Source: Catenulispora sp. MAP5-51 (lineage in GTDB: Bacteria > Actinomycetota > Actinomycetes > Streptomycetales > Catenulisporaceae). Taken from it: a stretch of 64,000 nt of DNA. The translations under genes and the position numbers were made by a program. This document shows, one piece after another, positions 1-64,000 of the stretch. The number at the start of each line of letters is the position of its first letter. The stretch's first letter is position 1. Location: NCBI RefSeq assembly GCF_041261205.1, contig NZ_JBGCCH010000007.1:186001-250000 (forward strand), written 5' to 3'. Under the pieces are notes generated by a model. That model saw only the letters and a program-made list of their open reading frames with translations. It was not told the DNA's origin and did not search any database.

Positions 1-719
1 ACTGCTGCCGCAGAACTCGCTGAGCTGCTGCCGAGCGCCGAGCCAGAAGCCGCCGATCCATCGCCGCTCCCTGAAGCTGAGCCGCCCTCGATGCCGACAC
101 TCGCGGCCGCCGCATGACTCGCTGAGCTGCTGCCGAGCACCGAAGCCGACCCGCCCGAGCGGCCCTCGTCGAGGCTGGTCGCCGCCGAGCCGTTGCCGCC
201 CGCCGAAGCCGAACCGGCCGCCCCGGGCTCCACCTCAGCGCCGTTGAGCCCCTCGCGCATCCGCGGCACCGTCGCCGCCGCACCCGCACCCGCACCCGCC
301 CGGCGCGCCCAAGCCTCCTCGACCTCCGCCGCCGCCAGCCGTCCCAGCGCCACCGTCGCGACCGCGCCGGCCACCGCTGAGACCGCCAGGCCGGCCGCGG
401 TCCAGGTCCACGGGAGCAGGTGCGCCAGCCACATCGCTATCGGGAAGCCCGGGAAGAACGCCACGTGCCGTGGGTCGGTGCCGGGCGTGAAGTACCAGTG
501 CTGCGCGATGCTGGTGAAGATGCCCGCGTCCCAGCGGTCCCAGCGGGCCGGCAGCGAGCCCTGGGTCGTGGGGCCCGGCATGAACAGCCAGGCGCTCATC
601 CACGTCAGTACCACCATGCCGAGCCGCGTCGCGCCCCACATCGCCAGTGCGGCGCGGTCCCGTTCGCTGAGTCCGCGCCGGGGGCGCCGTGTGGTGTTTT
701 CTTTCCCCGTGTGCGCCAA
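1..719 (-). CDS. GT-C type (PIG-V-like) membrane glycosyltransferase, 3' end outside the window
   Basis: The open frame runs off the left edge, so the C-terminus is missing. The N-terminal part reads MWGATRLGMVVLTWMSAW and contains WDRWDAGIFTSIAQHWY and a FFPGFP stretch, the sort of Trp/Asp-rich loop after the first membrane helix seen in PIG-V-like mannosyltransferases that use polyprenol-linked sugars. A second hydrophobic segment follows (about residues 60-90). The last visible 80 residues are a Ser/Ala/Gly-rich low-complexity tail. Two starts are possible: TTG at 719, which lies 9 bases after the stop of the preceding gene, or ATG at 641. It is probably co-transcribed with the GT87 gene and the penicillin-binding protein upstream. 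The family assignment is inference from the short visible part. Confidence 0.6.
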   Translation of the reverse strand, partial: MAHTGKENTTRRPRRGLSERDRAALAMWGATRLGMVVLTWMSAWLFMPGPTTQGSLPARWDRWDAGIFTSIAQHWYFTPGTDPRHVAFFPGFPIAMWLAHLLPWTWTAAGLAVSAVAGAVATVALGRLAAAEVEEAWARRAGAGAGAAATVPRMREGLNGAEVEPGAAGSASAGGNGSAATSLDEGRSGGSASVLGSSSASHAAAASVGIEGGSASGSGDGSAASGSALGSSSASSAAA

Positions 720-727
720 GCCCGGAC

Positions 728-2305
728 TCAGACCGCGGCGAGTTCGGGTTCGGCGGACGCGCCGCCGGTGCCGTGGCTCGCGCGGTGCGAGCGCGGCTGC
801 GCCCAGGCCCAGACGTCCGGGCTGTCCGCCAGGGCGCCGCCGGCCGGGTCGTCGTCGATGCCGTCGGCGCGGACCGGGTCGCGGCGGGGGTCGAGGATGT
901 CTCGGACGATCTGCACCATCATGTAGACGATGCCGCCGAGGTGGATCATGATCGCCCAGACATAGAAGTTGTCCGGCAGGCCGCGGGTGTTGCCGTTGCT
1001 GGGTCCGGCCTGCCAGACCAGGTAGTACCAGACCGCCACGTAGTAGGCGACCTCGCAGCTCTGCCAGATCAGGAAGTCGCGCCAGCGCGGCCGGGCCAGC
1101 GCCGCCAGCGGGATCAGCCAGAGCACGTACTGCGGCGAGTACACCTTGTTCAGGAGCACGAAGACCGCGACGGTGAGGAACGCCAGCTGCGCGAAGCGCG
1201 GCCGGCGGCGGGCCATCAGGCCCAGCAGCGCCACGCCGAGCCAGCCGGCCAGGACCAGGGCGATGATCACCACGTTCTTGTTCGGCGGCTCCCAGCCCCA
1301 CCAGTGGCGGATCGCGAACCACGGCGAGCCCAGGTCGATCGGGCGGTTGTCGTTGAAGGTGAAGAAGTACTTCCAGCCCTTGAAGGCGAAGATCATGACC
1401 GGAGCGTTCACCGCCAGCCAGGTCACCACCGCGGTGCCGGTGGCCTGCGTCCACTGCCGCATCCGCCCGGCCCGCCAGCACAGCACCAGCAGCGGGATCA
1501 GCAGGAACACCGGGTACAGCTTCGTCGCCGAGCCCAGGCCCAGCGCGATGCCGGCGACCACCGGCTTGTTCCGGGCCCAGGCCAGCATGCCGACCGAGGC
1601 CAGCGCCACCGCGATGAGGTCCCAGTTTATGGTTCCGGTCAGCAGCAGCCCCGGAGCCAGCGCGAACATCGCCGCGTCCCAGGGCCTTCGTCCGGCCAGG
1701 CCGATGATCGCCAGGACGCAGACGAGTGAGAAGACGATCAGGAACCACGTCGTGATGTTGTAGAACCACCGCACCTGGTCCGGGGTGTCGGCGCCGATCT
1801 TCTGCGCCAGCAGCGCGGCGGTCTCCATCGTCGCGCCGGCGACCACCGGGTACTCCAGGCCGTAGTTGCCGCTGGCCGGGTCGGTCTGCCGGTACGGGGT
1901 GAGGTTCTTGTCGAACCCGCGGCCGTAGTACATGTACGGCACGTCGGTGTAGCACAGGTGGTTGTACTGCTGCTTGCCCGTGCCGTTCCAGGCCGTGGCG
2001 TAGCACGGGGAGCGCTGCGCCACGCCGAGGCCGAGCGTGAGCAGGGTGAGCAGCAGCAGCACCCGGGCGACCGTCCGGATCGCGGTGCCGGACCCGAGCC
2101 TGGGCCGGAACGCGCGCACGCCCAGCGGGCCGCCCACGGCGTCCGAGGCGGCGTTCACCACCGGGTCGTCGAGGGAGGGGGCGACCAGGACCGGTGCCGC
2201 CGCCGCGCCCCGGCCCGCCGGATCCCCCGACGGGCCGCTCTCCTGCTCGCTCACGTCCGAACTCACTTGCACATCGTGCCTTACCCCGCCGTTCCCCGTC
2301 TGCAT
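728..2305 (-). CDS. GT87 (DUF2029)-like integral membrane glycosyltransferase
   Basis: A 525-residue polytopic membrane protein. After a disordered Ala/Pro-rich cytoplasmic N-terminus (about 75 residues) comes a first helix (VARVLLLLTLLTLGLGVA), then a periplasmic loop with tyrosines and acidic residues (DVPYMYYGRGF, LEYPVVAG), then eight or more further hydrophobic helices. The LEYPVV and SATKLYPVFLL motifs are typical of the GT87 family, whose members transfer mannose or arabinose from decaprenyl-phosphate donors outside the membrane. The tail after residue 460 is hydrophilic. It starts 21 bases after the stop of the penicillin-binding protein gene, so the two are probably one operon. Sugar and acceptor cannot be told from sequence. 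Confidence 0.8.
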   Translation of the reverse strand: MQTGNGGVRHDVQVSSDVSEQESGPSGDPAGRGAAAAPVLVAPSLDDPVVNAASDAVGGPLGVRAFRPRLGSGTAIRTVARVLLLLTLLTLGLGVAQRSPCYATAWNGTGKQQYNHLCYTDVPYMYYGRGFDKNLTPYRQTDPASGNYGLEYPVVAGATMETAALLAQKIGADTPDQVRWFYNITTWFLIVFSLVCVLAIIGLAGRRPWDAAMFALAPGLLLTGTINWDLIAVALASVGMLAWARNKPVVAGIALGLGSATKLYPVFLLIPLLVLCWRAGRMRQWTQATGTAVVTWLAVNAPVMIFAFKGWKYFFTFNDNRPIDLGSPWFAIRHWWGWEPPNKNVVIIALVLAGWLGVALLGLMARRRPRFAQLAFLTVAVFVLLNKVYSPQYVLWLIPLAALARPRWRDFLIWQSCEVAYYVAVWYYLVWQAGPSNGNTRGLPDNFYVWAIMIHLGGIVYMMVQIVRDILDPRRDPVRADGIDDDPAGGALADSPDVWAWAQPRSHRASHGTGGASAEPELAAV

Positions 2306-2326
2306 GTCCTGGCAAAGATTCCGACG

Positions 2327-5263
2327 TCAGCCTGTCGGCAACCCGAAGCCGGGCGAGGACGAACTGGTCGTGCTCGTCGTCTCACAGCCCGGTGCCTGCG
2401 GGTTCTTGCTGCACCTGCTCGACGGCGTGGACGGCGAGGTGTTGGTCGGGCCCGTCGTGGTGGTGTTCGAGGGGCCGGTGCCGGTCGGCTGCTGCTGCGA
2501 GGTGGTGTCCGTCGAGGGCGGCGCCACGTTGACGCACTGGCCCGAGGCCGGGTCGTACTGCAGCGGTGCCTGGCACAGCGGCGCCTGCGTCGACGTCGTG
2601 GCCTTCGTCGGCGTCGGGGTCGGCGTCGGGCTCGGCGTCGAAACGAACACCGACTGGCAGTTCGCCTCCGAGCCGGTCGGCGTGCCGGGCAGGTTCGAAC
2701 CGGAGGCCAGGGTGCCGGGCTCGACCGACTGGCCGGGGCTCACCAGGTTGGAGATGCCCGAACAGGTCGGCGCGTAGGCCGGGAACGGTTTGGCGAAGGT
2801 GTCCTTGTGCCTTTCCAGTTCCTTCTTCATGAACGCCGACCAGACCGTGGTCGGCCAGTCCATACCGTTGATGCGTGTCGTCTGGTCGTCGTAGCCCAGA
2901 CCCTTGATCGATTCCAGGGACCCGTCCGTCGTCGATCTGAAGATCGCCACCGAGGTCGCCAGGGATGAGGAGAATCCGGTGAACCAGGCCGAGTGGTTGA
3001 AGTCGGTGGTACCGGTCTTGCCGGCCAGGTTGCCGTTGGCCTCGGCGACCAGGGCCGCGGCGTTGTTGTTCGCGTAGGCGGTGCCGCCCTTCTGGAGCAC
3101 GCCCTGCAGCGCCTGGGTGACGCCGGCCGCGGTGTTCGCGGACATCACCTGCTTGTTGACGTTGCCGTCCTTGCGCAGCGCCGGCGGCGTCCAGACGACC
3201 TGGTTGGTGCGCTGGTCGATGATCTCGCTGACCTGGATCGGCTCGTGCGCGACGCCCCCGTTGGCGAAGGTGCCGTAGACGTTGGCCATGCGCATCGGCG
3301 TGATCTCGGCGGTGCCCAGGGTGAGCGAGGGGACCGGCAGAAGGTCGGAGGTGCCGGACTTCAGGCCCAGCGACTGGGCCATGTTGTAGACCGCCTGCGG
3401 GGTGATCGCCGGGTCCAGCTCCAGCGAGACGAAGACCGAGTTGAGCGACAACGCCAGACCCTGCTTCAGGGTCGCCATGCCGTTGAAGCCGTTGGCGCTC
3501 TCGTCGTCCTCGTTGGGCGGATACAGCTTGGAGTCACCGTGGGAGTCGGTGTACGTCATCGGCTGCTTGGCCCCCGGCGGCCAGTACAGCGGCTTGGAGT
3601 TGCTGCCCTCCTCCATGCTGTCCAGGGAGAACTTGCCGGTCTGCAGCGCGGTCGCCAGCGTGATCGGCTTGAACGTCGAACCGACCTGCACGCCGCCCTG
3701 CAGGGCGTAGTTGAAGGAGTTCTTGGCGTAGTCCTCGGTGCCGTCGGTGCCGGTGTAGAACGACTTCAGCTCACCGCTGTGCGGGTCCACCGCGGCGAAC
3801 GCCAGGTGGATGTTGTTGTCGGAGGCGTGTTTCGTCGGGTTGAACTTGCCTTCGCCGTTGTAGCTCTCGCCCTTCCACAGGGCGTCCGCCGCGTCGTGCG
3901 CGTCGTTCATCATCACGTGGTTGTACGTGGTGACGATCTTGTACCCGCCCTTGGACAGGTTGTCGATGTTCGCGTACTTCTGCGTGGCCGGGTCGTTGGG
4001 GTACTCGGACGACTGCGCCGCGAGGAAGGCCGTGGCGGCGTCCTTCATGTACCCGACGTACCCGGTGAGGTTCGGCGGCTTGAAGTCGATGACCTTCGGC
4101 AGGTTGTTCTCCAGCGGACTGGTGGCCGCCTTCGGCACGAAGCCGTACTGCGACATGTTCGCCAGGATCGCGTTGTACCGCTTCTCGAAGCGGTCGAACG
4201 TCTTGGGGTTGTCGGTGCGCGCCTTCGCGTTGGCCAGGGCCGTGGAGAAGTTCGAGGGGTCGTTGACCATGGCGGCCAGGAACGCGGCCTCGCCGACGTT
4301 GGCCTCGGTCATCTGGCTTATCGGGTGGCCGAAGTAGGCCCGCGAGGCCGCGTCGATGCCGTAGGCGCCGCGCCCGAAGGAGATCTGGTTCAGGTACCCC
4401 AGCAGGATCTGCTGCTTGCTCTCCGTGTGGTTGAGCTTTATGGAGATCATGACTTCGTTGATCTTGCGGCCCAGCGTCTGGTCCTGCGACAGGTACGCGT
4501 TCTTCACGTACTGCTGGGTGATCGTCGATCCGCCCTGGGTCTGGCCGCTGCCGAACAGGTCGTTCAGCGCCGAGCGGGCCACACCGGTGAACGACACGCC
4601 CGGGTCGCTCCAGAAGGAGTAGTTCTCCGCCGCGACGAACGCGTTCTGGAACACCTTCGGGATCTGGTTTATGTCGTTGACCTGGTAGTAGTTGACGCCG
4701 ATGTTGGCGAACTGCTCGGTGCCGTCGTCATACGTGTAATAGGTCGGGTTGCCGGCCGCGATGCTGTTCTTGACCTGCGGGATCGTTGTGCTGGCGTACG
4801 CGTAGGCCACCGCGCCTATGACCACGAACAGGAAGCCCAGGAACATCGACAGCACCTGTTTGATGGAGGGCATCCAGTGCCGCCACCCGCGCTTGCCGTA
4901 GCGCGGGTAGTTGATGAACTTCATCCACCAGTCTTTGGGCGGCAGCTCGTCCCGGCGGCCGCCGCCGCCGGACCGGCTCGCGGTGCGGCGTCCGGGGCCC
5001 CGCCGGCCGCCTCCGGAGGCGACGTCGGCCGGCTCCTGGCCGTAGCCGTCGTCATAGCCGCCGCGGCTGTCGTAGGACCCGTACTCGTCGTACTCGTCGT
5101 ACTCGTCGTCGTCGCCGCGCCGGCCGCCGCCGCGCTTGCCGAACATGCCGGACAGCTGGTTGGTGAGCCCGTCGAGCTTGTCGGAGAGGCCGCCGCCGTT
5201 GGCCGACCGGCGCCCCCTGGATCCGCCGCCACCTCCGGCGCGCCGACTGCCGTGCTCGCTCAT
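2327..5263 (-). CDS. Class A (bifunctional) penicillin-binding protein
   Basis: A 978-residue peptidoglycan synthase. A long Gly/Arg/Asp-rich cytoplasmic region (about 1-135, with DDDEYDEYDEY) precedes one membrane anchor (about 138-158). The GT51 transglycosylase domain shows AAENYSFWSDPG and QGGSTITQQYVKN (about 210-250) and GRKINEVMISIKLN. The transpeptidase domain has all three motifs: SxxK in GSTFKPIT (about 528), SxN in LSLNS (about 605) and KTGT (about 750). The last 110 residues are a Pro/Thr/Ser tail with TPSPTPTPTPT. The start MSEHGSRR was chosen because GAGGTGG and CCGAGGT lie just before its ATG; the open frame continues to 5635 without a ribosome site. Divergent from padR and upstream of the GT87 gene in one operon. 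Confidence 0.93.
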   Translation of the reverse strand: MSEHGSRRAGGGGGSRGRRSANGGGLSDKLDGLTNQLSGMFGKRGGGRRGDDDEYDEYDEYGSYDSRGGYDDGYGQEPADVASGGGRRGPGRRTASRSGGGGRRDELPPKDWWMKFINYPRYGKRGWRHWMPSIKQVLSMFLGFLFVVIGAVAYAYASTTIPQVKNSIAAGNPTYYTYDDGTEQFANIGVNYYQVNDINQIPKVFQNAFVAAENYSFWSDPGVSFTGVARSALNDLFGSGQTQGGSTITQQYVKNAYLSQDQTLGRKINEVMISIKLNHTESKQQILLGYLNQISFGRGAYGIDAASRAYFGHPISQMTEANVGEAAFLAAMVNDPSNFSTALANAKARTDNPKTFDRFEKRYNAILANMSQYGFVPKAATSPLENNLPKVIDFKPPNLTGYVGYMKDAATAFLAAQSSEYPNDPATQKYANIDNLSKGGYKIVTTYNHVMMNDAHDAADALWKGESYNGEGKFNPTKHASDNNIHLAFAAVDPHSGELKSFYTGTDGTEDYAKNSFNYALQGGVQVGSTFKPITLATALQTGKFSLDSMEEGSNSKPLYWPPGAKQPMTYTDSHGDSKLYPPNEDDESANGFNGMATLKQGLALSLNSVFVSLELDPAITPQAVYNMAQSLGLKSGTSDLLPVPSLTLGTAEITPMRMANVYGTFANGGVAHEPIQVSEIIDQRTNQVVWTPPALRKDGNVNKQVMSANTAAGVTQALQGVLQKGGTAYANNNAAALVAEANGNLAGKTGTTDFNHSAWFTGFSSSLATSVAIFRSTTDGSLESIKGLGYDDQTTRINGMDWPTTVWSAFMKKELERHKDTFAKPFPAYAPTCSGISNLVSPGQSVEPGTLASGSNLPGTPTGSEANCQSVFVSTPSPTPTPTPTKATTSTQAPLCQAPLQYDPASGQCVNVAPPSTDTTSQQQPTGTGPSNTTTTGPTNTSPSTPSSRCSKNPQAPGCETTSTTSSSSPGFGLPTG

Positions 5264-5540
5264 ACCTCGGTCCACCTCACCTGAGTCCTCTGTGGAGCCA
5301 CGTCTGCCGCACGCCCCCTTGCCGGCCGGCGGCTGGCGGGTGGGAAACCGCCATGCACCGGCTTGCTCGCGGAGACGCCCGAAACCGGTCAGCCGGTTGC
5401 GATCCCGCCCCCGCCCCGGACGCGCTAGAGCGACAGGGTACGCCACGGACCCATGCGGACAGTGGGACTGGCGGCGATGTGTCCGATTCGCCCCGGCAAC
5501 CTGGGGACTTGTGCGGGGCGGCGGGCACCCGCTAACGTCT
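5264..5540. other. Non-coding part of the divergent PBP / PadR intergenic region
   Basis: Together with the operator cluster after it, this makes a 395-base gap between two divergent genes. It must hold the promoter of the penicillin-binding protein operon. No convincing gene, RNA or terminator was seen; the open frames here have no ribosome sites and read through low-complexity G/C sequence. Confidence 0.5.
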
Positions 5541-5627
5541 CGATGTATCGGAGCGATACATCGAGCGGCTGTATCGAGTTGGTGTATCCGCCCGATGTAT
5601 CGGGAGCGACGGCGTACGAACCGTACG
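5541..5627. promoter_or_regulatory. Cluster of TGTATCG-type operator repeats upstream of padR
   Basis: Arms CGATGTATCG (5541-5550) and CGATACATCG (5554-5563) form a perfect 10-base inverted repeat with a 3-base spacer. The same decamer recurs at 5593-5602, with further half-sites TGTATCG at 5570 and TGTATCC at 5584. A second perfect inverted repeat, CGTACG at 5613-5618 and 5622-5627, follows. PadR proteins are known to bind ATGT/ACAT dyads, and the first repeat contains ATGT and ACAT 11 bases apart. This is very probably an autoregulatory site for the PadR gene that starts at 5659; it could also control the divergent PBP operon. Confidence 0.7.
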
Positions 5628-5658
5628 GCGCGCACGGTCGGTGAAGGAAGGAGCAGCC

Positions 5659-6264
5659 ATGGCGAAGCGGTCCCAGATCCTGGAACTGGCCGTCCTCGGC
5701 CTGCTCCACGAGCACCCGATGCACGGCTATGAGCTGCGCCGTCAGCTCAACGTGCAGCTCGGGGCCTTCCGCGCGCTGTCCTACGGGACGCTGTACCCCT
5801 GCCTGAAGGACCTGGTCGCCCGTGGCTGGATCGCCGAGGACGACACCCAGACCGCCAACGTCGCCGCCTCGCGCCGGGCCAAGATCAGCTACAAGCTGAC
5901 CGCGGAGGGCAAGGAGCGGTTCCAGGAGCTCATGACGACCTCCGGTTCGGCGGCCTGGGAGGACGACAACTTCGGCGTCCACTTCGCGTTCTTCGGGCGG
6001 ACCAACGCCGGCGTCCGGATCCGGATCCTCGAGGGACGGCGCAGCCGTCTGGAGGAGCGGATGGAAGCGGTGCGGGGCTCGCTCGCCCGCAGCCGCGACC
6101 GGCTGGACTCCTACACCCTGGAGCTCCAGCGGCACGGCCTGGAGAGCACCGAGCGCGAGGTCCGATGGCTCAACGAGCTCATCCGGACCGAGCACGAGCA
6201 GGCGTTCCCAACGCCACCCCAACAGCAACCCCAGCAAGGCTCCCCGGAGCCCCGGCCCTCCTAG
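5659..6264 (+). CDS. PadR-family transcriptional regulator
   Basis: A 201-residue protein with the PadR winged-helix domain at residues 1-95 (ILELAVLGLLHEHPMHGYEL, then LSYGTLYPCLKDL) and a helical Vir_act_alpha_C-type C-terminal dimerisation domain rich in Arg/Glu (about 100-185). The start ATG at 5659 has GAAGGAG seven bases upstream; a GTG at 5641 in frame lies before that ribosome site and is rejected. It sits between the PBP operon and inositol-1-phosphate synthase, and the repeat cluster directly upstream suggests autoregulation. The effector is unknown. Confidence 0.92.
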   Translation: MAKRSQILELAVLGLLHEHPMHGYELRRQLNVQLGAFRALSYGTLYPCLKDLVARGWIAEDDTQTANVAASRRAKISYKLTAEGKERFQELMTTSGSAAWEDDNFGVHFAFFGRTNAGVRIRILEGRRSRLEERMEAVRGSLARSRDRLDSYTLELQRHGLESTEREVRWLNELIRTEHEQAFPTPPQQQPQQGSPEPRPS

Positions 6265-6392
6265 CGCCCTCGCGGCGCGGAGGTCATCCCCGAGGCCCGG
6301 TCGAAGCCGGCCGGCCACTGTCCCCATTTCCATAAAGCAGGAAACAACGTGCCCGTTTCCCCCGGGCGCGGCAGATGAAGGAGAAACCGTTC

Positions 6393-7472
6393 ATGGGTTC
6401 GGTTCGAGTAGCGATCATCGGCGTCGGTAACTGCGCCGCCTCGCTGGTGCAGGGCGTCGAGTACTACAAGGACGCCGACCCCAACGCCAAGGTCCCCGGC
6501 CTGATGCACGTCCAGTTCGGCCCCTACCACGTCAGCGACCTGGAGTTCGTGGCCGCGTTCGACGTGGACGCCAAGAAGGTGGGCCTGGACCTGGCCGACG
6601 CCATCGGCGCCAGCGAGAACAACACCATCAAGATCGCCGACGTCCCGCCGACCGGCGTGACGGTGCAGCGCGGCCACACCAACGACGGCCTGGGCAAGTA
6701 CTACCGCCAGACCATCGTGGAGTCGGACGCCGAGCCGGTGGACATGGTCGCCGCGCTGAAGGCCGCCAAGGCCGACGTCGTGGTCTGCTACCTGCCGGTC
6801 GGCTCGCAGAGCGCCGTGGAGTACTACGCGCAGGTCGCGATCGACGCCAAGGTGGCGTTCGTGAACGCGCTGCCGGTCTTCATCGCCGGCACCAAGGCGT
6901 GGGCGGACAAGTTCGAGGCCGCCGGCGTGCCGATCGTGGGCGACGACATCAAGTCCCAGGTCGGCGCGACCATCACGCACCGCGTGCTGGCCAAGCTGTT
7001 CGAGGACCGCGGCGTCGTGCTGGACCGCACCATGCAGCTGAACGTCGGCGGCAACATGGACTTCATGAACATGCTCGAGCGCGAGCGCCTGGAGTCCAAG
7101 AAGATCTCCAAGACCCAGGCCGTGACCTCGCAGCTGTCCCACGACCTCGGCGCCGGCAACGTGCACATCGGCCCGTCGGACTACGTGGCGTGGCTGGACG
7201 ACCGCAAGTGGGCGTACGTGCGCCTCGAGGGCCGCGCCTTCGGCGACGTCCCGCTGAACCTGGAGTACAAGCTCGAGGTGTGGGACTCCCCGAACTCCGC
7301 CGGCGTCATCATCGACGCGGTGCGCTGCGCGAAGATCGCCATGGACCGCGGCATCGGCGGCCCGATCCTGTCGGCCTCGTCCTACTTCATGAAGTCCCCG
7401 CCGGTGCAGTACTTCGACGACGAGGCGCGCGACGCGGTCGAGAAGTTCATCAAGGGCGAAGTCGAGCGCTGA
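6393..7472 (+). CDS. ino1: Inositol-1-phosphate synthase (1L-myo-inositol-3-phosphate synthase)
   Basis: A 359-residue enzyme that converts glucose 6-phosphate to inositol 3-phosphate using NAD, the first step to phosphatidylinositol and mycothiol in actinobacteria. The Rossmann motif GVGNCAASL is at residues 9-17; [17 protein letters not shown]-like [12 protein letters not shown] and [21 protein letters not shown] are family blocks, and the length matches actinobacterial Ino1. The start [14 protein letters not shown] was chosen because AAGGAG lies nine bases upstream; an ATG 18 bases earlier is before that site. The 128-base gap after padR contains an inverted repeat (GGAAAC at 6340, GTTTCC at 6355) that could be an operator. 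A hairpin terminator follows. Confidence 0.96.
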
Positions 7473-7495
7473 TTTCAGCCCTGGTCCACGACCTG

Positions 7496-7534
7496 ACAAC
7501 CCCGGGTCCCGCAGCATGCCGGACCTGGGTTTGT
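7496..7534 (+). terminator. Hairpin terminator after ino1
   Basis: Arms 7496-7509 (ACAACCCCGGGTCC) and 7521-7534 (GGACCTGGGTTTGT) pair at 12 of 14 positions around an 11-base loop, 23 bases after the stop codon. No long T-run follows, as is usual in actinomycetes. Confidence 0.6.
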
Positions 7535-7536
7535 CC

Positions 7537-7552
7537 AGTCGTCTAGACCATG
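7537..7552. promoter_or_regulatory. DasR-site-like palindrome (weak candidate)
   Basis: The 16-mer AGTCGTCTAGACCATG has the GTCTAGAC core and matches the known Streptomyces DasR element ACTGGTCTAGACCAGT at 12 of 16 positions. It lies about 100 bases before a secreted cell-wall-binding gene. The match to the consensus is from memory; binding is inference. Confidence 0.3.
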
Positions 7553-7580
7553 GGCCGTAGAAGATTTACGCCTCAAAATA

Positions 7581-7610
7581 CTGCCCCGGGCCTGCTCAGG
7601 CCCGGGGCAG
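7581..7610. terminator. Perfect 14-base hairpin
   Basis: Arms CTGCCCCGGGCCTG (7581-7594) and CAGGCCCGGGGCAG (7597-7610) are perfectly complementary around a 2-base loop. An A-rich stretch precedes it, which would be a T-run for transcripts from the opposite strand. Either a second terminator for ino1 or insulation of the next gene. Confidence 0.6.
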
Positions 7611-7654
7611 TTCGCGTAGGCTCCCGGAGGCATTGAATACGCAAGGAGTCTTAC

Positions 7655-10168
7655 ATGGGCCGCAAGCGCGAAATATCGGTCATATCGAGTCTCGTGGTGG
7701 CGGGGGCGGCCTTCGGCGGTAGCGTCGTCTCGGCACCCAGCGCCTCAGCCGCGAGCATCACGGTCTCCGCCTCCGGTGCGGACGTCGTGGCGATCAACCC
7801 CGCGGAGTTCTCCGGCGCCGCGCCGACGGACCAGGTGAGCACGCAGCTCGCGCAGGTTCTGCGCAACTCCGCGCGGTACCTGGGGACCAGCTGGTACACG
7901 AGCACGTACAACAACAGCCTGGCTTCCGACGGGTATCTGAACCTCGACATCCCCGGGGCCGTCCCCGAGCAGACCTTCCGCCTTCCGGGCATGGCGGCGT
8001 TGTCCATCGCGACCTCGGTCAAGCTGGGCGACTGGGACGCCGGCGCCTCCGGGATCAGCGCGGACGAGGCCGAGAACCGCGCGGCCACCATGGTGCGCTC
8101 GCTCGCCCACCGCTACTACGCGAACAACTCCCTGGCCGGGGTGTCCACGTGGGGCAACAGCTGGCAGTCGCCGCTGTGGGCGTTCTACACCGGCCAGGCG
8201 GCCTGGCTGGTCTGGGACAAGCTGTCCCCCTCCGAGCGCGACGACGTCGCGCGCATGCTGGCCGACGAGGCGAACCACCTGAGCACCGGCAACGATGTCT
8301 TCCTGACCTCGGACAGCGGCAGCCAGCAGCTCTACCAGTACAACAAGGGCGGCACCGACGTCACCCCCGGCGACACCAAGGCCGAGGAGGACAACTACGC
8401 CGCGCAGCTGCTCGGGCTGGCCGTGGCGATGATGCCGAACCACCCCAACGCCGCCAAGTGGCAGCGCCGCAACGAGGACCTGCTGATCGCGGACACCGCG
8501 ACCCAGGCCGACCTGTCCAACCCGGCCGTGGTCAACGGCCGCCCGCTGAACCAGTGGCTGCAGGGCTGGAACGTGCAGCCCGACGGCACCGTGCAGAACC
8601 ACGACATCCTGCACCCGGTGTACATGACGGCGCTGGACCAGTCGCTGCAGCAGGTCGGCACGTTCCAGCTGGCCGGCAGGTGCGCGCCGCAGGCCGTGAA
8701 GGACAACGTCGGCCTGGTCTACAACGCGCTGACGAGTGTGACGTCGTACAAGTACGCGCCGGACCCGAACAACCTCAGCCAGTACGTGACCCCGGCCATC
8801 TCCAACAAGGACGGCCACCCGATCTACGAGTCGGCGACGAACCCGCAGATCAACTACCCGCAGGGCAACGACTGGGGCCTGCAGTTCCCGGACTACTACG
8901 GGTCCTTCGACGCCCTGGTCGGCACCTACGGCCTGGCACCGACCGCGGACACGAACGCGGCCACCCACCTGCAGGCCGAGATCGGTCTGCAGAACCGGTT
9001 CAACACCGGCCAGACCTACGTTCCGTGGAACCCGGTCACCACGCCGGCGAGCCAGGCCGAGAACTCCTACGTCGGGGCCGAGCAGCGGATCGGCCAGATC
9101 TCGGCGCAGGCCTACATGGCCGAGTTCCTGAACCACCACAGCCAGGCGTGCTTCGACAACTCCGGCAACCCGACCCCGCCGAACGTCCCGCCGGCCCAGC
9201 CCACCGCGGTCTCACGACTGGCCGGCAGCGACCGCTACGGGACCGGCGTCGCGGTGTCGCAAGCCCAGTGGTCCAACGCGGGCGGGGACAACACGCCCCG
9301 CGCGATCGCCGACTCCGTGGTGCTGGCGCGCGGCGACAACTTCCCGGACGCGCTGGCCGGCACGCCGCTGGCCAAGCGGGACCGCGGCCCGCTGCTGCTG
9401 ACCGAGCCGACGTCGCTGAACCCGTTGACCGCCAACGAGATCAAGCGGGTCCTGCCCCGGGGCAAGACGGTCTACATCCTCGGCGGCGACCAGGCGGTCT
9501 CGCCGAAGGTGCAGCAGCAGTTGGTGGGCCTGGGCTACAACGTCGTGCGCTTCGGCGGCGCGGACCGCTTCCAGACCTCGCTGCAGATCGCCCAGCAGGG
9601 CATGGGCTCCCCGCACCAGGTCGTGGTGGCCACCGGCCTGGACTTCGCCGACGCCCTGGCCGCCGGCCCGCTGGCCGCCGATGAGGGCAACGCGATCCTG
9701 CTGTCCAACGGCAAGACGCTGGACCCGGGCACCAAGGCCTACATCACCGCCGCCCAGCGCAAGAACGGCGCCGCCGACCCGGCCTTCCACCTCAACGCGG
9801 TGGGCGGCGCGGCGGTCACGGCGACCAAGTACCTGGGCAGCCAGTCGCACGCGCTGATGGGCGCCGACCGGTACCAGACCGCCGCGGCGGTGGCCGCGCG
9901 GTTCGCCGCCGACATGCCGGTGACCCAGTTCGGCATCGCGACCGGCATGTCCTTCGCCGACGCCCTCACCGGCGGCGCGTACATGGCCAACGCCAACGAG
10001 CCGCTGCTGCTGACGGCGCCGACGGTCCTGGCGCCGGCGGACACCGGCCTGCTGAGCGGGATGCGCAGCCAGCTGTCCGCGGTCGCGCTGTTCGGCGGCC
10101 CGGTGGCCATCAAGCAGGTGGTGATGGACCAGATCGCGCACGCGGTCGGCGGCGTCGAGAAGCGCTGA
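7655..10168 (+). CDS. Secreted protein with C-terminal cell-wall-binding repeats (CWB2)
   Basis: An 837-residue exported protein. A Sec signal peptide occupies residues 1-33 (MGRKREIS, hydrophobic core, ASA-type cleavage). Residues about 35-500 form an unrecognised, Trp- and Asn-rich domain (WGNSWQSPLWAFYTGQAAWL, NQWLQGWNVQPDG) that looks like an alpha/alpha-barrel of a polysaccharide-active enzyme. From residue 520 there are three CWB2 repeats, each starting with a G(S/A)DRY or GADRF box (RLAGSDRYGTG, RFGGADRFQTS, LMGADRYQTA) followed by FPDALAG or FADAL and a LLLT segment; these anchor Gram-positive proteins to wall polymers. AAGGAG precedes the ATG. A DasR-like palindrome and a hairpin lie upstream, and a terminator follows. 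Confidence 0.85.
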   Translation: MGRKREISVISSLVVAGAAFGGSVVSAPSASAASITVSASGADVVAINPAEFSGAAPTDQVSTQLAQVLRNSARYLGTSWYTSTYNNSLASDGYLNLDIPGAVPEQTFRLPGMAALSIATSVKLGDWDAGASGISADEAENRAATMVRSLAHRYYANNSLAGVSTWGNSWQSPLWAFYTGQAAWLVWDKLSPSERDDVARMLADEANHLSTGNDVFLTSDSGSQQLYQYNKGGTDVTPGDTKAEEDNYAAQLLGLAVAMMPNHPNAAKWQRRNEDLLIADTATQADLSNPAVVNGRPLNQWLQGWNVQPDGTVQNHDILHPVYMTALDQSLQQVGTFQLAGRCAPQAVKDNVGLVYNALTSVTSYKYAPDPNNLSQYVTPAISNKDGHPIYESATNPQINYPQGNDWGLQFPDYYGSFDALVGTYGLAPTADTNAATHLQAEIGLQNRFNTGQTYVPWNPVTTPASQAENSYVGAEQRIGQISAQAYMAEFLNHHSQACFDNSGNPTPPNVPPAQPTAVSRLAGSDRYGTGVAVSQAQWSNAGGDNTPRAIADSVVLARGDNFPDALAGTPLAKRDRGPLLLTEPTSLNPLTANEIKRVLPRGKTVYILGGDQAVSPKVQQQLVGLGYNVVRFGGADRFQTSLQIAQQGMGSPHQVVVATGLDFADALAAGPLAADEGNAILLSNGKTLDPGTKAYITAAQRKNGAADPAFHLNAVGGAAVTATKYLGSQSHALMGADRYQTAAAVAARFAADMPVTQFGIATGMSFADALTGGAYMANANEPLLLTAPTVLAPADTGLLSGMRSQLSAVALFGGPVAIKQVVMDQIAHAVGGVEKR

Positions 10169-10194
10169 CGCTTTATCTCTAAAGCGATACGGAG

Positions 10195-10232
10195 CCCGTC
10201 GTCCGAGGAATCCCCTTGGACGGCGGGTTTTT
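10195..10232 (+). terminator. Rho-independent terminator with T-run
   Basis: CCCGTCGTCC (10195-10204) pairs with GGACGGCGGG (10218-10227) with one mismatch and is followed by TTTTT. It ends the cell-wall-binding protein gene. Confidence 0.85.
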
Positions 10233-10239
10233 CCATTGA

Positions 10240-10285
10240 CTTGAGCTTTACTCAAGGGATTATTTACAGAACCCTGATACTCAAG
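10240..10285. promoter_or_regulatory. CTCAAG operator-like repeats before the HEYAE protein gene
   Basis: CTTGAG (10240-10245) and CTCAAG (10251-10256) form a perfect inverted repeat with a 5-base loop, and TACTCAAG recurs at 10278-10285. The surrounding sequence is unusually A+T rich for this genome, so the promoter of the next gene is probably here. Confidence 0.45.
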
Positions 10286-10291
10286 CACATT

Positions 10292-10335
10292 CCTTCGTGG
10301 GGCCCGATCGGCCCGCCGCTGCCACCCCACGAAGG
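10292..10335 (+). promoter_or_regulatory. Leader hairpin that contains the ribosome binding site
   Basis: CCTTCGTGGGG (10292-10302) and CCCCACGAAGG (10325-10335) are perfectly complementary, with a 22-base loop that itself holds the palindrome CCGATCGG. The 3' arm overlaps GAAGGAGA, the ribosome binding site of the gene starting at 10342. In an RNA folded this way the site would be masked. Confidence 0.65.
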
Positions 10336-10341
10336 AGACCC

Positions 10342-11271
10342 ATGCGCACGATCCGTATGGCCGCGCTCACCGCTGCCGCCGCCACCGCCTTCACGATGTC
10401 GATGCTGTCGATATCGACGTCCTCGGCCGCAGGCGTGAGCCACTTCGGTGCCAAGCCCGTCGCCAAGAGCATGTCGCGGGCCGCTGTCCCGGCCGCCAGT
10501 GGCGAGACGCTCTCATTGCAGACCAACGGCAAGACCGGCGTGGTGTCCCCGGCCCCCAAGGTGTACCTCGTCTTCTGGGGGTCCCAGTGGTCCAAGGACC
10601 CGGCGGGCGTCGCCCCCGACATGCAGAATCTGTTCAAGGGCCTGTACGGCTCGTCCGACACCTGGGGCACGATCCTGACGCAGTACTGCGAGAACGCGCC
10701 GAAGGGCACCACGAAGTGCCCCTCGACCGCGACGTTCATCCAGCACCCGAGTTCCTCGGCCCTCGGCGGGGTCTGGTTCGACAACGCGGCGGCCGCTCCG
10801 GCGAACGCCACGCAGGCTCAGATCGGCTCGGAGGCGGGCAAGGCCGCCAAGCACTTCGGCAACACGACCCAGGCGCCGAACCTCAACGCGCAGTACGTCG
10901 TCCTGTCCGCGACCGGCACCCACCCGGACGGCTTCCCCAACAGCGGCTTCTGTGCCTGGCACGACTTCACCAGCAGCAGCTACGGCAAGCTGGCCTACAC
11001 GAACATGCCCTACGTGCCGGACCTCGGCGCGGGCGCCTGCACCACGCTCACCGACGGCCGCCTGCTCTCCGGCATCGAGTCCACCGAGACCCACGAGTAC
11101 GCCGAGACCGTCACCGACTTCTGGCCGACCGACGGCTGGAACAACACCGCCAACGGCGAGATCGGCGACGAGTGCGAGAACCTGGACGCCTACGAGACGC
11201 TGACGACCGGGACGTTCGACGTGCAGGGCCTGTGGTCCAACAAGGCGAACGCCTGCGTGACGCACGGCTGA
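10342..11271 (+). CDS. Secreted protein with a zinc-protease-like HEYAE motif
   Basis: A 309-residue exported protein. The signal peptide is MRTIRMAALTAAAATAFTMS with cleavage near residue 32. The mature part has VYLVFWGSQW, a central SGFCAWHDF-like segment (NSGFCAWHDFTSS), a YTNMPYVPD strand, and STETHEYAETVTDFWP with HEYAE at residues 251-255, followed by GDECENLDAY. The HExxE-type box and the downstream acidic Cys segment resemble plant EXORDIUM-like and related bacterial secreted proteins where a HE-containing helix binds metal; peptidase activity is not shown. Six cysteines suggest disulfides. The start was set at ATG 10342 with AAGGAGA upstream. That ribosome site sits in a hairpin arm. 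Confidence 0.8.
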   Translation: MRTIRMAALTAAAATAFTMSMLSISTSSAAGVSHFGAKPVAKSMSRAAVPAASGETLSLQTNGKTGVVSPAPKVYLVFWGSQWSKDPAGVAPDMQNLFKGLYGSSDTWGTILTQYCENAPKGTTKCPSTATFIQHPSSSALGGVWFDNAAAAPANATQAQIGSEAGKAAKHFGNTTQAPNLNAQYVVLSATGTHPDGFPNSGFCAWHDFTSSSYGKLAYTNMPYVPDLGAGACTTLTDGRLLSGIESTETHEYAETVTDFWPTDGWNNTANGEIGDECENLDAYETLTTGTFDVQGLWSNKANACVTHG

Positions 11272-11388
11272 TGAGACGCGCCGGGGCCGGACGGCGGGCA
11301 CGGAGCGGCCCGCCGCCGGAATACCTGTAGCTTTCCCGGACGTTGCCCCGACCAAGGCAATGCCCATAGGGAAGCTAGGGAGTCCAGC

Positions 11389-12204
11389 ATGACCGAGACG
11401 GAGCCGACCACGACGATCCCCGCCGCCCCCGCGGAGTGGAATCAGTGGGCCGACGAACGCGACGCCTCCGTCTCCGCCGAACACGGCGTGCTGGCCCTGG
11501 TCGCGACGCACTGGCTGGACGAGGGCCCGGCGGCACCGATCGAGGGGCTGCCGGGCCTGTGGGCCGCCGAGGGCGACCGGGTCGGCGTCACCGCCGAGCC
11601 CGGCGACGCGCTGCTCGTCGAGGGCGTCCCGGTCGACGGGACCCGGCTGCTGAACCCGGACCTCGCGCCGGATCCGACGGTGCTGTTCCACCAGGGCCGC
11701 AAGCTGGTCCCGATCATCCGCGAGGGCGCTCTGGCGGTGCGGGTCTACGACCCCGAGTCCGAGAACCGCCGCGCCTTCGCGCGGATCGAGCGCTTCCCCC
11801 ACGACCCCGCGCTGGTCTTCGCGGCGCGGTACGAGCCCTATGTCCACGGCCACGTCGAGCAGGTGCTGAACGCCGACGGCCGGCAGCGCGGGCTGGCCCT
11901 GGACGGCGACCTCGTCTTCGAGCACGAGGGCGGCCAGTACCGGCTCGCCGCGACGCGGGACGCCGACGGGAGCTTCGACGTGACCTTCGGCGACGCCACC
12001 AACGGGCCCGACACGTTCGGCTTCCGCCAGCTCGCGGTCCCGGCCCCGCACCCCGGCACCAGCACGACGGTCCTGGACTTCAACCGCGCGCAGCTGCCGC
12101 CGTGCGCCTTCAGCGACCACTTCATCTGCCCGGTGCCGCCGGTCGGCAACCGGCTGGAGCCGGCGGTGGCCGCCGGCGAGAAGCGGCGCGAGGCGCGCCC
12201 CTGA
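11389..12204 (+). CDS. DUF1684 family protein
   Basis: A 271-residue cytoplasmic protein without signal peptide. The C-terminal box VLDFNRAQLPPCAFSDHFICPVPPVGNRL is the hallmark of the DUF1684 family (DFNR..PPCAF...CP.PP..NRL), and the N-terminal WNQWADERDASVSAEHGVLALVATHWL is the usual opening. The family is common in actinobacteria and has no proven biochemical activity. AGGGAG lies upstream of the ATG. It is a single gene between the HEYAE protein and the Rrf2 regulator, all on the same strand, with over 80 bases between them, so probably not an operon. Confidence 0.88.
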   Translation: MTETEPTTTIPAAPAEWNQWADERDASVSAEHGVLALVATHWLDEGPAAPIEGLPGLWAAEGDRVGVTAEPGDALLVEGVPVDGTRLLNPDLAPDPTVLFHQGRKLVPIIREGALAVRVYDPESENRRAFARIERFPHDPALVFAARYEPYVHGHVEQVLNADGRQRGLALDGDLVFEHEGGQYRLAATRDADGSFDVTFGDATNGPDTFGFRQLAVPAPHPGTSTTVLDFNRAQLPPCAFSDHFICPVPPVGNRLEPAVAAGEKRREARP

Positions 12205-12288
12205 CCGGAGCGCGGGGCCGGGCCGCGAGCGGTCGCGCACCCAATTCCCACGGAACCGATGGGTTTACCGGCTGTTAGCATCGGCAGC

Positions 12289-12744
12289 GTGCAGATCTCA
12301 GCAAAAGCCGACTACGCGGTCCGGGTGATGCTCGAGCTCGCGGCCCACGGACCGGACCTGGTGAAGTCCACGGTCCTGATCGACCACCAGGGCCTGCCGC
12401 GCAAGTTCGTCGAGTCCATCCTGGTCGAGCTGCGCCGCGCCGACCTGATCCGCAGCCACCGCGGCGCCGAGGGCGGCTACAGCCTGGCCCGCCCGGCCTC
12501 GGCCATCTCCATCGGCCAGGTGATCCGCGCCGTCGACGGGCCGCTGGCCGAGGTCCGGGGCCTGCGCCCGCACGAGACCGAGTACAGCAACGCCGCGCAG
12601 CACCTGTCGGACGTGTGGGTCGCGGCGCGCGCGGCGCTGCGCAAGGTGCTCGACGAGACCAGCCTCGCGCACGTGCTCAGCGGGAAGCTGCCGGCGCACG
12701 TGCGCCGGATGGCGGAGTCGCCGGAGGCCTGGCTGCCGCGGTGA
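12289..12744 (+). CDS. Rrf2-family regulator lacking cluster-binding cysteines
   Basis: A 151-residue protein with the Rrf2 winged helix: QISAKADYAVRVMLELA, GLPRKFVESILVELRRADLI and HRGAEGGYSLARP, then a dimerisation helix. It has no cysteine at all, so unlike IscR, NsrR or RsrR it cannot carry an iron-sulfur cluster; such members sense other signals. The GTG start at 12289 was chosen because MQISAKADYA aligns with the family start and a -10-like TTAGCAT lies close upstream, suggesting a leaderless or short-leader transcript. Its target is unknown. Confidence 0.85.
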   Translation: MQISAKADYAVRVMLELAAHGPDLVKSTVLIDHQGLPRKFVESILVELRRADLIRSHRGAEGGYSLARPASAISIGQVIRAVDGPLAEVRGLRPHETEYSNAAQHLSDVWVAARAALRKVLDETSLAHVLSGKLPAHVRRMAESPEAWLPR

Positions 12745-12787
12745 GGACGGCGGTGAGGACGGCGCGGTGAGAATGGCGCGCGGTCCC

Positions 12788-13030
12788 CTACTGCCCCGGC
12801 GCGCCGCCGTCGTGCTGCGTGCTGCAACCCGCCCCGGACTGCTGCCCCGACCACTGCCACGGCGCGCCGCACCAGGTGTTCGCGAAGTCCAGAGTCCCCG
12901 GGGCCGGCGGCGCGGTGGTGGCGTCCGGGCCGAGGGGGAGGGGGCCGAGGCTGACGTCGGCACTCGCGGCGGAGGTGCCGCCGGCGACGACGCACAGGGT
13001 CAGGGCGGCCAAGCTTGCGATCTTGCGCAT
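12788..13030 (-). CDS. Small secreted Cys-containing protein
   Basis: An 80-residue protein with a clear signal peptide (MRKIASLAALTLCVVAGG, cleavage after SAASA at about 24). The mature peptide of about 56 residues starts with DVSLGPLPLGPDATT and ends with two Cys (DFANTWCGAPW and GAGCSTQHDGG) and two Trp in an aromatic/Gln-rich segment. GGAAGGAA lies just upstream of the ATG. It is transcribed toward the Rrf2 gene and lies downstream of the S53 peptidase gene on the same strand. No family recognised. Confidence 0.7.
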   Translation of the reverse strand: MRKIASLAALTLCVVAGGTSAASADVSLGPLPLGPDATTAPPAPGTLDFANTWCGAPWQWSGQQSGAGCSTQHDGGAPGQ

Positions 13031-13123
13031 GAGGGTTCCTTCCGATCAGCTCAAGGCGCCCAACCGCCCGCGCCGCCGACCGGTCACGGCCCTTGACCCC
13101 ATCGGGCGAACGCCCGGCGGCCT

Positions 13124-15529
13124 TCACCCCTCTTTCTTGTCGCCGTTCTTGTCGCCGTCGACCTCTTCCTTCGGAGCCGGCTTGTAGGAGGTGATGTACG
13201 CCGCCGTCGGCGAGCCGAGCCCGGTCGCGGTGTCGTATCCCCTGCGGGCGCTCAGGCCGTGGTCCGCGCCGAGCTTGAACAGGCGCGCCTCGTGCACGGC
13301 GCCGAACATCCCGTGGTCCACGACGGCCGAGATCGTCTTCGGCGCGCCCTTCGGGCTCGCGACGATGTCGGTGAGCTGCTTGGTGCCGGCCCGCTTGTAC
13401 AACGCGGGGTTGGCGAAGCCCAGCGCGCCGCCGGCGGCCTGCATGGCGTCGGCCTGGACCGCGACGAACATCGGGGCGGCGGCCGAGGTGCCGCCGACCA
13501 CGTCCTGGCCGTAGCCGCCGAGCGTCGGGTCGGTGTGCCCGGTGAGCACGGCGGTCAGCAGGTCGCCGTCCATCGCGACGTCGGGCACGGTGCGCATCGG
13601 GGTGAGGCTGGCCTTGCCCTTGGGGTGCGCCAGAGCCGCCGGCACCACGCCCTTCTGGTACCCCGGCCGGCCGAAATCGGTGCTGGCGCCGCCGCCCCCG
13701 CCGAAGTAGAACTGCCCGGGCAGCGGGGCCCACTTGCTGCCGTCGCCGGACAGATCCGAGCGCAGGTCGCCCATCGGCGCCTCCCAGTGCCGGGTCCCGT
13801 CCGGCGCGAGGGCCAGCGCGGTGCCGCCGACGGCCGTCACCCACGGCGAGGCCGCCGGCCACTCCAGCTGCGGCCGCCCCGACCCCTGGTCGCACCCCGG
13901 CCCGTCCAGCCCCGCGGCCTGGTCCCCGCAGTCGCCGGTGGCGAACGCGAACCCGATGCCCTCGGCCGCGCCGGCGGTGAAGATCTGCTCCTCCTGCGCG
14001 ACCAGCGCCGGATCGATGTCCCCGCCGGCGGAGTGCATGATCTCCCCGAACGACCCGGTGACCAGATCCGCCGCGTGCTTGTCGACGACCGAGGCCAGCG
14101 TCGCGGCGATGTCCGAGTCCTGACACGAGGCGGCGCCGAAGTAGTGCACGACCGCGTCCGGCGCCAGCCCGTGCGCCATCTCGACGTCCAGCGCCTCCTC
14201 CCCGCCCCACGCCGCAGGGGTCTCACACACGTCGTCCCCGAGATGCTTCCACGCCCCGCGGTCCACGGATTCCAGGTACTGACCGGTCCCGAACGCCTTG
14301 TCCCCGACCGACTTCGCGAACCTGTCGGCGTCGGCGTGCATGGTCGGCGAGCCGTAGGCGTCGACGATCCCGATGATCGCGCCCTTGCCGCTGAACCCCG
14401 ACGCGGTGACCCCGTACGCGGCGCGCAGCCGCTTCGGGCTGTACCCGCAGGCCACGAGCGGATCGGGCTTGTTGTACCCCTCCGGCAGCCCGGTGGCGGG
14501 GGAGCCGCCCCAGTCGGTGGAGCAGGCGGCGGACGTGGTGGCCAGCAGGGTCGGATCGCCCGCGTCGGCCGGCAGGCTGCGCTTGATCGGGCCGCCGACG
14601 ATGACGGGGCCGCCCGGGGCGCCGGGTCCGCTCGGCTGCATGGGGCCGCCGGGATTCACGCCGACGGTGGGGCTGCCCGGTGCCACGGGGCCGTTGGCGG
14701 TGGGTGTTCCGGGACCGTTCGGCTGCATGGGGCCGCCGGGATTCACGCCTGTGGTGGGACTGCCCGGTGCCACGGGGCCGTTGGCGGTGGGTGTTCCGGG
14801 GCCGCTTGGCTGCATCGGACCGCCGGGATTCACTCCGACTCTGGGGCCCGACGGCGCCACGGGACCGTTGGCGGTGGGCGTCCCGGGACCGCTGGGCTGC
14901 ATCGGACCGCCGGGATCGACCCGCGTGGTCGGGGCCTCGAGCGTCGCCGGCTGCATCGGCCCGCCGGGGTTGATCCCGTCGCCCGGCAGCGCCCTGTGAC
15001 GCGGGCCCGCGGTGACCCGATACGAGAACTGCCGCATCCCCTGCGGCTCCGGTACCAGCCCCGCGACGCTCGACACGGTCCCGGCCAGCTCGGCCGGTAC
15101 CGCCGCGGCGGCCCGTGCCTCGTATCCCTCGTCCTCGGTGATCCGCGGCTGCGGCGGGTGGCCGAAGGCCTTCTTGACCTCGTCCGAGGTCCCGGCCACG
15201 TCGATCCAGTGGCTGTTCTCGCCGGTGACCCGGAGCCCGCCGTCGGCCAGCCACTGGTGCACCTGCTTCAGCTGCGCCGCCGTCGGCCCGAACTTCTCCT
15301 GGACCTGCGCCGGTGTCAGGAAGCGCCGGTACTGCGCGCTGTGCGGGTCCGCCACCGCGGTCGCGAACTGCCGCAACCCGTCCGGGTCGGCGCCGGCCAA
15401 CCCGATCCGCGCAGTAGTAGGACCATCCACGGACGCCGCGCCCGTGGTCGCCGCCGACACCGCGTTCGGTGCCGCCATCAATGCCGCGGCCGCCAACGTG
15501 GCCGTGACGTGCCCGAACCGCCCAACCAT
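13124..15529 (-). CDS. Secreted S53 (sedolisin/kumamolisin) serine-carboxyl peptidase
   Basis: An 801-residue exported peptidase. Signal peptide at residues 1-27 (MVGRFGHVTATLAAAALMAA). The activation pro-domain follows (DPHSAQYRRFLTPAQVQEKFGP). Residues about 195-300 are a Pro/Gly linker with five PGGPMQP boxes in a 29-residue repeat. The catalytic domain contains EEALDVE with the Glu/Asp pair (about 441), the SFGE oxyanion segment (about 491) and the serine in GGTSAAAP (about 681); the C-terminus is Lys/Asp rich. The start MVGRFGHV was chosen by signal peptide and by the GAGGGCGAG ribosome site; an upstream ATG at 15577 precedes that site. The ribosome site lies in a long hairpin. Confidence 0.9.
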   Translation of the reverse strand: MVGRFGHVTATLAAAALMAAPNAVSAATTGAASVDGPTTARIGLAGADPDGLRQFATAVADPHSAQYRRFLTPAQVQEKFGPTAAQLKQVHQWLADGGLRVTGENSHWIDVAGTSDEVKKAFGHPPQPRITEDEGYEARAAAAVPAELAGTVSSVAGLVPEPQGMRQFSYRVTAGPRHRALPGDGINPGGPMQPATLEAPTTRVDPGGPMQPSGPGTPTANGPVAPSGPRVGVNPGGPMQPSGPGTPTANGPVAPGSPTTGVNPGGPMQPNGPGTPTANGPVAPGSPTVGVNPGGPMQPSGPGAPGGPVIVGGPIKRSLPADAGDPTLLATTSAACSTDWGGSPATGLPEGYNKPDPLVACGYSPKRLRAAYGVTASGFSGKGAIIGIVDAYGSPTMHADADRFAKSVGDKAFGTGQYLESVDRGAWKHLGDDVCETPAAWGGEEALDVEMAHGLAPDAVVHYFGAASCQDSDIAATLASVVDKHAADLVTGSFGEIMHSAGGDIDPALVAQEEQIFTAGAAEGIGFAFATGDCGDQAAGLDGPGCDQGSGRPQLEWPAASPWVTAVGGTALALAPDGTRHWEAPMGDLRSDLSGDGSKWAPLPGQFYFGGGGGASTDFGRPGYQKGVVPAALAHPKGKASLTPMRTVPDVAMDGDLLTAVLTGHTDPTLGGYGQDVVGGTSAAAPMFVAVQADAMQAAGGALGFANPALYKRAGTKQLTDIVASPKGAPKTISAVVDHGMFGAVHEARLFKLGADHGLSARRGYDTATGLGSPTAAYITSYKPAPKEEVDGDKNGDKKEG
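14628..14960 (-). repeat. 87-base tandem repeat inside the S53 peptidase gene
   Basis: The anchor GGCTGCAT occurs at 14634, 14721, 14808 and 14895, exactly 87 bases apart, with a further copy at 14949. It encodes a 29-residue unit containing PGGPMQP and TPTANGPVAP between pro-domain and catalytic domain. The copies are nearly identical, so the array is recent or kept homogeneous. Confidence 0.9.
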
Positions 15530-15536
15530 GCCAGAC

Positions 15537-15596
15537 TCGCCCTCTGCTCGTCCTACCCGGGAGACCGGGTAGGACATTAGCCATGGCAGAGGGCGA
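15537..15596 (-). promoter_or_regulatory. Nested hairpin over the leader of the S53 peptidase
   Basis: An inner perfect repeat, TCCTACCCGG (15551-15560) and CCGGGTAGGA (15565-15574) with loop GAGA, is enclosed by an outer perfect 11-base repeat, TCGCCCTCTGC (15537-15547) and GCAGAGGGCGA (15586-15596). On the minus strand the 3' outer arm is the GAGGGCGA ribosome site of the peptidase whose ATG is at 15529. It also lies just after the stop of the efflux gene and could work as its terminator, although no T-run follows. Confidence 0.65.
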
Positions 15597-15632
15597 ATCG
15601 ACGGATTTTGATACCTCGCGTGTCGGTGGCTC

Positions 15633-17177
15633 TCACGCTTCGACGGGAACCACCACGTGTTCGGTCCTCGGCTGCTCCGCCGGTCCGTGATCGGCGCCCT
15701 GCTGCCCCGGCCGCCGCACCAGCGCCAGCACCGCGAGCCCGCCGACCGCTCCCATCACGGCCGCGGCCAGGAACGCCGACCGCAGTCCGGAGGCGAACGC
15801 CGCGTGCACCACGTGCTCCAGCGCGGGCCGCTGGGCCGCGCCCCCGCCCGCCAGCACGCCCTGGGCCTGCCCGGCCGCCAGCGCGTCGGTCACCGCCGTC
15901 GGCCGCGGGACGCCCGCGTCGTGCACCGAGGAGGACAGGCCGGCGTGGAAGACCACCCCGAGCACGGCGATGCCCAGCGCGTTCCCGAGCTGCCGGGCCG
16001 TGTTCACCGCGCCGCTGGCCATCCCCGCACGCTGATACCCGACCGCGGCGACCGCCGTCGACACCAGCGTCGGCGTGGCCAGCCCGACGCCGACCCCGCT
16101 GACCAGGAGCCCGGGGACCAGCACCGTCCAGCTGGACCCGGTGCCGACCAGCATCTGCAGCGCCGAGCCGGCCGCGATCAGCAGCAGCCCGCCGCCGATC
16201 ATCACCCCGGGCGGGATCCGGTCCTCCAGCAGCCGCCCCGCCAGCCCGGCGGTGACGAACGCCGCGCCGCTCATCGGGACGAAGCACAGCCCGGCCGTCA
16301 CCGGGCCCATGCCCAGCGCCGACTGGAGCCACAGCGACTCGTAGGCGAAGTAGGAGAACGCCGCGCCCGACAGCAGCAGCGCGCCGATCATCACGCCGGT
16401 GAACGTCCCGCGCCGGAACAGGCTCAGGTCGAGCATCGGGGATTTGCCGCGCAGCTCGGCCACGACGAACGCGGCCAGCGCCACCGCCGCGCCGGCGAAC
16501 ACGCCGACCGTGCGCGCCGAGCCCCAGCCGTAGTCGTTGCCCTTGATCAGCGCGTACGTCGCCAGCCCCGCCGCGGCGGTGAAGGTCAGCAGGCCCGGCA
16601 GGTCCGGGCCCGGCCGGTGCTTGCCGCGGGACTCCTCGACATAACGCAGGGTCATGACGACCGCCGCCACGCTGATCGGCAGGTTGACGAAGAAGATCCA
16701 GCGCCAGTCCAGGTGCTGGGTCAGCAGCCCGCCCAGGATCGGCCCGGTCGCGGCAGCGGCGCCGCTGACCGCGCCCCAGACGCCGAAGGCGGTGCCCAGG
16801 TCGCGCCCAGAGTACAGATGGCTGATCAGGGCGACGGTGGTGGCCAGCATCGCCGCGCCGCCGATGCCCTGCACGGCGCGGAAGGCGATGAGCACGCCGG
16901 GGCTGGTGGCCAGGCCGCAGGCCAGCGAGGCCCCGGCGAAGACCACGAGGCCGGCGAGGTAGAGCCGGCGGTGCCCGGCGCGGTCGCCGAGGGAGCCGGC
17001 GGCCAGCAGGAGCGCGGCCAGGACCAGGGCATAGACGTCCATGACCCACTGCAGGTCGGCGAACGTGGTGTCCAGGCTTCGGGCCATGTCGGGCAGAGCG
17101 ACGGTGACGATGGTGACGTCCACCAAGAGCATGAACGTCCCCAGGCAGACCGCGACGAGCGGCAGCCACTTGCGCAT
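15633..17177 (-). CDS. DHA2-family (EmrB/QacA-type) drug efflux MFS transporter
   Basis: A 514-residue protein with about 14 membrane helices. It starts WLPLVAVCLGTFMLLVDVTI with the D of motif D1, continues with ALPDMARSLDTTFADLQWV, motif A (GSLGDRAGHRRLYL), the RAVQGIGGAAM segment and motif C-like GAVSGAAAATGPILGGLL, then LDWRWIFFVNLP, all typical of 14-helix proton-driven drug exporters. AAGGAGGA lies just before the ATG. It is divergent from a double-Lrp regulator, which probably controls it. The substrate is not predictable. Confidence 0.93.
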   Translation of the reverse strand: MRKWLPLVAVCLGTFMLLVDVTIVTVALPDMARSLDTTFADLQWVMDVYALVLAALLLAAGSLGDRAGHRRLYLAGLVVFAGASLACGLATSPGVLIAFRAVQGIGGAAMLATTVALISHLYSGRDLGTAFGVWGAVSGAAAATGPILGGLLTQHLDWRWIFFVNLPISVAAVVMTLRYVEESRGKHRPGPDLPGLLTFTAAAGLATYALIKGNDYGWGSARTVGVFAGAAVALAAFVVAELRGKSPMLDLSLFRRGTFTGVMIGALLLSGAAFSYFAYESLWLQSALGMGPVTAGLCFVPMSGAAFVTAGLAGRLLEDRIPPGVMIGGGLLLIAAGSALQMLVGTGSSWTVLVPGLLVSGVGVGLATPTLVSTAVAAVGYQRAGMASGAVNTARQLGNALGIAVLGVVFHAGLSSSVHDAGVPRPTAVTDALAAGQAQGVLAGGGAAQRPALEHVVHAAFASGLRSAFLAAAVMGAVGGLAVLALVRRPGQQGADHGPAEQPRTEHVVVPVEA

Positions 17178-17202
17178 GGGGTCCTCCTTGAGGACGCGAA
17201 AG

Positions 17203-17229
17203 GGATCGGTTGGATCGGTTGGATCGGTT
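17203..17229. repeat. Three tandem copies of GGATCGGTT in the efflux/Lrp intergenic region
   Basis: Exact 9-base copies begin at 17203, 17212 and 17221, within 50 bases of the efflux start codon. They fall in the 5' leader or promoter of the pump gene and could be an operator array or slippage product. Confidence 0.8.
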
Positions 17230-17328
17230 GGCCGTCTCGACGGTCCCAGCAGGTGGCGGTATCAAAGGTGTCAGCGGCCGGATCCCGGCGGTTTTCCATG
17301 CCCGGCCCGGGTGTCATGATGGATTTCC

Positions 17329-18372
17329 ATGACCACTCAGCGCGGAGCCGCGACCGATCCCCCCGACCGGCCGGTCGCGGAGTTCGACCTGCTCGACCGC
17401 CAGCTGGCCCAGGCCCTGATGATCGACGGCCGCGCCTCGTTCAGCCGATTGGCCGAGGTGCTCGGCGTTTCCGACCAGACCGTGACCCGCCGCTACCGTC
17501 GGCTGCGCGGCGAGGGCCTGCTCCGGGTGATCGGCCTGCCGCTCGGCAACCGGGTCGGCCTCTACCAGTCGAACGTGCGGGTGCAGTGCGTGCCCGGCGC
17601 GGCCGGCGCGATCGCCGACGCCCTGGCCCGCCGCCGGGACATCGGCTGGGTGACGATCAACGCCAGCGGCACCGAGGTGTCGTGCATGACCCGCTCCCGG
17701 TCCCGGCGCGAGCGCGACCTGCTGCTGCTGGACAAGCTGCCGCGCACCCGGCAGGTCACCGGGGTGTCGGTGAAGACGATCATGCACGTCTTCGTCGGCG
17801 GCCCCGGCGGCTGGCCGGGCCTGGCCGCGGGCCTGGGGGCGGACCAGGCGGCCGCGCTGCACCGCGACTTCCCCGCGGCGACCGGCGAGTTCGAGCTCGA
17901 CGACGCCGACCACGCGCTGCTGGCCGTCCTGGCCCGCGACGGCCGGGCCCCGTACCCGGAGCTGGCCGCCGCCGTCGGCAAGTCCGAGTCGACGGTCCGC
18001 CGCCGCGTCGAGCACCTGATCGACAGCGGCGTGCTCTACTTCGACGTCGAGATCCTGCCGATCCACCTGGGCTTCCACGTCGAGGCGATGCTGACGGCCG
18101 CCGTCGCCCCCGCCGACCTGGACGCGGCCGGCCGCGCGGTCGGCTCACACCCCGAGGTCCCCTTCGCCGCGGCGACCACCGGGCCGACGAACCTGGCGGC
18201 GGTCGTGGTCTGCCGGGAGATCGAGGATCTGTACGAATACCTGACCGGCCGGGTCGGGGCGATCGCCGGGATCGGGCAGCTGGAGGTGGTGCAGGTGCTG
18301 CGCACGGTGAAGCGCGCGGGGCTGCTCACGGACGGGGTGCGGCTCTACGACCCGCCGGAGGCTGTGTACTGA
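17329..18372 (+). CDS. Tandem-duplicated Lrp/AsnC family regulator
   Basis: A 347-residue protein made of two Lrp halves. The first has an AsnC helix-turn-helix (DLLDRQLAQALMIDGRASFS, then LGVSDQTVTRRYRRL) and an effector-binding RAM-like part; the second repeats it (DDADHALLAVLARDGRAPYP, then VGKSESTVRRRVEHLIDSG) with a second RAM-like part ending EVVQVLRTVKR. Single-domain Lrp proteins are about 150 residues, so this is a fused dimer. Divergent from the DHA2 pump, which is the likely target. The start ATG at 17329 has no strong ribosome site, so a short or leaderless message is possible. Confidence 0.9.
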   Translation: MTTQRGAATDPPDRPVAEFDLLDRQLAQALMIDGRASFSRLAEVLGVSDQTVTRRYRRLRGEGLLRVIGLPLGNRVGLYQSNVRVQCVPGAAGAIADALARRRDIGWVTINASGTEVSCMTRSRSRRERDLLLLDKLPRTRQVTGVSVKTIMHVFVGGPGGWPGLAAGLGADQAAALHRDFPAATGEFELDDADHALLAVLARDGRAPYPELAAAVGKSESTVRRRVEHLIDSGVLYFDVEILPIHLGFHVEAMLTAAVAPADLDAAGRAVGSHPEVPFAAATTGPTNLAAVVVCREIEDLYEYLTGRVGAIAGIGQLEVVQVLRTVKRAGLLTDGVRLYDPPEAVY

Positions 18373-18393
18373 GGTGTACTGAGGTGTGCTGAG
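18364..18393. repeat. Stop-codon-spanning 10-base tandem repeat
   Basis: GTGTACTGAG at 18364 and 18374 and GTGTGCTGAG at 18384 are head-to-tail. The first copy contains the TGA stop codon of the Lrp gene (18370-18372). Confidence 0.85.
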
Positions 18394-18486
18394 GCGGTCT
18401 CGACTTCGCCGGCCACCGAAGCCTTGCGGACATGCGAAACCGGGCCGCGAACCCCCGCCGCGACCCGGCTCGAATCCCGTGTGAAT

Positions 18487-18557
18487 CGCGCTCAGGCAGT
18501 CGGGCTGTCGCTCCCGCGATCCTGGCGAACCGCGCTCAGGCAGTCGGGCCGTCGCTC
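18487..18557. repeat. Direct repeat duplicating the 3' end of the next gene
   Basis: Positions 18487-18513 and 18531-18557 match at 26 of 27 bases. The second copy carries the last codons and the stop of the minus-strand gene ending at 18536; the first is a spare copy 44 bases beyond it. Confidence 0.8.
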
Positions 18558-19216
18558 TCGCTCTCGCCCTCGGTCCACGCCAGCTCGGCGACGGCCTGGT
18601 CGAACCGCGAGACCGCGGCGTCCACCCGCGCCTCGTCCGCCCCCGGCCCTGCCTGCCCGGTCAGCGCGATCGACAGCCAGCGGTGGTCGGGGTCCCCGGC
18701 CACCGGCACCACGTACTCGATGTGGCGCGGTCGCGGCGGCTGCGGGCCGTCCTGCTCGGCCGGGTCCTCGTCGGCGGGCTCGGCGTCCGGGTCGGCGCCG
18801 GCGCTGCGGTCGATGCGCACCGCCGGCATCCCGGCGATCACGCCGGTGCGCGCGGTCGGGTTCGAGGCGGCGACCCGGGCCACCACGTCGGCCGGCTCGG
18901 GCACCGCGGCGCTGGGGATCTTCACCTCGGAGGCCATCACGGTCAGCGCCGGGACCGGCCCCCCGCCGGGCGTCGGGATGTAGAAGTCGATCCCGCCCTT
19001 GGCGCGGCCGGCGAGGATCTGCGAGCCCAGCCGGCCGGCGATCAGGCCGCGCCCGGCCTCGGCGGCGTCGGCCGGGACCGCGGCGAAGACCGTGTCCAGG
19101 AACGCGTTGACGTCCGCCTCGGCGTGCTCGTCCAGGCGGATCCGGGTCCACCCCTCGCCCAGGTTCAGGCGGTAGTTGATGGGCTTGCTGTTCGCGGTCT
19201 CGGCGGCCGTCGACAT
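18536..19216 (-). CDS. Conserved-looking hypothetical protein
   Basis: A 226-residue soluble protein, not recognised. It opens MSTAAETANSKPINYRLNLGEGWTRIRLDEHAEADVNAF in two hydrophilic stretches and has a mixed alpha/beta central part (AGRAKGGIDFYIPTPGG, PALTVMASEVKIPS, TGVIAGMPAVRIDR, RHIEYVVPVAGDPDHRWLSIALTG), then an acidic tail ESESDGPTA. No signal peptide, membrane helix or cysteine. The strand pattern resembles small actinobacterial proteins of unknown role that assess or bind a ligand, but nothing more can be said. Convergent with the Lrp gene; its 3' end is duplicated downstream. Confidence 0.7.
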   Translation of the reverse strand: MSTAAETANSKPINYRLNLGEGWTRIRLDEHAEADVNAFLDTVFAAVPADAAEAGRGLIAGRLGSQILAGRAKGGIDFYIPTPGGGPVPALTVMASEVKIPSAAVPEPADVVARVAASNPTARTGVIAGMPAVRIDRSAGADPDAEPADEDPAEQDGPQPPRPRHIEYVVPVAGDPDHRWLSIALTGQAGPGADEARVDAAVSRFDQAVAELAWTEGESESDGPTA

Positions 19217-19410
19217 GGTGCAGTTCCCCCGCGCTGGTGAAGTGTTATGACAGCTTTCGAGTCTACAAAGGCGAACACGTCAGCGGTATCCCGTTCCCTC
19301 GGGCGGCCTCACAGCGGATGCGAGCCCTTCTCGGGGCTTGCAGGCTCGGACGGGTGGCCGCCAGCCGGCGGTCCGCACGCCAGAACGAAAGCGAAAGGAC
19401 GGTATCGCAC

Positions 19411-19500
19411 ATGCGTGTGCTGTCTTCCCCGGCCCTCACCCGCGAGCCACGCGCCCACGTGATCGAACGCCGGTTCCGACAGGCCGTACCGATCCGGTGA
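19411..19500 (+). CDS. 29-residue leader ORF overlapping the next start
   Basis: ATG at 19411 opens a 29-codon frame (MRVLSSPALT...QAVPIR) whose TGA stop (19498-19500) overlaps the GTG start at 19497 of the following gene. AAAGGA lies 11 bases upstream of the ATG, while the downstream GTG has no visible ribosome site. This suggests that the next gene is translated by coupling to this mini-ORF. It is Arg-rich and has no signal peptide; it may matter only through its translation. Confidence 0.5.
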   Translation: MRVLSSPALTREPRAHVIERRFRQAVPIR

Positions 19501-20171
19501 GCGGCATACGCGGGCCGAGGCTGCTCCGGGTGGGTGCGGCCGCGGCGATGACGCTTCTGGGACCCGCGGCCGCCACGGCCGCGGCGGACACCACCCCCGC
19601 GCCGCCCGCCGCCGCTCCGCCGGCCGGCGTGACCGTCGACGTCCTCGGCGGCGCCACTCCCGCCGACGAGCACGCGGCGATCGATTACACGATCGAGCTG
19701 CGCGACGCCGCGGACGTCCCCTACCGGCACGTCGCCGTCACGGCCATGCTCCCGCCCGGCTTCCACGTCCTGCGGGCCAGCCCGGCCGCCGACCCAGCCG
19801 CCGGCTCGGCCTCGATGCCCACCTGGACCGCGGACCTGCTCCCAGGCCGGCCGGTCGACATCCGCGCCGAGGTCGTCGCCGGGACGGTCCAGGACCTGGC
19901 CGAGGCGCCCGCGCCGCTGACCGGGCCCAGCGACGTCATCGACGACGGCTCCGGCTCCGGCGCCATGGCCTGGTACTCGATGTCGGCCTGCGCGCAAAGC
20001 GGCCCCGGCGGCGTCCCGGTCTGCGGCCTGTCCCGCCAGCTGCTGCTCAAGACGGACGACGACACCCGCCGGGGCATCGAGGCGATAGTCCTGATCCTCG
20101 GGGTGCCGCTGGTCGTCGGCGCCCTGGGCGTCTACGCCTGGCGGGCGCGGCGGGAGCCCGAGATGGATTGA
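19497..20171 (+). CDS. Exported, C-terminally membrane-anchored protein
   Basis: A 224-residue protein with signal peptide (MSGIRGPRLLRVGAAAAMTL, cleavage near 30), an Ala/Pro linker, a beta-rich domain (VTVDVLGGATPADEHAAIDYTI, VPYRHVAVTAMLPPGFHVL, WTADLLPGRPVDIRAEVVAG) that looks like a DUF11-like or CARDB-like surface domain, two cysteines (SACAQS, PVCGLS), and a C-terminal membrane helix (AIVLILGVPLVVGALGVYAW) followed by RRARREPEMD-like basic residues. The GTG start was chosen because it places a signal peptide at the N-terminus and overlaps the mini-ORF stop. A longer in-frame extension to 19338 is rejected. Confidence 0.65.
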   Translation: MSGIRGPRLLRVGAAAAMTLLGPAAATAAADTTPAPPAAAPPAGVTVDVLGGATPADEHAAIDYTIELRDAADVPYRHVAVTAMLPPGFHVLRASPAADPAAGSASMPTWTADLLPGRPVDIRAEVVAGTVQDLAEAPAPLTGPSDVIDDGSGSGAMAWYSMSACAQSGPGGVPVCGLSRQLLLKTDDDTRRGIEAIVLILGVPLVVGALGVYAWRARREPEMD

Positions 20172-20219
20172 GCCGAGATGGACCGACCCGAGATGGACCG
20201 ACCCGAGATGGATCGAGGT
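20160..20219. repeat. Stop-codon-spanning 15-base tandem repeat
   Basis: Four head-to-tail copies begin at 20160, 20175, 20190 and 20205, based on GAGATGGACCGACCC. The first copy (GAGATGGATTGAGCC) contains the TGA of the membrane-anchored protein gene; the middle two are identical. Confidence 0.85.
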
Positions 20220-20246
20220 GCCGCCGAACGCCGAGGCCGACAAATA

Positions 20247-20282
20247 CCGAGGCCGCCGGGCGAAGGTGCCCGGCGGCCTCGG
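20247..20282. terminator. Perfect 15-base hairpin, bidirectional terminator
   Basis: CCGAGGCCGCCGGGC (20247-20261) and GCCCGGCGGCCTCGG (20268-20282) pair perfectly around GAAGGT. It sits between convergent genes and can serve both. Confidence 0.85.
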
Positions 20283-20288
20283 TCGAGG

Positions 20289-20336
20289 TGCTGTCCTGCT
20301 GTTCTGTGTCCTGCTGTGTCCTGCTGTGTCCTGGTG
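20289..20336. repeat. 10-base tandem repeat TGTGTCCTGC
   Basis: About four and a half copies of a TGTGTCCTGC-type unit follow the terminator, ending just before the membrane-protein gene's 3' end. No coding role. Confidence 0.7.
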
Positions 20337-20361
20337 GCGTTTCGGGCGCTCACCGGTGGAC

Positions 20362-20904
20362 CTACCGCACGGCCTGCGTGCCCCGCGCCGGCGTACCGGT
20401 CGCGACGTGCCCGGCCACCGCGGTCCGTCGCTTGGCGGCCAGCGTCCCGGTCCGTCCCAGCAGCATCGCTATGGCCATCACGACCAGGGCGTCGGTCAGC
20501 GCGTTCACGCTGATCTGGTGCTGGTACATCCACCGCCCGAGCTGCGCGGTGAACCAGTGGTTGCTGCCGTACACGAACAGCAGCCGCGCACCGATGACCA
20601 CGGTCCACAGCGCCGCGTAGGGCGCCCCGGCGTGGGTGTAGATCTCGCCGCTCGCCGGGTCCCGCCGCACCTTGAGCAGCGCCGCGGCACCGAGCCCCAG
20701 CAGCAGCCCCAGGGCCGCCGCGGCCAGCTCCAGCACCAGCCCGCTCCCGGAGGTGGCCGGGTGCTTCACGTACAGCGGCACGATCACCGCGGCCACGATC
20801 GCCGGCCGCAGCAGGCGCATCACGCCGACCTTGCGCCGCCCCAGGTCGGTGCCGAGCACCGAGGCCAGAACCGCTATGTTCACGATCCACACGCTGGCGT
20901 CCAT
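20362..20904 (-). CDS. Integral membrane protein of unknown function
   Basis: A 180-residue protein with four to five hydrophobic helices: MDASVWIVNIAVLASVLGTD, LLRPAIVAAVIVPLYV, LVLELAAAALGLLLGLGAAALL, AALWTVVIGARLLFVYG and ALTDALVVMAIAMLLGR. Loops are basic on the inside (DLGRRKVGVMR, KVRRDPASG). GGGGAAGAG precedes the chosen ATG at 20904; the frame is open further up to 21264 but without ribosome site and across the NsrR promoter. Family not recognised, though short actinobacterial membrane proteins of this plan are common. Confidence 0.75.
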   Translation of the reverse strand: MDASVWIVNIAVLASVLGTDLGRRKVGVMRLLRPAIVAAVIVPLYVKHPATSGSGLVLELAAAALGLLLGLGAAALLKVRRDPASGEIYTHAGAPYAALWTVVIGARLLFVYGSNHWFTAQLGRWMYQHQISVNALTDALVVMAIAMLLGRTGTLAAKRRTAVAGHVATGTPARGTQAVR

Positions 20905-21051
20905 GATCTCTTCCCCTCTTCGGCCCTGCTCGTTCTCGCTGACATCTCGAGATTCGCAAGGGTCCGGTTGGAATCGCTTCCATCCGGGGGTGGAAGGCGG
21001 GTGGAACGCGGGTGGGTGGAGGAGGACCCCTTCCCTCAACGTCGCAAAAAG

Positions 21052-21077
21052 GCGCATGGTGAATACCAAATATGCGC
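21052..21077. promoter_or_regulatory. Candidate NsrR operator upstream of nsrR
   Basis: GCGCAT (21052) and ATGCGC (21072) flank GGTGAATACC in the A+T-rich promoter of the regulator. The 17-mer at 21052-21068 matches 12 of 17 bases with 22840-22856 in front of the flavohaemoglobin gene. Confidence 0.45.
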
Positions 21078-21099
21078 GGCCCCGACGTAAGCTCGCCCC

Positions 21100-21552
21100 A
21101 TGCGCCTGATGAAGTCCACGGACCTGGCCCTGCGCCTGTTGATGCGGCTCGCCGTGGTCCCGCCGGACACGGTCCCGGACGAGCTGCCGACGACCCGCGA
21201 CGTCGCCGAGGCGATGGGCGCCGCCACCACGCACATGGCCAAGGTGGTCGGGAAGCTCCAGCATCTGGGCCTGGTGCAGGCGCGCCGGGGCCGCGGCGGC
21301 GGACTGGTGCTCACCGCGGCCGGGCGCGCCGCCTCGGTCGGGGCGGTGGTGCGCACCTTCGAGGGGTCCGGCGACCTCGCCGCCTGTGTCGACGACGGGG
21401 AGCCGTGCCCGCTCAACGCCGCCTGCCGGTTGCGCAGTGCGCTGCGGGCGGCGCAGGAGGCGTTCTACGTCTCGCTCGACCAGCTCACGATCGAGGACGT
21501 GACCGCCGCGCCGACCGGACCGCTGCTGCTGTCGATCGCGATGCGGCGGTGA
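21100..21552 (+). CDS. nsrR: NsrR-type nitric-oxide-sensing Rrf2 regulator
   Basis: A 150-residue Rrf2 protein. The winged helix includes MRLMKSTDLALRLLMRLAVV and ARRGRGGGLVLTAAGRAASV. Three cysteines at positions 96, 103 and 109 (ACVDDGEPCPLNAAC) plus Asp8 correspond to the ligands of the [4Fe-4S] cluster in Streptomyces NsrR, which loses DNA binding when nitric oxide attacks the cluster. It lies tail to tail with the flavohaemoglobin gene, only ten bases apart, and both have a similar motif in their promoters. This is a classical sensor-detoxifier pair. The start has an A+T-rich promoter just before it. Confidence 0.9.
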   Translation: MRLMKSTDLALRLLMRLAVVPPDTVPDELPTTRDVAEAMGAATTHMAKVVGKLQHLGLVQARRGRGGGLVLTAAGRAASVGAVVRTFEGSGDLAACVDDGEPCPLNAACRLRSALRAAQEAFYVSLDQLTIEDVTAAPTGPLLLSIAMRR

Positions 21553-21562
21553 CGCCGGCCGC

Positions 21563-22765
21563 TCAGGCGGCCAGCCACAGGTCGGGCCCGAAGACCTCGT
21601 AGTGGATGTCGGCGGCGGGCACCCCCTTGGCGAGCAACTGCTCCCGCACCGCGCGCATGAAGGGCAGCGGCCCGCACAGGAACGCCGCGGTCCCGGCCGG
21701 GATCTCCACGTCGGTCAGGTCCGCCAGGCCCGTGCGGCCGGCCTCGCCGGCGTCGTGCTCGTACCAGTAGTAGGTCCGGCCGCCGGCCAGCTTGGCGGCC
21801 AGTATGTCCTGGTCGGAGCGCAGCGGATGCGCCTGCGGGCTCCGGTCGGCGTGCAGGACCAGCACCGGCGCGGCGTGCTCCCGGGCCGCCAGCTCGGCCA
21901 GGATCGAGACCATCGGCGTCACGCCGATCCCCGCCGAGGCCAGCAGCAGCGGCCGCTCCGGCGCCCCGCCGGCGGCGTCCAGCACCAGGTCCCCGAACGG
22001 CGCCGAGATCCGCAGCACCTGCCCGACCCGCACGGTGTCGTGCAGGTGGTTCGACACCTCGCCGGCCGGCCCGTCCTGCGTGCCGCGCTCGCGCTTAACG
22101 CTGATCTGGCGTACCTCGGCGTCCGGGGCGGAGGTCAGGCTGTACTGCCGGATCTGGCGCGCCCCGTCCGGCAGCTCGACCTGCACCGAGACGTACTGCC
22201 CGGCCTGGAACGGCTGCGGCGTTCCGCCCCCGGCCGGCCGCAGCAGGAACGAGGCCACGTCGGCGGTCTCCTCGCGCCGGCCCACGACCTCCCAGTCCCG
22301 CCACGTGCCGCCGACCAGGTACCCGCGCTCGGTGGACAGCCGGCCCTCGATCGCGGTCAGCGCGTTGGCCATCAGCCAGTAGACCTCGTCCCAGGCCTCG
22401 GCGACGTCCGGGGTGACGGCGTCGCCGAGGACCTCGACGATGGCCGCGAACAGGTGCTGGTGCACGACCTTGTACTGCGCCGGGCTGACGCCGAGCGAGG
22501 CGTGCTTGTGCGCGATCCGCGACAGCATCGCGTCCGGCCGGGTGCCGGGCTGCTCCACCAGGTGGGTCGCGAAGGCGGCTATCGAGCCGGCCAGCGCGAG
22601 CTTCTGGGTGCCCGCGGCCTGGTTCCCGCGGTTGAACAGGTCGCGCAGGAGCTCCGGATGGGCTTCGAAGAGCCGCGCGTAGAAGCGCTCGGTGATGCCC
22701 CCGATCGCCGCGCCGACGACGGGCAGAGTGGCGCGGACGGTCGCGGTGGATTTCTCGGAAAGCAC
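21563..22765 (-). CDS. hmp: Flavohaemoglobin, nitric oxide dioxygenase
   Basis: A 400-residue protein that oxidises nitric oxide to nitrate with NAD(P)H. Globin domain 1-137 with Tyr29 in RFYARLF and the proximal His88 in IAHKHASLGV; FAD-binding domain about 150-255 with RQYSLTSAPD; NAD-binding domain to the end with SAGIGVTPMVS and CGPLPFM. All key blocks are present and the length is normal. Convergent with nsrR; the motif ACGCATCGGAGATACCA upstream (22840-22856) resembles one before nsrR, so NO-dependent derepression is likely. Confidence 0.95.
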   Translation of the reverse strand: MLSEKSTATVRATLPVVGAAIGGITERFYARLFEAHPELLRDLFNRGNQAAGTQKLALAGSIAAFATHLVEQPGTRPDAMLSRIAHKHASLGVSPAQYKVVHQHLFAAIVEVLGDAVTPDVAEAWDEVYWLMANALTAIEGRLSTERGYLVGGTWRDWEVVGRREETADVASFLLRPAGGGTPQPFQAGQYVSVQVELPDGARQIRQYSLTSAPDAEVRQISVKRERGTQDGPAGEVSNHLHDTVRVGQVLRISAPFGDLVLDAAGGAPERPLLLASAGIGVTPMVSILAELAAREHAAPVLVLHADRSPQAHPLRSDQDILAAKLAGGRTYYWYEHDAGEAGRTGLADLTDVEIPAGTAAFLCGPLPFMRAVREQLLAKGVPAADIHYEVFGPDLWLAA

Positions 22766-22839
22766 GGTGACTCCTTACGTGGTGCAGGCGCGCCGGACGC
22801 CCCGCCGGTCGGCGGATCGTCCAGCGCGCTCACGTTAAC

Positions 22840-22856
22840 ACGCATCGGAGATACCA
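22840..22856. promoter_or_regulatory. Candidate NsrR operator upstream of hmp
   Basis: ACGCATCGGAGATACCA shares 12 of 17 bases with 21052-21068 in front of nsrR, in an A+T-rich stretch about 75-90 bases before the start codon. Inference only. Confidence 0.4.
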
Positions 22857-22879
22857 CTTTTACAGGGGTCGTGGCGGCG

Positions 22880-23152
22880 TCACTCCCGGCCGAGCTGCTC
22901 GGCGCTGAGCCCCAGCAGCCCCAGGGCCGCCCGGTAGTCGTCGAAGCCGGCGCCTCCGGCCAGGCCCAGGCTGATGGCGGTCCCGATGGCGTCGGCGAAC
23001 CCCGCGACCGTCGACCCGTGGGCCCCGGCCATCAGCTGCACCTGCGGCGGGCGGTCGTCGGGCCGGACCACCGTCACCCGGCCGGCATACCCGCCGACCA
23101 GGACGCTGACGGTTTCCGACGAACGCTGACGCGGCAGCCTGACCTGGGCCAT
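22880..23152 (-). CDS. Small TSCPD-like domain protein
   Basis: A 90-residue protein with strand-rich N-terminus (ETVSVLVGGYAGRVTVVRP, PQVQLMAGAHGSTVAGFADA) and helices IGTAISLGLAGGAG and DDYRAALGLLGL. The GSTxxGFxxAIGTAISLGL pattern resembles the TSCPD domain found at the C-terminus of B12-dependent ribonucleotide reductases and as free small proteins, but the usual cysteine is absent. CAGGAG lies upstream of the ATG. It may be co-transcribed with neither neighbour. Role unknown. Confidence 0.6.
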   Translation of the reverse strand: MAQVRLPRQRSSETVSVLVGGYAGRVTVVRPDDRPPQVQLMAGAHGSTVAGFADAIGTAISLGLAGGAGFDDYRAALGLLGLSAEQLGRE

Positions 23153-23316
23153 TGCGCGGCTCCTGGGGGTGCGGGCGCCGGGGGCGAGCCCCGGCGCGGA
23201 CCGGTGGAAGGGGGAAGGCTATCGGTCCGCGCGGGGAATTCGGCGGCGCGCCGGTCGAACTGGCGTGTCGGCAATCAGGGGCCTGAGAGATGCGTCACAG
23301 GGCCCTGGAAAACGCC

Positions 23317-24141
23317 TCAGCGCAGCAGTTCCGCCGGCACCTCGAACACCGGGTTCCGGTACAGCTCGCCGATCGCCTCGGCGTCGTCGCCCGCGCAGGC
23401 CGCCGCCAGCTCGTCCAGCAGCGCGTCGTAGTCGTCTCCGGTCCGGCCCTCGTAGGCCTCGGTCATCTGACCCCACTCGTCCCAGGGCAGGCTCTCGACC
23501 TTGTTCAGGGCCGCGAGGTCCTTCACCGCGTTGCCGCGGATCTCGGCCGGACCGAAGTTCTCGGTGCCGTAGACGCCGAAGGTCGCTCCGTCCACCTCGC
23601 CGCGCCGGTACATGGCCCACGCCTCAGCGCCGGTGAGGAAGTCACCGGGCTTCAGGTCCCCGGCGTTCGGCAGCACGGTGCCGCCGAGGGTCTCGGGGTC
23701 CAGGCGGATCCAGCGCGCGCTGTCCGCCGGGCGGTATTCGATCACCCAGTGGTCGAGCGCCTGGCCGGGCTGGAAGTAGGTCGCGAACCCGCAGCGCACG
23801 CGCGCGGCGGTGCCCGCGTTCCGCAGCAGCGCGCAGGCGAGTACGGCGAAGTGCCGGCACGTCCCGACCACCCGCTCGCCGGGCTCGCGCCCCTGGCTCA
23901 GCGGCGCGGTGCCCGCCGCCATCAGCCGTTCGACGAGTGCCGCCGCCGGCCGGATCTGGTTCTCCGCAAGCCTTTCGGCGGTGATCCCCGCGGCCTTGGC
24001 GTCGTGCGGCTGGATGACCAGGCGCGAGACCGGCCGGCACAGGTCGACCGGATCTGTTGCCAGGCCTCGCAAAGCGGCCGGATCGACCGCGCGCACATCA
24101 GTGAACGGACCGGGAGAGCGGTAATCGATGAGGTTCCCCAT
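23317..24141 (-). CDS. Transglutaminase-like (papain-fold) protein
   Basis: A 274-residue cytoplasmic protein. It has the three parts of a transglutaminase-like catalytic site: Cys in VGTCRHFAVLACALLRNAG (about 94), His in ALDHWVIEYRP (about 129) and Asp in IRLDPETLGG (about 148). The N-terminus MGNLIDYRSPGPFTDVRA and a helical C-terminal part (MYRRGEVDGATFG, DDYDALLDELAAACAGDDAEA) complete it. Such proteins are often proteases or amidases acting on unknown peptides. The start at 24141 begins the conserved part; the frame is open far upstream but only as shadow of the hydrolase gene. It follows the epoxide hydrolase gene at a 41-base gap and may share its transcript. Confidence 0.8.
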   Translation of the reverse strand: MGNLIDYRSPGPFTDVRAVDPAALRGLATDPVDLCRPVSRLVIQPHDAKAAGITAERLAENQIRPAAALVERLMAAGTAPLSQGREPGERVVGTCRHFAVLACALLRNAGTAARVRCGFATYFQPGQALDHWVIEYRPADSARWIRLDPETLGGTVLPNAGDLKPGDFLTGAEAWAMYRRGEVDGATFGVYGTENFGPAEIRGNAVKDLAALNKVESLPWDEWGQMTEAYEGRTGDDYDALLDELAAACAGDDAEAIGELYRNPVFEVPAELLR

Positions 24142-24182
24142 CTGTCCGACTCTAGAACAATTCAGCCCGACTCTGGATTGAC

Positions 24183-25139
24183 TCAGCAGGTCAGATCCCG
24201 GACTCGCGGATCGGGCCGATCGCGTTCCAGGAAGTCCACCAACGCCGCCGTGACCTCGTCGGGTCGCTCCTGCTGGATCCAGTGTCCGGCGTCCAGACGC
24301 ACGACGCCCTTCAGATGGGGCACGACGTTCGGCAGGTCGTCGATCAGCGCCGAGGCGTGGCGGCCGAAGGCGTCGCGGGTCCCGTGAAGGAACAGCGCGG
24401 GCACCTGGATCCTCGCCCGCTGCCAGGCCGCGGTCAGCTCGTGGTTCCGCTCCAGGTTCCGGTACCAGTTGAGCGCGCCGGTGAACCCGGTCCGCTCGAA
24501 CGCGGCCACGTGCGCGTCGAGGTCTGCGGGGGCCAGCCAGTCCGGAATCCCTTTGTCCGGCAGGCAATCCAGCCACCCCCCGCCCTCGGGCAGCACCGGC
24601 TCCCACGGCTCGGACCCGGATCCCAGCACGCCGCGGAACGTCGCCGCGACGTCGCGGGCCAGCTCCCGGTCGGCGGGACCCCGCTCCTGGAAGTACTGCA
24701 TGTAATAGAGGTCGCCGAACCGCTCCCGCATCGCCGCCAGGAAGCTGACATCGCCGCGCGGCACATAGGGCACGCTCATCCCGACCACGCCCCGCACCCG
24801 GTCGGGCCGCATCAGCGCGGTGTTCCACGCGAGCATCGACCCCCAGTCGTGCCCGACCACCGTCGCCTGCTCGATCCGGAACGCGTCGAGCAGCCCGACC
24901 ACGTCCCCCACAAGATGCAGCACCGAGTACTGCTCGACATCCCCGGGCCGGCCGGTCTCCCCGTACCCGCGCAGATCCGGCGCCAGCACGCGGTATCCGG
25001 CCGCGGCGAGATCGCGCACCTGGTGCCGCCAGGAGTACGAGTAGTTCAAGAACCCGTGCAGCAGCACGACAGCCGGCCCGGTACCGGCCTCCACGACGTT
25101 CATCCGGAGCCCGCCGACCACCAACGACCGCTTGTTCAT
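24183..25139 (-). CDS. Alpha/beta hydrolase, epoxide hydrolase type
   Basis: A 318-residue enzyme. The oxyanion motif is LLHGFLNYSYSWRHQV, the nucleophile Asp is in VVGHDWGSMLAW, ring-opening tyrosine is likely in the GALNWYRNLERN cap segment, and the catalytic His is in RLDAGHWIQQE. The order and spacing match soluble epoxide hydrolases and related haloalkane dehalogenases; Asp nucleophile excludes simple esterases. MNKRSLVVGGLRMNVVEAG is the start; a 23-residue upstream extension to 25208 is rejected. Substrate unknown. Confidence 0.88.
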   Translation of the reverse strand: MNKRSLVVGGLRMNVVEAGTGPAVVLLHGFLNYSYSWRHQVRDLAAAGYRVLAPDLRGYGETGRPGDVEQYSVLHLVGDVVGLLDAFRIEQATVVGHDWGSMLAWNTALMRPDRVRGVVGMSVPYVPRGDVSFLAAMRERFGDLYYMQYFQERGPADRELARDVAATFRGVLGSGSEPWEPVLPEGGGWLDCLPDKGIPDWLAPADLDAHVAAFERTGFTGALNWYRNLERNHELTAAWQRARIQVPALFLHGTRDAFGRHASALIDDLPNVVPHLKGVVRLDAGHWIQQERPDEVTAALVDFLERDRPDPRVRDLTC

Positions 25140-25870
25140 CGGGCCACAGTAGGGCTGAAAAGACTGTGCCGGGGCGGAGACCGTGAAGGCAGGTGTATCC
25201 AGGCGCACCGCGCATGGGCGGTCTGCGCGGCGGCTAGTGGGCCCGTAGCCGAGGCAGCCGAGGACGCCTGGCGGCGGCTGAAAGCCTTCACCAAGGCGTG
25301 AATTCGCGGGCGGCGAAGGTGAGAGGTAATCACCTCCGCCGCGCCGCCTCGGTCCTTCTGCGTGGTCCAGACCAATCGGTCCCCCCTCGGGAAATCAGGG
25401 GTCTGTATAAAGGCGCCCGAATCGTCTCGTGCCGCCGTAGCGGGTTTTCCGAAGTCTTTACGTGCCGAAGCTGTCCGAACCGGCCGAACCCCGCCAGGCT
25501 GAAGCGGTCGCGTAACCGATCGCGGGTTCGCGCGTTGGTCAGGGTGTGGGTGGGAACTTGTGTACGGAGCAAGGGTCGCGCGGTGTGCCGGTCGCCGGTA
25601 CGCCGCCTCGGCGGCTCTTCGGGCTCGGTGCTGCGCGGTGTCGTCGACCTCTGACATGCCCTCGCGGGCGCGGTGCGTCCGTGCGCGCGCCCGGCACCTG
25701 CGCCCCTGGCGTGAAACCCTTATCCACGCCCTCAGATATCGCCTCGCGGGCGACTCCTGATGTAATGGGTCCAGGGTCGATCATGGCACATCTTTGTCAG
25801 GTTTCTGATATGTTCTTCGAATTCGAGCCGGTATCCACTTCGTAATCGACTCAGAACGTAGGGTTGGCAT
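25140..25870. other. Long non-coding stretch upstream of the conservon
   Basis: A 731-base gap between the divergent epoxide hydrolase gene and the conservon. Open frames here lack ribosome sites and read like random Arg/Gly/Pro sequence. It contains a 13-base hairpin (25310-25342), a lower G+C segment from about 25730 and a 10-base palindrome TCGAATTCGA at 25817. No RNA gene was recognised, but an unknown small RNA is possible. Confidence 0.5.
25310..25342. terminator. Orphan hairpin in the pre-conservon gap
   Basis: GGCGGCGAAGGTGA and TCACCTCCGCCGC-type arms pair over 13 bases with one mismatch around loop GAGGTAA. No annotated gene ends here, so it may end an unrecognised small RNA. Confidence 0.35.
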
Positions 25871-25924
25871 ATGGCTTCCGTACTAGCTCGCAGCCGCAGC
25901 CACGCCGGCGGTGACCCCCGGTGA
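25871..25924 (+). CDS. 17-residue leader ORF overlapping the conservon start
   Basis: ATG at 25871 opens MASVLARSRSHAGGDPR with TGA at 25922-25924, overlapping the GTG start of the conservon kinase gene (25921). An AGGG precedes the ATG at seven bases; the GTG itself has no good ribosome site. Probably a coupling leader, its product of no own function. Confidence 0.45.
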   Translation: MASVLARSRSHAGGDPR

Positions 25925-28317
25925 CCGCGGCGGACCGCGTCCAGGAGGCGCCGCGTCCCGGCCACGGCGCGCCCGGCCGGCACTCGGCCTACGGCGCCGA
26001 GCAGCGCCGGCCCGCCGGCCGCCGGCCGACCGCCTGGGTCGTGGCCCCCTCGGTGTGCTCGGCGGTGCTGGCGGCCGCTGCGATCTTTATCGTGGTCGAC
26101 GGCGCGCACTCGGCCGGCTACCACATCAGCGGCGGCACGATGACCGCCGTCTGGGTCCTCGTCGGCCTGATCGTCGCGGTCGTCCTGGCCACCCTGGCCT
26201 TCGCCGGGCGCCCGGGCCGCGCGGCTGAGATATCCGGGATATCCGGGGCGGGCGACCCCGGGTTCCGGCCGGCGCCGCAGCCCCCGATGGCGCAGCCGCA
26301 GCCGCAGCCCCATCCCCAGTCGCAGCCGCAGATGCGACCGCAGCCCCACGCGGCGCCGGGCCCCGGGCCGCAGCAGCAGATGCCGACCCCGCCTCCGGCG
26401 CCCCCGGCCTCCGCGCACGTCGTGGCCAACGCCACCGAGGCGGCGGCGACCCTGGCCGCGGCGACCAAGGCCTCGGTCGGCCCCACGTCCATCTCCGACG
26501 AGGGTGTGGACCTGCAGGTCATCTTCGCGCAGCTGGTGCGCCGGCTGCTCACCCTGGTGCTGCAGCAGATCAACCGGCTCGACGAGCTGGAGAACGAGGT
26601 CGAGGACCCCAAGCTCCTGAAGTCCCTGTTCGGCATCGACCACCAGGCCACCCAGGTCCGCCGCTACGGCGAGAACATCGGCGTGCTGGTCGGGGCGCTC
26701 CCGCAGCGGCAGTGGACGCACCCGGTCCCGGTCACCGTGGCCCAGCGCTCGGCGGTCTCCGAGACCCCGGACTACCCGCGCGTGCAGGTGATCCCGCGGG
26801 CCCCGGGCCGCATCCACGGCCACGCGGTCTCCGACGTCATCCACATCCTGTCGGAGCTGGTGGAGAACGCCACCAACTACTCCAACCCGACCACCAAGGT
26901 CACCGTCGGCGCGCACCGGGTGTCCGCGGGCCTGGCGATCGAGATCAACGACCACGGCATCGGCATGGAGTCCGACCAGTTCCGGCGGCTGAACACGCTG
27001 CTGCGCGACCCGTCCGGCGCGAATGTCAGGGACCTGCTTTCGCAGGGCCGCATCGGCCTGTCCGTGGTCGCCAAGATGGCCCAGCGCCACGGGATCGCCG
27101 TCGAGCTGGCGCCGAACGTCACCGGCGGCACCATGGCCCTGGTGGTCATCCCGGACGCGCTGCTGGCGCCGGAGGAGCTGCCGGCCGACAAGGGGCAGCA
27201 GCCGCGCCGCGGCGTCGACCACACGCAGCTGCCGGCCCGTCCGGCGCTGGCGTCGCTGCCGCTGCCGGACACCCTTCCGCCGGCGACCGCCCATGCCAAT
27301 GGCGTCGGGGCCACCGGATCGCTGTCCATGTCCGGCCCGGCCGGGTCGAGCCCGGCGGCTTCGCTGGCCCCGATCGCCCCGGTCACGCCCGCGGCCCCGA
27401 ACTCGGCGGCCTCGCTGTCCCCGGTGACCGCCTCGACGCCGCCGCCGCTGCCGACCGCGTCCCCGCTCTCCTCCTCCGGCTCGCACGCCGCGCCGCTGCC
27501 GTCCCGGACGGCCATGGGCGGGTCCCCGCTGCCCACTTCGCCCGCCGCCGCGGCGCAGGAGGCTTCGCGCCAGGCCCCGCCGTCCTCGCCGCGGCCCGCG
27601 GTGCCCGCGCCGGGCCAGCCGGCCGCGCCCGGCTACGGCCGGCCGGACTACTCCCAGCCGAGCTATCAGCAGGCGGATTACTCGGCACCGGATTACTCGG
27701 CATCGGACTTCTCGGCACCGGACTACTCGCTGCCGGGCTACTCCCAGCCGAGCCACGGCCGCCAGGTCCCGGCTCCGGCTCCGGCCCCGCAGAACCAGGC
27801 CGCACAGAACCAGGCCGCACAGAAACAGGCCGCACAGAACCAGGCCCCGCAGCGCCCGGCCGAAGCGCAGTGGCCGTCCATCACCCCGCCGACGACGACC
27901 GGCGCCCCCGCGCCGTCGCAGGGCTCGTCGCTGCCGGGCCCCACCGGTTCCGTCGTGCCGTATCCGTCGGCGTCGTCGGCCTCGTCGTTCTCGCCGTCCG
28001 CCGGCCAGGCCCCCGGCACCTCCGTGCCGCCGTGGTCCCAGCCCGGCGGGCAGACCCCCGAATCGGCCTCGGGCCGGCTGTCCGACGGCCGCCCGCAGCT
28101 TCGCCGCCGCACCCCGCAGGGCCACATCTCCGCGCGCCTGATCCAGGACGAGTCGCAGGAGAGCCGGCACGGCACCGGTGCGCTGTCCCCGACGATGATG
28201 TCGGACTTCTGGCAAGGCCTTTCCTCGGGCACCGCACCGGCCGACCCCCCGGCGGCCGGGCCGGATCCTTCGCAGCACGATCGCACCACCGCGAACCGTC
28301 AGGAGTGGAACCAGTGA
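25921..28317 (+). CDS. Conservon histidine-kinase-like protein (CvnA type)
   Basis: A 798-residue protein. Two membrane helices (about 39-58 and 72-93) enclose a short outside loop, then a Pro/Gln-rich linker, a helical phosphoacceptor-like region (LLKSLFGIDHQATQVRRYGENI) and an ATPase domain with N-box ELVENATNYSNP (about 310), G1 NDHGIGM (about 343) and GRIGLSVVAKMAQRHG. The rest, about 370 residues, is a low-complexity Pro/Ala/Ser tail with repeats APDYSASDFSAPDYS and NQAAQNQAAQ. CvnA proteins anchor a membrane complex with CvnB, C and D that acts like a G-protein-coupled sensor in actinomycetes. First gene of a tightly overlapping five-gene operon. Confidence 0.92.
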   Translation: MTAADRVQEAPRPGHGAPGRHSAYGAEQRRPAGRRPTAWVVAPSVCSAVLAAAAIFIVVDGAHSAGYHISGGTMTAVWVLVGLIVAVVLATLAFAGRPGRAAEISGISGAGDPGFRPAPQPPMAQPQPQPHPQSQPQMRPQPHAAPGPGPQQQMPTPPPAPPASAHVVANATEAAATLAAATKASVGPTSISDEGVDLQVIFAQLVRRLLTLVLQQINRLDELENEVEDPKLLKSLFGIDHQATQVRRYGENIGVLVGALPQRQWTHPVPVTVAQRSAVSETPDYPRVQVIPRAPGRIHGHAVSDVIHILSELVENATNYSNPTTKVTVGAHRVSAGLAIEINDHGIGMESDQFRRLNTLLRDPSGANVRDLLSQGRIGLSVVAKMAQRHGIAVELAPNVTGGTMALVVIPDALLAPEELPADKGQQPRRGVDHTQLPARPALASLPLPDTLPPATAHANGVGATGSLSMSGPAGSSPAASLAPIAPVTPAAPNSAASLSPVTASTPPPLPTASPLSSSGSHAAPLPSRTAMGGSPLPTSPAAAAQEASRQAPPSSPRPAVPAPGQPAAPGYGRPDYSQPSYQQADYSAPDYSASDFSAPDYSLPGYSQPSHGRQVPAPAPAPQNQAAQNQAAQKQAAQNQAPQRPAEAQWPSITPPTTTGAPAPSQGSSLPGPTGSVVPYPSASSASSFSPSAGQAPGTSVPPWSQPGGQTPESASGRLSDGRPQLRRRTPQGHISARLIQDESQESRHGTGALSPTMMSDFWQGLSSGTAPADPPAAGPDPSQHDRTTANRQEWNQ

Positions 28318-28745
28318 GCAACCAGACCGAAGAGAATCTCAGCTGGCTGATCAACCGGATGCTGCAGAGCATCCCGGCCGCCCGCAGCGTGCTGCTGATG
28401 TCGACGGACGGTTTGGTCCGCGCCTACACCACCGGTCTGAACAAGGACGAGGCCGACACCCTGGCCGCCGCCGAGAGCGGCATGTGGGGCATCGTCACGG
28501 CCATCGGCAAGACGGTCCGGGCCGGCGGGGTGCGCCAGGTCGTGGTGGAGCTCGACGGGGCGTTCCTGTGCGTCGGCGCCGCCGGCCCCGGCACCTGCAT
28601 AGGGGTGCTGGCCGACCGCGAGGCCGACCCCCGGCAGATCGGGTTCGAGATGCAGCGCTGCGTCACCGCCGTGGTCCGGGAACTGGGCACGGCCCCGCGC
28701 GGCGCCGCGGACGGTGCGGTGGCAGCGGCCCGGGCCCGGTCGTGA
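28314..28745 (+). CDS. Conservon roadblock/LC7 protein (CvnB type)
   Basis: A 143-residue roadblock/LC7 domain protein (NLSWLINRMLQSIPAARSVL, LLMSTDGLVRAYTTGL, GTCIGVLADREADPRQIG). In Myxococcus MglB this fold is the GTPase-activating partner of the MglA GTPase; conservon CvnB is thought to act likewise on CvnD. GTG start overlaps the preceding TGA by GTGA and has AGGAG upstream. Confidence 0.92.
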   Translation: MSNQTEENLSWLINRMLQSIPAARSVLLMSTDGLVRAYTTGLNKDEADTLAAAESGMWGIVTAIGKTVRAGGVRQVVVELDGAFLCVGAAGPGTCIGVLADREADPRQIGFEMQRCVTAVVRELGTAPRGAADGAVAAARARS

Positions 28746-29113
28746 GCCGGGGCGATCCGGATGCCTTCGTCGACTCCGCGGCCGGCCGGCTCATCCGGCC
28801 GTACGCGGTGGCCGGCGGCCGGACGGCGCCCAACGCCGACTTCCACCTGGTGACCTATGTGGTGGCCACCGGCCGCGAGCCGGGCGACCTGGGCCCGGAC
28901 CACGACGACATCCTGAGCCTGTGCGACCGGCCGATCTCGGTCGCCGAGGTCTCGGCACTGTCCGGGCTCCCGCTGGCCGTCACCAAGATCCTGCTGTCCG
29001 ACCTGCTCGGCTGGCGCGCCATCGACACCCGCGCGCCCGTGCCCGTCTTCGAACGGGCCCGGCCGAGCACAGACCTTCTGGAGAAGGTGCTGGATGCCCT
29101 CTACAAGCTCTGA
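28742..29113 (+). CDS. Conservon DUF742 protein (CvnC type)
   Basis: A 123-residue DUF742 winged-helix-like protein: GRLIRPYAVAGGRTAP, FHLVTYVVATG, LCDRPISVAEVSALSGLPLAVTKILLSDL and C-terminal LLEKVLDALYKL. The GTG start at 28742 overlaps the preceding stop by GTGA. CvnC couples to CvnD in the membrane-associated complex; its exact role is unknown. Confidence 0.92.
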   Translation: MSRGDPDAFVDSAAGRLIRPYAVAGGRTAPNADFHLVTYVVATGREPGDLGPDHDDILSLCDRPISVAEVSALSGLPLAVTKILLSDLLGWRAIDTRAPVPVFERARPSTDLLEKVLDALYKL

Positions 29114-29714
29114 CCTCCCCGGCGGTCTCAAGCTCCTGATAGCCGGCGGCTTCGGCGTGGGCAAGACCACGCTGGTCGGGGCGGTCTCGGAGATCACGCC
29201 GCTGAAGACCGAGGCCACCATCACCGAGGCCAGCGTCGGCGTCGACGACATCGCGCTGACCGGCGGCAAGACCACCACCACGGTGGCGCTGGACTTCGGC
29301 CGGATCAGCATCGCCGACGAGTACGTGCTGTTCCTGTTCGGGATGCCCGGCCAGGAGCGGTTCTGGTTCATGTGGGACCAGCTGTGCATCGGGGCGCTCG
29401 GCGTCATCGTGCTGGTCGACACCCGCCGCATCGAGGACTCCTTCGAGGCGGTGGACTACTTCGAGCGCACCGGGATCCCGTTCCTGGTCGCCGTCAACGA
29501 GTTCGAGGGCGCGCAGTTCGCCTACACCGCCATGGAGGTGCGCGAGGCGCTCCAGCTGCGCGCCGAGGTACCGGTGGTGATGTGCGACGCCCGCTCGCGC
29601 ACCTCATCCGTGAACGTCCTCATCGCGCTGGTGAAGCACCTGCAGAGCATCGACTACCGGACAGTCCGGCCTGCCGCCCCCGAGCCGGCCGCGCATGAAG
29701 GAAGCTACATATGA
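29094..29714 (+). CDS. Conservon Ras-like GTPase (CvnD type)
   Basis: A 206-residue MglA-like small GTPase. Walker A is GGFGVGKTTLVGAVSE; the switch-2 element is FLFGMPGQERFWFMWDQL; specificity elements are AVNEFEG (in place of NKxD) and MCDARSR. The N-terminus overlaps CvnC by 20 bases, so translation is coupled. With CvnB as likely GTPase-activating partner and CvnA as sensor, it is the output switch. Confidence 0.93.
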   Translation: MPSTSSDLPGGLKLLIAGGFGVGKTTLVGAVSEITPLKTEATITEASVGVDDIALTGGKTTTTVALDFGRISIADEYVLFLFGMPGQERFWFMWDQLCIGALGVIVLVDTRRIEDSFEAVDYFERTGIPFLVAVNEFEGAQFAYTAMEVREALQLRAEVPVVMCDARSRTSSVNVLIALVKHLQSIDYRTVRPAAPEPAAHEGSYI

Positions 29715-30679
29715 CAGAGCGCGACGACTTCAATACCCCGGCCCTGCGGCTGGGCCAGCCGGCGCCGTCGGACGCCGCCGCGCGCGCGGCCCGGCAGCGC
29801 GAGCTGGGGCTGGCCACCACGCCGGACTCCGTGTTCGACGAGGTCGCGCGCAGGGCGGCCGAGGCCACCGGCGCCAGCGCGGCGATGGTGAACATGGTCG
29901 GCGAGGACGGCCAGTACCTGGTGGGCCTGTACGGCCGGGAACCGGCCAGCGGCGAGCCGGCCTTCCTGGGCGACCCGGGCCGGTACGTGGCCATGGAACT
30001 GGGCTTCTGCGTGCACGTCGTGGGCCGCAAGGCCGCGCTGACGCTGGACGACGTCTTCGACTTCTCCCGCTTCCGCGGCAACCCGATCGTGGACGAGCTC
30101 GGCGTGCGCAGCTACATCGGCGTGCCGCTGATGGACGAGGACGGAACGGTCATCGGCACCGTGTGCGCGATCGATCCGGCGCCCCGCAGCGAGTCCGACG
30201 GCAACTCCTGGGGCAACCACGGCCTGCAGGTGCTCAAGGCCGCGCGCGACGAGGTGCTGGCGGAGATCGGCGGCCGGCAGAAGATCATCGGCGCGCTGGA
30301 GGCCGTCGGCGGCACGGCGATGATCGCCGCGCGCCCGGGCCTGGAGGTGCTGTACGCCAACACGTTGCACGACCAGCTCTTCGGCGCGGTCGGGCTCCTC
30401 GGCACGCCGGCCCCGGAGGCGTTCCCGCACCTGGCGCCGGTCGGGATCCTGGCGGTCATCGAGAGCCTGGACCATGGCGGCGGCCCGGCGGTCACCGCCC
30501 CGATCCCGCTGAACGAGCCGGCCACCGGCACCGTGATCTTCGCCTCGGTCCCGGTCCGGGTCCCCGGCCACGACGCGGCGGTGCTCACGGTGGGGCTGCG
30601 GGACAGCGACGCCGCGATGGTGACGAGCCGGGCGGCTCAGCTCGCCGCGGAGGTCGGGGACCTGACGGACACCCTCTGA
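29711..30679 (+). CDS. GAF-domain protein, fifth conservon gene
   Basis: A 322-residue soluble protein with a GAF sensory domain at about 25-175 (TPDSVFDEVARRAAEATGASAAMVNMV, then AALTLDDVFDFSRFRGNPIVDELGVRSYIGVPL) and a PAS-like C-terminal part (GGTAMIAARPGLEVLYANTLHDQLFGAVGLLG). ATGA overlap with the GTPase gene and GAAGGAAGC upstream. Other conservons carry a cytochrome P450 (CvnE) here; a GAF sensor is a different fifth partner and could be the ligand or redox input for the G-protein system. No effector domain is visible. Confidence 0.82.
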   Translation: MTERDDFNTPALRLGQPAPSDAAARAARQRELGLATTPDSVFDEVARRAAEATGASAAMVNMVGEDGQYLVGLYGREPASGEPAFLGDPGRYVAMELGFCVHVVGRKAALTLDDVFDFSRFRGNPIVDELGVRSYIGVPLMDEDGTVIGTVCAIDPAPRSESDGNSWGNHGLQVLKAARDEVLAEIGGRQKIIGALEAVGGTAMIAARPGLEVLYANTLHDQLFGAVGLLGTPAPEAFPHLAPVGILAVIESLDHGGGPAVTAPIPLNEPATGTVIFASVPVRVPGHDAAVLTVGLRDSDAAMVTSRAAQLAAEVGDLTDTL

Positions 30680-30726
30680 ACCCTGATACCCGCCGGCAGC
30701 CCGGCTTTCCCGCCCCGATCCTGTTC

Positions 30727-30755
30727 GGCCCGGTCCCGTATGGCCTGACCGGGCC
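30727..30755. terminator. Hairpin between conservon and ketoacyl synthase genes
   Basis: GGCCCGGTC (30727-30735) and GACCGGGCC (30747-30755) pair perfectly around an 11-base loop between convergent genes, so it can end both. Confidence 0.6.
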
Positions 30756-30864
30756 CGCCGCCGGCGACTGTCGGTCGGCACCGGTGGCCGGGCGCCGACC
30801 ACGACGCCCGACGCCCGACGCCCGCGGCCAGGATCCGGACGGGCCGCGGACGCGCGGGCGCCGG

Positions 30865-31866
30865 TCAGACCGGCTTGATGTCCGGCCAGGTGAGCGTGGC
30901 CGACCCCCAGGTCAGTCCGCCCCCGAAGGCGGTCAGCAGCAGGTTGTCGCCGGGCTGGACCGTACCCTCGGCCGCCGCGCGGGCCAGCGCCAGCGGGATC
31001 GAGGCGGCCGAGGTGTTGCCGACGCGGTCCAGGTCGACGACGGCGCGGTCGCGGTCCATCCCCAGCCGGTCGGCCACACCGTGCATGATGCGCAGGTTCG
31101 CCTGGTGCGGGACGAGCCGGTCGACGTCGGCCACCGTCCACCCGGTCTGCTCCAGGACGGACTCGCAGGAGCCGACCATGCGGCTCACCGACTCCCGGAA
31201 CACCTCCCGGCCCGCCATCTTGAGGTAGGTGTCCGTCGCCGGCGCGGCCGACCCGGTGGAGCGCTGCCGGGAGCCGCCGGCCGGAACGGTGATCAGGTCG
31301 GTGCCGGAACCGTCGCTGCCCAGATCCAGCGCCTGTAACGCGCCCGGCTCCGAGGACTGTCCGGACCGCAGCAGTACCGCGCCCGCGCCGTCGCCGAAGA
31401 TGACGCCCGTCGAGCGGTCGTCGGGATCCAGGATGGTGCTGAAGGTGTCCGCGCCGATCACCAGGACGCGGTCGGCGATCCCGGTGGCGATGAGCCCGGC
31501 GCCGGTGGCCAGTCCGTACAGGAACCCCGAGCAGACGGCGGCGACGTCGAAGGCCGCGGCGCCGCGCAGACCCAGGCGCGTGGCCACAGCCGGCGCGGTC
31601 GCCGGACACGGCCGGTCCGGCGTGGTCGTGGCCACCACCACGGCCTGCGGCTGATCGCCCCCGGCGGACTCCACGGCCCGGGCTCCGGCTTCCACCGCCA
31701 GATCCGAGGTCGCCTGGCCGGGTTCGATCCAGTACCGGGCCCCGATGCCTGTGCGGCTGCGGATCCACTCGTCGGAGGTGTCCAGCCGCCCTGCGAGCAT
31801 GTCGTTGGTGATCGCGGACGCCGGCACGCTCGAACCCAGACCCGCTACGACCGCGGCGCCGGTCAT
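30865..31866 (-). CDS. Beta-ketoacyl-ACP synthase III (FabH-like)
   Basis: A 333-residue thiolase-fold condensing enzyme. Catalytic triad in standard places: Cys112 in DVAAVCSGFLYGLATG, His in VPHQANLRIM and Asn in RVGNTSAASIPLAL. Such enzymes load an acyl-CoA and condense it with a malonyl-ACP, or in some clusters act on acyl-ACP partners. It is third in a row after acyl-CoA dehydrogenase and acyl carrier protein genes on the same strand, separated from the carrier gene by a terminator and a leader ORF. The ATG overlaps the leader ORF stop (ATGA). Confidence 0.93.
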   Translation of the reverse strand: MTGAAVVAGLGSSVPASAITNDMLAGRLDTSDEWIRSRTGIGARYWIEPGQATSDLAVEAGARAVESAGGDQPQAVVVATTTPDRPCPATAPAVATRLGLRGAAAFDVAAVCSGFLYGLATGAGLIATGIADRVLVIGADTFSTILDPDDRSTGVIFGDGAGAVLLRSGQSSEPGALQALDLGSDGSGTDLITVPAGGSRQRSTGSAAPATDTYLKMAGREVFRESVSRMVGSCESVLEQTGWTVADVDRLVPHQANLRIMHGVADRLGMDRDRAVVDLDRVGNTSAASIPLALARAAAEGTVQPGDNLLLTAFGGGLTWGSATLTWPDIKPV

Positions 31867-31946
31867 ATCCTGATCCCCCCGCGGTCGTCAACACAGAAGT
31901 CGGGGGCGGTGTCGGTCTGCCGATCGGTCCGACATCTCTTGTCCAT
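31863..31946 (-). CDS. 27-residue leader ORF before the ketoacyl synthase gene
   Basis: ATG at 31946 opens MDKRCRTDRQTDTAPDFC plus nine more residues; its TGA overlaps the ATG of the synthase gene (ATGA). GGAAAGAG lies four bases upstream. The peptide is charged and has two Cys but no signal. Translational coupling is the likely purpose; a regulatory peptide is possible. Confidence 0.5.
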   Translation of the reverse strand: MDKRCRTDRQTDTAPDFCVDDRGGIRI

Positions 31947-31998
31947 GGGGCTCTTTCCTTGCCAGAGAGAATCCGTGAGCGGAACAGAAACGGAAAAA

Positions 31999-32040
31999 GG
32001 GAGACCGTGCGGCCGTCCCCCCGGCGGCCGTCGGTCTCCC
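31999..32040 (-). terminator. Rho-independent terminator inside the ACP-KASIII gap
   Basis: Plus-strand arms GGGAGACCG (31999-32007) and CGGTCTCCC (32032-32040) pair perfectly, with a second CGGCCG dyad inside. On the minus strand it lies six bases after the acyl carrier protein stop and is followed by TTTTTCC, a good intrinsic terminator. It would stop or attenuate transcription before the synthase gene. Confidence 0.85.
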
Positions 32041-32046
32041 CGTCCA

Positions 32047-32325
32047 TCACGCTTCTGACATCACCGGCACGGCCTGCTTGCCGGCCGCGGCCTGGACGAA
32101 ACTCACGATGCTGTCGACCGTCGTGAATCGACTGAGGTCGTCATCGGAAATCCTTATGCCCCATCGTTCCTGGGCCTTGTCCGCGATCTCGAACATCGCG
32201 AGCGAGTCGATTCCGAGTTCGCCGGACAGGTCGCTGTCCGCGGCGATGTCGCCGACGGACAATTCGTCGACGGAGCTTTCGATGATGCCACGCAGTGTGT
32301 CGAGGACATGCTGATACTGCTCCAT
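32047..32325 (-). CDS. Acyl carrier protein
   Basis: A 92-residue carrier protein. The phosphopantetheine site is Ser41 in GELGIDSLAMFEIADKAQ; it has the four-helix pattern of type II carriers and acidic helices 2 and 3. The start at 32325 has AAAGGAGAT upstream; an upstream in-frame ATG is rejected. G+C is about 58% by hand count over 32101-32340, far below the neighbours. It lies between an acyl-CoA dehydrogenase and a ketoacyl synthase III, so the acyl chain is probably held on this protein during oxidation and condensation. Confidence 0.93.
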   Translation of the reverse strand: MEQYQHVLDTLRGIIESSVDELSVGDIAADSDLSGELGIDSLAMFEIADKAQERWGIRISDDDLSRFTTVDSIVSFVQAAAGKQAVPVMSEA

Positions 32326-32385
32326 AGGGGGATCTCCTTTATGGATGGGTGGCATTCGGCCCGTACCGGGATCGGTACGGAAGCT

Positions 32386-33936
32386 CTATTCGGCATGGCG
32401 CTGCAGGAATGCGTCGAGAGTGCGCCGTTCGCCACCGTGGCTTTGCTGCGTGTCGCCGATCGCCCCCACGTATTTGGCGATGTGCATGGCCAGGGCGTCG
32501 GCGGACAATGCCAAAGCGGGCTGAACCTCGCTCCGTGCGGAGACCAGACGCTGTTCGAGCTTCTGGGCGGCCCAATAAGCCGCGTAGACATCCAGGTCTG
32601 TGCGGCTGTTCTCGGCCGTCTCGGCGATCGCCGCGGCCGTGATTCCCCAGCACGCCACATCGCCGACGGCGCGTGCGAGCACATGGCTCTGCTGCGGCGT
32701 GAGGCCGGTCCCGGCCCGCTCGACCAGATCATGCAGGCCGGCTTTGAGATCGCTGCCCATCCGCGTTGTGCCGAAGCTCTTCACCATCGTGGTGTGGAAG
32801 GAATCCAGATCCCGCAGGATGCGGGTTCCGATGAAGACTGACATGGCCTCGGTGGCGCCCTCGAAAATGCGCAGCACCCGGAAATCGCGGAAGTACTTCC
32901 CGACGATGTCGGTGTCGACGAAGCCCCGCGCTCCCATCAGCTGCACACACTGGTCGACGACCTGGCCGGCCAGCTCACAACCGATGATCTTGCAGGCGAA
33001 GAAGAACTCGTCGGGCACCGGCCCGCCGTGGTCCAACCGGTCGGCCACCGAGAACACGAGCGCCTCCACGGTGCGCGCGGCCGCGGCGCAGTCCGCGAGG
33101 ACCTTCTGTGTCACGCCGTTGTCGAGCAGCCGGCCGGTGGCCACGCTCCGACGGCTCGCGAACCGTTCGGCGATCTGGACGCACCGCTGCATCGCGCCGG
33201 TGCCGCAGGCGGCGAGGAAGGCGCGCCCGGTCCGGAAGGAGTTCTGGGCCACCGCGGCGCCGCCGCCCTCCGGGCCCAGGACCGCGGAGGCGGGCACGCG
33301 CATGTTCTCCAGGGCTATGTGGTCCTGCGGGATGGCTCTGAGACCAATGGTCATGGCCTCGCTGCGGGGCCGGAACCCGGGTGTGGACGTGGGAAGGAGG
33401 AAGGCGGTGATCCCCTTCTTGCGGCCGTTGGGCTCCTGGAGTCTGGCCAGCACGGTGATGTACGTCGAGGCCGCGCCGAGGCTGATCCAGGACTTGTCGC
33501 CGTTGATGATGAAGCTCCGGTCGGCCTGCCGCACCGCCGTGGCGGTCATCCCGCGCACCACGTTCGACCCCATCCCCGGTTCGCTGGTGGCGACCGTGGT
33601 CAGACCGCGTCCCGTGGCCAGGACGGGCAGGACGCGCTGCTTCGTCTCCTCGTCGGCGAAGTCCCGGATGGGCGGTATCCCGAGGGAGTTGTGGACGACC
33701 AGCAGCACGGCGAGGTTGGGATCGATCGCGGCGGCCTGCCGGATCACCCGGAACGTGTCGGTGTAGGAGAGCTCCTGCCCTCCGTACTTCCGGTCGACCC
33801 GAAGTCCGAGCAGGCCCTCGGCGCCGAAATGGGATACCAGGGACGGCGGCAGGGAACGGCGCTCGTCCATGAGCCACGAGTCCAGACGACTGTCAGAGTA
33901 CTGACGGAGAAACTCAATCATCCCGTCGGCCGTCAT
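32386..33936 (-). CDS. Acyl-CoA (acyl-ACP) dehydrogenase
   Basis: A 516-residue flavoenzyme. FAD/substrate-binding block GLTTVATSEPGMGSNVV, KSWISLGAASTYITVLARL, then the C-terminal helical domain with RIFEGATEAMSVF where the catalytic-base Glu sits (about 358-364), and QLMGARGFVDTDIVG. About 130 residues longer than typical short-chain members, with an extra C-terminal helical part. The adjacent acyl carrier protein gene suggests that it makes a 2,3-unsaturated acyl-ACP, as do dehydrogenase/carrier pairs in lipopeptide clusters. Codon use is less G/C-biased than in neighbouring genes. Confidence 0.9.
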   Translation of the reverse strand: MTADGMIEFLRQYSDSRLDSWLMDERRSLPPSLVSHFGAEGLLGLRVDRKYGGQELSYTDTFRVIRQAAAIDPNLAVLLVVHNSLGIPPIRDFADEETKQRVLPVLATGRGLTTVATSEPGMGSNVVRGMTATAVRQADRSFIINGDKSWISLGAASTYITVLARLQEPNGRKKGITAFLLPTSTPGFRPRSEAMTIGLRAIPQDHIALENMRVPASAVLGPEGGGAAVAQNSFRTGRAFLAACGTGAMQRCVQIAERFASRRSVATGRLLDNGVTQKVLADCAAAARTVEALVFSVADRLDHGGPVPDEFFFACKIIGCELAGQVVDQCVQLMGARGFVDTDIVGKYFRDFRVLRIFEGATEAMSVFIGTRILRDLDSFHTTMVKSFGTTRMGSDLKAGLHDLVERAGTGLTPQQSHVLARAVGDVACWGITAAAIAETAENSRTDLDVYAAYWAAQKLEQRLVSARSEVQPALALSADALAMHIAKYVGAIGDTQQSHGGERRTLDAFLQRHAE

Positions 33937-34191
33937 GGCGTTCCTCTCCCATATGAATCACTGCTCGTGGTGGATGTCGGAGTCAGTATTCATATCGGTA
34001 GGGGGTTTGAACGTTTCACAACCTGTTGTTCTCGTCCGGTCATTATCTCACCCGAGGAGCTTAGAAGACCGCTTACGCGCGTGGCAAGACCGCGGCGGCG
34101 CCAAGATCGAAGCGAGGCTTGATCGTGGCTTGAGGTTCACTGAGTCCACGTCGAACAAGATGGTCGCGTTCATCGCCCCCGTCAACAACAG
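33937..34191. promoter_or_regulatory. A+T-rich promoter region of the acyl-ACP gene set
   Basis: Inverted repeat ATATGAAT (33951-33958) and ATTCATAT (33988-33995), extending to related 12-13-mers ending CACTG and ACTG, lies directly upstream of the dehydrogenase start. The line 33961-34020 is only 50% G+C by hand count. It is probably an operator for a regulator not encoded next door. Beyond it, to 34385, no supported gene was seen; a 96-codon minus frame (34073-34363) lacks family features. Confidence 0.55.
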
Positions 34192-34226
34192 AGCCCGGTT
34201 CGGCTGCATGACGCCGAAACCGGGCT
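34192..34226. terminator. Hairpin upstream of the acyl-ACP promoter region
   Basis: AGCCCGGTTCGGC and GCCGAAACCGGGCT pair with a single bulge around an 8-base loop. No T-run. It may insulate the region from the lipoprotein side. Confidence 0.45.
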
Positions 34227-34385
34227 GCGGGGCGGGTGAGGTGACTGAGAGTAGTGTGGACAGAATGTTCGAATACTGTTACGGGGTCCGACGAATCCGC
34301 TGCTGGAACTGGGTTTGTGTAAGGACCCGTTGATGTCGTGCGCGTTTTCGTGAAATCCGCCACAACATATTTCCGCCGTACGAGG

Positions 34386-35156
34386 TCAGGAGTTGTGCTC
34401 GACCAGATTGCGGAGGTCGCGCATGACCTTACCCATCACGTCCGGACCGGTGCCGAACACCATCTTCTGGCCGTCGTTCTTGGGGTAGTAGGAGATGCTG
34501 CCCATGGTGGTGGACGTCATCCACTCGCAGGCCGTCGACTCGGCGGCCAGTGCCCCGGCCTGGCCCAGCACCGAGGAGCAGCCGGCGGTGCCGCCGTGCG
34601 GGCCCGGGTCGGTCCGCACGCTGTTCGTCGTGAAGCGGTCGCCGGCGCCGTCGTCGGTGGTGGACGGCATCTTCTCGAACTTCGCGGTGAGCTTGGCCGG
34701 GTCGAAGCCGGAGCCGTTGTAGCCCGCGAAGATGAGGTAGACGTCGTGGGTGGGGTCGTCGTAGACGGCGATGACCTGCGCGCTTCCGGTGACGCCGAGC
34801 TGCGCGCTGCTGTCGGCGAGTTCGGACTGGATCTTCGCCAGATTCGAGGCCTGCGGCTGGATCTGGGCGAAGCCGAAGACCGAGCTCGGGGCGGACAGGG
34901 TCCAGCCGCCGCCCGCAGGATCGCCGCTTGCGGAAGCGCCGCCGCCTGCGGAAGCGCTGCCGCCCGTGGAACCGCCGCCGCCGGCGGGCGCCGTGCCGAT
35001 CGTGGCCGGCAGCTGAGTGGTCGTCGCCTGGCCTATACCGGACAACGGATTGGAGCCGCCGGCCCCGATACTCCCCGATGAACCGCCGCATCCTGCCAGC
35101 GCGAGGGCACTTATGCCCGTGATCCCGACGAACGGGATAAATGTCATCCGCGTCAT
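34386..35156 (-). CDS. Putative lipoprotein with Gly/Ser linker
   Basis: A 256-residue protein with a lipoprotein signal (GITGISALALAGC, lipobox LALAGC with Cys23), a long Ser/Gly/Ala linker with repeats of GGSASAGGGASASG type, and a domain of about 165 residues (LSAPSSVFGFAQIQPQASNL, VIAVYDDPTHDVYLIFAGYNG, two Cys in TAGCSSV and TACEWM). The domain pattern fits a small ligand-binding or surface lipoprotein but was not recognised. Divergent from the LysR gene; ATG 35156 has no strong ribosome site, and the second ATG at 35147 is an alternative. Confidence 0.75.
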   Translation of the reverse strand: MTRMTFIPFVGITGISALALAGCGGSSGSIGAGGSNPLSGIGQATTTQLPATIGTAPAGGGGSTGGSASAGGGASASGDPAGGGWTLSAPSSVFGFAQIQPQASNLAKIQSELADSSAQLGVTGSAQVIAVYDDPTHDVYLIFAGYNGSGFDPAKLTAKFEKMPSTTDDGAGDRFTTNSVRTDPGPHGGTAGCSSVLGQAGALAAESTACEWMTSTTMGSISYYPKNDGQKMVFGTGPDVMGKVMRDLRNLVEHNS

Positions 35157-35235
35157 AGGCGTCAGACTCGCATAGCGGCACCGCGACCGGCACCGAGATT
35201 TGCTAAGGCCCATATGTAGCGGCGCTAATGGGTCC

Positions 35236-36201
35236 ATGGACTTGGACCCGCGCCGGCTGCTCCTGCTCCAGGCGATATCGCAGACGGACAGCCTGGCCCA
35301 GGCCGCGCGCCGGCTCGGCCACACGCCCTCGGCGGTGTCGCAGCAACTGGCGAAACTGGAGCGGGAAGCCGGCGTCGCGTTGGTGGACCGCGGCGCGGGC
35401 CGGCTGGAACTGACCGAGGCCGGCCGCATCCTGGCCCGCGCCGGCGGCCGCATCGGCGACTCGCTGGCCGATGCCGAACGCGAACTGACGGCGCTGACCA
35501 CCACCGTCACCGGGCCGGTGACGATAGCCGTGCCGCCGGGCGGCACCGTGCTGGTGGCCGCGGGCGCGGTGACCCTGCTCGCCGGACGCCATCCCGAGCT
35601 GGCGCCCACGGTGGTCGAGGTGGAGCAGGACGAGGGACTCAGGATGCTGCGAAGCGGGAGTCTGGACCTCATGCTCGTCTCGGACGACCGCGACACCGCC
35701 GTTCCCCTGCCGCCGGGCTACGTGTCCCGCGTCCTGGTCGAGGACGACTACCGGATCGCGATCCCCGCGTCCTGGGACGTCCCGGCGACCCCGGCCGACC
35801 TGTCCGGCAAGCCCTGGATCGGCGCCCCACCGACCTCGGCCCGCGGCCGCTGCTTCCGCCGCCTGGCAGAACTGCACGGCATCGTGCCCTCCCGAGAACA
35901 CTTGGCCTTCAGCCCCAGCACCCTGGAGACGATGGCGGCAGCCGGCCTGGGCGCCGCGATCGCGCCCCGCTTCCACGCCGACTGGCTCCGGAACTGCACG
36001 GTGCTCGACCTGCCGGTCCCGGGCTCCTTCATCGCCCGCGCCATCCACCGCGCGACCCCGGCCGCCGAGGCGGTCGGCATCGCGATCGCGGAGTGCGCCC
36101 TCATGCGGGGCGAGGAGTTGGTGGAGTCGGGGGTCCACAAGCGGGACATTTACATCCGGCGGCTTCAGGATCCGGGGATGCCGCAGCGGCGCGATCGGTA
36201 G
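35236..36201 (+). CDS. LysR-family regulator
   Basis: A 321-residue LysR protein. The N-terminal helix-turn-helix is DPRRLLLLQAISQTDSLAQA then LGHTPSAVSQQLAKLE; the effector domain starts with VTGPVTIAVPPGG. It starts at ATG 35236; the ATG 36 bases upstream in frame is rejected because it adds a non-family leader. The gap to the divergent lipoprotein gene contains GCTAAGG and GCTAATGG near a CATATG palindrome, possible LysR sites. Target is likely the lipoprotein gene or itself. Confidence 0.9.
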   Translation: MDLDPRRLLLLQAISQTDSLAQAARRLGHTPSAVSQQLAKLEREAGVALVDRGAGRLELTEAGRILARAGGRIGDSLADAERELTALTTTVTGPVTIAVPPGGTVLVAAGAVTLLAGRHPELAPTVVEVEQDEGLRMLRSGSLDLMLVSDDRDTAVPLPPGYVSRVLVEDDYRIAIPASWDVPATPADLSGKPWIGAPPTSARGRCFRRLAELHGIVPSREHLAFSPSTLETMAAAGLGAAIAPRFHADWLRNCTVLDLPVPGSFIARAIHRATPAAEAVGIAIAECALMRGEELVESGVHKRDIYIRRLQDPGMPQRRDR

Positions 36202-36212
36202 CGGTTCAGGCC

Positions 36213-37754
36213 TTACCGCCGCCCGACCCACCCGCCGATCTGCTGCAGCACGCCCCGCAAAGCCACGTTGTCAGGATGCTGAACCCCCAGATCCATCTCC
36301 CGGTCCCGCAGCACTCCCGCCAGCACCGGCCACGCTTGTTGCGGCTGGCCGGTGGCGACCAGCAGCCGCCCGATCCGCTCGCGCATCGCCAGCGCCTTGC
36401 GCGCGTCGTGGGCCGGGAGGGCCAGGTAGGGCGGCAGGACCGCCTGATACTCGGCCAGGGCGCCGGTCACGTCGCCGGTGTGCTCGCGGCACTGCGCCGC
36501 CTGGTAGCGGAAGCCGAGGGCCTCGTCGCTGGCCGCTCCGTGATCGGCGGCGGCGGTGCGGGCCAGGCGGTCGAACTCGGTCAGGGCGGCGGCGGGCTGG
36601 CCGTCGAGCATCAGGATCCTGGCGTACTGCTTGCGCAGGGTCCGCACCACCGGGCCGTGGGGGTCGTGCTCGCGTTGGGCGAAGGCCAGCGCCGAGCCCA
36701 GGATCTGGACGGCCGGGGCGTAGCTGCCCTCGCCGACGAGTCGTTCGGCCTCGGCCAGGGACGTCGCCAGGTCGATCTCGGGGCCGTCGCGGTCGGCGGC
36801 CGGCAGGGGCCGGCCCGGGGCGCGGGCGGCCGGGCCCGGCGGCGGGGCCAGCGGGGAGTGGAACGGGCGGAAGGGGTCGAAGGGCTGATCCGCCGCGTCG
36901 GCCGGAGCCTTCGGCAGCAGTGCGACCAGCCGGTGGTACACCTCATGCGCCGCGGCCGGGCGGGCTTGCGGCTGCTTGGCCAGCAGTTCCAGGATCAGCG
37001 CCTCGAGCGCCGGCGGGACGTCGGGCCGCAGCGTGCGCACCGGCGTCGGTGCTTCGGTGAGGTGCTTGGCGAACAGCGCGTAGGGCGTCGGGGCGTGGAA
37101 GACCGGGTGGCCGGTGAGCACCTCGTGCAGCACGCAGCCCAGCGCGTACAGGTCGCTCGGCGGTCCGGCCAGGCCGGAGGACGCCTGCTCCGGCGCCATG
37201 TAGCCGGGACTGCCGAGGGATTCGCCGGTGCGGGTCAGCTTGCTCAGATCCGGGTCGAAGACCGCCGCGATGCCCAGGTCCAGCAGCACGGCCGTCCCGT
37301 CGGGACGCAGCATCACGTTGCCCGGCTTCAGATCCCGGTGCACCACCGGGATCGCGTGGACCGCCGCCAGCACCGTCGCGATCTGCGCGCCCAGCGCCGC
37401 CGCCTGCGGCCACGGCACGCCGTCGTGCTCGGCGACGAAGTCGGCCAGGCTCACGCCGTCGATGCGCTGCATCACCAGGTACAGCTCGCCGCCGTCCGGG
37501 TCCCCGTCGACCCCGGCGTCGTGGATGGTGACCACGCCCGGGTGGTCGATCCGGGCCAGCGCCCGGCATTCGCGGGAGAACCGCTTGGCCAGCATCGCCC
37601 GGTCCGGGTGGAACGCGGCGCCGGTCACGATGAGCTTCACGGCGACGTGCCGGTCCAGGCGCTCGTCGTAGGCCCGCCACACCTCGCCCATGCCGCCCCG
37701 GCCGAGCGGCACGTCCAGGCGGTAGCGGCCGGCGATCACCCGGCCCCGCGTCAC
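36213..37754 (-). CDS. Ser/Thr protein kinase (PknB type) with TPR-like C-terminal part
   Basis: A 513-residue soluble kinase. Kinase domain about 1-275: glycine loop PLGRGGMGEVWRA, Lys in VAVKLIVTG, catalytic VHRDLKPGNVM (about 136), DLG (in place of DFG) in LLDLGIAAVF, and GSPGYMAPEQAS. The rest is a Pro-rich link and then helical TPR-like repeats (AVQILGSALAFAQREHD, AALTEFDRLARTAAADHG, ALAEYQAVLPPYLALP) to the end. It has no membrane helix or PASTA domains. GTG start overlaps the stop of the membrane-protein gene by GTGA, so they are translated together. Confidence 0.92.
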   Translation of the reverse strand: MTRGRVIAGRYRLDVPLGRGGMGEVWRAYDERLDRHVAVKLIVTGAAFHPDRAMLAKRFSRECRALARIDHPGVVTIHDAGVDGDPDGGELYLVMQRIDGVSLADFVAEHDGVPWPQAAALGAQIATVLAAVHAIPVVHRDLKPGNVMLRPDGTAVLLDLGIAAVFDPDLSKLTRTGESLGSPGYMAPEQASSGLAGPPSDLYALGCVLHEVLTGHPVFHAPTPYALFAKHLTEAPTPVRTLRPDVPPALEALILELLAKQPQARPAAAHEVYHRLVALLPKAPADAADQPFDPFRPFHSPLAPPPGPAARAPGRPLPAADRDGPEIDLATSLAEAERLVGEGSYAPAVQILGSALAFAQREHDPHGPVVRTLRKQYARILMLDGQPAAALTEFDRLARTAAADHGAASDEALGFRYQAAQCREHTGDVTGALAEYQAVLPPYLALPAHDARKALAMRERIGRLLVATGQPQQAWPVLAGVLRDREMDLGVQHPDNVALRGVLQQIGGWVGRR

Positions 37755-38425
37755 CGGGCTTCCTCGCCGCCGAGGAAGCCTCGCAGCTCCCTGAGTTCGG
37801 CCTGGATCTCCGCCGCCATGTCCTGCGCCGCCATGTCCTGCGCCGCCATGTCGTGCGCGGCCGCCGCCGGCACCGGTGGGACGGCCGGTGCTGCGACGGG
37901 GGCTGAGAGGGGGCCGGGGCCCGGGGCATTGACGGGATAGAAAGCGGGCGCGGTCGCGGCCATCGGATTCGGATTCGGGTTCGGGTTCGGGTTCGGGTTC
38001 GGGTTCGGATACGGCAGCGTCTGCGACCACGCGGCGCCGTATCCGCCATACGCCACCGGCCGCCGCACCGGCTTGGGCAGGCCGGGACCGCACCCGCGCC
38101 AGGCGTACACGGTCGCCGCGATGAAGAACGCGACGCAGTAGAACCCCGCGCCGGTCCCCGCGTCCCCCGCGGATCCGTGGCCGTTGGCGGGCACCGTGGC
38201 CACCAGCACGCACTCGCCGACAGTCCCGGCCACGTTCGCCGCCAGCCACCCCCACGCCTTCGTGGTCCGCCGCCGCCGCGCGATGTGCAGCGCCGGCACC
38301 CAGGCCGCCAATCCGAGCGTCCCGAACGGGATCACCGTCCACAGCACGCGGATGGCGAGCGACCCGGCTCGCGCGGCCGCGGACGGCGGCGAGTAGGGGG
38401 TCGGCGACTGGTGCGGAGCGCTCAT
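37751..38425 (-). CDS. Membrane protein with repeats, coupled to the kinase gene
   Basis: A 224-residue protein with three hydrophobic helices (LAIRVLWTVIPFGTLGLAAWV, GWLAANVAGTVGECVLVATV, GFYCVAFFIAATVYAW), then a proline-rich cytoplasmic part with PN repeated seven times, then a helical tail with three AAQDM-type repeats and charged residues (AEIQAELRELRGFLG). The tail may form a coiled coil and recruit the kinase. The GTGA overlap with the kinase gene says that both products are made in a fixed ratio. Confidence 0.78.
   Translation of the reverse strand: MSAPHQSPTPYSPPSAAARAGSLAIRVLWTVIPFGTLGLAAWVPALHIARRRRTTKAWGWLAANVAGTVGECVLVATVPANGHGSAGDAGTGAGFYCVAFFIAATVYAWRGCGPGLPKPVRRPVAYGGYGAAWSQTLPYPNPNPNPNPNPNPNPMAATAPAFYPVNAPGPGPLSAPVAAPAVPPVPAAAAHDMAAQDMAAQDMAAEIQAELRELRGFLGGEEAR
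37812..37856 (-). repeat. 15-base tandem repeat in coding sequence
   Basis: Three copies of GCCGCCATGTCCTGC (third with one change) from 37812, encoding AAQDM repeats near the C-terminus of the membrane protein. Confidence 0.85.
37964..38008 (-). repeat. Hexanucleotide tandem repeat in coding sequence
   Basis: Seven or more copies of CGGGTT/CGGATT, encoding a Pro-Asn run on the minus strand. In-frame changes in copy number would only change linker length. Confidence 0.9.
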
Positions 38426-38463
38426 AGTGCGCTCAGATTACTGAGGTTGCCAGCGCCGGACCA

Positions 38464-38479
38464 GCGGTGTGAACACCGC
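38464..38479. promoter_or_regulatory. GCGGTGTGAACACCGC dyad at the 3' end of the methylase-like gene
   Basis: Perfect 7-base arms around GA, a few bases after the stop of the methylase-like gene and before the next gene on the same strand. It contains TGTGAACAC, the reverse complement of GTGTTCACA that lies twice upstream of the same gene. It can also act as a small terminator. Confidence 0.45.
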
Positions 38480-38484
38480 CGGTC

Positions 38485-40380
38485 TCAGGACTTCCCCTCG
38501 CCGGCCGACGGCGCCACGGTGCCGTCGGCGAGCGCGTCGGTGATGCCCTGGACGAGCCGTTCGCCGGTGTCGGCCGCCTGCCGCAGCGCGTCGCTGAACT
38601 CCGCGATCCTGCGGAACGCCTCGGCGTATCCGCGTTGCCGTTCCAGCGGAAGCCGCGGCAGCGGCGCCTTGCGCAGGTCCATGCGGCTGCTGGTCGAGGC
38701 GTGGCTCACCGCCTGCCGGGTGACGGTGTCGCTGCGCAGGTATCCGGCGACGAACCACGGATCCAGCCGCGCCGGATCGGTGCGGATCACCGACGCCCCG
38801 CGCCCCGGAAGGGCGCCGATCGCCGGATCGCCCTCGGCGACGACCCGGGCCTGCCCGAGCGCGCCGCCCAGGACCGGCACCAGGATGTCGCCCGCCGCGA
38901 TCTCGGCGTCGCCGGCGATGGTCAGCGCTCCGGCCCGGGCCAGGTCGCCGAGCGTGGTCGACGGCCAGACCGTCGCGGGCTCCGCCTCCGTCCCGAGCGG
39001 CGGCAGCACGTCGGCCAGCCGCGCCAGGATCTCCTGTGTGGCCGTGCGGTATTCCAGTAGGCGGCCGTAGCCCAGGCCGGTGTCGGGGCGCGGGACGTGC
39101 CGGCCGGGGCTCAGGTCGACCGCGTCGTCGAGCAGATCGATGACGGGCAGCGCGACCCCGAGCCCTGATTCCCCCTGGAAGGCCTCGGGATCGCGGTCGA
39201 ACGCCCGCCACGCGGCCAGGATCCGTTCGGCGGCCGCCTCCGAGGGCACGCGCTCGGCGCGCCCGGAACGGTCGGCGTCGCTCTGGTCGATGAACAGGAC
39301 GCGGCTCGGCGCCGGGTCGGCGAGCCCGGGGCGTCGCAGAACCCAGAGATGCAGCGAGAGCCCGTACGGGGCCGCGCTCCCCGCGGGCAGCCCCACGACG
39401 GCCCGCAGCGCGCCGCGCCGCAGCAACTCGGCGCGGACCCGGCGCCCCGGCCGCCGCGCGGCCACCGCCGGCGGCAGCAGGATCGCGGCCGTCCCGCCGG
39501 CCCGCAGCCGGGCCACCGCGTGCTGCACCCAGGCCAGCTCGGCCTCGGCGCGCGGCGGCATGCCGTACTCCCAGCGCGGGTCGTAGGCGAGTTCGTCGTA
39601 GCCCCAGTCCCGTTGGGCCGAGGGCGGTTGGCAGAGCACCGCGTCGGCTTGGAGGGCCGGATGGGCCTCGGCGAGCAGGGCGTCGCCGGGCCGGACATCC
39701 ACGGTGCGGGCGCTGCCGGCGGCCGCGACCGCGAGCCGGGCCTGGGCCAGCGGGGCGAGCTCGGCGTCGGCGGTCTGGCCGACGAGCGACCCGGCCCCGG
39801 CGGCGGCAGCGGCGAGCAGAAGCGTTCCCACGCCGCACGAGGGATCGTGGACGACGGCCTCCTGCGCGCGCTCCCGGGGCATCGCGATCGCGGCCATCAG
39901 GGCTGCCAGCGCCGGAGTCGCCGTACCCGTGTCGCGGTCGCGTGCGTAGACGTCGAGGTAGCGCGCCAGAAGCTCTTCGAAGACCTCGCCCCGACCGGTG
40001 CCGCCGGCGATCGCAAGGGCCTGATCCAGCAGTTCGGAGCCGCCCGGGGCTTCGTCTGGGTTGTCGTCTGGGCCGTTTCCAGAGGCCAGAGCCATACCCA
40101 AAGCCGCGAGCGCTGCGGCGGTAGCCGCCTCGCCCCCGCCCCCGCTGCCGGCACCGTCCACGGCCCGCCACAGCTGTTCGCCGGCCGGGATCTCGGCGAG
40201 CTTGCCCTCGGCCCGCAGCCACCGCTCGACCTCGGCCAGCGAGAACGTGGGGCTGGTGTCGCTGCCGCCGACGGGCGCGGGGAAGCCGGAGTGCCGGCGC
40301 CGCCAGTTGCTCACGGCGGCGCGGCCGACGCCGGCGAGGCGGGCGATCTGGGCGGCGGTGACTTCGGTCTGCTCCGTCAT
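38485..40380 (-). CDS. HTH / N6-DNA-methylase-like / specificity-domain fusion protein
   Basis: A 631-residue protein in three parts. A MerR/excisionase-like helix-turn-helix (VTAAQIARLAGVGRAAVSNWRRRHSG, about 8-36) with FSLAEVERWL; a methyltransferase core with motif I DPSCGVGTLLLAA (about 178-190) and a target-recognition-like C-terminal third (about 450-620) resembling type I HsdS (LGDLARAGALTIAGDAEIAAGDILVPVLG, RMDLRKAPLPRLPLERQR). The core looks like HsdM (WVQHAVARLRAGG, ILLPPAV), but the expected catalytic NPP(F/Y) is CQPPS (about 244-248). So activity is doubtful; it may bind DNA and S-adenosylmethionine as a regulator. No restriction subunit nearby. Confidence 0.85.
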   Translation of the reverse strand: MTEQTEVTAAQIARLAGVGRAAVSNWRRRHSGFPAPVGGSDTSPTFSLAEVERWLRAEGKLAEIPAGEQLWRAVDGAGSGGGGEAATAAALAALGMALASGNGPDDNPDEAPGGSELLDQALAIAGGTGRGEVFEELLARYLDVYARDRDTGTATPALAALMAAIAMPRERAQEAVVHDPSCGVGTLLLAAAAAGAGSLVGQTADAELAPLAQARLAVAAAGSARTVDVRPGDALLAEAHPALQADAVLCQPPSAQRDWGYDELAYDPRWEYGMPPRAEAELAWVQHAVARLRAGGTAAILLPPAVAARRPGRRVRAELLRRGALRAVVGLPAGSAAPYGLSLHLWVLRRPGLADPAPSRVLFIDQSDADRSGRAERVPSEAAAERILAAWRAFDRDPEAFQGESGLGVALPVIDLLDDAVDLSPGRHVPRPDTGLGYGRLLEYRTATQEILARLADVLPPLGTEAEPATVWPSTTLGDLARAGALTIAGDAEIAAGDILVPVLGGALGQARVVAEGDPAIGALPGRGASVIRTDPARLDPWFVAGYLRSDTVTRQAVSHASTSSRMDLRKAPLPRLPLERQRGYAEAFRRIAEFSDALRQAADTGERLVQGITDALADGTVAPSAGEGKS

Positions 40381-40400
40381 GGCCGCAGCCTACCCAGTAT

Positions 40401-40456
40401 GTGTTCACAAGCGCCAGCCATCGACTCCGAGAAGTTGTCTGTTGACAGTGTTCACA
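40401..40456. promoter_or_regulatory. Two GTGTTCACA sites in the divergent promoter
   Basis: GTGTTCACA occurs at 40401-40409 and 40448-40456, 47 bases apart, between the methylase-like gene and the DUF4352 gene. TTGACA at 40442 is a possible -35 element that overlaps the second site. They are candidate operators or target sites for the HTH/methylase-like protein. Confidence 0.5.
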
Positions 40457-40514
40457 GTAATGTGGTTCGCTCTCTCAGGACACGAACGAAGCCCACGAAT
40501 TCAGGAGTACACAG

Positions 40515-41156
40515 ATGAGCCGTGAACACTTCTCCCCGGCCCGCGGCACGGTTCGGACCGGCCTCGGCGTGATCGCTCTGACCGCGGCGCTGGCCATGGC
40601 GACCACGGGATGCCAGAGCACGACGAAGGCGTCGGTGGTGGGCCAGGACCCGACGACCTCCGCGGCCGCCGCCGTCGGCGCGCCCGGCGCGGCTTCCTCA
40701 AGCTCGGCCTCCGCGCCGGCGAAGCCCGCCACCAGCAGCGCGAAGTCCTCGGCGCCGGCCGCGAGCGGCACCTTCAAGGTGGGCCAGCAGGTGAAGGTGG
40801 GCTCGTACACCGTGACCGTCCACAAGGTCACCTATCCGTACACCAGCGACATGGACCAGCCGGACGCCGGCAAGGCCTACGTCCTGCTCGACGTCGAGGT
40901 GGCCAACAACAGCGGCTCCTCGCAGGCCTTCTCCAGCCTGATGCAGTTCGGCCTGAAGGACTCCACCAACGCCAGCTACACCGAGACCATCGTGGTCGGC
41001 GCCGACGGCAACCCTCCGGACGGGAACATCTCGGCCGGACAATCGATGCGCGGCCCGGTCGCCTTCGAGGTCCCGGCCGGTGCCAAGGGCCTGCAGCTCA
41101 GCTTCGTGTCCGACCTCATCAACGGCGACAAGACCTATATAGATCTCGGCAAGTAG
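40515..41156 (+). CDS. DUF4352 lipoprotein
   Basis: A 213-residue exported protein with lipoprotein signal (LTAALAMATTGC, Cys33), a Ser/Ala/Pro linker to about 85, and an immunoglobulin-like DUF4352 domain (KVGSYTVTVHKVTYPY, GKAYVLLDVEVANNSGSS, VAFEVPAGAKGLQLSF). AGGAG lies ten bases upstream of the ATG. Such proteins are surface-bound and unknown in function. Divergent from the methylase-like gene with GTGTTCACA in between. Its 3' end carries a tandem repeat that contains the stop codon. Confidence 0.88.
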   Translation: MSREHFSPARGTVRTGLGVIALTAALAMATTGCQSTTKASVVGQDPTTSAAAAVGAPGAASSSSASAPAKPATSSAKSSAPAASGTFKVGQQVKVGSYTVTVHKVTYPYTSDMDQPDAGKAYVLLDVEVANNSGSSQAFSSLMQFGLKDSTNASYTETIVVGADGNPPDGNISAGQSMRGPVAFEVPAGAKGLQLSFVSDLINGDKTYIDLGK

Positions 41157-41197
41157 TACAGATCTCGGCAAGTAGTACAGATTTCGGCAAGCAGTCC
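41141..41197. repeat. Stop-codon-spanning 19-base tandem repeat
   Basis: AGATCTCGGCAAGTAGTAC at 41141 and 41160 is identical and a third copy at 41179 has three changes. The first contains the TAG stop (41154-41156) of the DUF4352 gene. Confidence 0.9.
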
Positions 41198-41204
41198 GCC
41201 GAAC

Positions 41205-41244
41205 GCGACGGCCCCCGCTCGGATGTCCGAGCGGGGGCCGTCGC
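41205..41244. terminator. Perfect 19-base hairpin, bidirectional terminator
   Basis: GCGACGGCCCCCGCTCGGA (41205-41223) and its exact complement (41226-41244) enclose a 2-base loop between convergent genes. Confidence 0.9.
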
Positions 41245-41266
41245 TGTCTGTCAGGCGTGACAGGGG

Positions 41267-41890
41267 TCAGGTGTGCGCGGCGGACGGCGCTGTGAACACG
41301 TTCCTGGACTCGATCAGGGTGCCCGCGAAGGTCATCGGCGGCACGGTCGCGGCGGCGGCGCGCTCCTCCTGGGTGATCGGCACGACCGTTATCACGCGCA
41401 CCGGGCCCTCGCAGGTGTCGAGGAAATCGGGCGTGTCCGCCAGCAGGGGCCCGGCCAGGAACACCGCCGAACACCCGGGGAACGTCGGGAAGTCCTGCTC
41501 GAACCCGACGATCTGCGCCCAGCTCACCGCCCGGCCGGTCTTCCACGGGTACACGGCCAGGTTCGCCAGCTGCATCGCGATCTGCTGCTCGTCCTCCGGC
41601 GCCAGCATCCCGGCGCGGGACAGCCACAGTTCGGCGCGGCCGCCCTCCGTGTTCTCCGCACCATCCGCACCATCCGCGCCCTCCGCGCCGTCGGCCGCCG
41701 GCATCGGCCCGGTGGACATCCCGACCGTCACGAACGTGGTGAGTCCGGCCGGTTCGGCGGGCCGGTAGACGAAGACGTCGAGCCGCGCGACCGGGCCCGG
41801 ACCGTCGTCGAACGTGATCGAGGCGGCGGCGTCGCCGCGCCGTTCCATCAGGTTTCGGAAGACGTCGCGCAGGACCGGGGGTGCAGACAT
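41267..41890 (-). CDS. Suppressor-of-fused (SUFU) domain-like protein
   Basis: A 207-residue soluble protein: RLDVFVYRPAEPAGLTTFVTVGMST, then a Gly/Ala/Asp repeat insert (GADGADGAE), then AELWLSRAGM, QQIAMQLANLAVYPW, WAQIVGF and VRVITVVPITQEERA. This order matches bacterial SUFU-domain proteins, which often act as immunity proteins of polymorphic toxins, but no toxin gene is beside it here. So a free-standing SUFU protein of unknown role. Convergent with the DUF4352 gene. Confidence 0.75.
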   Translation of the reverse strand: MSAPPVLRDVFRNLMERRGDAAASITFDDGPGPVARLDVFVYRPAEPAGLTTFVTVGMSTGPMPAADGAEGADGADGAENTEGGRAELWLSRAGMLAPEDEQQIAMQLANLAVYPWKTGRAVSWAQIVGFEQDFPTFPGCSAVFLAGPLLADTPDFLDTCEGPVRVITVVPITQEERAAAATVPPMTFAGTLIESRNVFTAPSAAHT

Positions 41891-41967
41891 GCAGCGAACC
41901 TACACCCGGCCCCATCTACGAGCTCTTATATGCACATCATCAGGTTATTGCAAGAGCTCATCTCTTT

Positions 41968-41995
41968 TGTAACTATGACCCGTACGAAAGTTACA
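41968..41995. promoter_or_regulatory. TGTAACT inverted repeat upstream of the GH99-like gene
   Basis: TGTAACT (41968-41974) and AGTTACA (41989-41995) lie 14 bases apart in an A+T-rich stretch directly before the gene's ribosome site. A candidate operator for a sugar-responsive repressor. Confidence 0.45.
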
Positions 41996-42041
41996 CCTCC
42001 ATGTCGAAAGAGCGTCACGCCAGCCAGGAGGATCCCCCACC

Positions 42042-44429
42042 ATGTCGGTCACCCGCCGAAGATTCCTCACCACCGCCGCGGCCGGCTCGGCCGCGGCCCT
42101 GATCGCCGGACCGGAGCTGCTCGCGGCCCCGGCGGCGCGCGCGGCGAGCCCCGCCGGCGACGTCGTCGGCAAGATCACAGTCGGCTACCAGGGATGGTTC
42201 GCCTGCGCCGGGGACGGTGCGCCGATCAACGGCTGGTGGCACTGGTCCCAGAACTGGTCGCAGACGCCGTCGCCGTCCAACAACGTCATCAAGGCGTGGC
42301 CGGACATGCGCGAGTACACGCACGCTTACCAGACCGCGTACGCGAACCTCGGCAACGGCCAGCCCGCGACGCTGTTCTCGTCCTACGACCAGCAGACCGT
42401 CGACACCCACTTCCTGTGGATGCAGCAGAACGGCTGCGACACCGCGGCCCTGCAACGCTTCAACCCGAACAGTTCCGAGGGCCCGACCCGGGACGCGATG
42501 GCGACCAAGGTGCGCTCCTCCGCAGAGACCTACGGCCGCAAGTTCTACGTCATGTACGACGTCACCGGCTGGACCACGATGCAGGCGGAGATCAAGACCG
42601 ACTGGACCGCCAAGATGTCGGCCCTGACCGCCTCGTCCGCCTACGCGCGCCAGAACGGCAAGCCGGTCGTGGGCATCTGGGGCTTCGGCTTCAACGACGC
42701 CAACCATCCCTGGGACGCCCCGACCTGTCTGGACGTGATCTCCTGGTTCAAGAGTCAGGGGTGTTACGTCATGGGTGGTGTGCCCCGCGAATGGCGCACC
42801 GGCACCGGCGGCTCGCGCTCGGGCTACATCGGCGTCTACCACGCCTTCGACATGCTCTCGCCGTGGATGGTCGGCGCGATCGGCACGGCGGCCGACTCGG
42901 ACAACGCCTACACCACCCTGACCGTGCCCGACCTCGCCGACTGCACCGCCAACAACGTCGACTACCAGCCCTGCGTCCTGCCCGGCGACGTCTCGGGACG
43001 GCAGCGGGTCCACGGCGACTTCATGTGGCGGCAGTTCTACAACATGGCCCGCGCCGGGACGCAGAGCGTCTACATCTCGATGTTCGACGAGTACGGCGAG
43101 GGCAACCAGATCGCCAAGACGGCCGAGAACCAGTCCATGACGCCGACCGGCTCCGGCCTGCTGGCGCTGGACGAGGACGGGACCGCCTGCTCGTCGGACT
43201 ACTACCTGCGGCTCACCGCGGACGGCGGCCGGATGCTGAAGGGGCAGATCGCGCTGACCGCGACCCGCCCGACGCAGCCGGTGCTCAGCTCCGGCGGCGG
43301 CTCGGGGAACCTGGCGCTCGGCAAGCCGACCTCGGCCAGCGGCACCTCGCAGGGCTACGCGTCCGCGAACGCCGTGGACGGCGACCCGAACACCTACTGG
43401 GAGAGCGTCGACAGCGCCTTCCCACAGTGGTTCCAGGTCGATCTGGGCTCGGCCACGGCCGTGGCGTCGGTGGTCATGAAGCTCCCGGCGGCGTGGGGCG
43501 CCCGCACGCAGACCCTCACCCTGGCCGGCAGCACCGACGGCACGACCTTCAGCACCCTGGCCGGTTCGGCCGGGTACACCTTCGATCCGGCGTCGGGCAA
43601 CAGCGTCACGGTGACCTTCGGCACCGCGTCCGTCCGCTACCTGCGGGCCACCTTCACGGCGAACACCGGCTGGCCCGCCGGGCAGCTCTCGGAATTCCAG
43701 GTGTACGCGCCGAGCGGCGGCGGCGGAGGCGACACCACGCCGCCCTCCGCGCCGACCAACCTCAGCGTCACCGGGCACACCTCGACCAGCGTCTCGCTGT
43801 CCTGGACCGCGTCCACCGACAACGTCGGGGTCACCGGCTACCAGGTGAAGGTGAACGGCGCGACGGCGCTGACCACGGCCGCGACGACGGCGACGGTCAC
43901 CGGCCTGTCCCCGTCCACGACGTACAGCCTCGCCGTAGTGGCGACCGACGCGGCCGGGAACCTGTCCCAGCCCTCTGCGACGGTCTCGGCGACGACAGGT
44001 CCGACCACGAGCGCGAACCTGGCGCTCGGGAAGCCGACCTCCGAGAGCGGCCACACGCAGAGCTACGGATCGGCGAACACCGTGGACGGCGACCCGAACT
44101 CCTACTGGGAGAGCGTCGACAACGCCTTCCCGCAGTGGCTGATGGTCGATCTCGGGGCGGCGACATCGGTGTCGCGCATCGTCTTGAAGCTGCCGCCGGC
44201 CACTGCGTGGGCCGCGCGCACCCAGACTCTTTCGGTCACCGGGGGCGCGGACGCCAGTGCGGCCTCGACGCTGGTCGCCTCCGCCGGCTACCGCTTCGAC
44301 CCGGCGACGGACAACGCGGTCACGATCACCTTCGCGGCGGCCAGTGTGCGCTACGTCCGGCTGACGTTCACGGCGAACACCGGATGGCCGGCCGGGCAGA
44401 TATCAGAGTTCGAGGTCTACGCAAGCTGA
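42042..44429 (+). CDS. TAT-exported GH99-like glycosidase with two discoidin domains
   Basis: A 795-residue secreted enzyme. The twin-arginine signal is SVTRRRFLTTAAAGSAAALI (cleavage near 34). Residues about 40-410 resemble GH99-like/xylosidase-arabinosidase proteins (KITVGYQGWFACAGDG, GWWHWSQNWSQ, FYVMYDVTGW, VGIWGFGFND, YISMFDEYGEG), with Glu/Asp residues in these strands as likely catalytic acids. Then an F5/8 type C domain (NLALGKPTSASGTSQGY), an FN3 domain (PSAPTNLSVTGHTSTSVSLS), and a second F5/8 type C domain nearly identical in its first third, which bind polysaccharide. CAGGAGGA precedes the ATG. Substrate probably a mannan-type or plant polymer, by inference. Confidence 0.85.
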   Translation: MSVTRRRFLTTAAAGSAAALIAGPELLAAPAARAASPAGDVVGKITVGYQGWFACAGDGAPINGWWHWSQNWSQTPSPSNNVIKAWPDMREYTHAYQTAYANLGNGQPATLFSSYDQQTVDTHFLWMQQNGCDTAALQRFNPNSSEGPTRDAMATKVRSSAETYGRKFYVMYDVTGWTTMQAEIKTDWTAKMSALTASSAYARQNGKPVVGIWGFGFNDANHPWDAPTCLDVISWFKSQGCYVMGGVPREWRTGTGGSRSGYIGVYHAFDMLSPWMVGAIGTAADSDNAYTTLTVPDLADCTANNVDYQPCVLPGDVSGRQRVHGDFMWRQFYNMARAGTQSVYISMFDEYGEGNQIAKTAENQSMTPTGSGLLALDEDGTACSSDYYLRLTADGGRMLKGQIALTATRPTQPVLSSGGGSGNLALGKPTSASGTSQGYASANAVDGDPNTYWESVDSAFPQWFQVDLGSATAVASVVMKLPAAWGARTQTLTLAGSTDGTTFSTLAGSAGYTFDPASGNSVTVTFGTASVRYLRATFTANTGWPAGQLSEFQVYAPSGGGGGDTTPPSAPTNLSVTGHTSTSVSLSWTASTDNVGVTGYQVKVNGATALTTAATTATVTGLSPSTTYSLAVVATDAAGNLSQPSATVSATTGPTTSANLALGKPTSESGHTQSYGSANTVDGDPNSYWESVDNAFPQWLMVDLGAATSVSRIVLKLPPATAWAARTQTLSVTGGADASAASTLVASAGYRFDPATDNAVTITFAAASVRYVRLTFTANTGWPAGQISEFEVYAS

Positions 44430-44464
44430 GGACTGCACGAACTGAGGATCGGGCCGGCTACCAA

Positions 44465-45301
44465 CTACCAGCGGACCTGCATGGCGTTGCGCAACATGGA
44501 CGCCTGCGTGAAGTCCTGCAAGGTCCGCATGGTGGTGTCGGCCATCTTCTGCATGATCTGCTTCAGTTCGGCGGGCCGGGGTGTGATCAGGCCCCTGATG
44601 AGGTGGCTGACCTGGCCCTGCCGGAGCATCCACACCTCGTAGTAGGTGATGTCCAGCCTGCCGCCCCGGCCGCCGACGCTCGCAGTCGCTTCCACGCACA
44701 GCGCCTGCGGTGTCTCGACGAAGCGCGACACGGTTTTCAGAGCCGAATTCAAGCCGCCGCCCCAGAAACGCTGTAGCGCGCCGATGACTTCGTTCCGGCC
44801 GTACACGACGCTGCCCGCGTTGGAGTATCGGAGATCCGGCGCGAACACCGCGGCCAGGCCGGTGGGATCCTGGGCGCCGCTCGCGGCCCAATAGCGCCGG
44901 TACACGTCCTGGCCCTGCGTGGGCCCGGCCGGGGTAGGCACCGGCGCCAGGGCGCGCGGCGCGATGCTTCCGTTGGCGTGGAAGCGGATGCGGCCGGCGT
45001 CGATCACGAACACGTCGTAGCTGAACACCTGCGCATAGGCGGTGGACTGCACCGATTCCACGCAGAAGGCATCGCCCAGGTCGACGAAGCTCTCCACCCC
45101 CGAGGTGGCGATCGGCCCGGCCACGCCGATCAGCTGCTCCAGCGCCCCGGCGATCTGCTCGACGCCGCTCAGCACCTGCCCGCTCGCACTCGAGACCTGG
45201 ACGGCGTCCGGGTGGAACATCTCCCGCACCGCCGCCACGTCCCCGGCGGCCAGCGCGGCACACCACCGATGGTGGAACATCTGCGCAGAACTCAGCTGCA
45301 T
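44465..45301 (-). CDS. Protein of two fused SnoaL/NTF2-like domains
   Basis: A 278-residue protein that reads as two NTF2-like cone domains. The first (FHHRWCAALAAGDVAAVREM, ESFVDLGDAFCVESVQSTAY) and the second (YRRYWAASGAQDPTGLAAVFAPDLRYS, FVETPQALCVEATASVGG, HLIRGLITPRP) are about 130 residues each. NTF2-like folds include steroid isomerases and polyketide cyclases but also plain binding proteins. Starts at ATG 45301; a 16-residue upstream extension is rejected. Followed downstream by the GH99-like gene on the other strand. Confidence 0.8.
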   Translation of the reverse strand: MQLSSAQMFHHRWCAALAAGDVAAVREMFHPDAVQVSSASGQVLSGVEQIAGALEQLIGVAGPIATSGVESFVDLGDAFCVESVQSTAYAQVFSYDVFVIDAGRIRFHANGSIAPRALAPVPTPAGPTQGQDVYRRYWAASGAQDPTGLAAVFAPDLRYSNAGSVVYGRNEVIGALQRFWGGGLNSALKTVSRFVETPQALCVEATASVGGRGGRLDITYYEVWMLRQGQVSHLIRGLITPRPAELKQIMQKMADTTMRTLQDFTQASMLRNAMQVRW

Positions 45302-45378
45302 GACCCGGCCCCTCCCGACCACTGCACACCTGTCCGGCCAGGCTCGCACGCCGGCAGCCGGCCGGGTGCGTGGATTTT

Positions 45379-46413
45379 CTACGCGTGGTGTTTAGCGTTG
45401 CTAATGCTTGATGCGCCGGCCTCCTCGACCTCCGACACGTCGCCGGCCGGCAGCCAGTCGCGCCCCGGCTGGTACTCAAGCCACCGACTCCGGCCGCCGA
45501 CCTCGGCGAAAGCGCGCAGCAGCGGTGCGAGGCCGGGGTGCGGGTCCGCCGCGCGCCACACCAGCGACCACGCGTACAGCGGCGTCGGCTCCACGAGCGG
45601 GAGAGCCCGGACCCGGATACGCTCCGGCAGCTCCAGATCCGCCGGCACCAGGGCGAAGCGCGCCGGGTCCGCCGCCACCTGCTCCAGGAAGTGGTCGATG
45701 CCGAGGTTGGCGCCGCCGGATTCGGCGCGGATGGCGAAGTGCTCTGCGAACCGCTGGTAGAAGTCCAGCCGTTCCAGGGCCGCCGGGCACCACAGGATGC
45801 TGTCGCGGAGTTCGTCGGGGCGGACCTGCGTCCGTCCGGCCAGCGGATGCCCTTCGCCGACCACGACGTCCACCGGCTCCAGCCGGACCAGCCGGTGCGG
45901 ATACGCCGCGTCCCGCGCCCCGCCGACCCCGTGCACCCGCCCGAAACCCACGTCGGTCGCGGTGCGGGCCAGGGCGTCCAGGACACCGGGCAGGTCGCGG
46001 CCGGGGCCGGTCTCGACGGTGACGGTGTCGATGGCGTTGATGGCGTTGATGGCGTCGGCGGTGGCGGTATCGGCCAGGTGGTCGATGACCGTTGCGAGGG
46101 TCCGCATCGGGGCGAACAGGTGGCCCCAGAAGTCGATCCGCAGCGGCCGGTCGACGAGGCGCGCGGCCGCCACCGCGAGGTCGCCGTCGGCCAGGGTCCG
46201 GCGGGCGGGCTCCAGGAAGCGGCGTCCGGCATCCGTCAGCTCGACGGCGTGCCCGCCGCGCAGGAACAGCTGCACGCCGAGTTCGGCCTCCAGGCGCGCG
46301 ATGCGCTTGGACAGTGCCTGCTGGCTGACCGCGAGCTGCTCGGCGGCCTGCCCGAAGTGCAGCCGCTCCGCGGCCGTGACGAACGCCCGCACCTGCGCCA
46401 GATCAAGATCCAT
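45379..46413 (-). CDS. LysR-family regulator (module A)
   Basis: A 344-residue LysR protein: DLDLAQVRAFVTAAERLHFG, then QAAEQLAVSQQALSKRIARLE, then effector domain with an INAINAID micro-repeat (9-base DNA repeats GATGGCGTT). Start ATG 46413, the family start; a 42-residue extension is rejected. Divergent from the MDR-type oxidoreductase gene, whose promoter it likely controls; the two-domain NTF2-like gene lies downstream. Confidence 0.9.
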   Translation of the reverse strand: MDLDLAQVRAFVTAAERLHFGQAAEQLAVSQQALSKRIARLEAELGVQLFLRGGHAVELTDAGRRFLEPARRTLADGDLAVAAARLVDRPLRIDFWGHLFAPMRTLATVIDHLADTATADAINAINAIDTVTVETGPGRDLPGVLDALARTATDVGFGRVHGVGGARDAAYPHRLVRLEPVDVVVGEGHPLAGRTQVRPDELRDSILWCPAALERLDFYQRFAEHFAIRAESGGANLGIDHFLEQVAADPARFALVPADLELPERIRVRALPLVEPTPLYAWSLVWRAADPHPGLAPLLRAFAEVGGRSRWLEYQPGRDWLPAGDVSEVEEAGASSISNAKHHA

Positions 46414-46568
46414 GTCTCCACCTTGGCCTACCACCGATGGTTGTCGAAACCGCCGGCCGGTTGTTGGACCGGCCTTCGCGCCCGGTGGTCTTCTTGATCT
46501 CGCAAGGAGCGGTGACCAGAGGAAACAAGCAGGCGACAAGCAGCAAAAGGCAGCAAGGGGAGAACGCC

Positions 46569-47489
46569 ATGAAGGCCATGACAGCCACCGGCCGGCCCGG
46601 TCCGTCCGTCGAACTCGCCGCGGTGGACCAGCCGCAGCCGCGTCCGGACGAGGCGCTGGTGAAGGTGGAGGCGTACTCCGTCAACCGCGGCGAGACCTTC
46701 CAGCTCGAGGCGCCGCGTCCGGACTGGCGGCCCGGCAAGGACGTCGCGGGCCTGGTGGTCCAGGCCGCGGCCGACGGCTCGGGCCCGGCGGCCGGCACCC
46801 GGGTCGTGGGGCATCCCCCGCAGGGCGGCTGGGCCGAGTACGTGGCGGTCCCGACCTCTTCGCTGGCCGAGCTGCCGGACACGGTGCCGGCCGTCACGGC
46901 CGCCGCGCTGCCGCTGGCCGGGCTCACCGCGCTGCGCCTGCTGCACGTGACGCGCTCGGCCGCCGGACGCAGGGTCCTGATGACCGGGGCGTCCGGGGGC
47001 GTGGGCCACTACTTCGTGGAGCTCGCCGCCGCCGCGGGTCTGGAGATCACCGCGGTCAGCTCTTCGGCCGAGCGCGGCGCCCGGCTGCTGGAGCTCGGCG
47101 CGGCCCGGGTCGTGCCCTCGATCCAGGACGCGGACGGACCCTTCGACGTGGTCCTGGAATCCATCGGCGGGCCGAACCTGGCGGCCGCGCTGGCCAAGCT
47201 GGCCCGGCGCGGGACGCTGGTCTGGTTCGGCCAGGCCGGCCGGCAGCCGGCGACGCTGGACTTCTTCGACTTCTTCGCCGGCCCCGAGTCGGCCGCCATC
47301 CGGCACTTCCACTACGCCGACTCGGACTCCACCTACGGCCAGGACCTGCAGACCCTGGTCCGCCTCGTCGCCGCCGACCGCCTGCACCCGGAGATCGGGC
47401 TGGTGGCCGACTGGACCGAGACCGCCGAGGTGCTGACCCGGCTGCGCGACCGGGGCGTCCGCGGCAACGCGGTCCTCATCATCGCCTGA
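46569..47489 (+). CDS. Zinc-less MDR-family quinone oxidoreductase (module A)
   Basis: A 306-residue reductase of the medium-chain family. The NAD(P)H site is LMTGASGGVGHYFVELAAA; VEAYSVNRGETFQL and TVPAVTAAALPLAGLTALRLL are the usual catalytic-domain landmarks, and no zinc-binding Cys cluster is present, as in quinone oxidoreductases. The start at 46569 was chosen by AAGGGGAG. Gap of 61 bases to the SnoaL-like gene and divergent LysR gene. Substrate unknown; probably a quinone or enone. Confidence 0.9.
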   Translation: MKAMTATGRPGPSVELAAVDQPQPRPDEALVKVEAYSVNRGETFQLEAPRPDWRPGKDVAGLVVQAAADGSGPAAGTRVVGHPPQGGWAEYVAVPTSSLAELPDTVPAVTAAALPLAGLTALRLLHVTRSAAGRRVLMTGASGGVGHYFVELAAAAGLEITAVSSSAERGARLLELGAARVVPSIQDADGPFDVVLESIGGPNLAAALAKLARRGTLVWFGQAGRQPATLDFFDFFAGPESAAIRHFHYADSDSTYGQDLQTLVRLVAADRLHPEIGLVADWTETAEVLTRLRDRGVRGNAVLIIA

Positions 47490-47550
47490 CCGGCACCATC
47501 GCTCGACCTGACCTTCCCCGCAGTGCGTCACTTATAAAAGGAGCATGATC

Positions 47551-47982
47551 ATGAACGCCGTCACCGATTCGAAGACCGCCACCGACCCGAAGACCGTCGT
47601 CGTCCGCTACGTGGAGGCCGTGCGCGACGGAGACGCCCAGGCCATCTTCGACAGCTTCGCCGAGGACGCCACCTGGCTCTACCCGGGCAGCCTGCCGATC
47701 TCGGGCCTGTGGGAGGGGCGCGAGGCCATCATCAACGACTTCCTCGGCGGCATGGGCGCCTACCTGGACACCTCGGCGCCGGTGGTCATCGCCCTGGTGA
47801 ACGCTTTCGCCGACGGGGAGCAAGTGATGGCGGAGTGGACGTCCAAGGCGACCGCCGCCAACGGCGCGACGTACGACAACCGCTGCGCGGCGGTGTTCAC
47901 GGTCCGGGACGGGAGGATCACGTCGGTGAAGGAGTACGCGGACACGCACCACGTCGCCGCCGTGCTCTTCCCCGAGGCCTGA
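47551..47982 (+). CDS. SnoaL-like protein (module A)
   Basis: A 143-residue NTF2-like protein: VVRYVEAVRDGDAQAIFDSFAEDATW, GREAIINDFLGGMG, VFTVRDGRITSVKEYADTHHV. AAAGGAG lies seven bases before ATG 47551; an ATG six bases earlier is too close to it. Follows the MDR oxidoreductase gene and may act on or protect the same compound. A second MDR-SnoaL pair is at 50932-52435. Confidence 0.85.
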   Translation: MNAVTDSKTATDPKTVVVRYVEAVRDGDAQAIFDSFAEDATWLYPGSLPISGLWEGREAIINDFLGGMGAYLDTSAPVVIALVNAFADGEQVMAEWTSKATAANGATYDNRCAAVFTVRDGRITSVKEYADTHHVAAVLFPEA

Positions 47983-47997
47983 AACGAGCGGCAGCCG

Positions 47998-48414
47998 CTA
48001 GGCCCCCGCGCGCGGATGCCCGCGATACGTCCCGAAAGACCAGCGGTTCCCCTCGGGGTCCCGCACCCGGAAGTCCCGGGACCCGTAATCGGTCTCGTAC
48101 ACCTCCTGCAGTACTTCGGCACCGGCCGCCTTGGCCCGAGCGAACAGCTCGTCAGGGTGGTCGGTGACGACGTACGCGCCGAACCCGCCGGGCTCCAGCG
48201 GCCACGCGTCGCCGTCGGACGGCCTGGCCGAGCCGAGCATGATGCCGCCGCCCTCGGGCCAGGCGAGTTCGGCGTGGTGGACCTGGTCGCCGTCCTGGTA
48301 CACCACGGTCGCCTCGAAGCCGAAGGCCTCGGTGAGGAAACGGATGAGGGCCGGCGCGTCCGTCGCCCGCAGCGTGGGCCAGACCTGCGGCGGGGGAGTC
48401 GTTTCAGTGGTCAT
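47998..48414 (-). CDS. Glyoxalase/bleomycin-resistance (VOC) family protein
   Basis: A 138-residue VOC-fold protein: PTLRATDAPALIRFLTEAFGFEATVVY, QVHHAELAWPEGGGIMLGS, FGAYVVTDHPDELFARAKAAGAEVL, FRVRDPEGNRWSFGTYRG. The His and Glu at the usual metal positions are partly kept (HHAEL, DPEGN). The ATG at 48414 has AAGGAG upstream. Two more genes follow upstream on the same strand; reading order GNAT, AraC remnant, VOC. Confidence 0.85.
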   Translation of the reverse strand: MTTETTPPPQVWPTLRATDAPALIRFLTEAFGFEATVVYQDGDQVHHAELAWPEGGGIMLGSARPSDGDAWPLEPGGFGAYVVTDHPDELFARAKAAGAEVLQEVYETDYGSRDFRVRDPEGNRWSFGTYRGHPRAGA

Positions 48415-48446
48415 GGGAGTCATCTCCTTCGTGGTCGCTTCCAGCC

Positions 48447-48938
48447 TCACTCGCCGGGTACGGCGCCGGATTGGATATTTCGGAACTCCTCGGCGAGCCA
48501 GGCGACCGGCGGGCATCCCGCCAACGCGTTGAACTCGCGGTCCATGTGCGCCTGGTCGTAGTAGCCGGCGTCGACGGCGAGGCCGGCCAGGCCAAGGCCC
48601 GGGCTCGATCCAAGGCCCACGCTCGATCCAAGGCCCACGCTCGACGGACTCAGCGCGATCTGCACGCCGGACTGCCGGCCCTCATGGCTGATCAGCGCCG
48701 GAGCCGTGTGCAGCCCGCCGAGCAACAACCGGAAATCGCCCGGCGCCTGCCCCGGATCGGGGTGCGCGATCACGGTGAGCGGATCGTCGAGCGTGAGGAT
48801 GAGCGTCAGGTACGGCGAAGGCAGCCCGCGGTGCCGCGTCGGCGCGACCCCGGCCTGCCGATAGCCCGAGTACCAGCCGACGAAAGAGCGCAGTGCGGTC
48901 CCCGGCGGCTCGCGAACGGACTCCTCGACAGGCTCCAC
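48447..48938 (-). pseudogene. AraC-family regulator with an internal deletion filled by repeats
   Basis: A 163-residue open frame. The N-terminal sensor-like part (SFVGWYSGYRQAGVAPTRHR, LILTLDDPLTVIAHPDPGQ) runs straight into SSVGLG repeats and then the second half of an AraC DNA-binding domain (LAVDAGYYDQAHMDREFNAL, GCPPVAWLAEEFRN). Normal members are about 270-300 residues, so about 110 residues including the first helix-turn-helix are missing. The deletion joint carries the 18-base repeat. The frame is intact, but DNA binding would be impaired. Confidence 0.7.
48603..48638 (-). repeat. 18-base tandem repeat at the AraC deletion joint
   Basis: Two perfect copies of GCTCGATCCAAGGCCCAC (48603-48620, 48621-48638), with partial copies on both sides. 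Encodes SSVGLG repeats where the missing AraC region should be. Confidence 0.85.
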
Positions 48939-48972
48939 GCCACCATTCTCGCCAGCCCTCAGGCGTTCGGCA

Positions 48973-49443
48973 TCACGTCAGAGCCTTCTCGAACCAGTGG
49001 TCGGCGTACGGGCCGTCGTTGAAGGCCGGGACCTCGCGGTAGCCGTGGCGCGCGTACATGGCCCGGGCTTCCACCAGGTCGTGCCGGGTGTCCAGGCGGA
49101 TGGCCCGCGCGCCGAGCTCCACCGCCGCGCGGTCGGCCGCGCCGAGCAGCAGCCCTCCGCCGCCGGAGCGCCGGAACTCCGGGCGGATGTACATCCGGCT
49201 CAGCTCGCCCAGTTCCGCGGCCGGCATGCGCACGCCGACGCAGCCGGCCGGCTCGCCGTCCATGCTCGCCACCAGGAACACGGCCAGATCGTCGTTGGGC
49301 TCGTCGCGCATCGCCGCCTCGACCTCGCCCGGCAGACACGGCCGGCCCCAGTAGCGGCTCACCAGCTCGTCGTAGTACGAGACCAGCAATTCCTGCGCCT
49401 CTGGTTCCCGCACGTCAGCGCGGCGTACCGTCCACGCGCTCAT
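48973..49443 (-). CDS. GNAT-family acetyltransferase
   Basis: A 156-residue N-acetyltransferase. The acetyl-CoA loop is MYIRPEFRRSGGGGLLLG; C-terminal helix RAIRLDTRHDLVEARAMYARHGYREV is typical. No specific substrate. Starts at ATG 49443 with AGGTGAGG upstream; a GTG nine bases before is possible. Same strand as the AraC remnant. Confidence 0.9.
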   Translation of the reverse strand: MSAWTVRRADVREPEAQELLVSYYDELVSRYWGRPCLPGEVEAAMRDEPNDDLAVFLVASMDGEPAGCVGVRMPAAELGELSRMYIRPEFRRSGGGGLLLGAADRAAVELGARAIRLDTRHDLVEARAMYARHGYREVPAFNDGPYADHWFEKALT

Positions 49444-49514
49444 GGTCCTCACCTGAACATCATCACGGTGCCGTCATCCGATTAACCGGTGCGCGGGCGC
49501 CTACAGTTCTCATC

Positions 49515-50150
49515 ATGCAGCTGATTAAGCACGCCCACGCCTGTGTCTCGTTGGTAGGCGACCAGGGCCGCATCGTCATCGACCCGGGGACGCTCACCCC
49601 CGACGCGGCCGAAGCGGTGGCCGCGGCCGAGGCGGTCCTGATCACCCACGAGCACTTCGACCACTTCGACGAGGAACTGCTCGCCAAGGCCCTGGACGCC
49701 CGTCCCGAACTGCGCGTCTACGGTCCCGAGAGCGTGGTCGGGCGCTGGGAGGGGCGGCGCGGCCAGATCACGGCGGTGGCCGCCGGCGACCGGCACACCA
49801 TCGGCGGCTTCGACATCGCCGTGTTCGGCGAGCTGCACGCGCTGATCCACCGCGACATGCCCCGGGTGACGAACGTCGGCTACCTCGTCGACGAGCGCCT
49901 CTACCACCCCGGCGACGCCTACCACGTGCCGGAGGCACCGGTGGAGACGCTGCTGCTGCCGACCAGCGGGCCGTGGACCAAGCTCGGCGAGGCGGTGGAC
50001 TACGTGCGCGAGGTCGCGCCGAAGCGGGCCGTGCAGATCCACGAGATCCTGCTCAGCGACATGGGCCAGCAGTCGGCCAAGGCGATGGTCGGCAACCTGA
50101 CCGAGGCGGAGGTCTCGATCGTCCCGGCCGGCGACACGATCACGGTGTGA
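49515..50150 (+). CDS. Metallo-beta-lactamase-fold hydrolase (UlaG-like)
   Basis: A 211-residue hydrolase. Metal site THEHFDHFDEEL (HxHxDH), later HP GDAYHVP-type Asp (YHPGDAYHV) and C-terminal QIHEILLSDMGQ. The short N-terminal MQLIKHAHACVSLV matches the UlaG/RomA-like branch that acts on phospholipids or lactones. Ends in a hairpin terminator shared with the TetR gene. Confidence 0.88.
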   Translation: MQLIKHAHACVSLVGDQGRIVIDPGTLTPDAAEAVAAAEAVLITHEHFDHFDEELLAKALDARPELRVYGPESVVGRWEGRRGQITAVAAGDRHTIGGFDIAVFGELHALIHRDMPRVTNVGYLVDERLYHPGDAYHVPEAPVETLLLPTSGPWTKLGEAVDYVREVAPKRAVQIHEILLSDMGQQSAKAMVGNLTEAEVSIVPAGDTITV

Positions 50151-50170
50151 GCTGAACCTTGTGAAATCGC

Positions 50171-50203
50171 GCCGTCGCAGGCGGATCAGGAGCCTGCGAC
50201 GGC
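50171..50203. terminator. Hairpin terminator overlapping the TetR 3' end
   Basis: GCCGTCGCAGGC (50171-50182) and GCCTGCGACGGC (50192-50203) are perfectly complementary around a 9-base loop. The TetR stop codon lies within it. Confidence 0.8.
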
Positions 50204-50836
50204 CTCGACCTCGGCCGCGTACAGTGCCGCGGGGTCGAATCCCATGCCGTTGAAGTGCCCGGCGATCTCCAGCGACAGCACTCCGTGCAGCCGCGTCCAG
50301 AAGATGAGAGCCCGGTGCAGTGTCGGCGGCTCTCCCGAGCGTGCGCCGGCCCAGCCGTTGTGCTCGGCCAGATGCGGCTGCAGCGGTGACGGCGGCAGCG
50401 CCGCGAGCCCTTCGGCGCCGCCGGCTTCCAGCAGCATCGTCATCACCTCGTAGGTGATCCGCGTGGTGTCCTCAGGTGCTTCATAGCCGGGGATCGGCGT
50501 GCCGTAGACCAGGAGATAGCGCTGGGGATCCGCCAGCGCCCAGGTGCGCATCGTCTGAGCCAGGCCCCTGAGATCCGCGCCTTCGGCGACGGCTGCGCGG
50601 ATCGTGTCGGCCAGGCTCTGGTAGGCGTCCCGGATGAGCGCGGTGATCAGCTCGTCGCGGTTGGCGAAGTAGCGGTAGAGCGCCGGTCCGCTCATCCCCA
50701 TCTGTTTGGCGATGGCGTTCAGCGACAGCGCGGAGGCGCCCGCGGTCGCGATCTGCTCCCACGCGTGCTGCTTGATCTCCTCCTGCACCTGTGCTCGATA
50801 GCGCTGCCTGGGTGTTTCCGTCTCTGCCTGGGTCAT
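50186..50836 (-). CDS. TetR-family regulator (module B)
   Basis: A 216-residue repressor with TetR helix-turn-helix (ALSLNAIAKQMGMSGPALYRYF) and a TetR_C_13-type ligand domain with WHG-like segment (TLHRALIFWTRLHGVLSLEIAG). Divergent from an MDR oxidoreductase. The candidate operator lies in between at 50883. Confidence 0.93.
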   Translation of the reverse strand: MTQAETETPRQRYRAQVQEEIKQHAWEQIATAGASALSLNAIAKQMGMSGPALYRYFANRDELITALIRDAYQSLADTIRAAVAEGADLRGLAQTMRTWALADPQRYLLVYGTPIPGYEAPEDTTRITYEVMTMLLEAGGAEGLAALPPSPLQPHLAEHNGWAGARSGEPPTLHRALIFWTRLHGVLSLEIAGHFNGMGFDPAALYAAEVEAVAGS

Positions 50837-50882
50837 GGTTAGAGGCTATCACTGGTGCGATTGACATTCACTCGACGGAGGA

Positions 50883-50897
50883 GTTATAACTTGTAAC
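50883..50897. promoter_or_regulatory. Candidate TetR operator GTTATAACTTGTAAC
   Basis: A 15-base dyad (GTTATAA, C, TTGTAAC) with one mismatch, beside an A+T-rich TATAACT element that can also be a -10 box for the MDR gene. It lies between the divergent TetR and MDR genes. Confidence 0.6.
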
Positions 50898-50931
50898 GAA
50901 CGCAAGAGCTTCTACAGAAAGGGCCGCGGCC

Positions 50932-51963
50932 ATGACCGATCAGACTCTCGTCCAGGTGGTTCTGCCGGGGATCGTCGAGCCGGAGGACCTGCGGGTCCAG
51001 CGCACGGCCGTGCCGCGGCCCGGCGCCGGACAGGTCGTCATCGCGATGGAGGCCACCGGGGTCTCCTTCGCCGAGCAGCAGATGCGGCGCGGCCGCTACT
51101 ACGACCAGCCGCCGTTCCCCTTCGTCCCCGGCTACGACGTGGTCGGCCGGGTGTACGCGGTCGGCGCCGGCGTGGACCCGGGCCTGCTGGGCCGGCGGGT
51201 GGCCGTGCTGACGAAGGTCGGCGGCTGGTCCAGCCACGTACTGGCCGACGTCCGGGACGCGGTGGAGGTCCCCGAGGGGCTGACCGCCGAGCAGGCCGAG
51301 ACCGTGGTGGTCAACGGCATCACCGCCTGGCAGATGCTGCACCGGCGGGCGCACGTCCGGGCCGGCCAGACGATCCTGGTGCACGGGGCCAGCGGCGGCG
51401 TCGGCTCGGTCCTGACCCAGCTCGCGCTGGCCGCCGGGGTGACGGTGATCGGCACCGCCTCCCCCCGGAACCACGAGGCGCTGCGCGCGGCGGGCGTCAT
51501 CCCGGTCGACTACCGCGCCGGGAACGTGCCCGAGCAGGTGCGCGAACTGGCCCCGGGCGGCGTGGACGCGGTGTTCGACCACGTCGGCGGGCGCAGCGTC
51601 ATCGACTCCTGGCACCTGCTGGCCCCCGGCGGCACGCTCGTCTCCTACGGCAGCGCCTCGACCCGCGACGACAGCGGCTGGAAGCAGTGGCCGGTGCTGA
51701 AGATCGTGCTCCGCGCCATGCTGTGGACCGCGCTGCCCAACGGCCGCAGCGCGTCGTTCTTCAACATCTGGGCCGGCAAGAAGCTGAACCAGAACCGCTT
51801 CCGGGCCCGGCTGCGCGCCGACCTCACCGAGGTCTTCGCGGCCCTGCGGCGCGGCGACATCGTCACCCCGATCGCGGCCCGGCTGCCGCTGGCGCAGGCC
51901 GGCGAGGCGCTGCGGCTCGCGGAGTCCGGGACCGTCTCCGGGAAGATCGTCCTGACCCCCTGA
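50932..51963 (+). CDS. Zinc-less MDR-family quinone oxidoreductase (module B)
   Basis: A 343-residue medium-chain reductase. GATGVSFAEQQMRRGRYY-like segment (ATGVSFAEQQMRRG), NAD(P)H motif LVHGASGGVGSVLTQLAL, VDAVFDHVGGRS, and C-terminal AQAGEALRLAESG are all typical. No zinc ligands. Expressed probably under the divergent TetR repressor, followed by a SnoaL-like gene at 58 bases. Similar in plan to module A at 46569-47982, though the two enzymes are not close copies. Confidence 0.92.
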   Translation: MTDQTLVQVVLPGIVEPEDLRVQRTAVPRPGAGQVVIAMEATGVSFAEQQMRRGRYYDQPPFPFVPGYDVVGRVYAVGAGVDPGLLGRRVAVLTKVGGWSSHVLADVRDAVEVPEGLTAEQAETVVVNGITAWQMLHRRAHVRAGQTILVHGASGGVGSVLTQLALAAGVTVIGTASPRNHEALRAAGVIPVDYRAGNVPEQVRELAPGGVDAVFDHVGGRSVIDSWHLLAPGGTLVSYGSASTRDDSGWKQWPVLKIVLRAMLWTALPNGRSASFFNIWAGKKLNQNRFRARLRADLTEVFAALRRGDIVTPIAARLPLAQAGEALRLAESGTVSGKIVLTP

Positions 51964-52021
51964 GCTGTATCAGATCCCTTATCCAGTACGAAATCCAGTA
52001 CCGAATACAAGGAGAGCCACC

Positions 52022-52435
52022 ATGAACGCCGACACCAACCTCCCCGAGATCGCCGTCGCCTTCGCCGCGGCCTGGAACGGCACCCCCGCCGAAGCCCTCG
52101 GCGCGCTGTTCACCTCCGACGGCACCTACACCGACCACGCGATCAACGTCACCATGACCGGCCAGGAGCAGATCTCCGGCTGGAAGGCCCGCACCGACAG
52201 CATGATCGACGACGTGAAGGCCACCGTGATCGCGGCCTACCGCGCCGGCGACCGGGTGACGATCGAGAGCGTCTACGCCGGGCACATCAAGGGCGCCCCG
52301 AAGCCGTTCGCGGTCCCGATGGCCTCGCTGCTCGAAACCCGCGGGCTGTTGGTCACCTCGAACCAGGACTTCTACAGCCTGAGCTCGGTCCTGGCGCAGT
52401 CCGGCCTGCCGGCCGACTGGACCCCGGAGTCCTGA
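52022..52435 (+). CDS. SnoaL-like protein (module B)
   Basis: A 137-residue NTF2-like protein (IAVAFAAAWNGTPAEALGAL, GTYTDHAINVTMTGQEQISG, FYSLSSVLAQSGL). CAAGGAGAG precedes the ATG. The gap to the MDR gene has the direct repeat ATCCAGTAC (at about 51980 and 51993). Likely co-transcribed with the MDR gene. Confidence 0.85.
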   Translation: MNADTNLPEIAVAFAAAWNGTPAEALGALFTSDGTYTDHAINVTMTGQEQISGWKARTDSMIDDVKATVIAAYRAGDRVTIESVYAGHIKGAPKPFAVPMASLLETRGLLVTSNQDFYSLSSVLAQSGLPADWTPES

Positions 52436-52463
52436 ACAGGCTCTGTCCTGCCGCTCGCTTGTC

Positions 52464-52506
52464 CGCGAAACACGCCGAAAGCCTCCGAGGCCCGGCGTGA
52501 TTCGCG
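52464..52506. terminator. Hairpin terminator between SnoaL-like and LysR genes
   Basis: CGCGAAACACGCCG (52464-52477) and CGGCGTGATTCGCG (52493-52506) pair with one mismatch, between convergent genes. Confidence 0.75.
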
Positions 52507-52520
52507 GTGTCAGCCCGCCG

Positions 52521-53414
52521 TCAGCCCGCCTTGGCGCGCTCGAGCAGCGTCCGCCGGAACTCCTGCGCGGCGCCCGGCAGCGCCACATCGGTCCGGTGCG
52601 CCAAGGCGATCGTGCGGTGCAGAGCCGGCGGCGCCATCGGCGTCACGCGCAGTCCCGGATCGGCGTTGCGCGCCACCATGCTCGGCACGATCGCGACGCC
52701 CAGGCCCGCCCGCGCGAAGCCGAGCACCGCGTCCATCTCCCCGCCCTCGACCGCGAAGACCGGCTCGAAGCCCTGCGCCCGGCACGCCGCCACGGTCAGA
52801 TCGCGCAGGTCGTACCCGTGCCGGAACATGATCAGCTGCTCGTGTTCGAGGTCTGCGACGCGCACCTGCCGGCCGTCGCCCGGCGGCGGCAGGTTCGGCG
52901 CCGAGACGACGACGAGGTCCTCCTGCAGCAGCTCCTCGGTGGTGAGCGCGGGCGAGGGGGACGGCAGCGGCAGCACGACCAGCGCCAGGTCCAGGGCGCC
53001 GCGGGCCAGGTCCCGGACCAGGTCGTGCGACCCGCTCTCCTGGATCTGCAACTGGATCCCGGGATAGCGGCGGTGGTAGATGCGCAGGACATCCGGAAGC
53101 AGTCCCGTGCACAGCGACGGCGTCGCCCCGAGCCGTACGTGACCCCGTCGCAGCTCGGCCAGCTCCTGCACCTCGCGCCGCGCCGCGTCGGCGTCGGCCA
53201 GGATGCGGCGGGCCATCGGGAGCAGGGCCTCGCCGGCGTCGGTCAGCGTGATGTTCCCGCGGGCGCGCCGGAAGAGGTCCGCGCCGAGCTCGTGTTCCAA
53301 GGCTCTGATCTGTTGCGACAGTGAGGGCTGCGTCACATGCATGGCCTCGGCGGCGCGGGTGAAGTGCCGGGTCTCGGCGACCGCGATGAAGTAGCGGAGC
53401 TGGTGGAACTGCAT
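52521..53414 (-). CDS. LysR-family regulator divergent from sdhCAB
   Basis: A 297-residue LysR protein: MQFHQLRYFIAVAETRHFTR then MHVTQPSLSQQIRALEHELGA, effector domain with GHVRLGATPSLCTGLLPDVL. It starts at ATG 53414, 108 bases from sdhC in the opposite direction, so it is the likely regulator of the succinate dehydrogenase operon. Confidence 0.92.
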   Translation of the reverse strand: MQFHQLRYFIAVAETRHFTRAAEAMHVTQPSLSQQIRALEHELGADLFRRARGNITLTDAGEALLPMARRILADADAARREVQELAELRRGHVRLGATPSLCTGLLPDVLRIYHRRYPGIQLQIQESGSHDLVRDLARGALDLALVVLPLPSPSPALTTEELLQEDLVVVSAPNLPPPGDGRQVRVADLEHEQLIMFRHGYDLRDLTVAACRAQGFEPVFAVEGGEMDAVLGFARAGLGVAIVPSMVARNADPGLRVTPMAPPALHRTIALAHRTDVALPGAAQEFRRTLLERAKAG

Positions 53415-53522
53415 GTTTCTTGATCCTTTTCCGGGTCCCCTTCACCATCATAGGCTGCGGCTATCGTCACCAGCTGATCCATGTCTTGGACCAATCGATT
53501 ACCAGCTCTTAGCGTCAAGCCC

Positions 53523-54223
53523 ATGGTTACCGCTACGTGGACGGACCGGCGTCCGCCTTCCCTGCGCACGGCCTGGGACAGCTCCGTCGGCAAGAAAACC
53601 GTCATGGCGGTGAGCGGGCTGCTCATGGTGCTCTACCTGCTGGCCCACGCGTTCGGGAACCTCAAGGTCTTCTTCGGGCCCGGTCAGTTCGACAGCTATG
53701 CGCACTGGCTGCGCACCATGGGCGAACCGGTCATGCACTACAGCTGGACGCTGTGGGTCATCCGCGTCGTGATGGTCGCCGCGGTGGGCGCCCACGTGGT
53801 GTCCGCCTACCAGCTCAGCCGACGGGACCTCCGGGCCCGTCCGGTGCGCTACGAGCACCGCAAGGCCGGCAGCAGCCACGCGACCCGGACGATGCGCTGG
53901 GGCGGGGTCATCCTGCTGCTGTTCCTGATCTGGCACATCCTCGACCTGACGACCGGCACCGTGCACTCGGGGTTCCAGCCGGGCCATCCCTACGCGAACG
54001 TCGTCTCCACGTTCAACAACTGGTACGGCGACGTCATCTACATCGTCGCGGTCTGCGCGCTCGGCCTGCACATCCAGCACGGCTTCTGGTCCGCCGCGCA
54101 GACCCTCGGCGTGGGCAGCGTGAAGCGCGACCGTCTGATCAGGACCACCGGCAACGTGGTCGCCGTGCTGCTCACGCTCGCCTTCGTGGCGGTGCCGGTG
54201 GGCGTGATGAGCGGAGTGGTGAA

Positions 54224-54227
<4 letters not shown>
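53523..54227 (+). CDS. sdhC: Succinate dehydrogenase cytochrome b subunit
   Basis: A 234-residue membrane subunit with five helices, first [23 protein letters not shown]. His residues in [18 protein letters not shown] and GLHIQHGFW are candidate haem ligands; the fold is the di-haem type where one subunit replaces SdhC and SdhD. The N-terminus [20 protein letters not shown] favours ATG 53523; an ATG at 53481 would add 14 residues. No strong ribosome site. The stop overlaps the flavoprotein start by GTGA. Confidence 0.92.
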
Positions 54228-56169
<1,942 letters not shown>

Positions 56170-56173
<4 letters not shown>

Positions 56174-56979
56174 GAAAAGAACAGCGTCGCGAAGCGTCTC
56201 CTCAACGGGTGGTGGTGGGAGACGGGGGGGCGAAGCTCACAGTGCGTGTCTGGCGGCAGGCGAATGCCTCCCAGCCGGGCCGGATGCAGCCGTACGAGGT
56301 CGACGGCATCAGCCGGGACATGTCGTTCCTGGAGATGCTCGACGTCCTCAACGAGCAGCTGATCACCAGCGGCGAGGACCCGGTGGCCTTCGACCACGAC
56401 TGCCGCGAGGGCATCTGCGGCGCCTGCTCGCTGATGATCGACGGCGAGGCGCACGGCCCGGAGAAGAAGACCACGACCTGCCAGCTGCACATGCGCAGCT
56501 TCCGCGACGGCGCCACCATCGACGTCGAACCTTGGCGCGCCGCCGCCTTCCCGGTGGTGAAGGATCTCGTCGTGGACCGCTCGGCGATGGACCGCGTGAT
56601 CCAGGCCGGCGGCTACATCACCGCGCCGACCGGTGCGGCTCCCGAGGCCCACGCCACCCCGATCCCCAAGCCCGCGGCCGATCTCGCCTTCGAGAACGCC
56701 GAGTGCATCGGCTGCGGGGCCTGCGTCGCGGCCTGCCCGAACGGTTCGCTGAGCCTGTTCACCGCCGCGAAGGTCAACCACCTCAACACCCTTCCGCAGG
56801 GTGGACCCGAGCGCGAGACCCGCGTCGTCGGCATGCTCGCGCAGATGGACGCCGAGGGCTTCGGCGGCTGCACGCTCACCGGCGAATGCGCGACGGCCTG
56901 CCCGAAGGGGATTCCGCTGGCTTCGATCGCGGCTATGAACAAGGAGTGGCTGCGGGCTCAGCGAAAGGCTTCGCGCTAA
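56170..56979 (+). CDS. sdhB: Succinate dehydrogenase iron-sulfur subunit
   Basis: A 269-residue subunit. The [2Fe-2S] site is [16 protein letters not shown] with TTTCQLHM; [4Fe-4S] and [3Fe-4S] ligands are in [14 protein letters not shown] and [15 protein letters not shown]. The ATG overlaps the sdhA stop by ATGA. The first 20 residues ([20 protein letters not shown]) are an extra N-terminal extension compared with most family members, which start near KLTVRVWRQ. Together with SdhC and SdhA it forms the membrane succinate:quinone reductase. Confidence 0.95.
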
Positions 56980-56991
56980 GGGTTCTGCCAT

Positions 56992-57026
56992 CAGGGTCCG
57001 CCGGGTTTGTCATCCGGCGGACCCTG
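56992..57026. terminator. Terminator after sdhCAB
   Basis: A perfect 13-base hairpin (CAGGGTCCGCCGG and CCGGCGGACCCTG, 56992-57004 and 57014-57026) with a 9-base loop, 12 bases after the sdhB stop. Confidence 0.85.
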
Positions 57027-57083
57027 CGCGCTGTCCGCCTCTTGACGCACCGCCTCCGGGTGCCTACTCTCCCGCATGGAGTA

Positions 57084-57096
57084 AGTAAAGTTTACT
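57084..57096. promoter_or_regulatory. AGTAAAGTTTACT operator-like palindrome before the chitinase
   Basis: Perfect 6-base arms around a single G, extending to TAAGTAAA/TTTACTAA with one mismatch and enclosed by GGAGT and ACTCC. Motifs of this TTAGTAAA type are common before secreted hydrolases of actinomycetes and are linked with ROK-type repressors; the link is inference. Confidence 0.5.
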
Positions 57097-57151
57097 AACA
57101 CTCCGTCGCGCCGGAACACAGGTATCACCCCCACGCACCTGGAGGATCCGC

Positions 57152-58108
57152 ATGCCCAAAAATCTTCGCATGGCCTTGATATGCGGCACGGCCGCGCTGC
57201 TGCCCGTCGCCGCCGTCAGCGTCGCCGCGACCGCCAACGCGGCGCCCGCGGCCAAGGCCGCCGGGGCGAGCTTCCCGGCCCACTACTCCGCGCCGTACCT
57301 GCAGATCTCTTCGTCGGACGCCGGCGACCTGGCCAAGGACATGTCCGCCAGCGGCGACAAGTTCTACACGCTGGCCTTCCTCACGCCGAAGTCGGGCTGC
57401 ACCCCCGAGTGGGAGGACGGCGGCGACTCGGTGGGCGCGTTCAGCTCCCAGATCACCGCGCTGCAGAACGCCGGCGGGAACGTCATCATCTCCTTCGGCG
57501 GCGCCTCGGGCGGCGAGCTGGCCGAGAAGTGCACCTCGGTCTCCAGCCTGGAAGCGGCGTACGCCAAGGTCGTCAGCACATACCACGTCACGCGCCTCGA
57601 CTTCGACATCGAGGGCAACGACCTGGACAACAAGACCGCGAACTCCCGCCGGGACCAGGCGCTGGCCGCGCTGCAGAAGGCGAACCCGAGCGTGCAGGTC
57701 GACTACACCCTGCCGGTCGACCCCACCGGGCTGGAGTCCAACGCCACCACGCTGCTCAAGGACGCCAAGAGCAAGGGCGTCGCGGTGAAGGTCGTCAACA
57801 TCATGACGATGGACTTCGGCGACGGCGAGAACGCGCTGAACGACGCGGAGTCCGCCGCGAAGGCCACCGCCCCGCAACTCCAGTCGATCTTCGGCGTCTC
57901 CAGCAGCCAGGCCTGGGGCATGCTCGGCCTGACCCCGATCGCCGGCCACAACGACGACAACGAGAACTTCACCCAGTCCAACGCCTCCACGCTGGAGAGC
58001 TTCGCCGCCTCGCACGGGGTGCAGGAGCTGGCGTTCTGGGAGGTCGACGGCTACGACAAGGGCACCGGCTACGCCTACTCGAAGATGTTCAACAAGATCA
58101 CCGGCTAG
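57152..58108 (+). CDS. Secreted GH18 chitinase
   Basis: A 318-residue exported enzyme. Signal peptide MPKNLRMALICGTAALLP, cleavage near 30. The GH18 active site DxxDxDxE reads LDFDIEGND (about 149-155), preceded by the SFGGASGG strand and followed by VNIMTMDFGDG and LAFWEVDGYD. Single catalytic domain, no binding domain. CTGGAGGA precedes the ATG. Chitin hydrolysis is likely, or a related GlcNAc polymer. Confidence 0.92.
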   Translation: MPKNLRMALICGTAALLPVAAVSVAATANAAPAAKAAGASFPAHYSAPYLQISSSDAGDLAKDMSASGDKFYTLAFLTPKSGCTPEWEDGGDSVGAFSSQITALQNAGGNVIISFGGASGGELAEKCTSVSSLEAAYAKVVSTYHVTRLDFDIEGNDLDNKTANSRRDQALAALQKANPSVQVDYTLPVDPTGLESNATTLLKDAKSKGVAVKVVNIMTMDFGDGENALNDAESAAKATAPQLQSIFGVSSSQAWGMLGLTPIAGHNDDNENFTQSNASTLESFAASHGVQELAFWEVDGYDKGTGYAYSKMFNKITG

Positions 58109-58177
58109 CGGCCGACCCGGACGTCGTCCCGCGATGAGCCGCCCGAGCAGAACGCTGATCCACAAAGGGAGAAGCGT

Positions 58178-58279
58178 ATGCGACGGCGGCTGATCGCGCT
58201 CACCATGGGCGCGGCGGTACTCACCGCCGGAACCGCGCAGGCCGCACCGGTACGGGTGCGCGCGAGGATGACGGGCTGA
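58178..58279 (+). CDS. Signal-peptide-only ORF
   Basis: ATG at 58178 opens 33 codons: MRRRLIALTMGAAVLTAGTA then QAAPVRVRARMTG and a TGA. AAAGGGAGA lies upstream. It is a complete Sec signal peptide with about ten residues behind the cleavage site. Either a secreted mini-peptide or the remains of a secreted gene after a stop mutation or deletion. Confidence 0.5.
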   Translation: MRRRLIALTMGAAVLTAGTAQAAPVRVRARMTG

Positions 58280-58300
58280 GGCCTGGCGCGCGGGTCGCCC

Positions 58301-58681
58301 TCAGGCCGCAGCGGATTCCCGCACCAGCGCGTCCCGATGCGCCCGCCCCGCCGCCATCAGCTCTTCCAGCGAATCCCGCGTCCGCACGAGCTCCTCAATA
58401 TGGTGCGACAGTCTCGCGTGTTCCTGCGCGAGCCGCTCCAGAGCCGCGTCGGAGTTCTCCTGGCTCGGCGCGTTCACGCACGGCAGCACCTCGGCGATGG
58501 TGCGGCTGGACAGGCCGGCCTCGTAGAGCCGCTGGATGAAGCGGACCCGGTCCACCTCGTGCTCGGTGTAGTGCCGTTGGCCGCTGGGACTGCGCGTGCT
58601 GCTGACCAGTCCCTGCTCCTCGTAATAGCGCACCGACCGGACGCTCACTCCCGTCCGGGCCGCCAGCTCGCCGATGCGCAT
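58301..58681 (-). CDS. MerR-family regulator
   Basis: A 126-residue protein: MRIGELAARTGVSVRSVRYYEEQGL, QRHYTEHEVDRVRFIQRLYEAGLS, then a dimerisation coiled coil. One Cys in VLPCVNAP, so not a metal-binding MerR. GAGGAGGAA lies upstream of ATG 58681; an upstream in-frame extension consists of DPT repeats from the 9-base DNA repeat and is rejected. Divergent from the old-yellow-enzyme gene, with a MerR-type promoter between. Confidence 0.92.
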   Translation of the reverse strand: MRIGELAARTGVSVRSVRYYEEQGLVSSTRSPSGQRHYTEHEVDRVRFIQRLYEAGLSSRTIAEVLPCVNAPSQENSDAALERLAQEHARLSHHIEELVRTRDSLEELMAAGRAHRDALVRESAAA

Positions 58682-58703
58682 CGGCTTCCTCCTCATGGAA
58701 TGC

Positions 58704-58757
58704 GTGGGATCCGTGGGATCCGTGGGATCCGTGGGATCCGTGGGATCCGTGAGATCC
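58704..58757. repeat. Tandem GTGGGATCC repeats in the MerR leader
   Basis: Five perfect 9-base copies (58704-58748) and a sixth with one change (GTGAGATCC). Each contains a BamHI palindrome GGATCC. They lie in the 5' leader of merR, before its ribosome site. Confidence 0.92.
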
Positions 58758-58795
58758 GCGAAAGTCCGTGAGATCCGCGCCACAGGCCCTTGCCT

Positions 58796-58811
58796 CTGAC
58801 ATCGATGTCAG
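58796..58811. promoter_or_regulatory. MerR-type operator CTGACATCGATGTCAG
   Basis: A perfect 16-base palindrome between a -35-like TTGCCT (58790-58795) and a TTTTAG/TAGCGT -10-like box, that is, with the long spacer usual for MerR-activated promoters. It would drive the old-yellow-enzyme gene. Confidence 0.75.
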
Positions 58812-58869
58812 GTTTTAGCGTAGCCGACGTACCCGAGAGCCGGGTTCGCGAAGCCGCGGAGGAGCTGCC

Positions 58870-59943
58870 GTGACCACCTTGTTCACTCCCCACCAGCTGG
58901 GCGGTCTGACCCTGCCCAACCGCGTGGTGATGGCCCCGATGACCCGCGTCCGGGCCGCCGCCGGCGGGCTTGCCACGCCGTCCATGGCGACCTACTACGC
59001 GCAGCGCGCGACCGCCGGGCTGATCGTGACCGAGGGCGTGCAGCCCAGCCTGGTCGGCCAGTCCAATCCCGGCACCCCGGGCCTGTACACCGACGAGCAG
59101 ACCGTGTCCTGGCGCCCGGTGACCGACGCCGTCCACGCCAACGGCGGCCGGGTCTTCGCGCAGATCATGCACGGCGGCCGGGTCTCGCATCCGGACACGA
59201 TCGGCACCCGGCCGGTCGGGCCCTCGGCCGTCCCGGCCGCGGGCTCGGTGTTCACCCCGACCGGCATGCAGCCCGCGCCGGTTCCCCGCGCCCTGGACAC
59301 CGACGAGGTGCCCGAGCACGCCGAGTCCTACGCGCTGGCCGCCCGCCGGGCCGTGGAGGCCGGGTTCGACGGCGTCGAGTTGCACGGCGCCAACGGCTAC
59401 CTGATCTCGCAGTTCCTGTCCTCGAACGCCAACCTGCGCACCGACCGCTACGGGGGCCCGATCGCCAACCGCATCCGGTTCGCGGTGGAAGCCGCCGCCG
59501 CGACCGCCGAAGCCGTCGGCGCGGAGCGGACCGGCATCCGGCTCTCGCCCGGCGCGCGGATCTGGGGCGTGGAGGACGCCGATGTGCCCGAGCTTTACGC
59601 CGCGCTGCTGGCCGAGCTCACCGGACTGGGACTCGCGTACGTCCACCTGGAGGGCACCGCCGACGACGACCTGCTGCTCGGGCTGCGCCGGATCTGGCCG
59701 GGCACGCTCATCGTGAACCCGACCGCGCCGATGAGCCCGAAGCAGACCGGCCCCTCCGACGCCGAACGCTGGCTCGCCCACGGCGCCGACCTCGTCAGCT
59801 TCGGCCGCGCCTTCCTCGCCAACCCCGACCTGGTGGAACGCCTCCGCATCGGCGCGCCGCTGGCCCCCGTCGACGAGGCGACGTTCTACCAGGGCGGCGA
59901 CCGCGGATACCTGACCTACCCGGCCTACCAGCACGCCGCCTGA
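58870..59943 (+). CDS. Old yellow enzyme family alkene reductase
   Basis: A 357-residue flavin enzyme. LTLPNRVVMAPMTRVRA at the start, the ligand pair in GVELHGANGYLISQFL (His172, Asn175), ADLVSFGRAFLANPDLVERL at the FMN phosphate site, and C-terminal Y-containing TYPAYQHAA. It reduces activated alkenes and nitro-compounds with NADPH. GTG start with GGAGGAG upstream. Controlled probably by the divergent MerR protein as response to electrophiles. Confidence 0.94.
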   Translation: MTTLFTPHQLGGLTLPNRVVMAPMTRVRAAAGGLATPSMATYYAQRATAGLIVTEGVQPSLVGQSNPGTPGLYTDEQTVSWRPVTDAVHANGGRVFAQIMHGGRVSHPDTIGTRPVGPSAVPAAGSVFTPTGMQPAPVPRALDTDEVPEHAESYALAARRAVEAGFDGVELHGANGYLISQFLSSNANLRTDRYGGPIANRIRFAVEAAAATAEAVGAERTGIRLSPGARIWGVEDADVPELYAALLAELTGLGLAYVHLEGTADDDLLLGLRRIWPGTLIVNPTAPMSPKQTGPSDAERWLAHGADLVSFGRAFLANPDLVERLRIGAPLAPVDEATFYQGGDRGYLTYPAYQHAA

Positions 59944-60009
59944 CCACTCCCGTGTCAGGGACCTTCGCTACAGTCCCGGACACCAGCACGCACCCACGGG
60001 GAGTGACCG

Positions 60010-63000
60010 ATGAGCGGCGCCACCACGACCGACATCCAGTCGGAGGACACCTGCGCGATCCCCGAGGCGATGCGCCGCCTCGTGATCCCCCGCCGCGGCG
60101 GTGCCCCGGCCGGGCCGCTCGCCGTCGCCCCGGACGCCGCCGCGTACTACGCGATCTGGCTGGACAAGCAGAGCTCTGTCATCGCCGAGATCTTCGCCGA
60201 TGAGGCAAGCGAAGCCGTTCTGGTCGAGGAATACCGGGCCTCCCAAGGCGACCTCGCCGCCGCCACCCCGTTGGCGGCGGCGATCGCGGCGACGTTGGCG
60301 ATGTCGGAGGACACGCCGACCTACAAGAACCTCACCGGCATCACCGACGCCTGGATCGCCGTGCGCGGCCTCGCGTTCGCCGCGGCGGCGACGGTCGAAC
60401 TGCAGGGAGTGCGGGCCTCAGGCGCGTACCGCCTGGGAGCGCGCATCCAGCCCTGCCTGTCCCGTCGGGACACCGTCGCCTACCAAGACCTCTCCGATTC
60501 CTCGAAGTGCTTCGACCTCGCCGTCCGTCTGCGGCAGCATCTGGCGGTGGCGGGGGAGGAGGACTATACGCAGGCCTCTGAGACACTCGCCGGATACCGG
60601 GCGTCGCTGGCGAATCCGACAGGGATCGCGGCGGTGCGGCAGCGGGTACTGACCTCATTCCTGCTCCCAGAGCACGAGGACTGGGTCGAAGCCGACTTCG
60701 CCTTCCTCGGATCGCGGCAGGACCACCTGCCGCAGTGGCTGGCGGTCGCCTCGATCACGACGGAACACCTGGCGGCCGTCTTCCCGGCGGGGAGTACCTT
60801 CCCGTGGTACGTCACCCGGGAGCCGGCCGCGTTGTGGACCGCCCTCGACGCGGTCGGCGTCCAGCTGCTCCCGACCCTGATCAGCTGGCTCGGCAGCGAG
60901 GTGAACGCGGATTCCATCCAGCAGCTGCTCCCGGTCGTCGCCGCCGTCCCGTCCACGGACGCCTTCCGGTTCCTGCTGGACAACATCGACAAGAAGTACT
61001 ACACGGCCACGGCCCAGGCCGCCGCCAAGAACTTCCCCCGGCGTGCCCTGAACGTGCTTGCCGACGCCGCGCTCCGCCACACCCCGCGCGGCCTGGCCGC
61101 CGCCAATGTGTTGCGCCTGCACATAGTCGCCAACGACGCGCTCGTGCAGGACGAACTCCCGAACCTCACTCCGGCGCTGCGCGAATACGTCGAGAAGGTC
61201 CGCGCCGCCAACGTCCGCCTCCCCGATGCCGACCCCGGCGTGCTCCCGCCGCTCTTCGTCAGCCCGCCGTGGCTGTCCGCCGTGAAGCCGGCCAAGCCGG
61301 TCGTCATCGCGGGGCTCGTCGCGCCGACCGAGACCGTCATGGCCTGGCAGGACGGCGAGGAAGAGCGGTGGGCTTCCGCGCAGCTCATCACGAATGCCCA
61401 GTGGAAGCTCGACAGCTGGGAGGACATCGCCGGCCGCATCGGCACCGGCGGCACGGCGGGCTGGTACGCGAACAGCCACTTCGCCGTCGACGGCCCCGAG
61501 GACCTGGTGCGCTCGGTCCTCCCCCGCTGGGAGCCCGACTCCTGGCAGGCCGGGACGTGGATCCCGTGCCTGGTCGCGCGGTTCGGCCCCGAGGCCCTGC
61601 CGCCGATCCTGAGCCTGGCGCGCAGCGACCCGGCCTCGGGCAGCGTCTTCCTCGGCCCGTTCGCCGCCCCCGGGATCGCGCTGCTGGCCGCGGACTGGCT
61701 CAGCCGGTTGAAAACCGCCCGGCCGTTCGCGCTGGCCTGGCTGACGCGGCACCCGGGCGTCGCGGCCAGAACCTTGATACCGGTCGCGCTCGGCAAGGCC
61801 GGCAAGGCGCGCGGCGCCGCCGAGCTGACGATCCGCACGCTCGCCGCACGCGGATTCGCCGACGAGATCGCCGAGGCCGCCGCGGGCTACGGCGACGCCG
61901 CGGCGCGGGCGATCGCCGCGATCGTCGCCGACGACGGCACCCTCACCCTGCCCAAGGTGATGCCGGCCATCCCCGAATGGGCCGAGCCCGGATCGCTGCC
62001 GCAGGTCCTGCTCAAGGGCCGGCAGGCCGCGCTGCCCCGGGAGTCGGTGGAGTACCTGCTGCTCATGCTCGCGGTGTCCAAGTCGGCCGAGCCGTACGCC
62101 GGGATCGAGAAGGCGAAGGACATCTGCGACCCGGAGTCCCTGGCCGCTTTCGCGTGGGCCCTGTTCGAGAACTGGCGCGGCGTCGAGTACCCGGCGAAGG
62201 AGAGCTGGGCCTTCGACGCGCTGCGGTGGTTCGGCGACGACGAGGCGGTGCGGCGCCTGTCCCCGCTGATCCGGCTGTGGCCCGGGGAGAACGGGCACCA
62301 GCGCGCCGTCGCGGGTCTGGACGTCCTGGCCGACATCGGCGGCACCGTGGCGCTGATGCACCTCTACGGCATCTCGCAGAAGGTCAAGTTCAAGGCGCTG
62401 AAGGAGCGGGCGACGCAGCGGGTCACCGAGATCGCCGACGACCTCGGTCTCACCGCGGAACAGCTGGGCGACCGTCTCGTCCCGGACCTCGGCTTGGCGT
62501 CCTCCGGGACGCTGTCCCTGGACTATGGTCCGCGGCAGTTCACCGTCGGGTTCGACGAGCAGCTCAAGCCGTACGCCGCCGACCAGGCCGGCAAGCGTCT
62601 CAAGGCCCTGCCGAAGCCGGGTGCCAAGGACGACGCCGAGCTCGCACCGGACGCCTACCAACGGTTCTCCGCCTTGAAGAAGGACGCGCGGACCCTCGCC
62701 GCGGACCAGATCGCCCGCTTCGAACTGGCCATGGTGACGCAGCGCCGCTGGACGTCCCAGGAGTTCCGCGAGTTCTTCGTCGAGCATCCCCTGCTGCGCC
62801 ACATCGTCCGACGCCTGGTCTGGGGTGTGTTCACGGACGACGGCTTCAGCGGCGCCTTCCGAGTCGCGGAGGACCTGAGTCTGGCCGACATCTCAGACGA
62901 CGAATACGCCCTCGCCGACGACGCGATGATCGGCATCGTGCATCCCCTGCACCTCGGTGCGGACGTGGCCGCGTGGTCCGACGTGTTCGCCGACTACGAG

Positions 63001-63375
63001 ATCCTGCAGCCGTTCGCGCAGTTGGGCCGGACCGTGTTCGCGTTCACGGAGGAGGAGAAGGCCGCCAACAGCCTCACCAGGTTCGAGGGCATCGACATCC
63101 CGGTCGGCAAGGTCCTGGGCCTGGAGCGGCGCGGCTGGTACCGGGGTGCGCCGCAGGACGCCGGGATCCAGGGCTGGATCACGCGGGCGCTTCCCGGCGG
63201 CGGCGAGATCACCGCGACCCTCGACCCGGGTATCACCGTCGGCTACGTCGACGAGTGGGGCGCGACGCAGCGGTTCAAGGGGATCGTCATCGGCGCCCGC
63301 CCGGTCTTCGGGGACCTCGACGCGATCACGGCTTCCGAGATCCTGCGGGACCTGACCGAGGTAACGACGCAGTGA
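60010..63375 (+). CDS. DUF4132 domain protein
   Basis: An 1121-residue cytoplasmic protein, mostly alpha-helical, HEAT-like repeats over about 100-780 (many PRRALNVLADAAL and ARTLIPVALGKAGKA-type helices), then the DUF4132 domain (about 815-985: LTAEQLGDRLVPDLGL, LSLDYGPRQFTVGFDEQLKP, WTSQEFREFFVEHPLLRHIVRRLVWG) and a C-terminal part with VGKVLGLERRGWYRG. DUF4132 proteins occur in E. coli (MolR/YehI type) and many actinobacteria, and their function is not known. Single gene; start ATG 60010 after an old-yellow-enzyme stop at 67 bases. Confidence 0.88.
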   Translation: MSGATTTDIQSEDTCAIPEAMRRLVIPRRGGAPAGPLAVAPDAAAYYAIWLDKQSSVIAEIFADEASEAVLVEEYRASQGDLAAATPLAAAIAATLAMSEDTPTYKNLTGITDAWIAVRGLAFAAAATVELQGVRASGAYRLGARIQPCLSRRDTVAYQDLSDSSKCFDLAVRLRQHLAVAGEEDYTQASETLAGYRASLANPTGIAAVRQRVLTSFLLPEHEDWVEADFAFLGSRQDHLPQWLAVASITTEHLAAVFPAGSTFPWYVTREPAALWTALDAVGVQLLPTLISWLGSEVNADSIQQLLPVVAAVPSTDAFRFLLDNIDKKYYTATAQAAAKNFPRRALNVLADAALRHTPRGLAAANVLRLHIVANDALVQDELPNLTPALREYVEKVRAANVRLPDADPGVLPPLFVSPPWLSAVKPAKPVVIAGLVAPTETVMAWQDGEEERWASAQLITNAQWKLDSWEDIAGRIGTGGTAGWYANSHFAVDGPEDLVRSVLPRWEPDSWQAGTWIPCLVARFGPEALPPILSLARSDPASGSVFLGPFAAPGIALLAADWLSRLKTARPFALAWLTRHPGVAARTLIPVALGKAGKARGAAELTIRTLAARGFADEIAEAAAGYGDAAARAIAAIVADDGTLTLPKVMPAIPEWAEPGSLPQVLLKGRQAALPRESVEYLLLMLAVSKSAEPYAGIEKAKDICDPESLAAFAWALFENWRGVEYPAKESWAFDALRWFGDDEAVRRLSPLIRLWPGENGHQRAVAGLDVLADIGGTVALMHLYGISQKVKFKALKERATQRVTEIADDLGLTAEQLGDRLVPDLGLASSGTLSLDYGPRQFTVGFDEQLKPYAADQAGKRLKALPKPGAKDDAELAPDAYQRFSALKKDARTLAADQIARFELAMVTQRRWTSQEFREFFVEHPLLRHIVRRLVWGVFTDDGFSGAFRVAEDLSLADISDDEYALADDAMIGIVHPLHLGADVAAWSDVFADYEILQPFAQLGRTVFAFTEEEKAANSLTRFEGIDIPVGKVLGLERRGWYRGAPQDAGIQGWITRALPGGGEITATLDPGITVGYVDEWGATQRFKGIVIGARPVFGDLDAITASEILRDLTEVTTQ

Positions 63376-63572
63376 GCTGATCAGGCCCGCAGCGGGACGG
63401 TGAACCAGTTCCCTGAGACGTCCCGGCACCGCACTGTCGTACTCGGCGCCGTGGGCCGGCTCCCACTACGGCTACGGCCGCGACTTCTACACCGGCTCCG
63501 TCGCCTCGGTGGCGGCTCCGGCCTCGGCCTGGTAGCCCTCGCGTCCCGGCATCCCACCCCGGGCTGAACTGG
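63376..63572. other. Gene-free stretch with possible kinase remnant
   Basis: Between the DUF4132 stop and the palindrome no intact gene is visible. On the plus strand GYGRDFYTGSVAS (about 63470-63510) and, one frame over, GGGSGLGLVALASRHP (about 63510-63560) resemble the end of a histidine kinase ATPase domain broken by a frameshift. Weak evidence. Confidence 0.25.
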
Positions 63573-63608
63573 CGTCCCGTGGATCTCGGCGCCGAGATCC
63601 ACGGGACG
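63573..63608. terminator. 36-base perfect palindrome
   Basis: Arms of 18 bases (63573-63590 and 63591-63608) with no spacer, starting CGTCCCGTGGATCTCGGC. Usable as bidirectional terminator or as a cruciform. No T-run next to it. Confidence 0.6.
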
Positions 63609-63728
63609 TCCGCCGTCCTGGCCCGGCTCGCGGCCGGACGGATCCGCCGTTCGGGCGATACGGAAATGCCCGCTATTCCACCGAATGGGAGAATGACGGG
63701 GACTCCATCACCGGTCCGAGGAGGCCGT

Positions 63729-64000
63729 CATGAGGAACGACAAGTTGACCCGCCTGTTGGGGCCCCTCGGACTCGGCGCCGTGGTGGCCTTCGTGATCGG
63801 ATTCTTGATCCTCAACGACAACAACGTGCCTGGGAAGAACGCTTCGGCGGCTGCCGTCGTCTCCTATTACCAGACGCACTCCATGCGGGAGACGTGGTCC
63901 CTGTACATCATCGCCGCCGGCGTCATCCTGATGGCGTTCTTCATCGGCGGCATGAGGACCGTGCTGCGCAAGGCCAACGAGGCGCACAGCTGGCTCGCCG
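63729..64000 (+). CDS. Membrane protein, 3' end outside the window
   Basis: The frame starts at ATG 63729 with GAGGAGG upstream and runs off the right edge after 90 codons. It reads MRNDKLTRLLGPLGLG, helix AVVAFVIGFLILND, an outside loop with AAAVVSYYQTHSMRETW, and a second helix YIIAAGVILMAFFIGGM followed by RTVLRKANE. Not recognised; probably a small polytopic protein. Confidence 0.7.

Follow-up and report, generated by a model that had tools for sequence, protein, structure and literature searches.

The gene at 38485-40380 (reverse strand) of a 64,000-nucleotide stretch of DNA from the soil actinobacterium Catenulispora sp. MAP5-51 (the window) encodes a methylase-like fusion protein which is probably catalytically dead and probably acts, judging from sequence comparison, as a methylase-derived DNA-binding autoregulator of a kinase operon and of the divergent promoter. 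This reading is built on the domain make-up of the protein, on the disappearance of the motif II acid and of a proper motif IV, on purifying selection and on the conservation of the operon and of a site upstream of it. In the mechanism we propose, the helix-turn-helix (HTH), probably as a dimer, would bind CTGTGAACACTGTCAACAG in the shared intergenic region; the bound regulator would tune its own operon (regulator, membrane protein and Ser/Thr kinase) and also the divergent lipoprotein-like gene, and the methyltransferase fold and the half-S domain would have been kept as a dimerization scaffold and a second DNA-binding scaffold. We infer, in this scheme, the binding of the site by the HTH, the direction of the regulation, the absence of methylation and the signal of the kinase. 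The genes concerned are:

36213-37754, reverse strand: Ser/Thr protein kinase with a weak TPR match in its C-terminal half (Pfam, ortholog position)
37751-38425, reverse strand: membrane protein with roughly three hydrophobic segments and a helix-like stretch at the C-terminus (hydropathy, no Pfam match)
38485-40380, reverse strand: HTH, methyltransferase-like and half-S fusion protein, 631 amino acids (open reading frame and translation, Pfam, PADLOC, model and fold match)
40515-41156, forward strand: divergent DUF4352 lipoprotein-like gene, sharing the intergenic region (PF11611, E 1.7e-23)

Domain architecture and fold

The first-pass annotation had described an HTH, an HsdM-like core and an HsdS-like domain joined in one chain, and the translated reading frame, Pfam and PADLOC all agree with it. 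The N6_Mtase domain (PF02384) occupies residues 131-397 with an E of 9e-26 and a score of 91 bits, against a curated cut-off of 20.4. At the N-terminus (residues ~6-60) there is a weak HTH_17 match, below the Pfam gathering cut-off, along with a match to PADLOC mad1 and helices in the structure model, and the HsdS-like C-terminal part (residues ~490-615) matches the PADLOC type I specificity-subunit models. The flanking domains are placed as follows:

40201-40365, reverse strand: HTH domain, residues 6-60, recognition helix GRAAVSNWRRRH (weak HTH_17, mad1)
38581-38970, reverse strand: half-S region resembling a target recognition domain (TRD), residues 471-600 (PADLOC specificity models)

Among proteins of solved structure, PacII M1 and type I M subunits are the closest in sequence. 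A structure model built from five sequences, with a pLDDT of only 69.6 and a pTM of 0.55, finds its best fold match in type I M subunits (3lkd, Z 26.3, rmsd 4.4 over 339 residues; PacII, Z 25.7) and also matches the M.S-type enzyme 7eew. The HTH of the window protein shows a mean identity of 79% with that of the Streptomyces clade, and the TRD-like region is, within the clade, about as conserved as the methyltransferase core, so that a role as a swapping specificity subunit is ruled out.

Loss of the catalytic motifs

Three motifs of the methyltransferase core bear on catalysis:

39826-39846, reverse strand: motif I DPSCGVG, residues 179-185, with substitutions at the canonical A and T/S (homolog alignment)
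39772-39774, reverse strand: motif II acidic position, here Thr203 (D/E in 92 aligned homologs)
39619-39633, reverse strand: motif IV CQPPS, residues 250-254 (translation, ortholog comparison)

The reading of motif IV as CQPPS, made from the window before any comparison, holds: QPPS or QPPT stands in every Catenulispora-group ortholog whose sequence spans the site, and because these lie on independent contigs, a misassembly as the source of the motif is ruled out. The window protein thus departs from the [N/D/S]PP[F/Y/W] motif IV of active N6-adenine DNA methyltransferases, its clade having S or T in place of the aromatic residue. It also lacks the acidic residue of motif II, which holds the SAM ribose: where 92 aligned homologs have D or E, the Catenulispora clade has T or A, and its motif I has drifted as well (A to S, C or F; T/S to V, A, I or S). 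The SAM site had been called intact; DPSCGVG is indeed there, but with Thr203 at motif II and a drifted motif I the site is only partly so. This weakens the SAM-sensor half of the initial suggestion of a methylation-derived transcription factor or SAM sensor, and the transcription factor becomes the best supported of the options because of the conserved upstream site. Since the Asn and the aromatic residue of motif IV and the motif II acid are gone and motif I has drifted, loss of catalysis is strongly indicated for the window protein. Found throughout its clade, these changes argue for a regulator.

The sister clade, 34 sequences from other Streptomycetales (the Streptomyces clade), has HPPF or HPPY without exception and retains both the acid of motif II and the aromatic residue of motif IV; loss of catalysis is for this reason less strongly indicated there, and the HPPF orthologs could be active. 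It had been asked whether CQPP or the like replaces NPPF across the family, and whether homologs with a normal NPPF exist. The replacement extends to the Catenulispora group, as QPP[ST], and not to the HPP of Streptomyces nor to more distant paralogs, which alone have NPP[FY]; orthologs in the same operon are QPP or HPP. Further subfamilies have NPPF/Y, SPPF, DPP[AVT], EPPT, EPPL, NPPS, YPPT and other forms. The SPPF form is typical of N4-cytosine enzymes. In a quick tree of 98 rows, computed with the motif IV columns left out and with long branches that make some placements unsure, support is 100 for the Catenulispora clade, 100 for the sister HPP clade and 95 for their union, and motif IV has undergone at least 16 changes in its first residue.

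These data also bear on the alternative that the protein is an orphan DNA methyltransferase which is still active, with a motif IV that unusually begins with Q or H, and marks a fixed genomic motif. In favor of such an enzyme are the preserved fold, the presence of motifs I and III, the conservation of the TRD-like region and the aromatic residue and motif II acid retained by the HPP clade. We nevertheless hold it to be unlikely, given the losses in motifs IV and II and the drift of motif I in the window clade and the wide variation of motif IV in the family.

The kinase operon and the maintenance of the gene

The absence of a restriction subunit nearby, already noticed in the first pass, is confirmed among the neighbors tested in the window, where no restriction gene was found, and the locus does not answer to a type I restriction-modification system with HsdR and separate HsdM and HsdS partners; what had been missed were the co-directional membrane-protein and kinase genes downstream of the fusion gene and the divergent promoter. 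The kinase starts with a GTG that overlaps the stop of the preceding gene, and its ortholog adjoins the fusion gene in both the Catenulispora group and Streptomyces. In Streptomyces, the trio of fusion, membrane protein and kinase lies between mfd and mazG, and the membrane protein of the window takes the position of the gene labeled "memb" in that operon. Five Streptomyces-group genomes (L206-L210) have the membrane protein and the kinase beside mazG without the fusion gene, which is therefore an accessory of that locus; four of these five loci have no operator-like match. The divergent DUF4352 gene is conserved in part of the Catenulispora group. In the membrane protein (37751-38425), a run of Asn-Pro repeats precedes the C-terminal helix-like stretch, and a SUFU-domain protein encoded at 41267-41890 of the window, two genes from the fusion, is conserved in three relatives.

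Compared with its nearest ortholog the fusion gene has a dN/dS of 0.12, and compared with the next one 0.24, the constraint extending across the domains; by this measure the gene is under purifying selection, which together with the conserved kinase operon supports a regulatory role. It is the sole PF02384 protein in a 10.9-Mb genome with a completeness of 99.97%; a catalytic partner of the same family acting in trans is thus ruled out for this genome, and that no such protein could supply the catalysis again speaks for the regulator. That the gene is a restriction-modification or methylase relic in decay, without present function, appears very improbable: several catalytic motifs are lost, and two well-sequenced genomes of the same genus (G004 and G009) lack the gene, yet dN/dS stays at these low values in close pairs, reading frames are intact in the well-assembled copies and the upstream site is conserved. 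G004 and G009 have neither a fusion ortholog nor a kinase match at an E of 1e-60, G009 having only a weaker fusion-like paralog.

Orthologs of the fusion are present in 77 of 150 Streptomyces genomes at an E of 1e-130. No phage match was obtained at an E of 1e-10, and the single plasmid match, at 35% identity, is on a Streptomyces plasmid. Searching the open-access literature under presumed locus tags gave no paper on the Streptomyces copy. In S. roseosporus, two gamma-class methyltransferases of 718 and 838 amino acids were deleted, and the mutant of the 838-residue protein grew poorly on two media (PMC9240718); either would be an experimental lead should it prove to be the fusion ortholog.

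Candidate operator and promoter

The region between the operon and the divergent gene contains the following elements:

40387-40392, reverse strand: possible -10 element TAGGCT (read from the sequence)
40403-40408, reverse strand: second GTGAAC, closer to the start codon (unchanged in all of seven Catenulispora-group promoters)
40439-40457, reverse strand: candidate operator CTGTGAACACTGTCAACAG, between the operon and the divergent DUF4352 gene (conserved upstream site)

The possible -10 element is so close to the ATG that the transcript may be leaderless; a sigma-70 scan found no promoter. A palindrome-like site is conserved in the fusion gene's own promoter, as is the case for operator-linked HTH regulators, and TGTGAAC-NNN-GTCAAC or a near form precedes most genes of the family in many subfamilies. 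Over the loci compared (2.49 Mb over both strands), 41 of the 42 exact matches to GTGAAC-N3-GTCAAC are upstream of family genes, and 41 of 85 upstream stretches of 260 bp contain one. In three distant promoters of the group the 19-base site is matched at 18-19 of 19 positions, the rest at 50/128 to 67/128. For the 19-mer, the genome contains a single exact match and a single match with three mismatches, a near-uniqueness that points to local control and, with the conservation of the site, favors the regulator; a large regulon is not seen, the other GTGAAC-N3-GTCAAC matches lying elsewhere in the genome.

The form of the site follows the recognition helix of the HTH, although this support for a regulator is confounded by relatedness. 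Members with a GRAA helix have the TGTGAAY-N3-GTCAA form in 50 cases and lack it in 16, against 1 and 18 for the other helix types (Fisher p 3e-8, inflated by relatedness among members). The GRAA form of the site is present at L113 and L115, whose helix is GRAA although they are linked to type I genes. Fifteen GRAA members have none of the three site forms, the whole SPPF group included. Alternatively, it may be the TRD that reads the conserved site, or the site may belong to the divergent promoter, GTTGAC being similar to a -35 box. As a separate observation, the L133-L138 subfamily has SPPF and none of the three operator forms found elsewhere.

Relatives in defense neighborhoods

Relatives of the fusion gene adjoin type I HsdM-HsdS-HsdR operons, DrmD-like helicases, JetC-like and pPIWI-RE genes, UvrD/GajB-like helicases and kinases, that is, type I restriction-modification, DISARM-like, Wadjet-like and pPIWI-RE settings. 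Pairwise identities across nine type I operons average 85% for HsdM, 34% for HsdS and 68% for the fusion's TRD-like region. Since the latter is conserved and HsdS is not, the fusion is not the variable specificity subunit of these operons and, from such comparisons, appears to act on a fixed sequence; the conservation of its TRD-like region also counts in favor of a regulator. In L105, L113 and L157 the fusion has EPPT or EPPL while the neighboring HsdM retains NPPF.

Proteins of this kind carry the annotation N-6 DNA methylase, and the PADLOC model closest to them goes by the name of type I methyltransferase. Tentatively, the whole actinobacterial family with this architecture may consist of methyltransferase-derived, sequence-specific transcription regulators that lead kinase and anti-phage operons, bind operators of one related class and have lost catalysis repeatedly. 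If many of them are regulators, methylome predictions and defense-system calls would be wrong for them in Streptomyces and its relatives; if the proposal is true, it would offer a testable switch for the control of several defense systems and of a conserved kinase locus, and a clear example of how a DNA-modifying enzyme became a transcription factor.

Among side observations, an extra gene of this kind leads actinobacterial type I operons that already have HsdM, HsdS and HsdR (L097, L101-L103, L105-L109, L113-L115, L140, L147, L153 and L157), with a degenerate motif IV in some of them. At L033, L089, L090, L096, L099, L100, L104 and L149, members with many forms of motif IV adjoin pPIWI-RE type genes (nuclease, REase, DinG-like helicase) and a Ser/Thr kinase.

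Comparison with known systems

Type I HsdM, PacII M1M2S and 7eew have the methyltransferase fold and the order of parts in common with the window fusion; they are catalytic NPPF-type subunits of modification enzymes, whereas in the fusion an HTH stands at the N-terminus, motif IV reads QPPS, and both the motif II acid and an R subunit are missing. The MADS system unites the same three activities as the window operon in Mad1 (HTH), Mad2 (methylase) and Mad6 (kinase), with PADLOC matches to all three, but in the window HTH, methylase and half-S stand in a single chain, and beyond the mad1/mad2-like and mad6-like genes no match to the Mad1-Mad8 set was found in the neighbors tested.

An anti-phage module of the MADS kind, in which the dead methylase would sense or bind DNA and the kinase would be the effector, accords with the matches of the protein to mad1 and mad2 and of the kinase to the mad6 and PD-T4-6 models, and with the defense neighborhoods of relatives. 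We regard it as quite unlikely: the kinase-model matches are generic for Ser/Thr kinases, the neighbors tested include no further MADS or defense gene, and the Streptomyces locus is fixed between mfd and mazG, unlike a mobile defense island.

For the preferred autoregulator, precedents exist among DNA methylases with an N-terminal HTH that repress their own promoter, such as M.EcoRII and M.SsoII. These two retain catalysis and are of the m5C type, whereas the window protein has a gamma-class N6-type fold and appears dead. RptR, a small protein of Gammaproteobacteria, is a repressor of type I restriction-modification defense islands (PMC12255303). It has in common with the fusion family the strong genetic association of a regulator with type I restriction-modification and a conserved palindromic site, the fusion family differing in being built on a methylase and in belonging to Actinobacteria.
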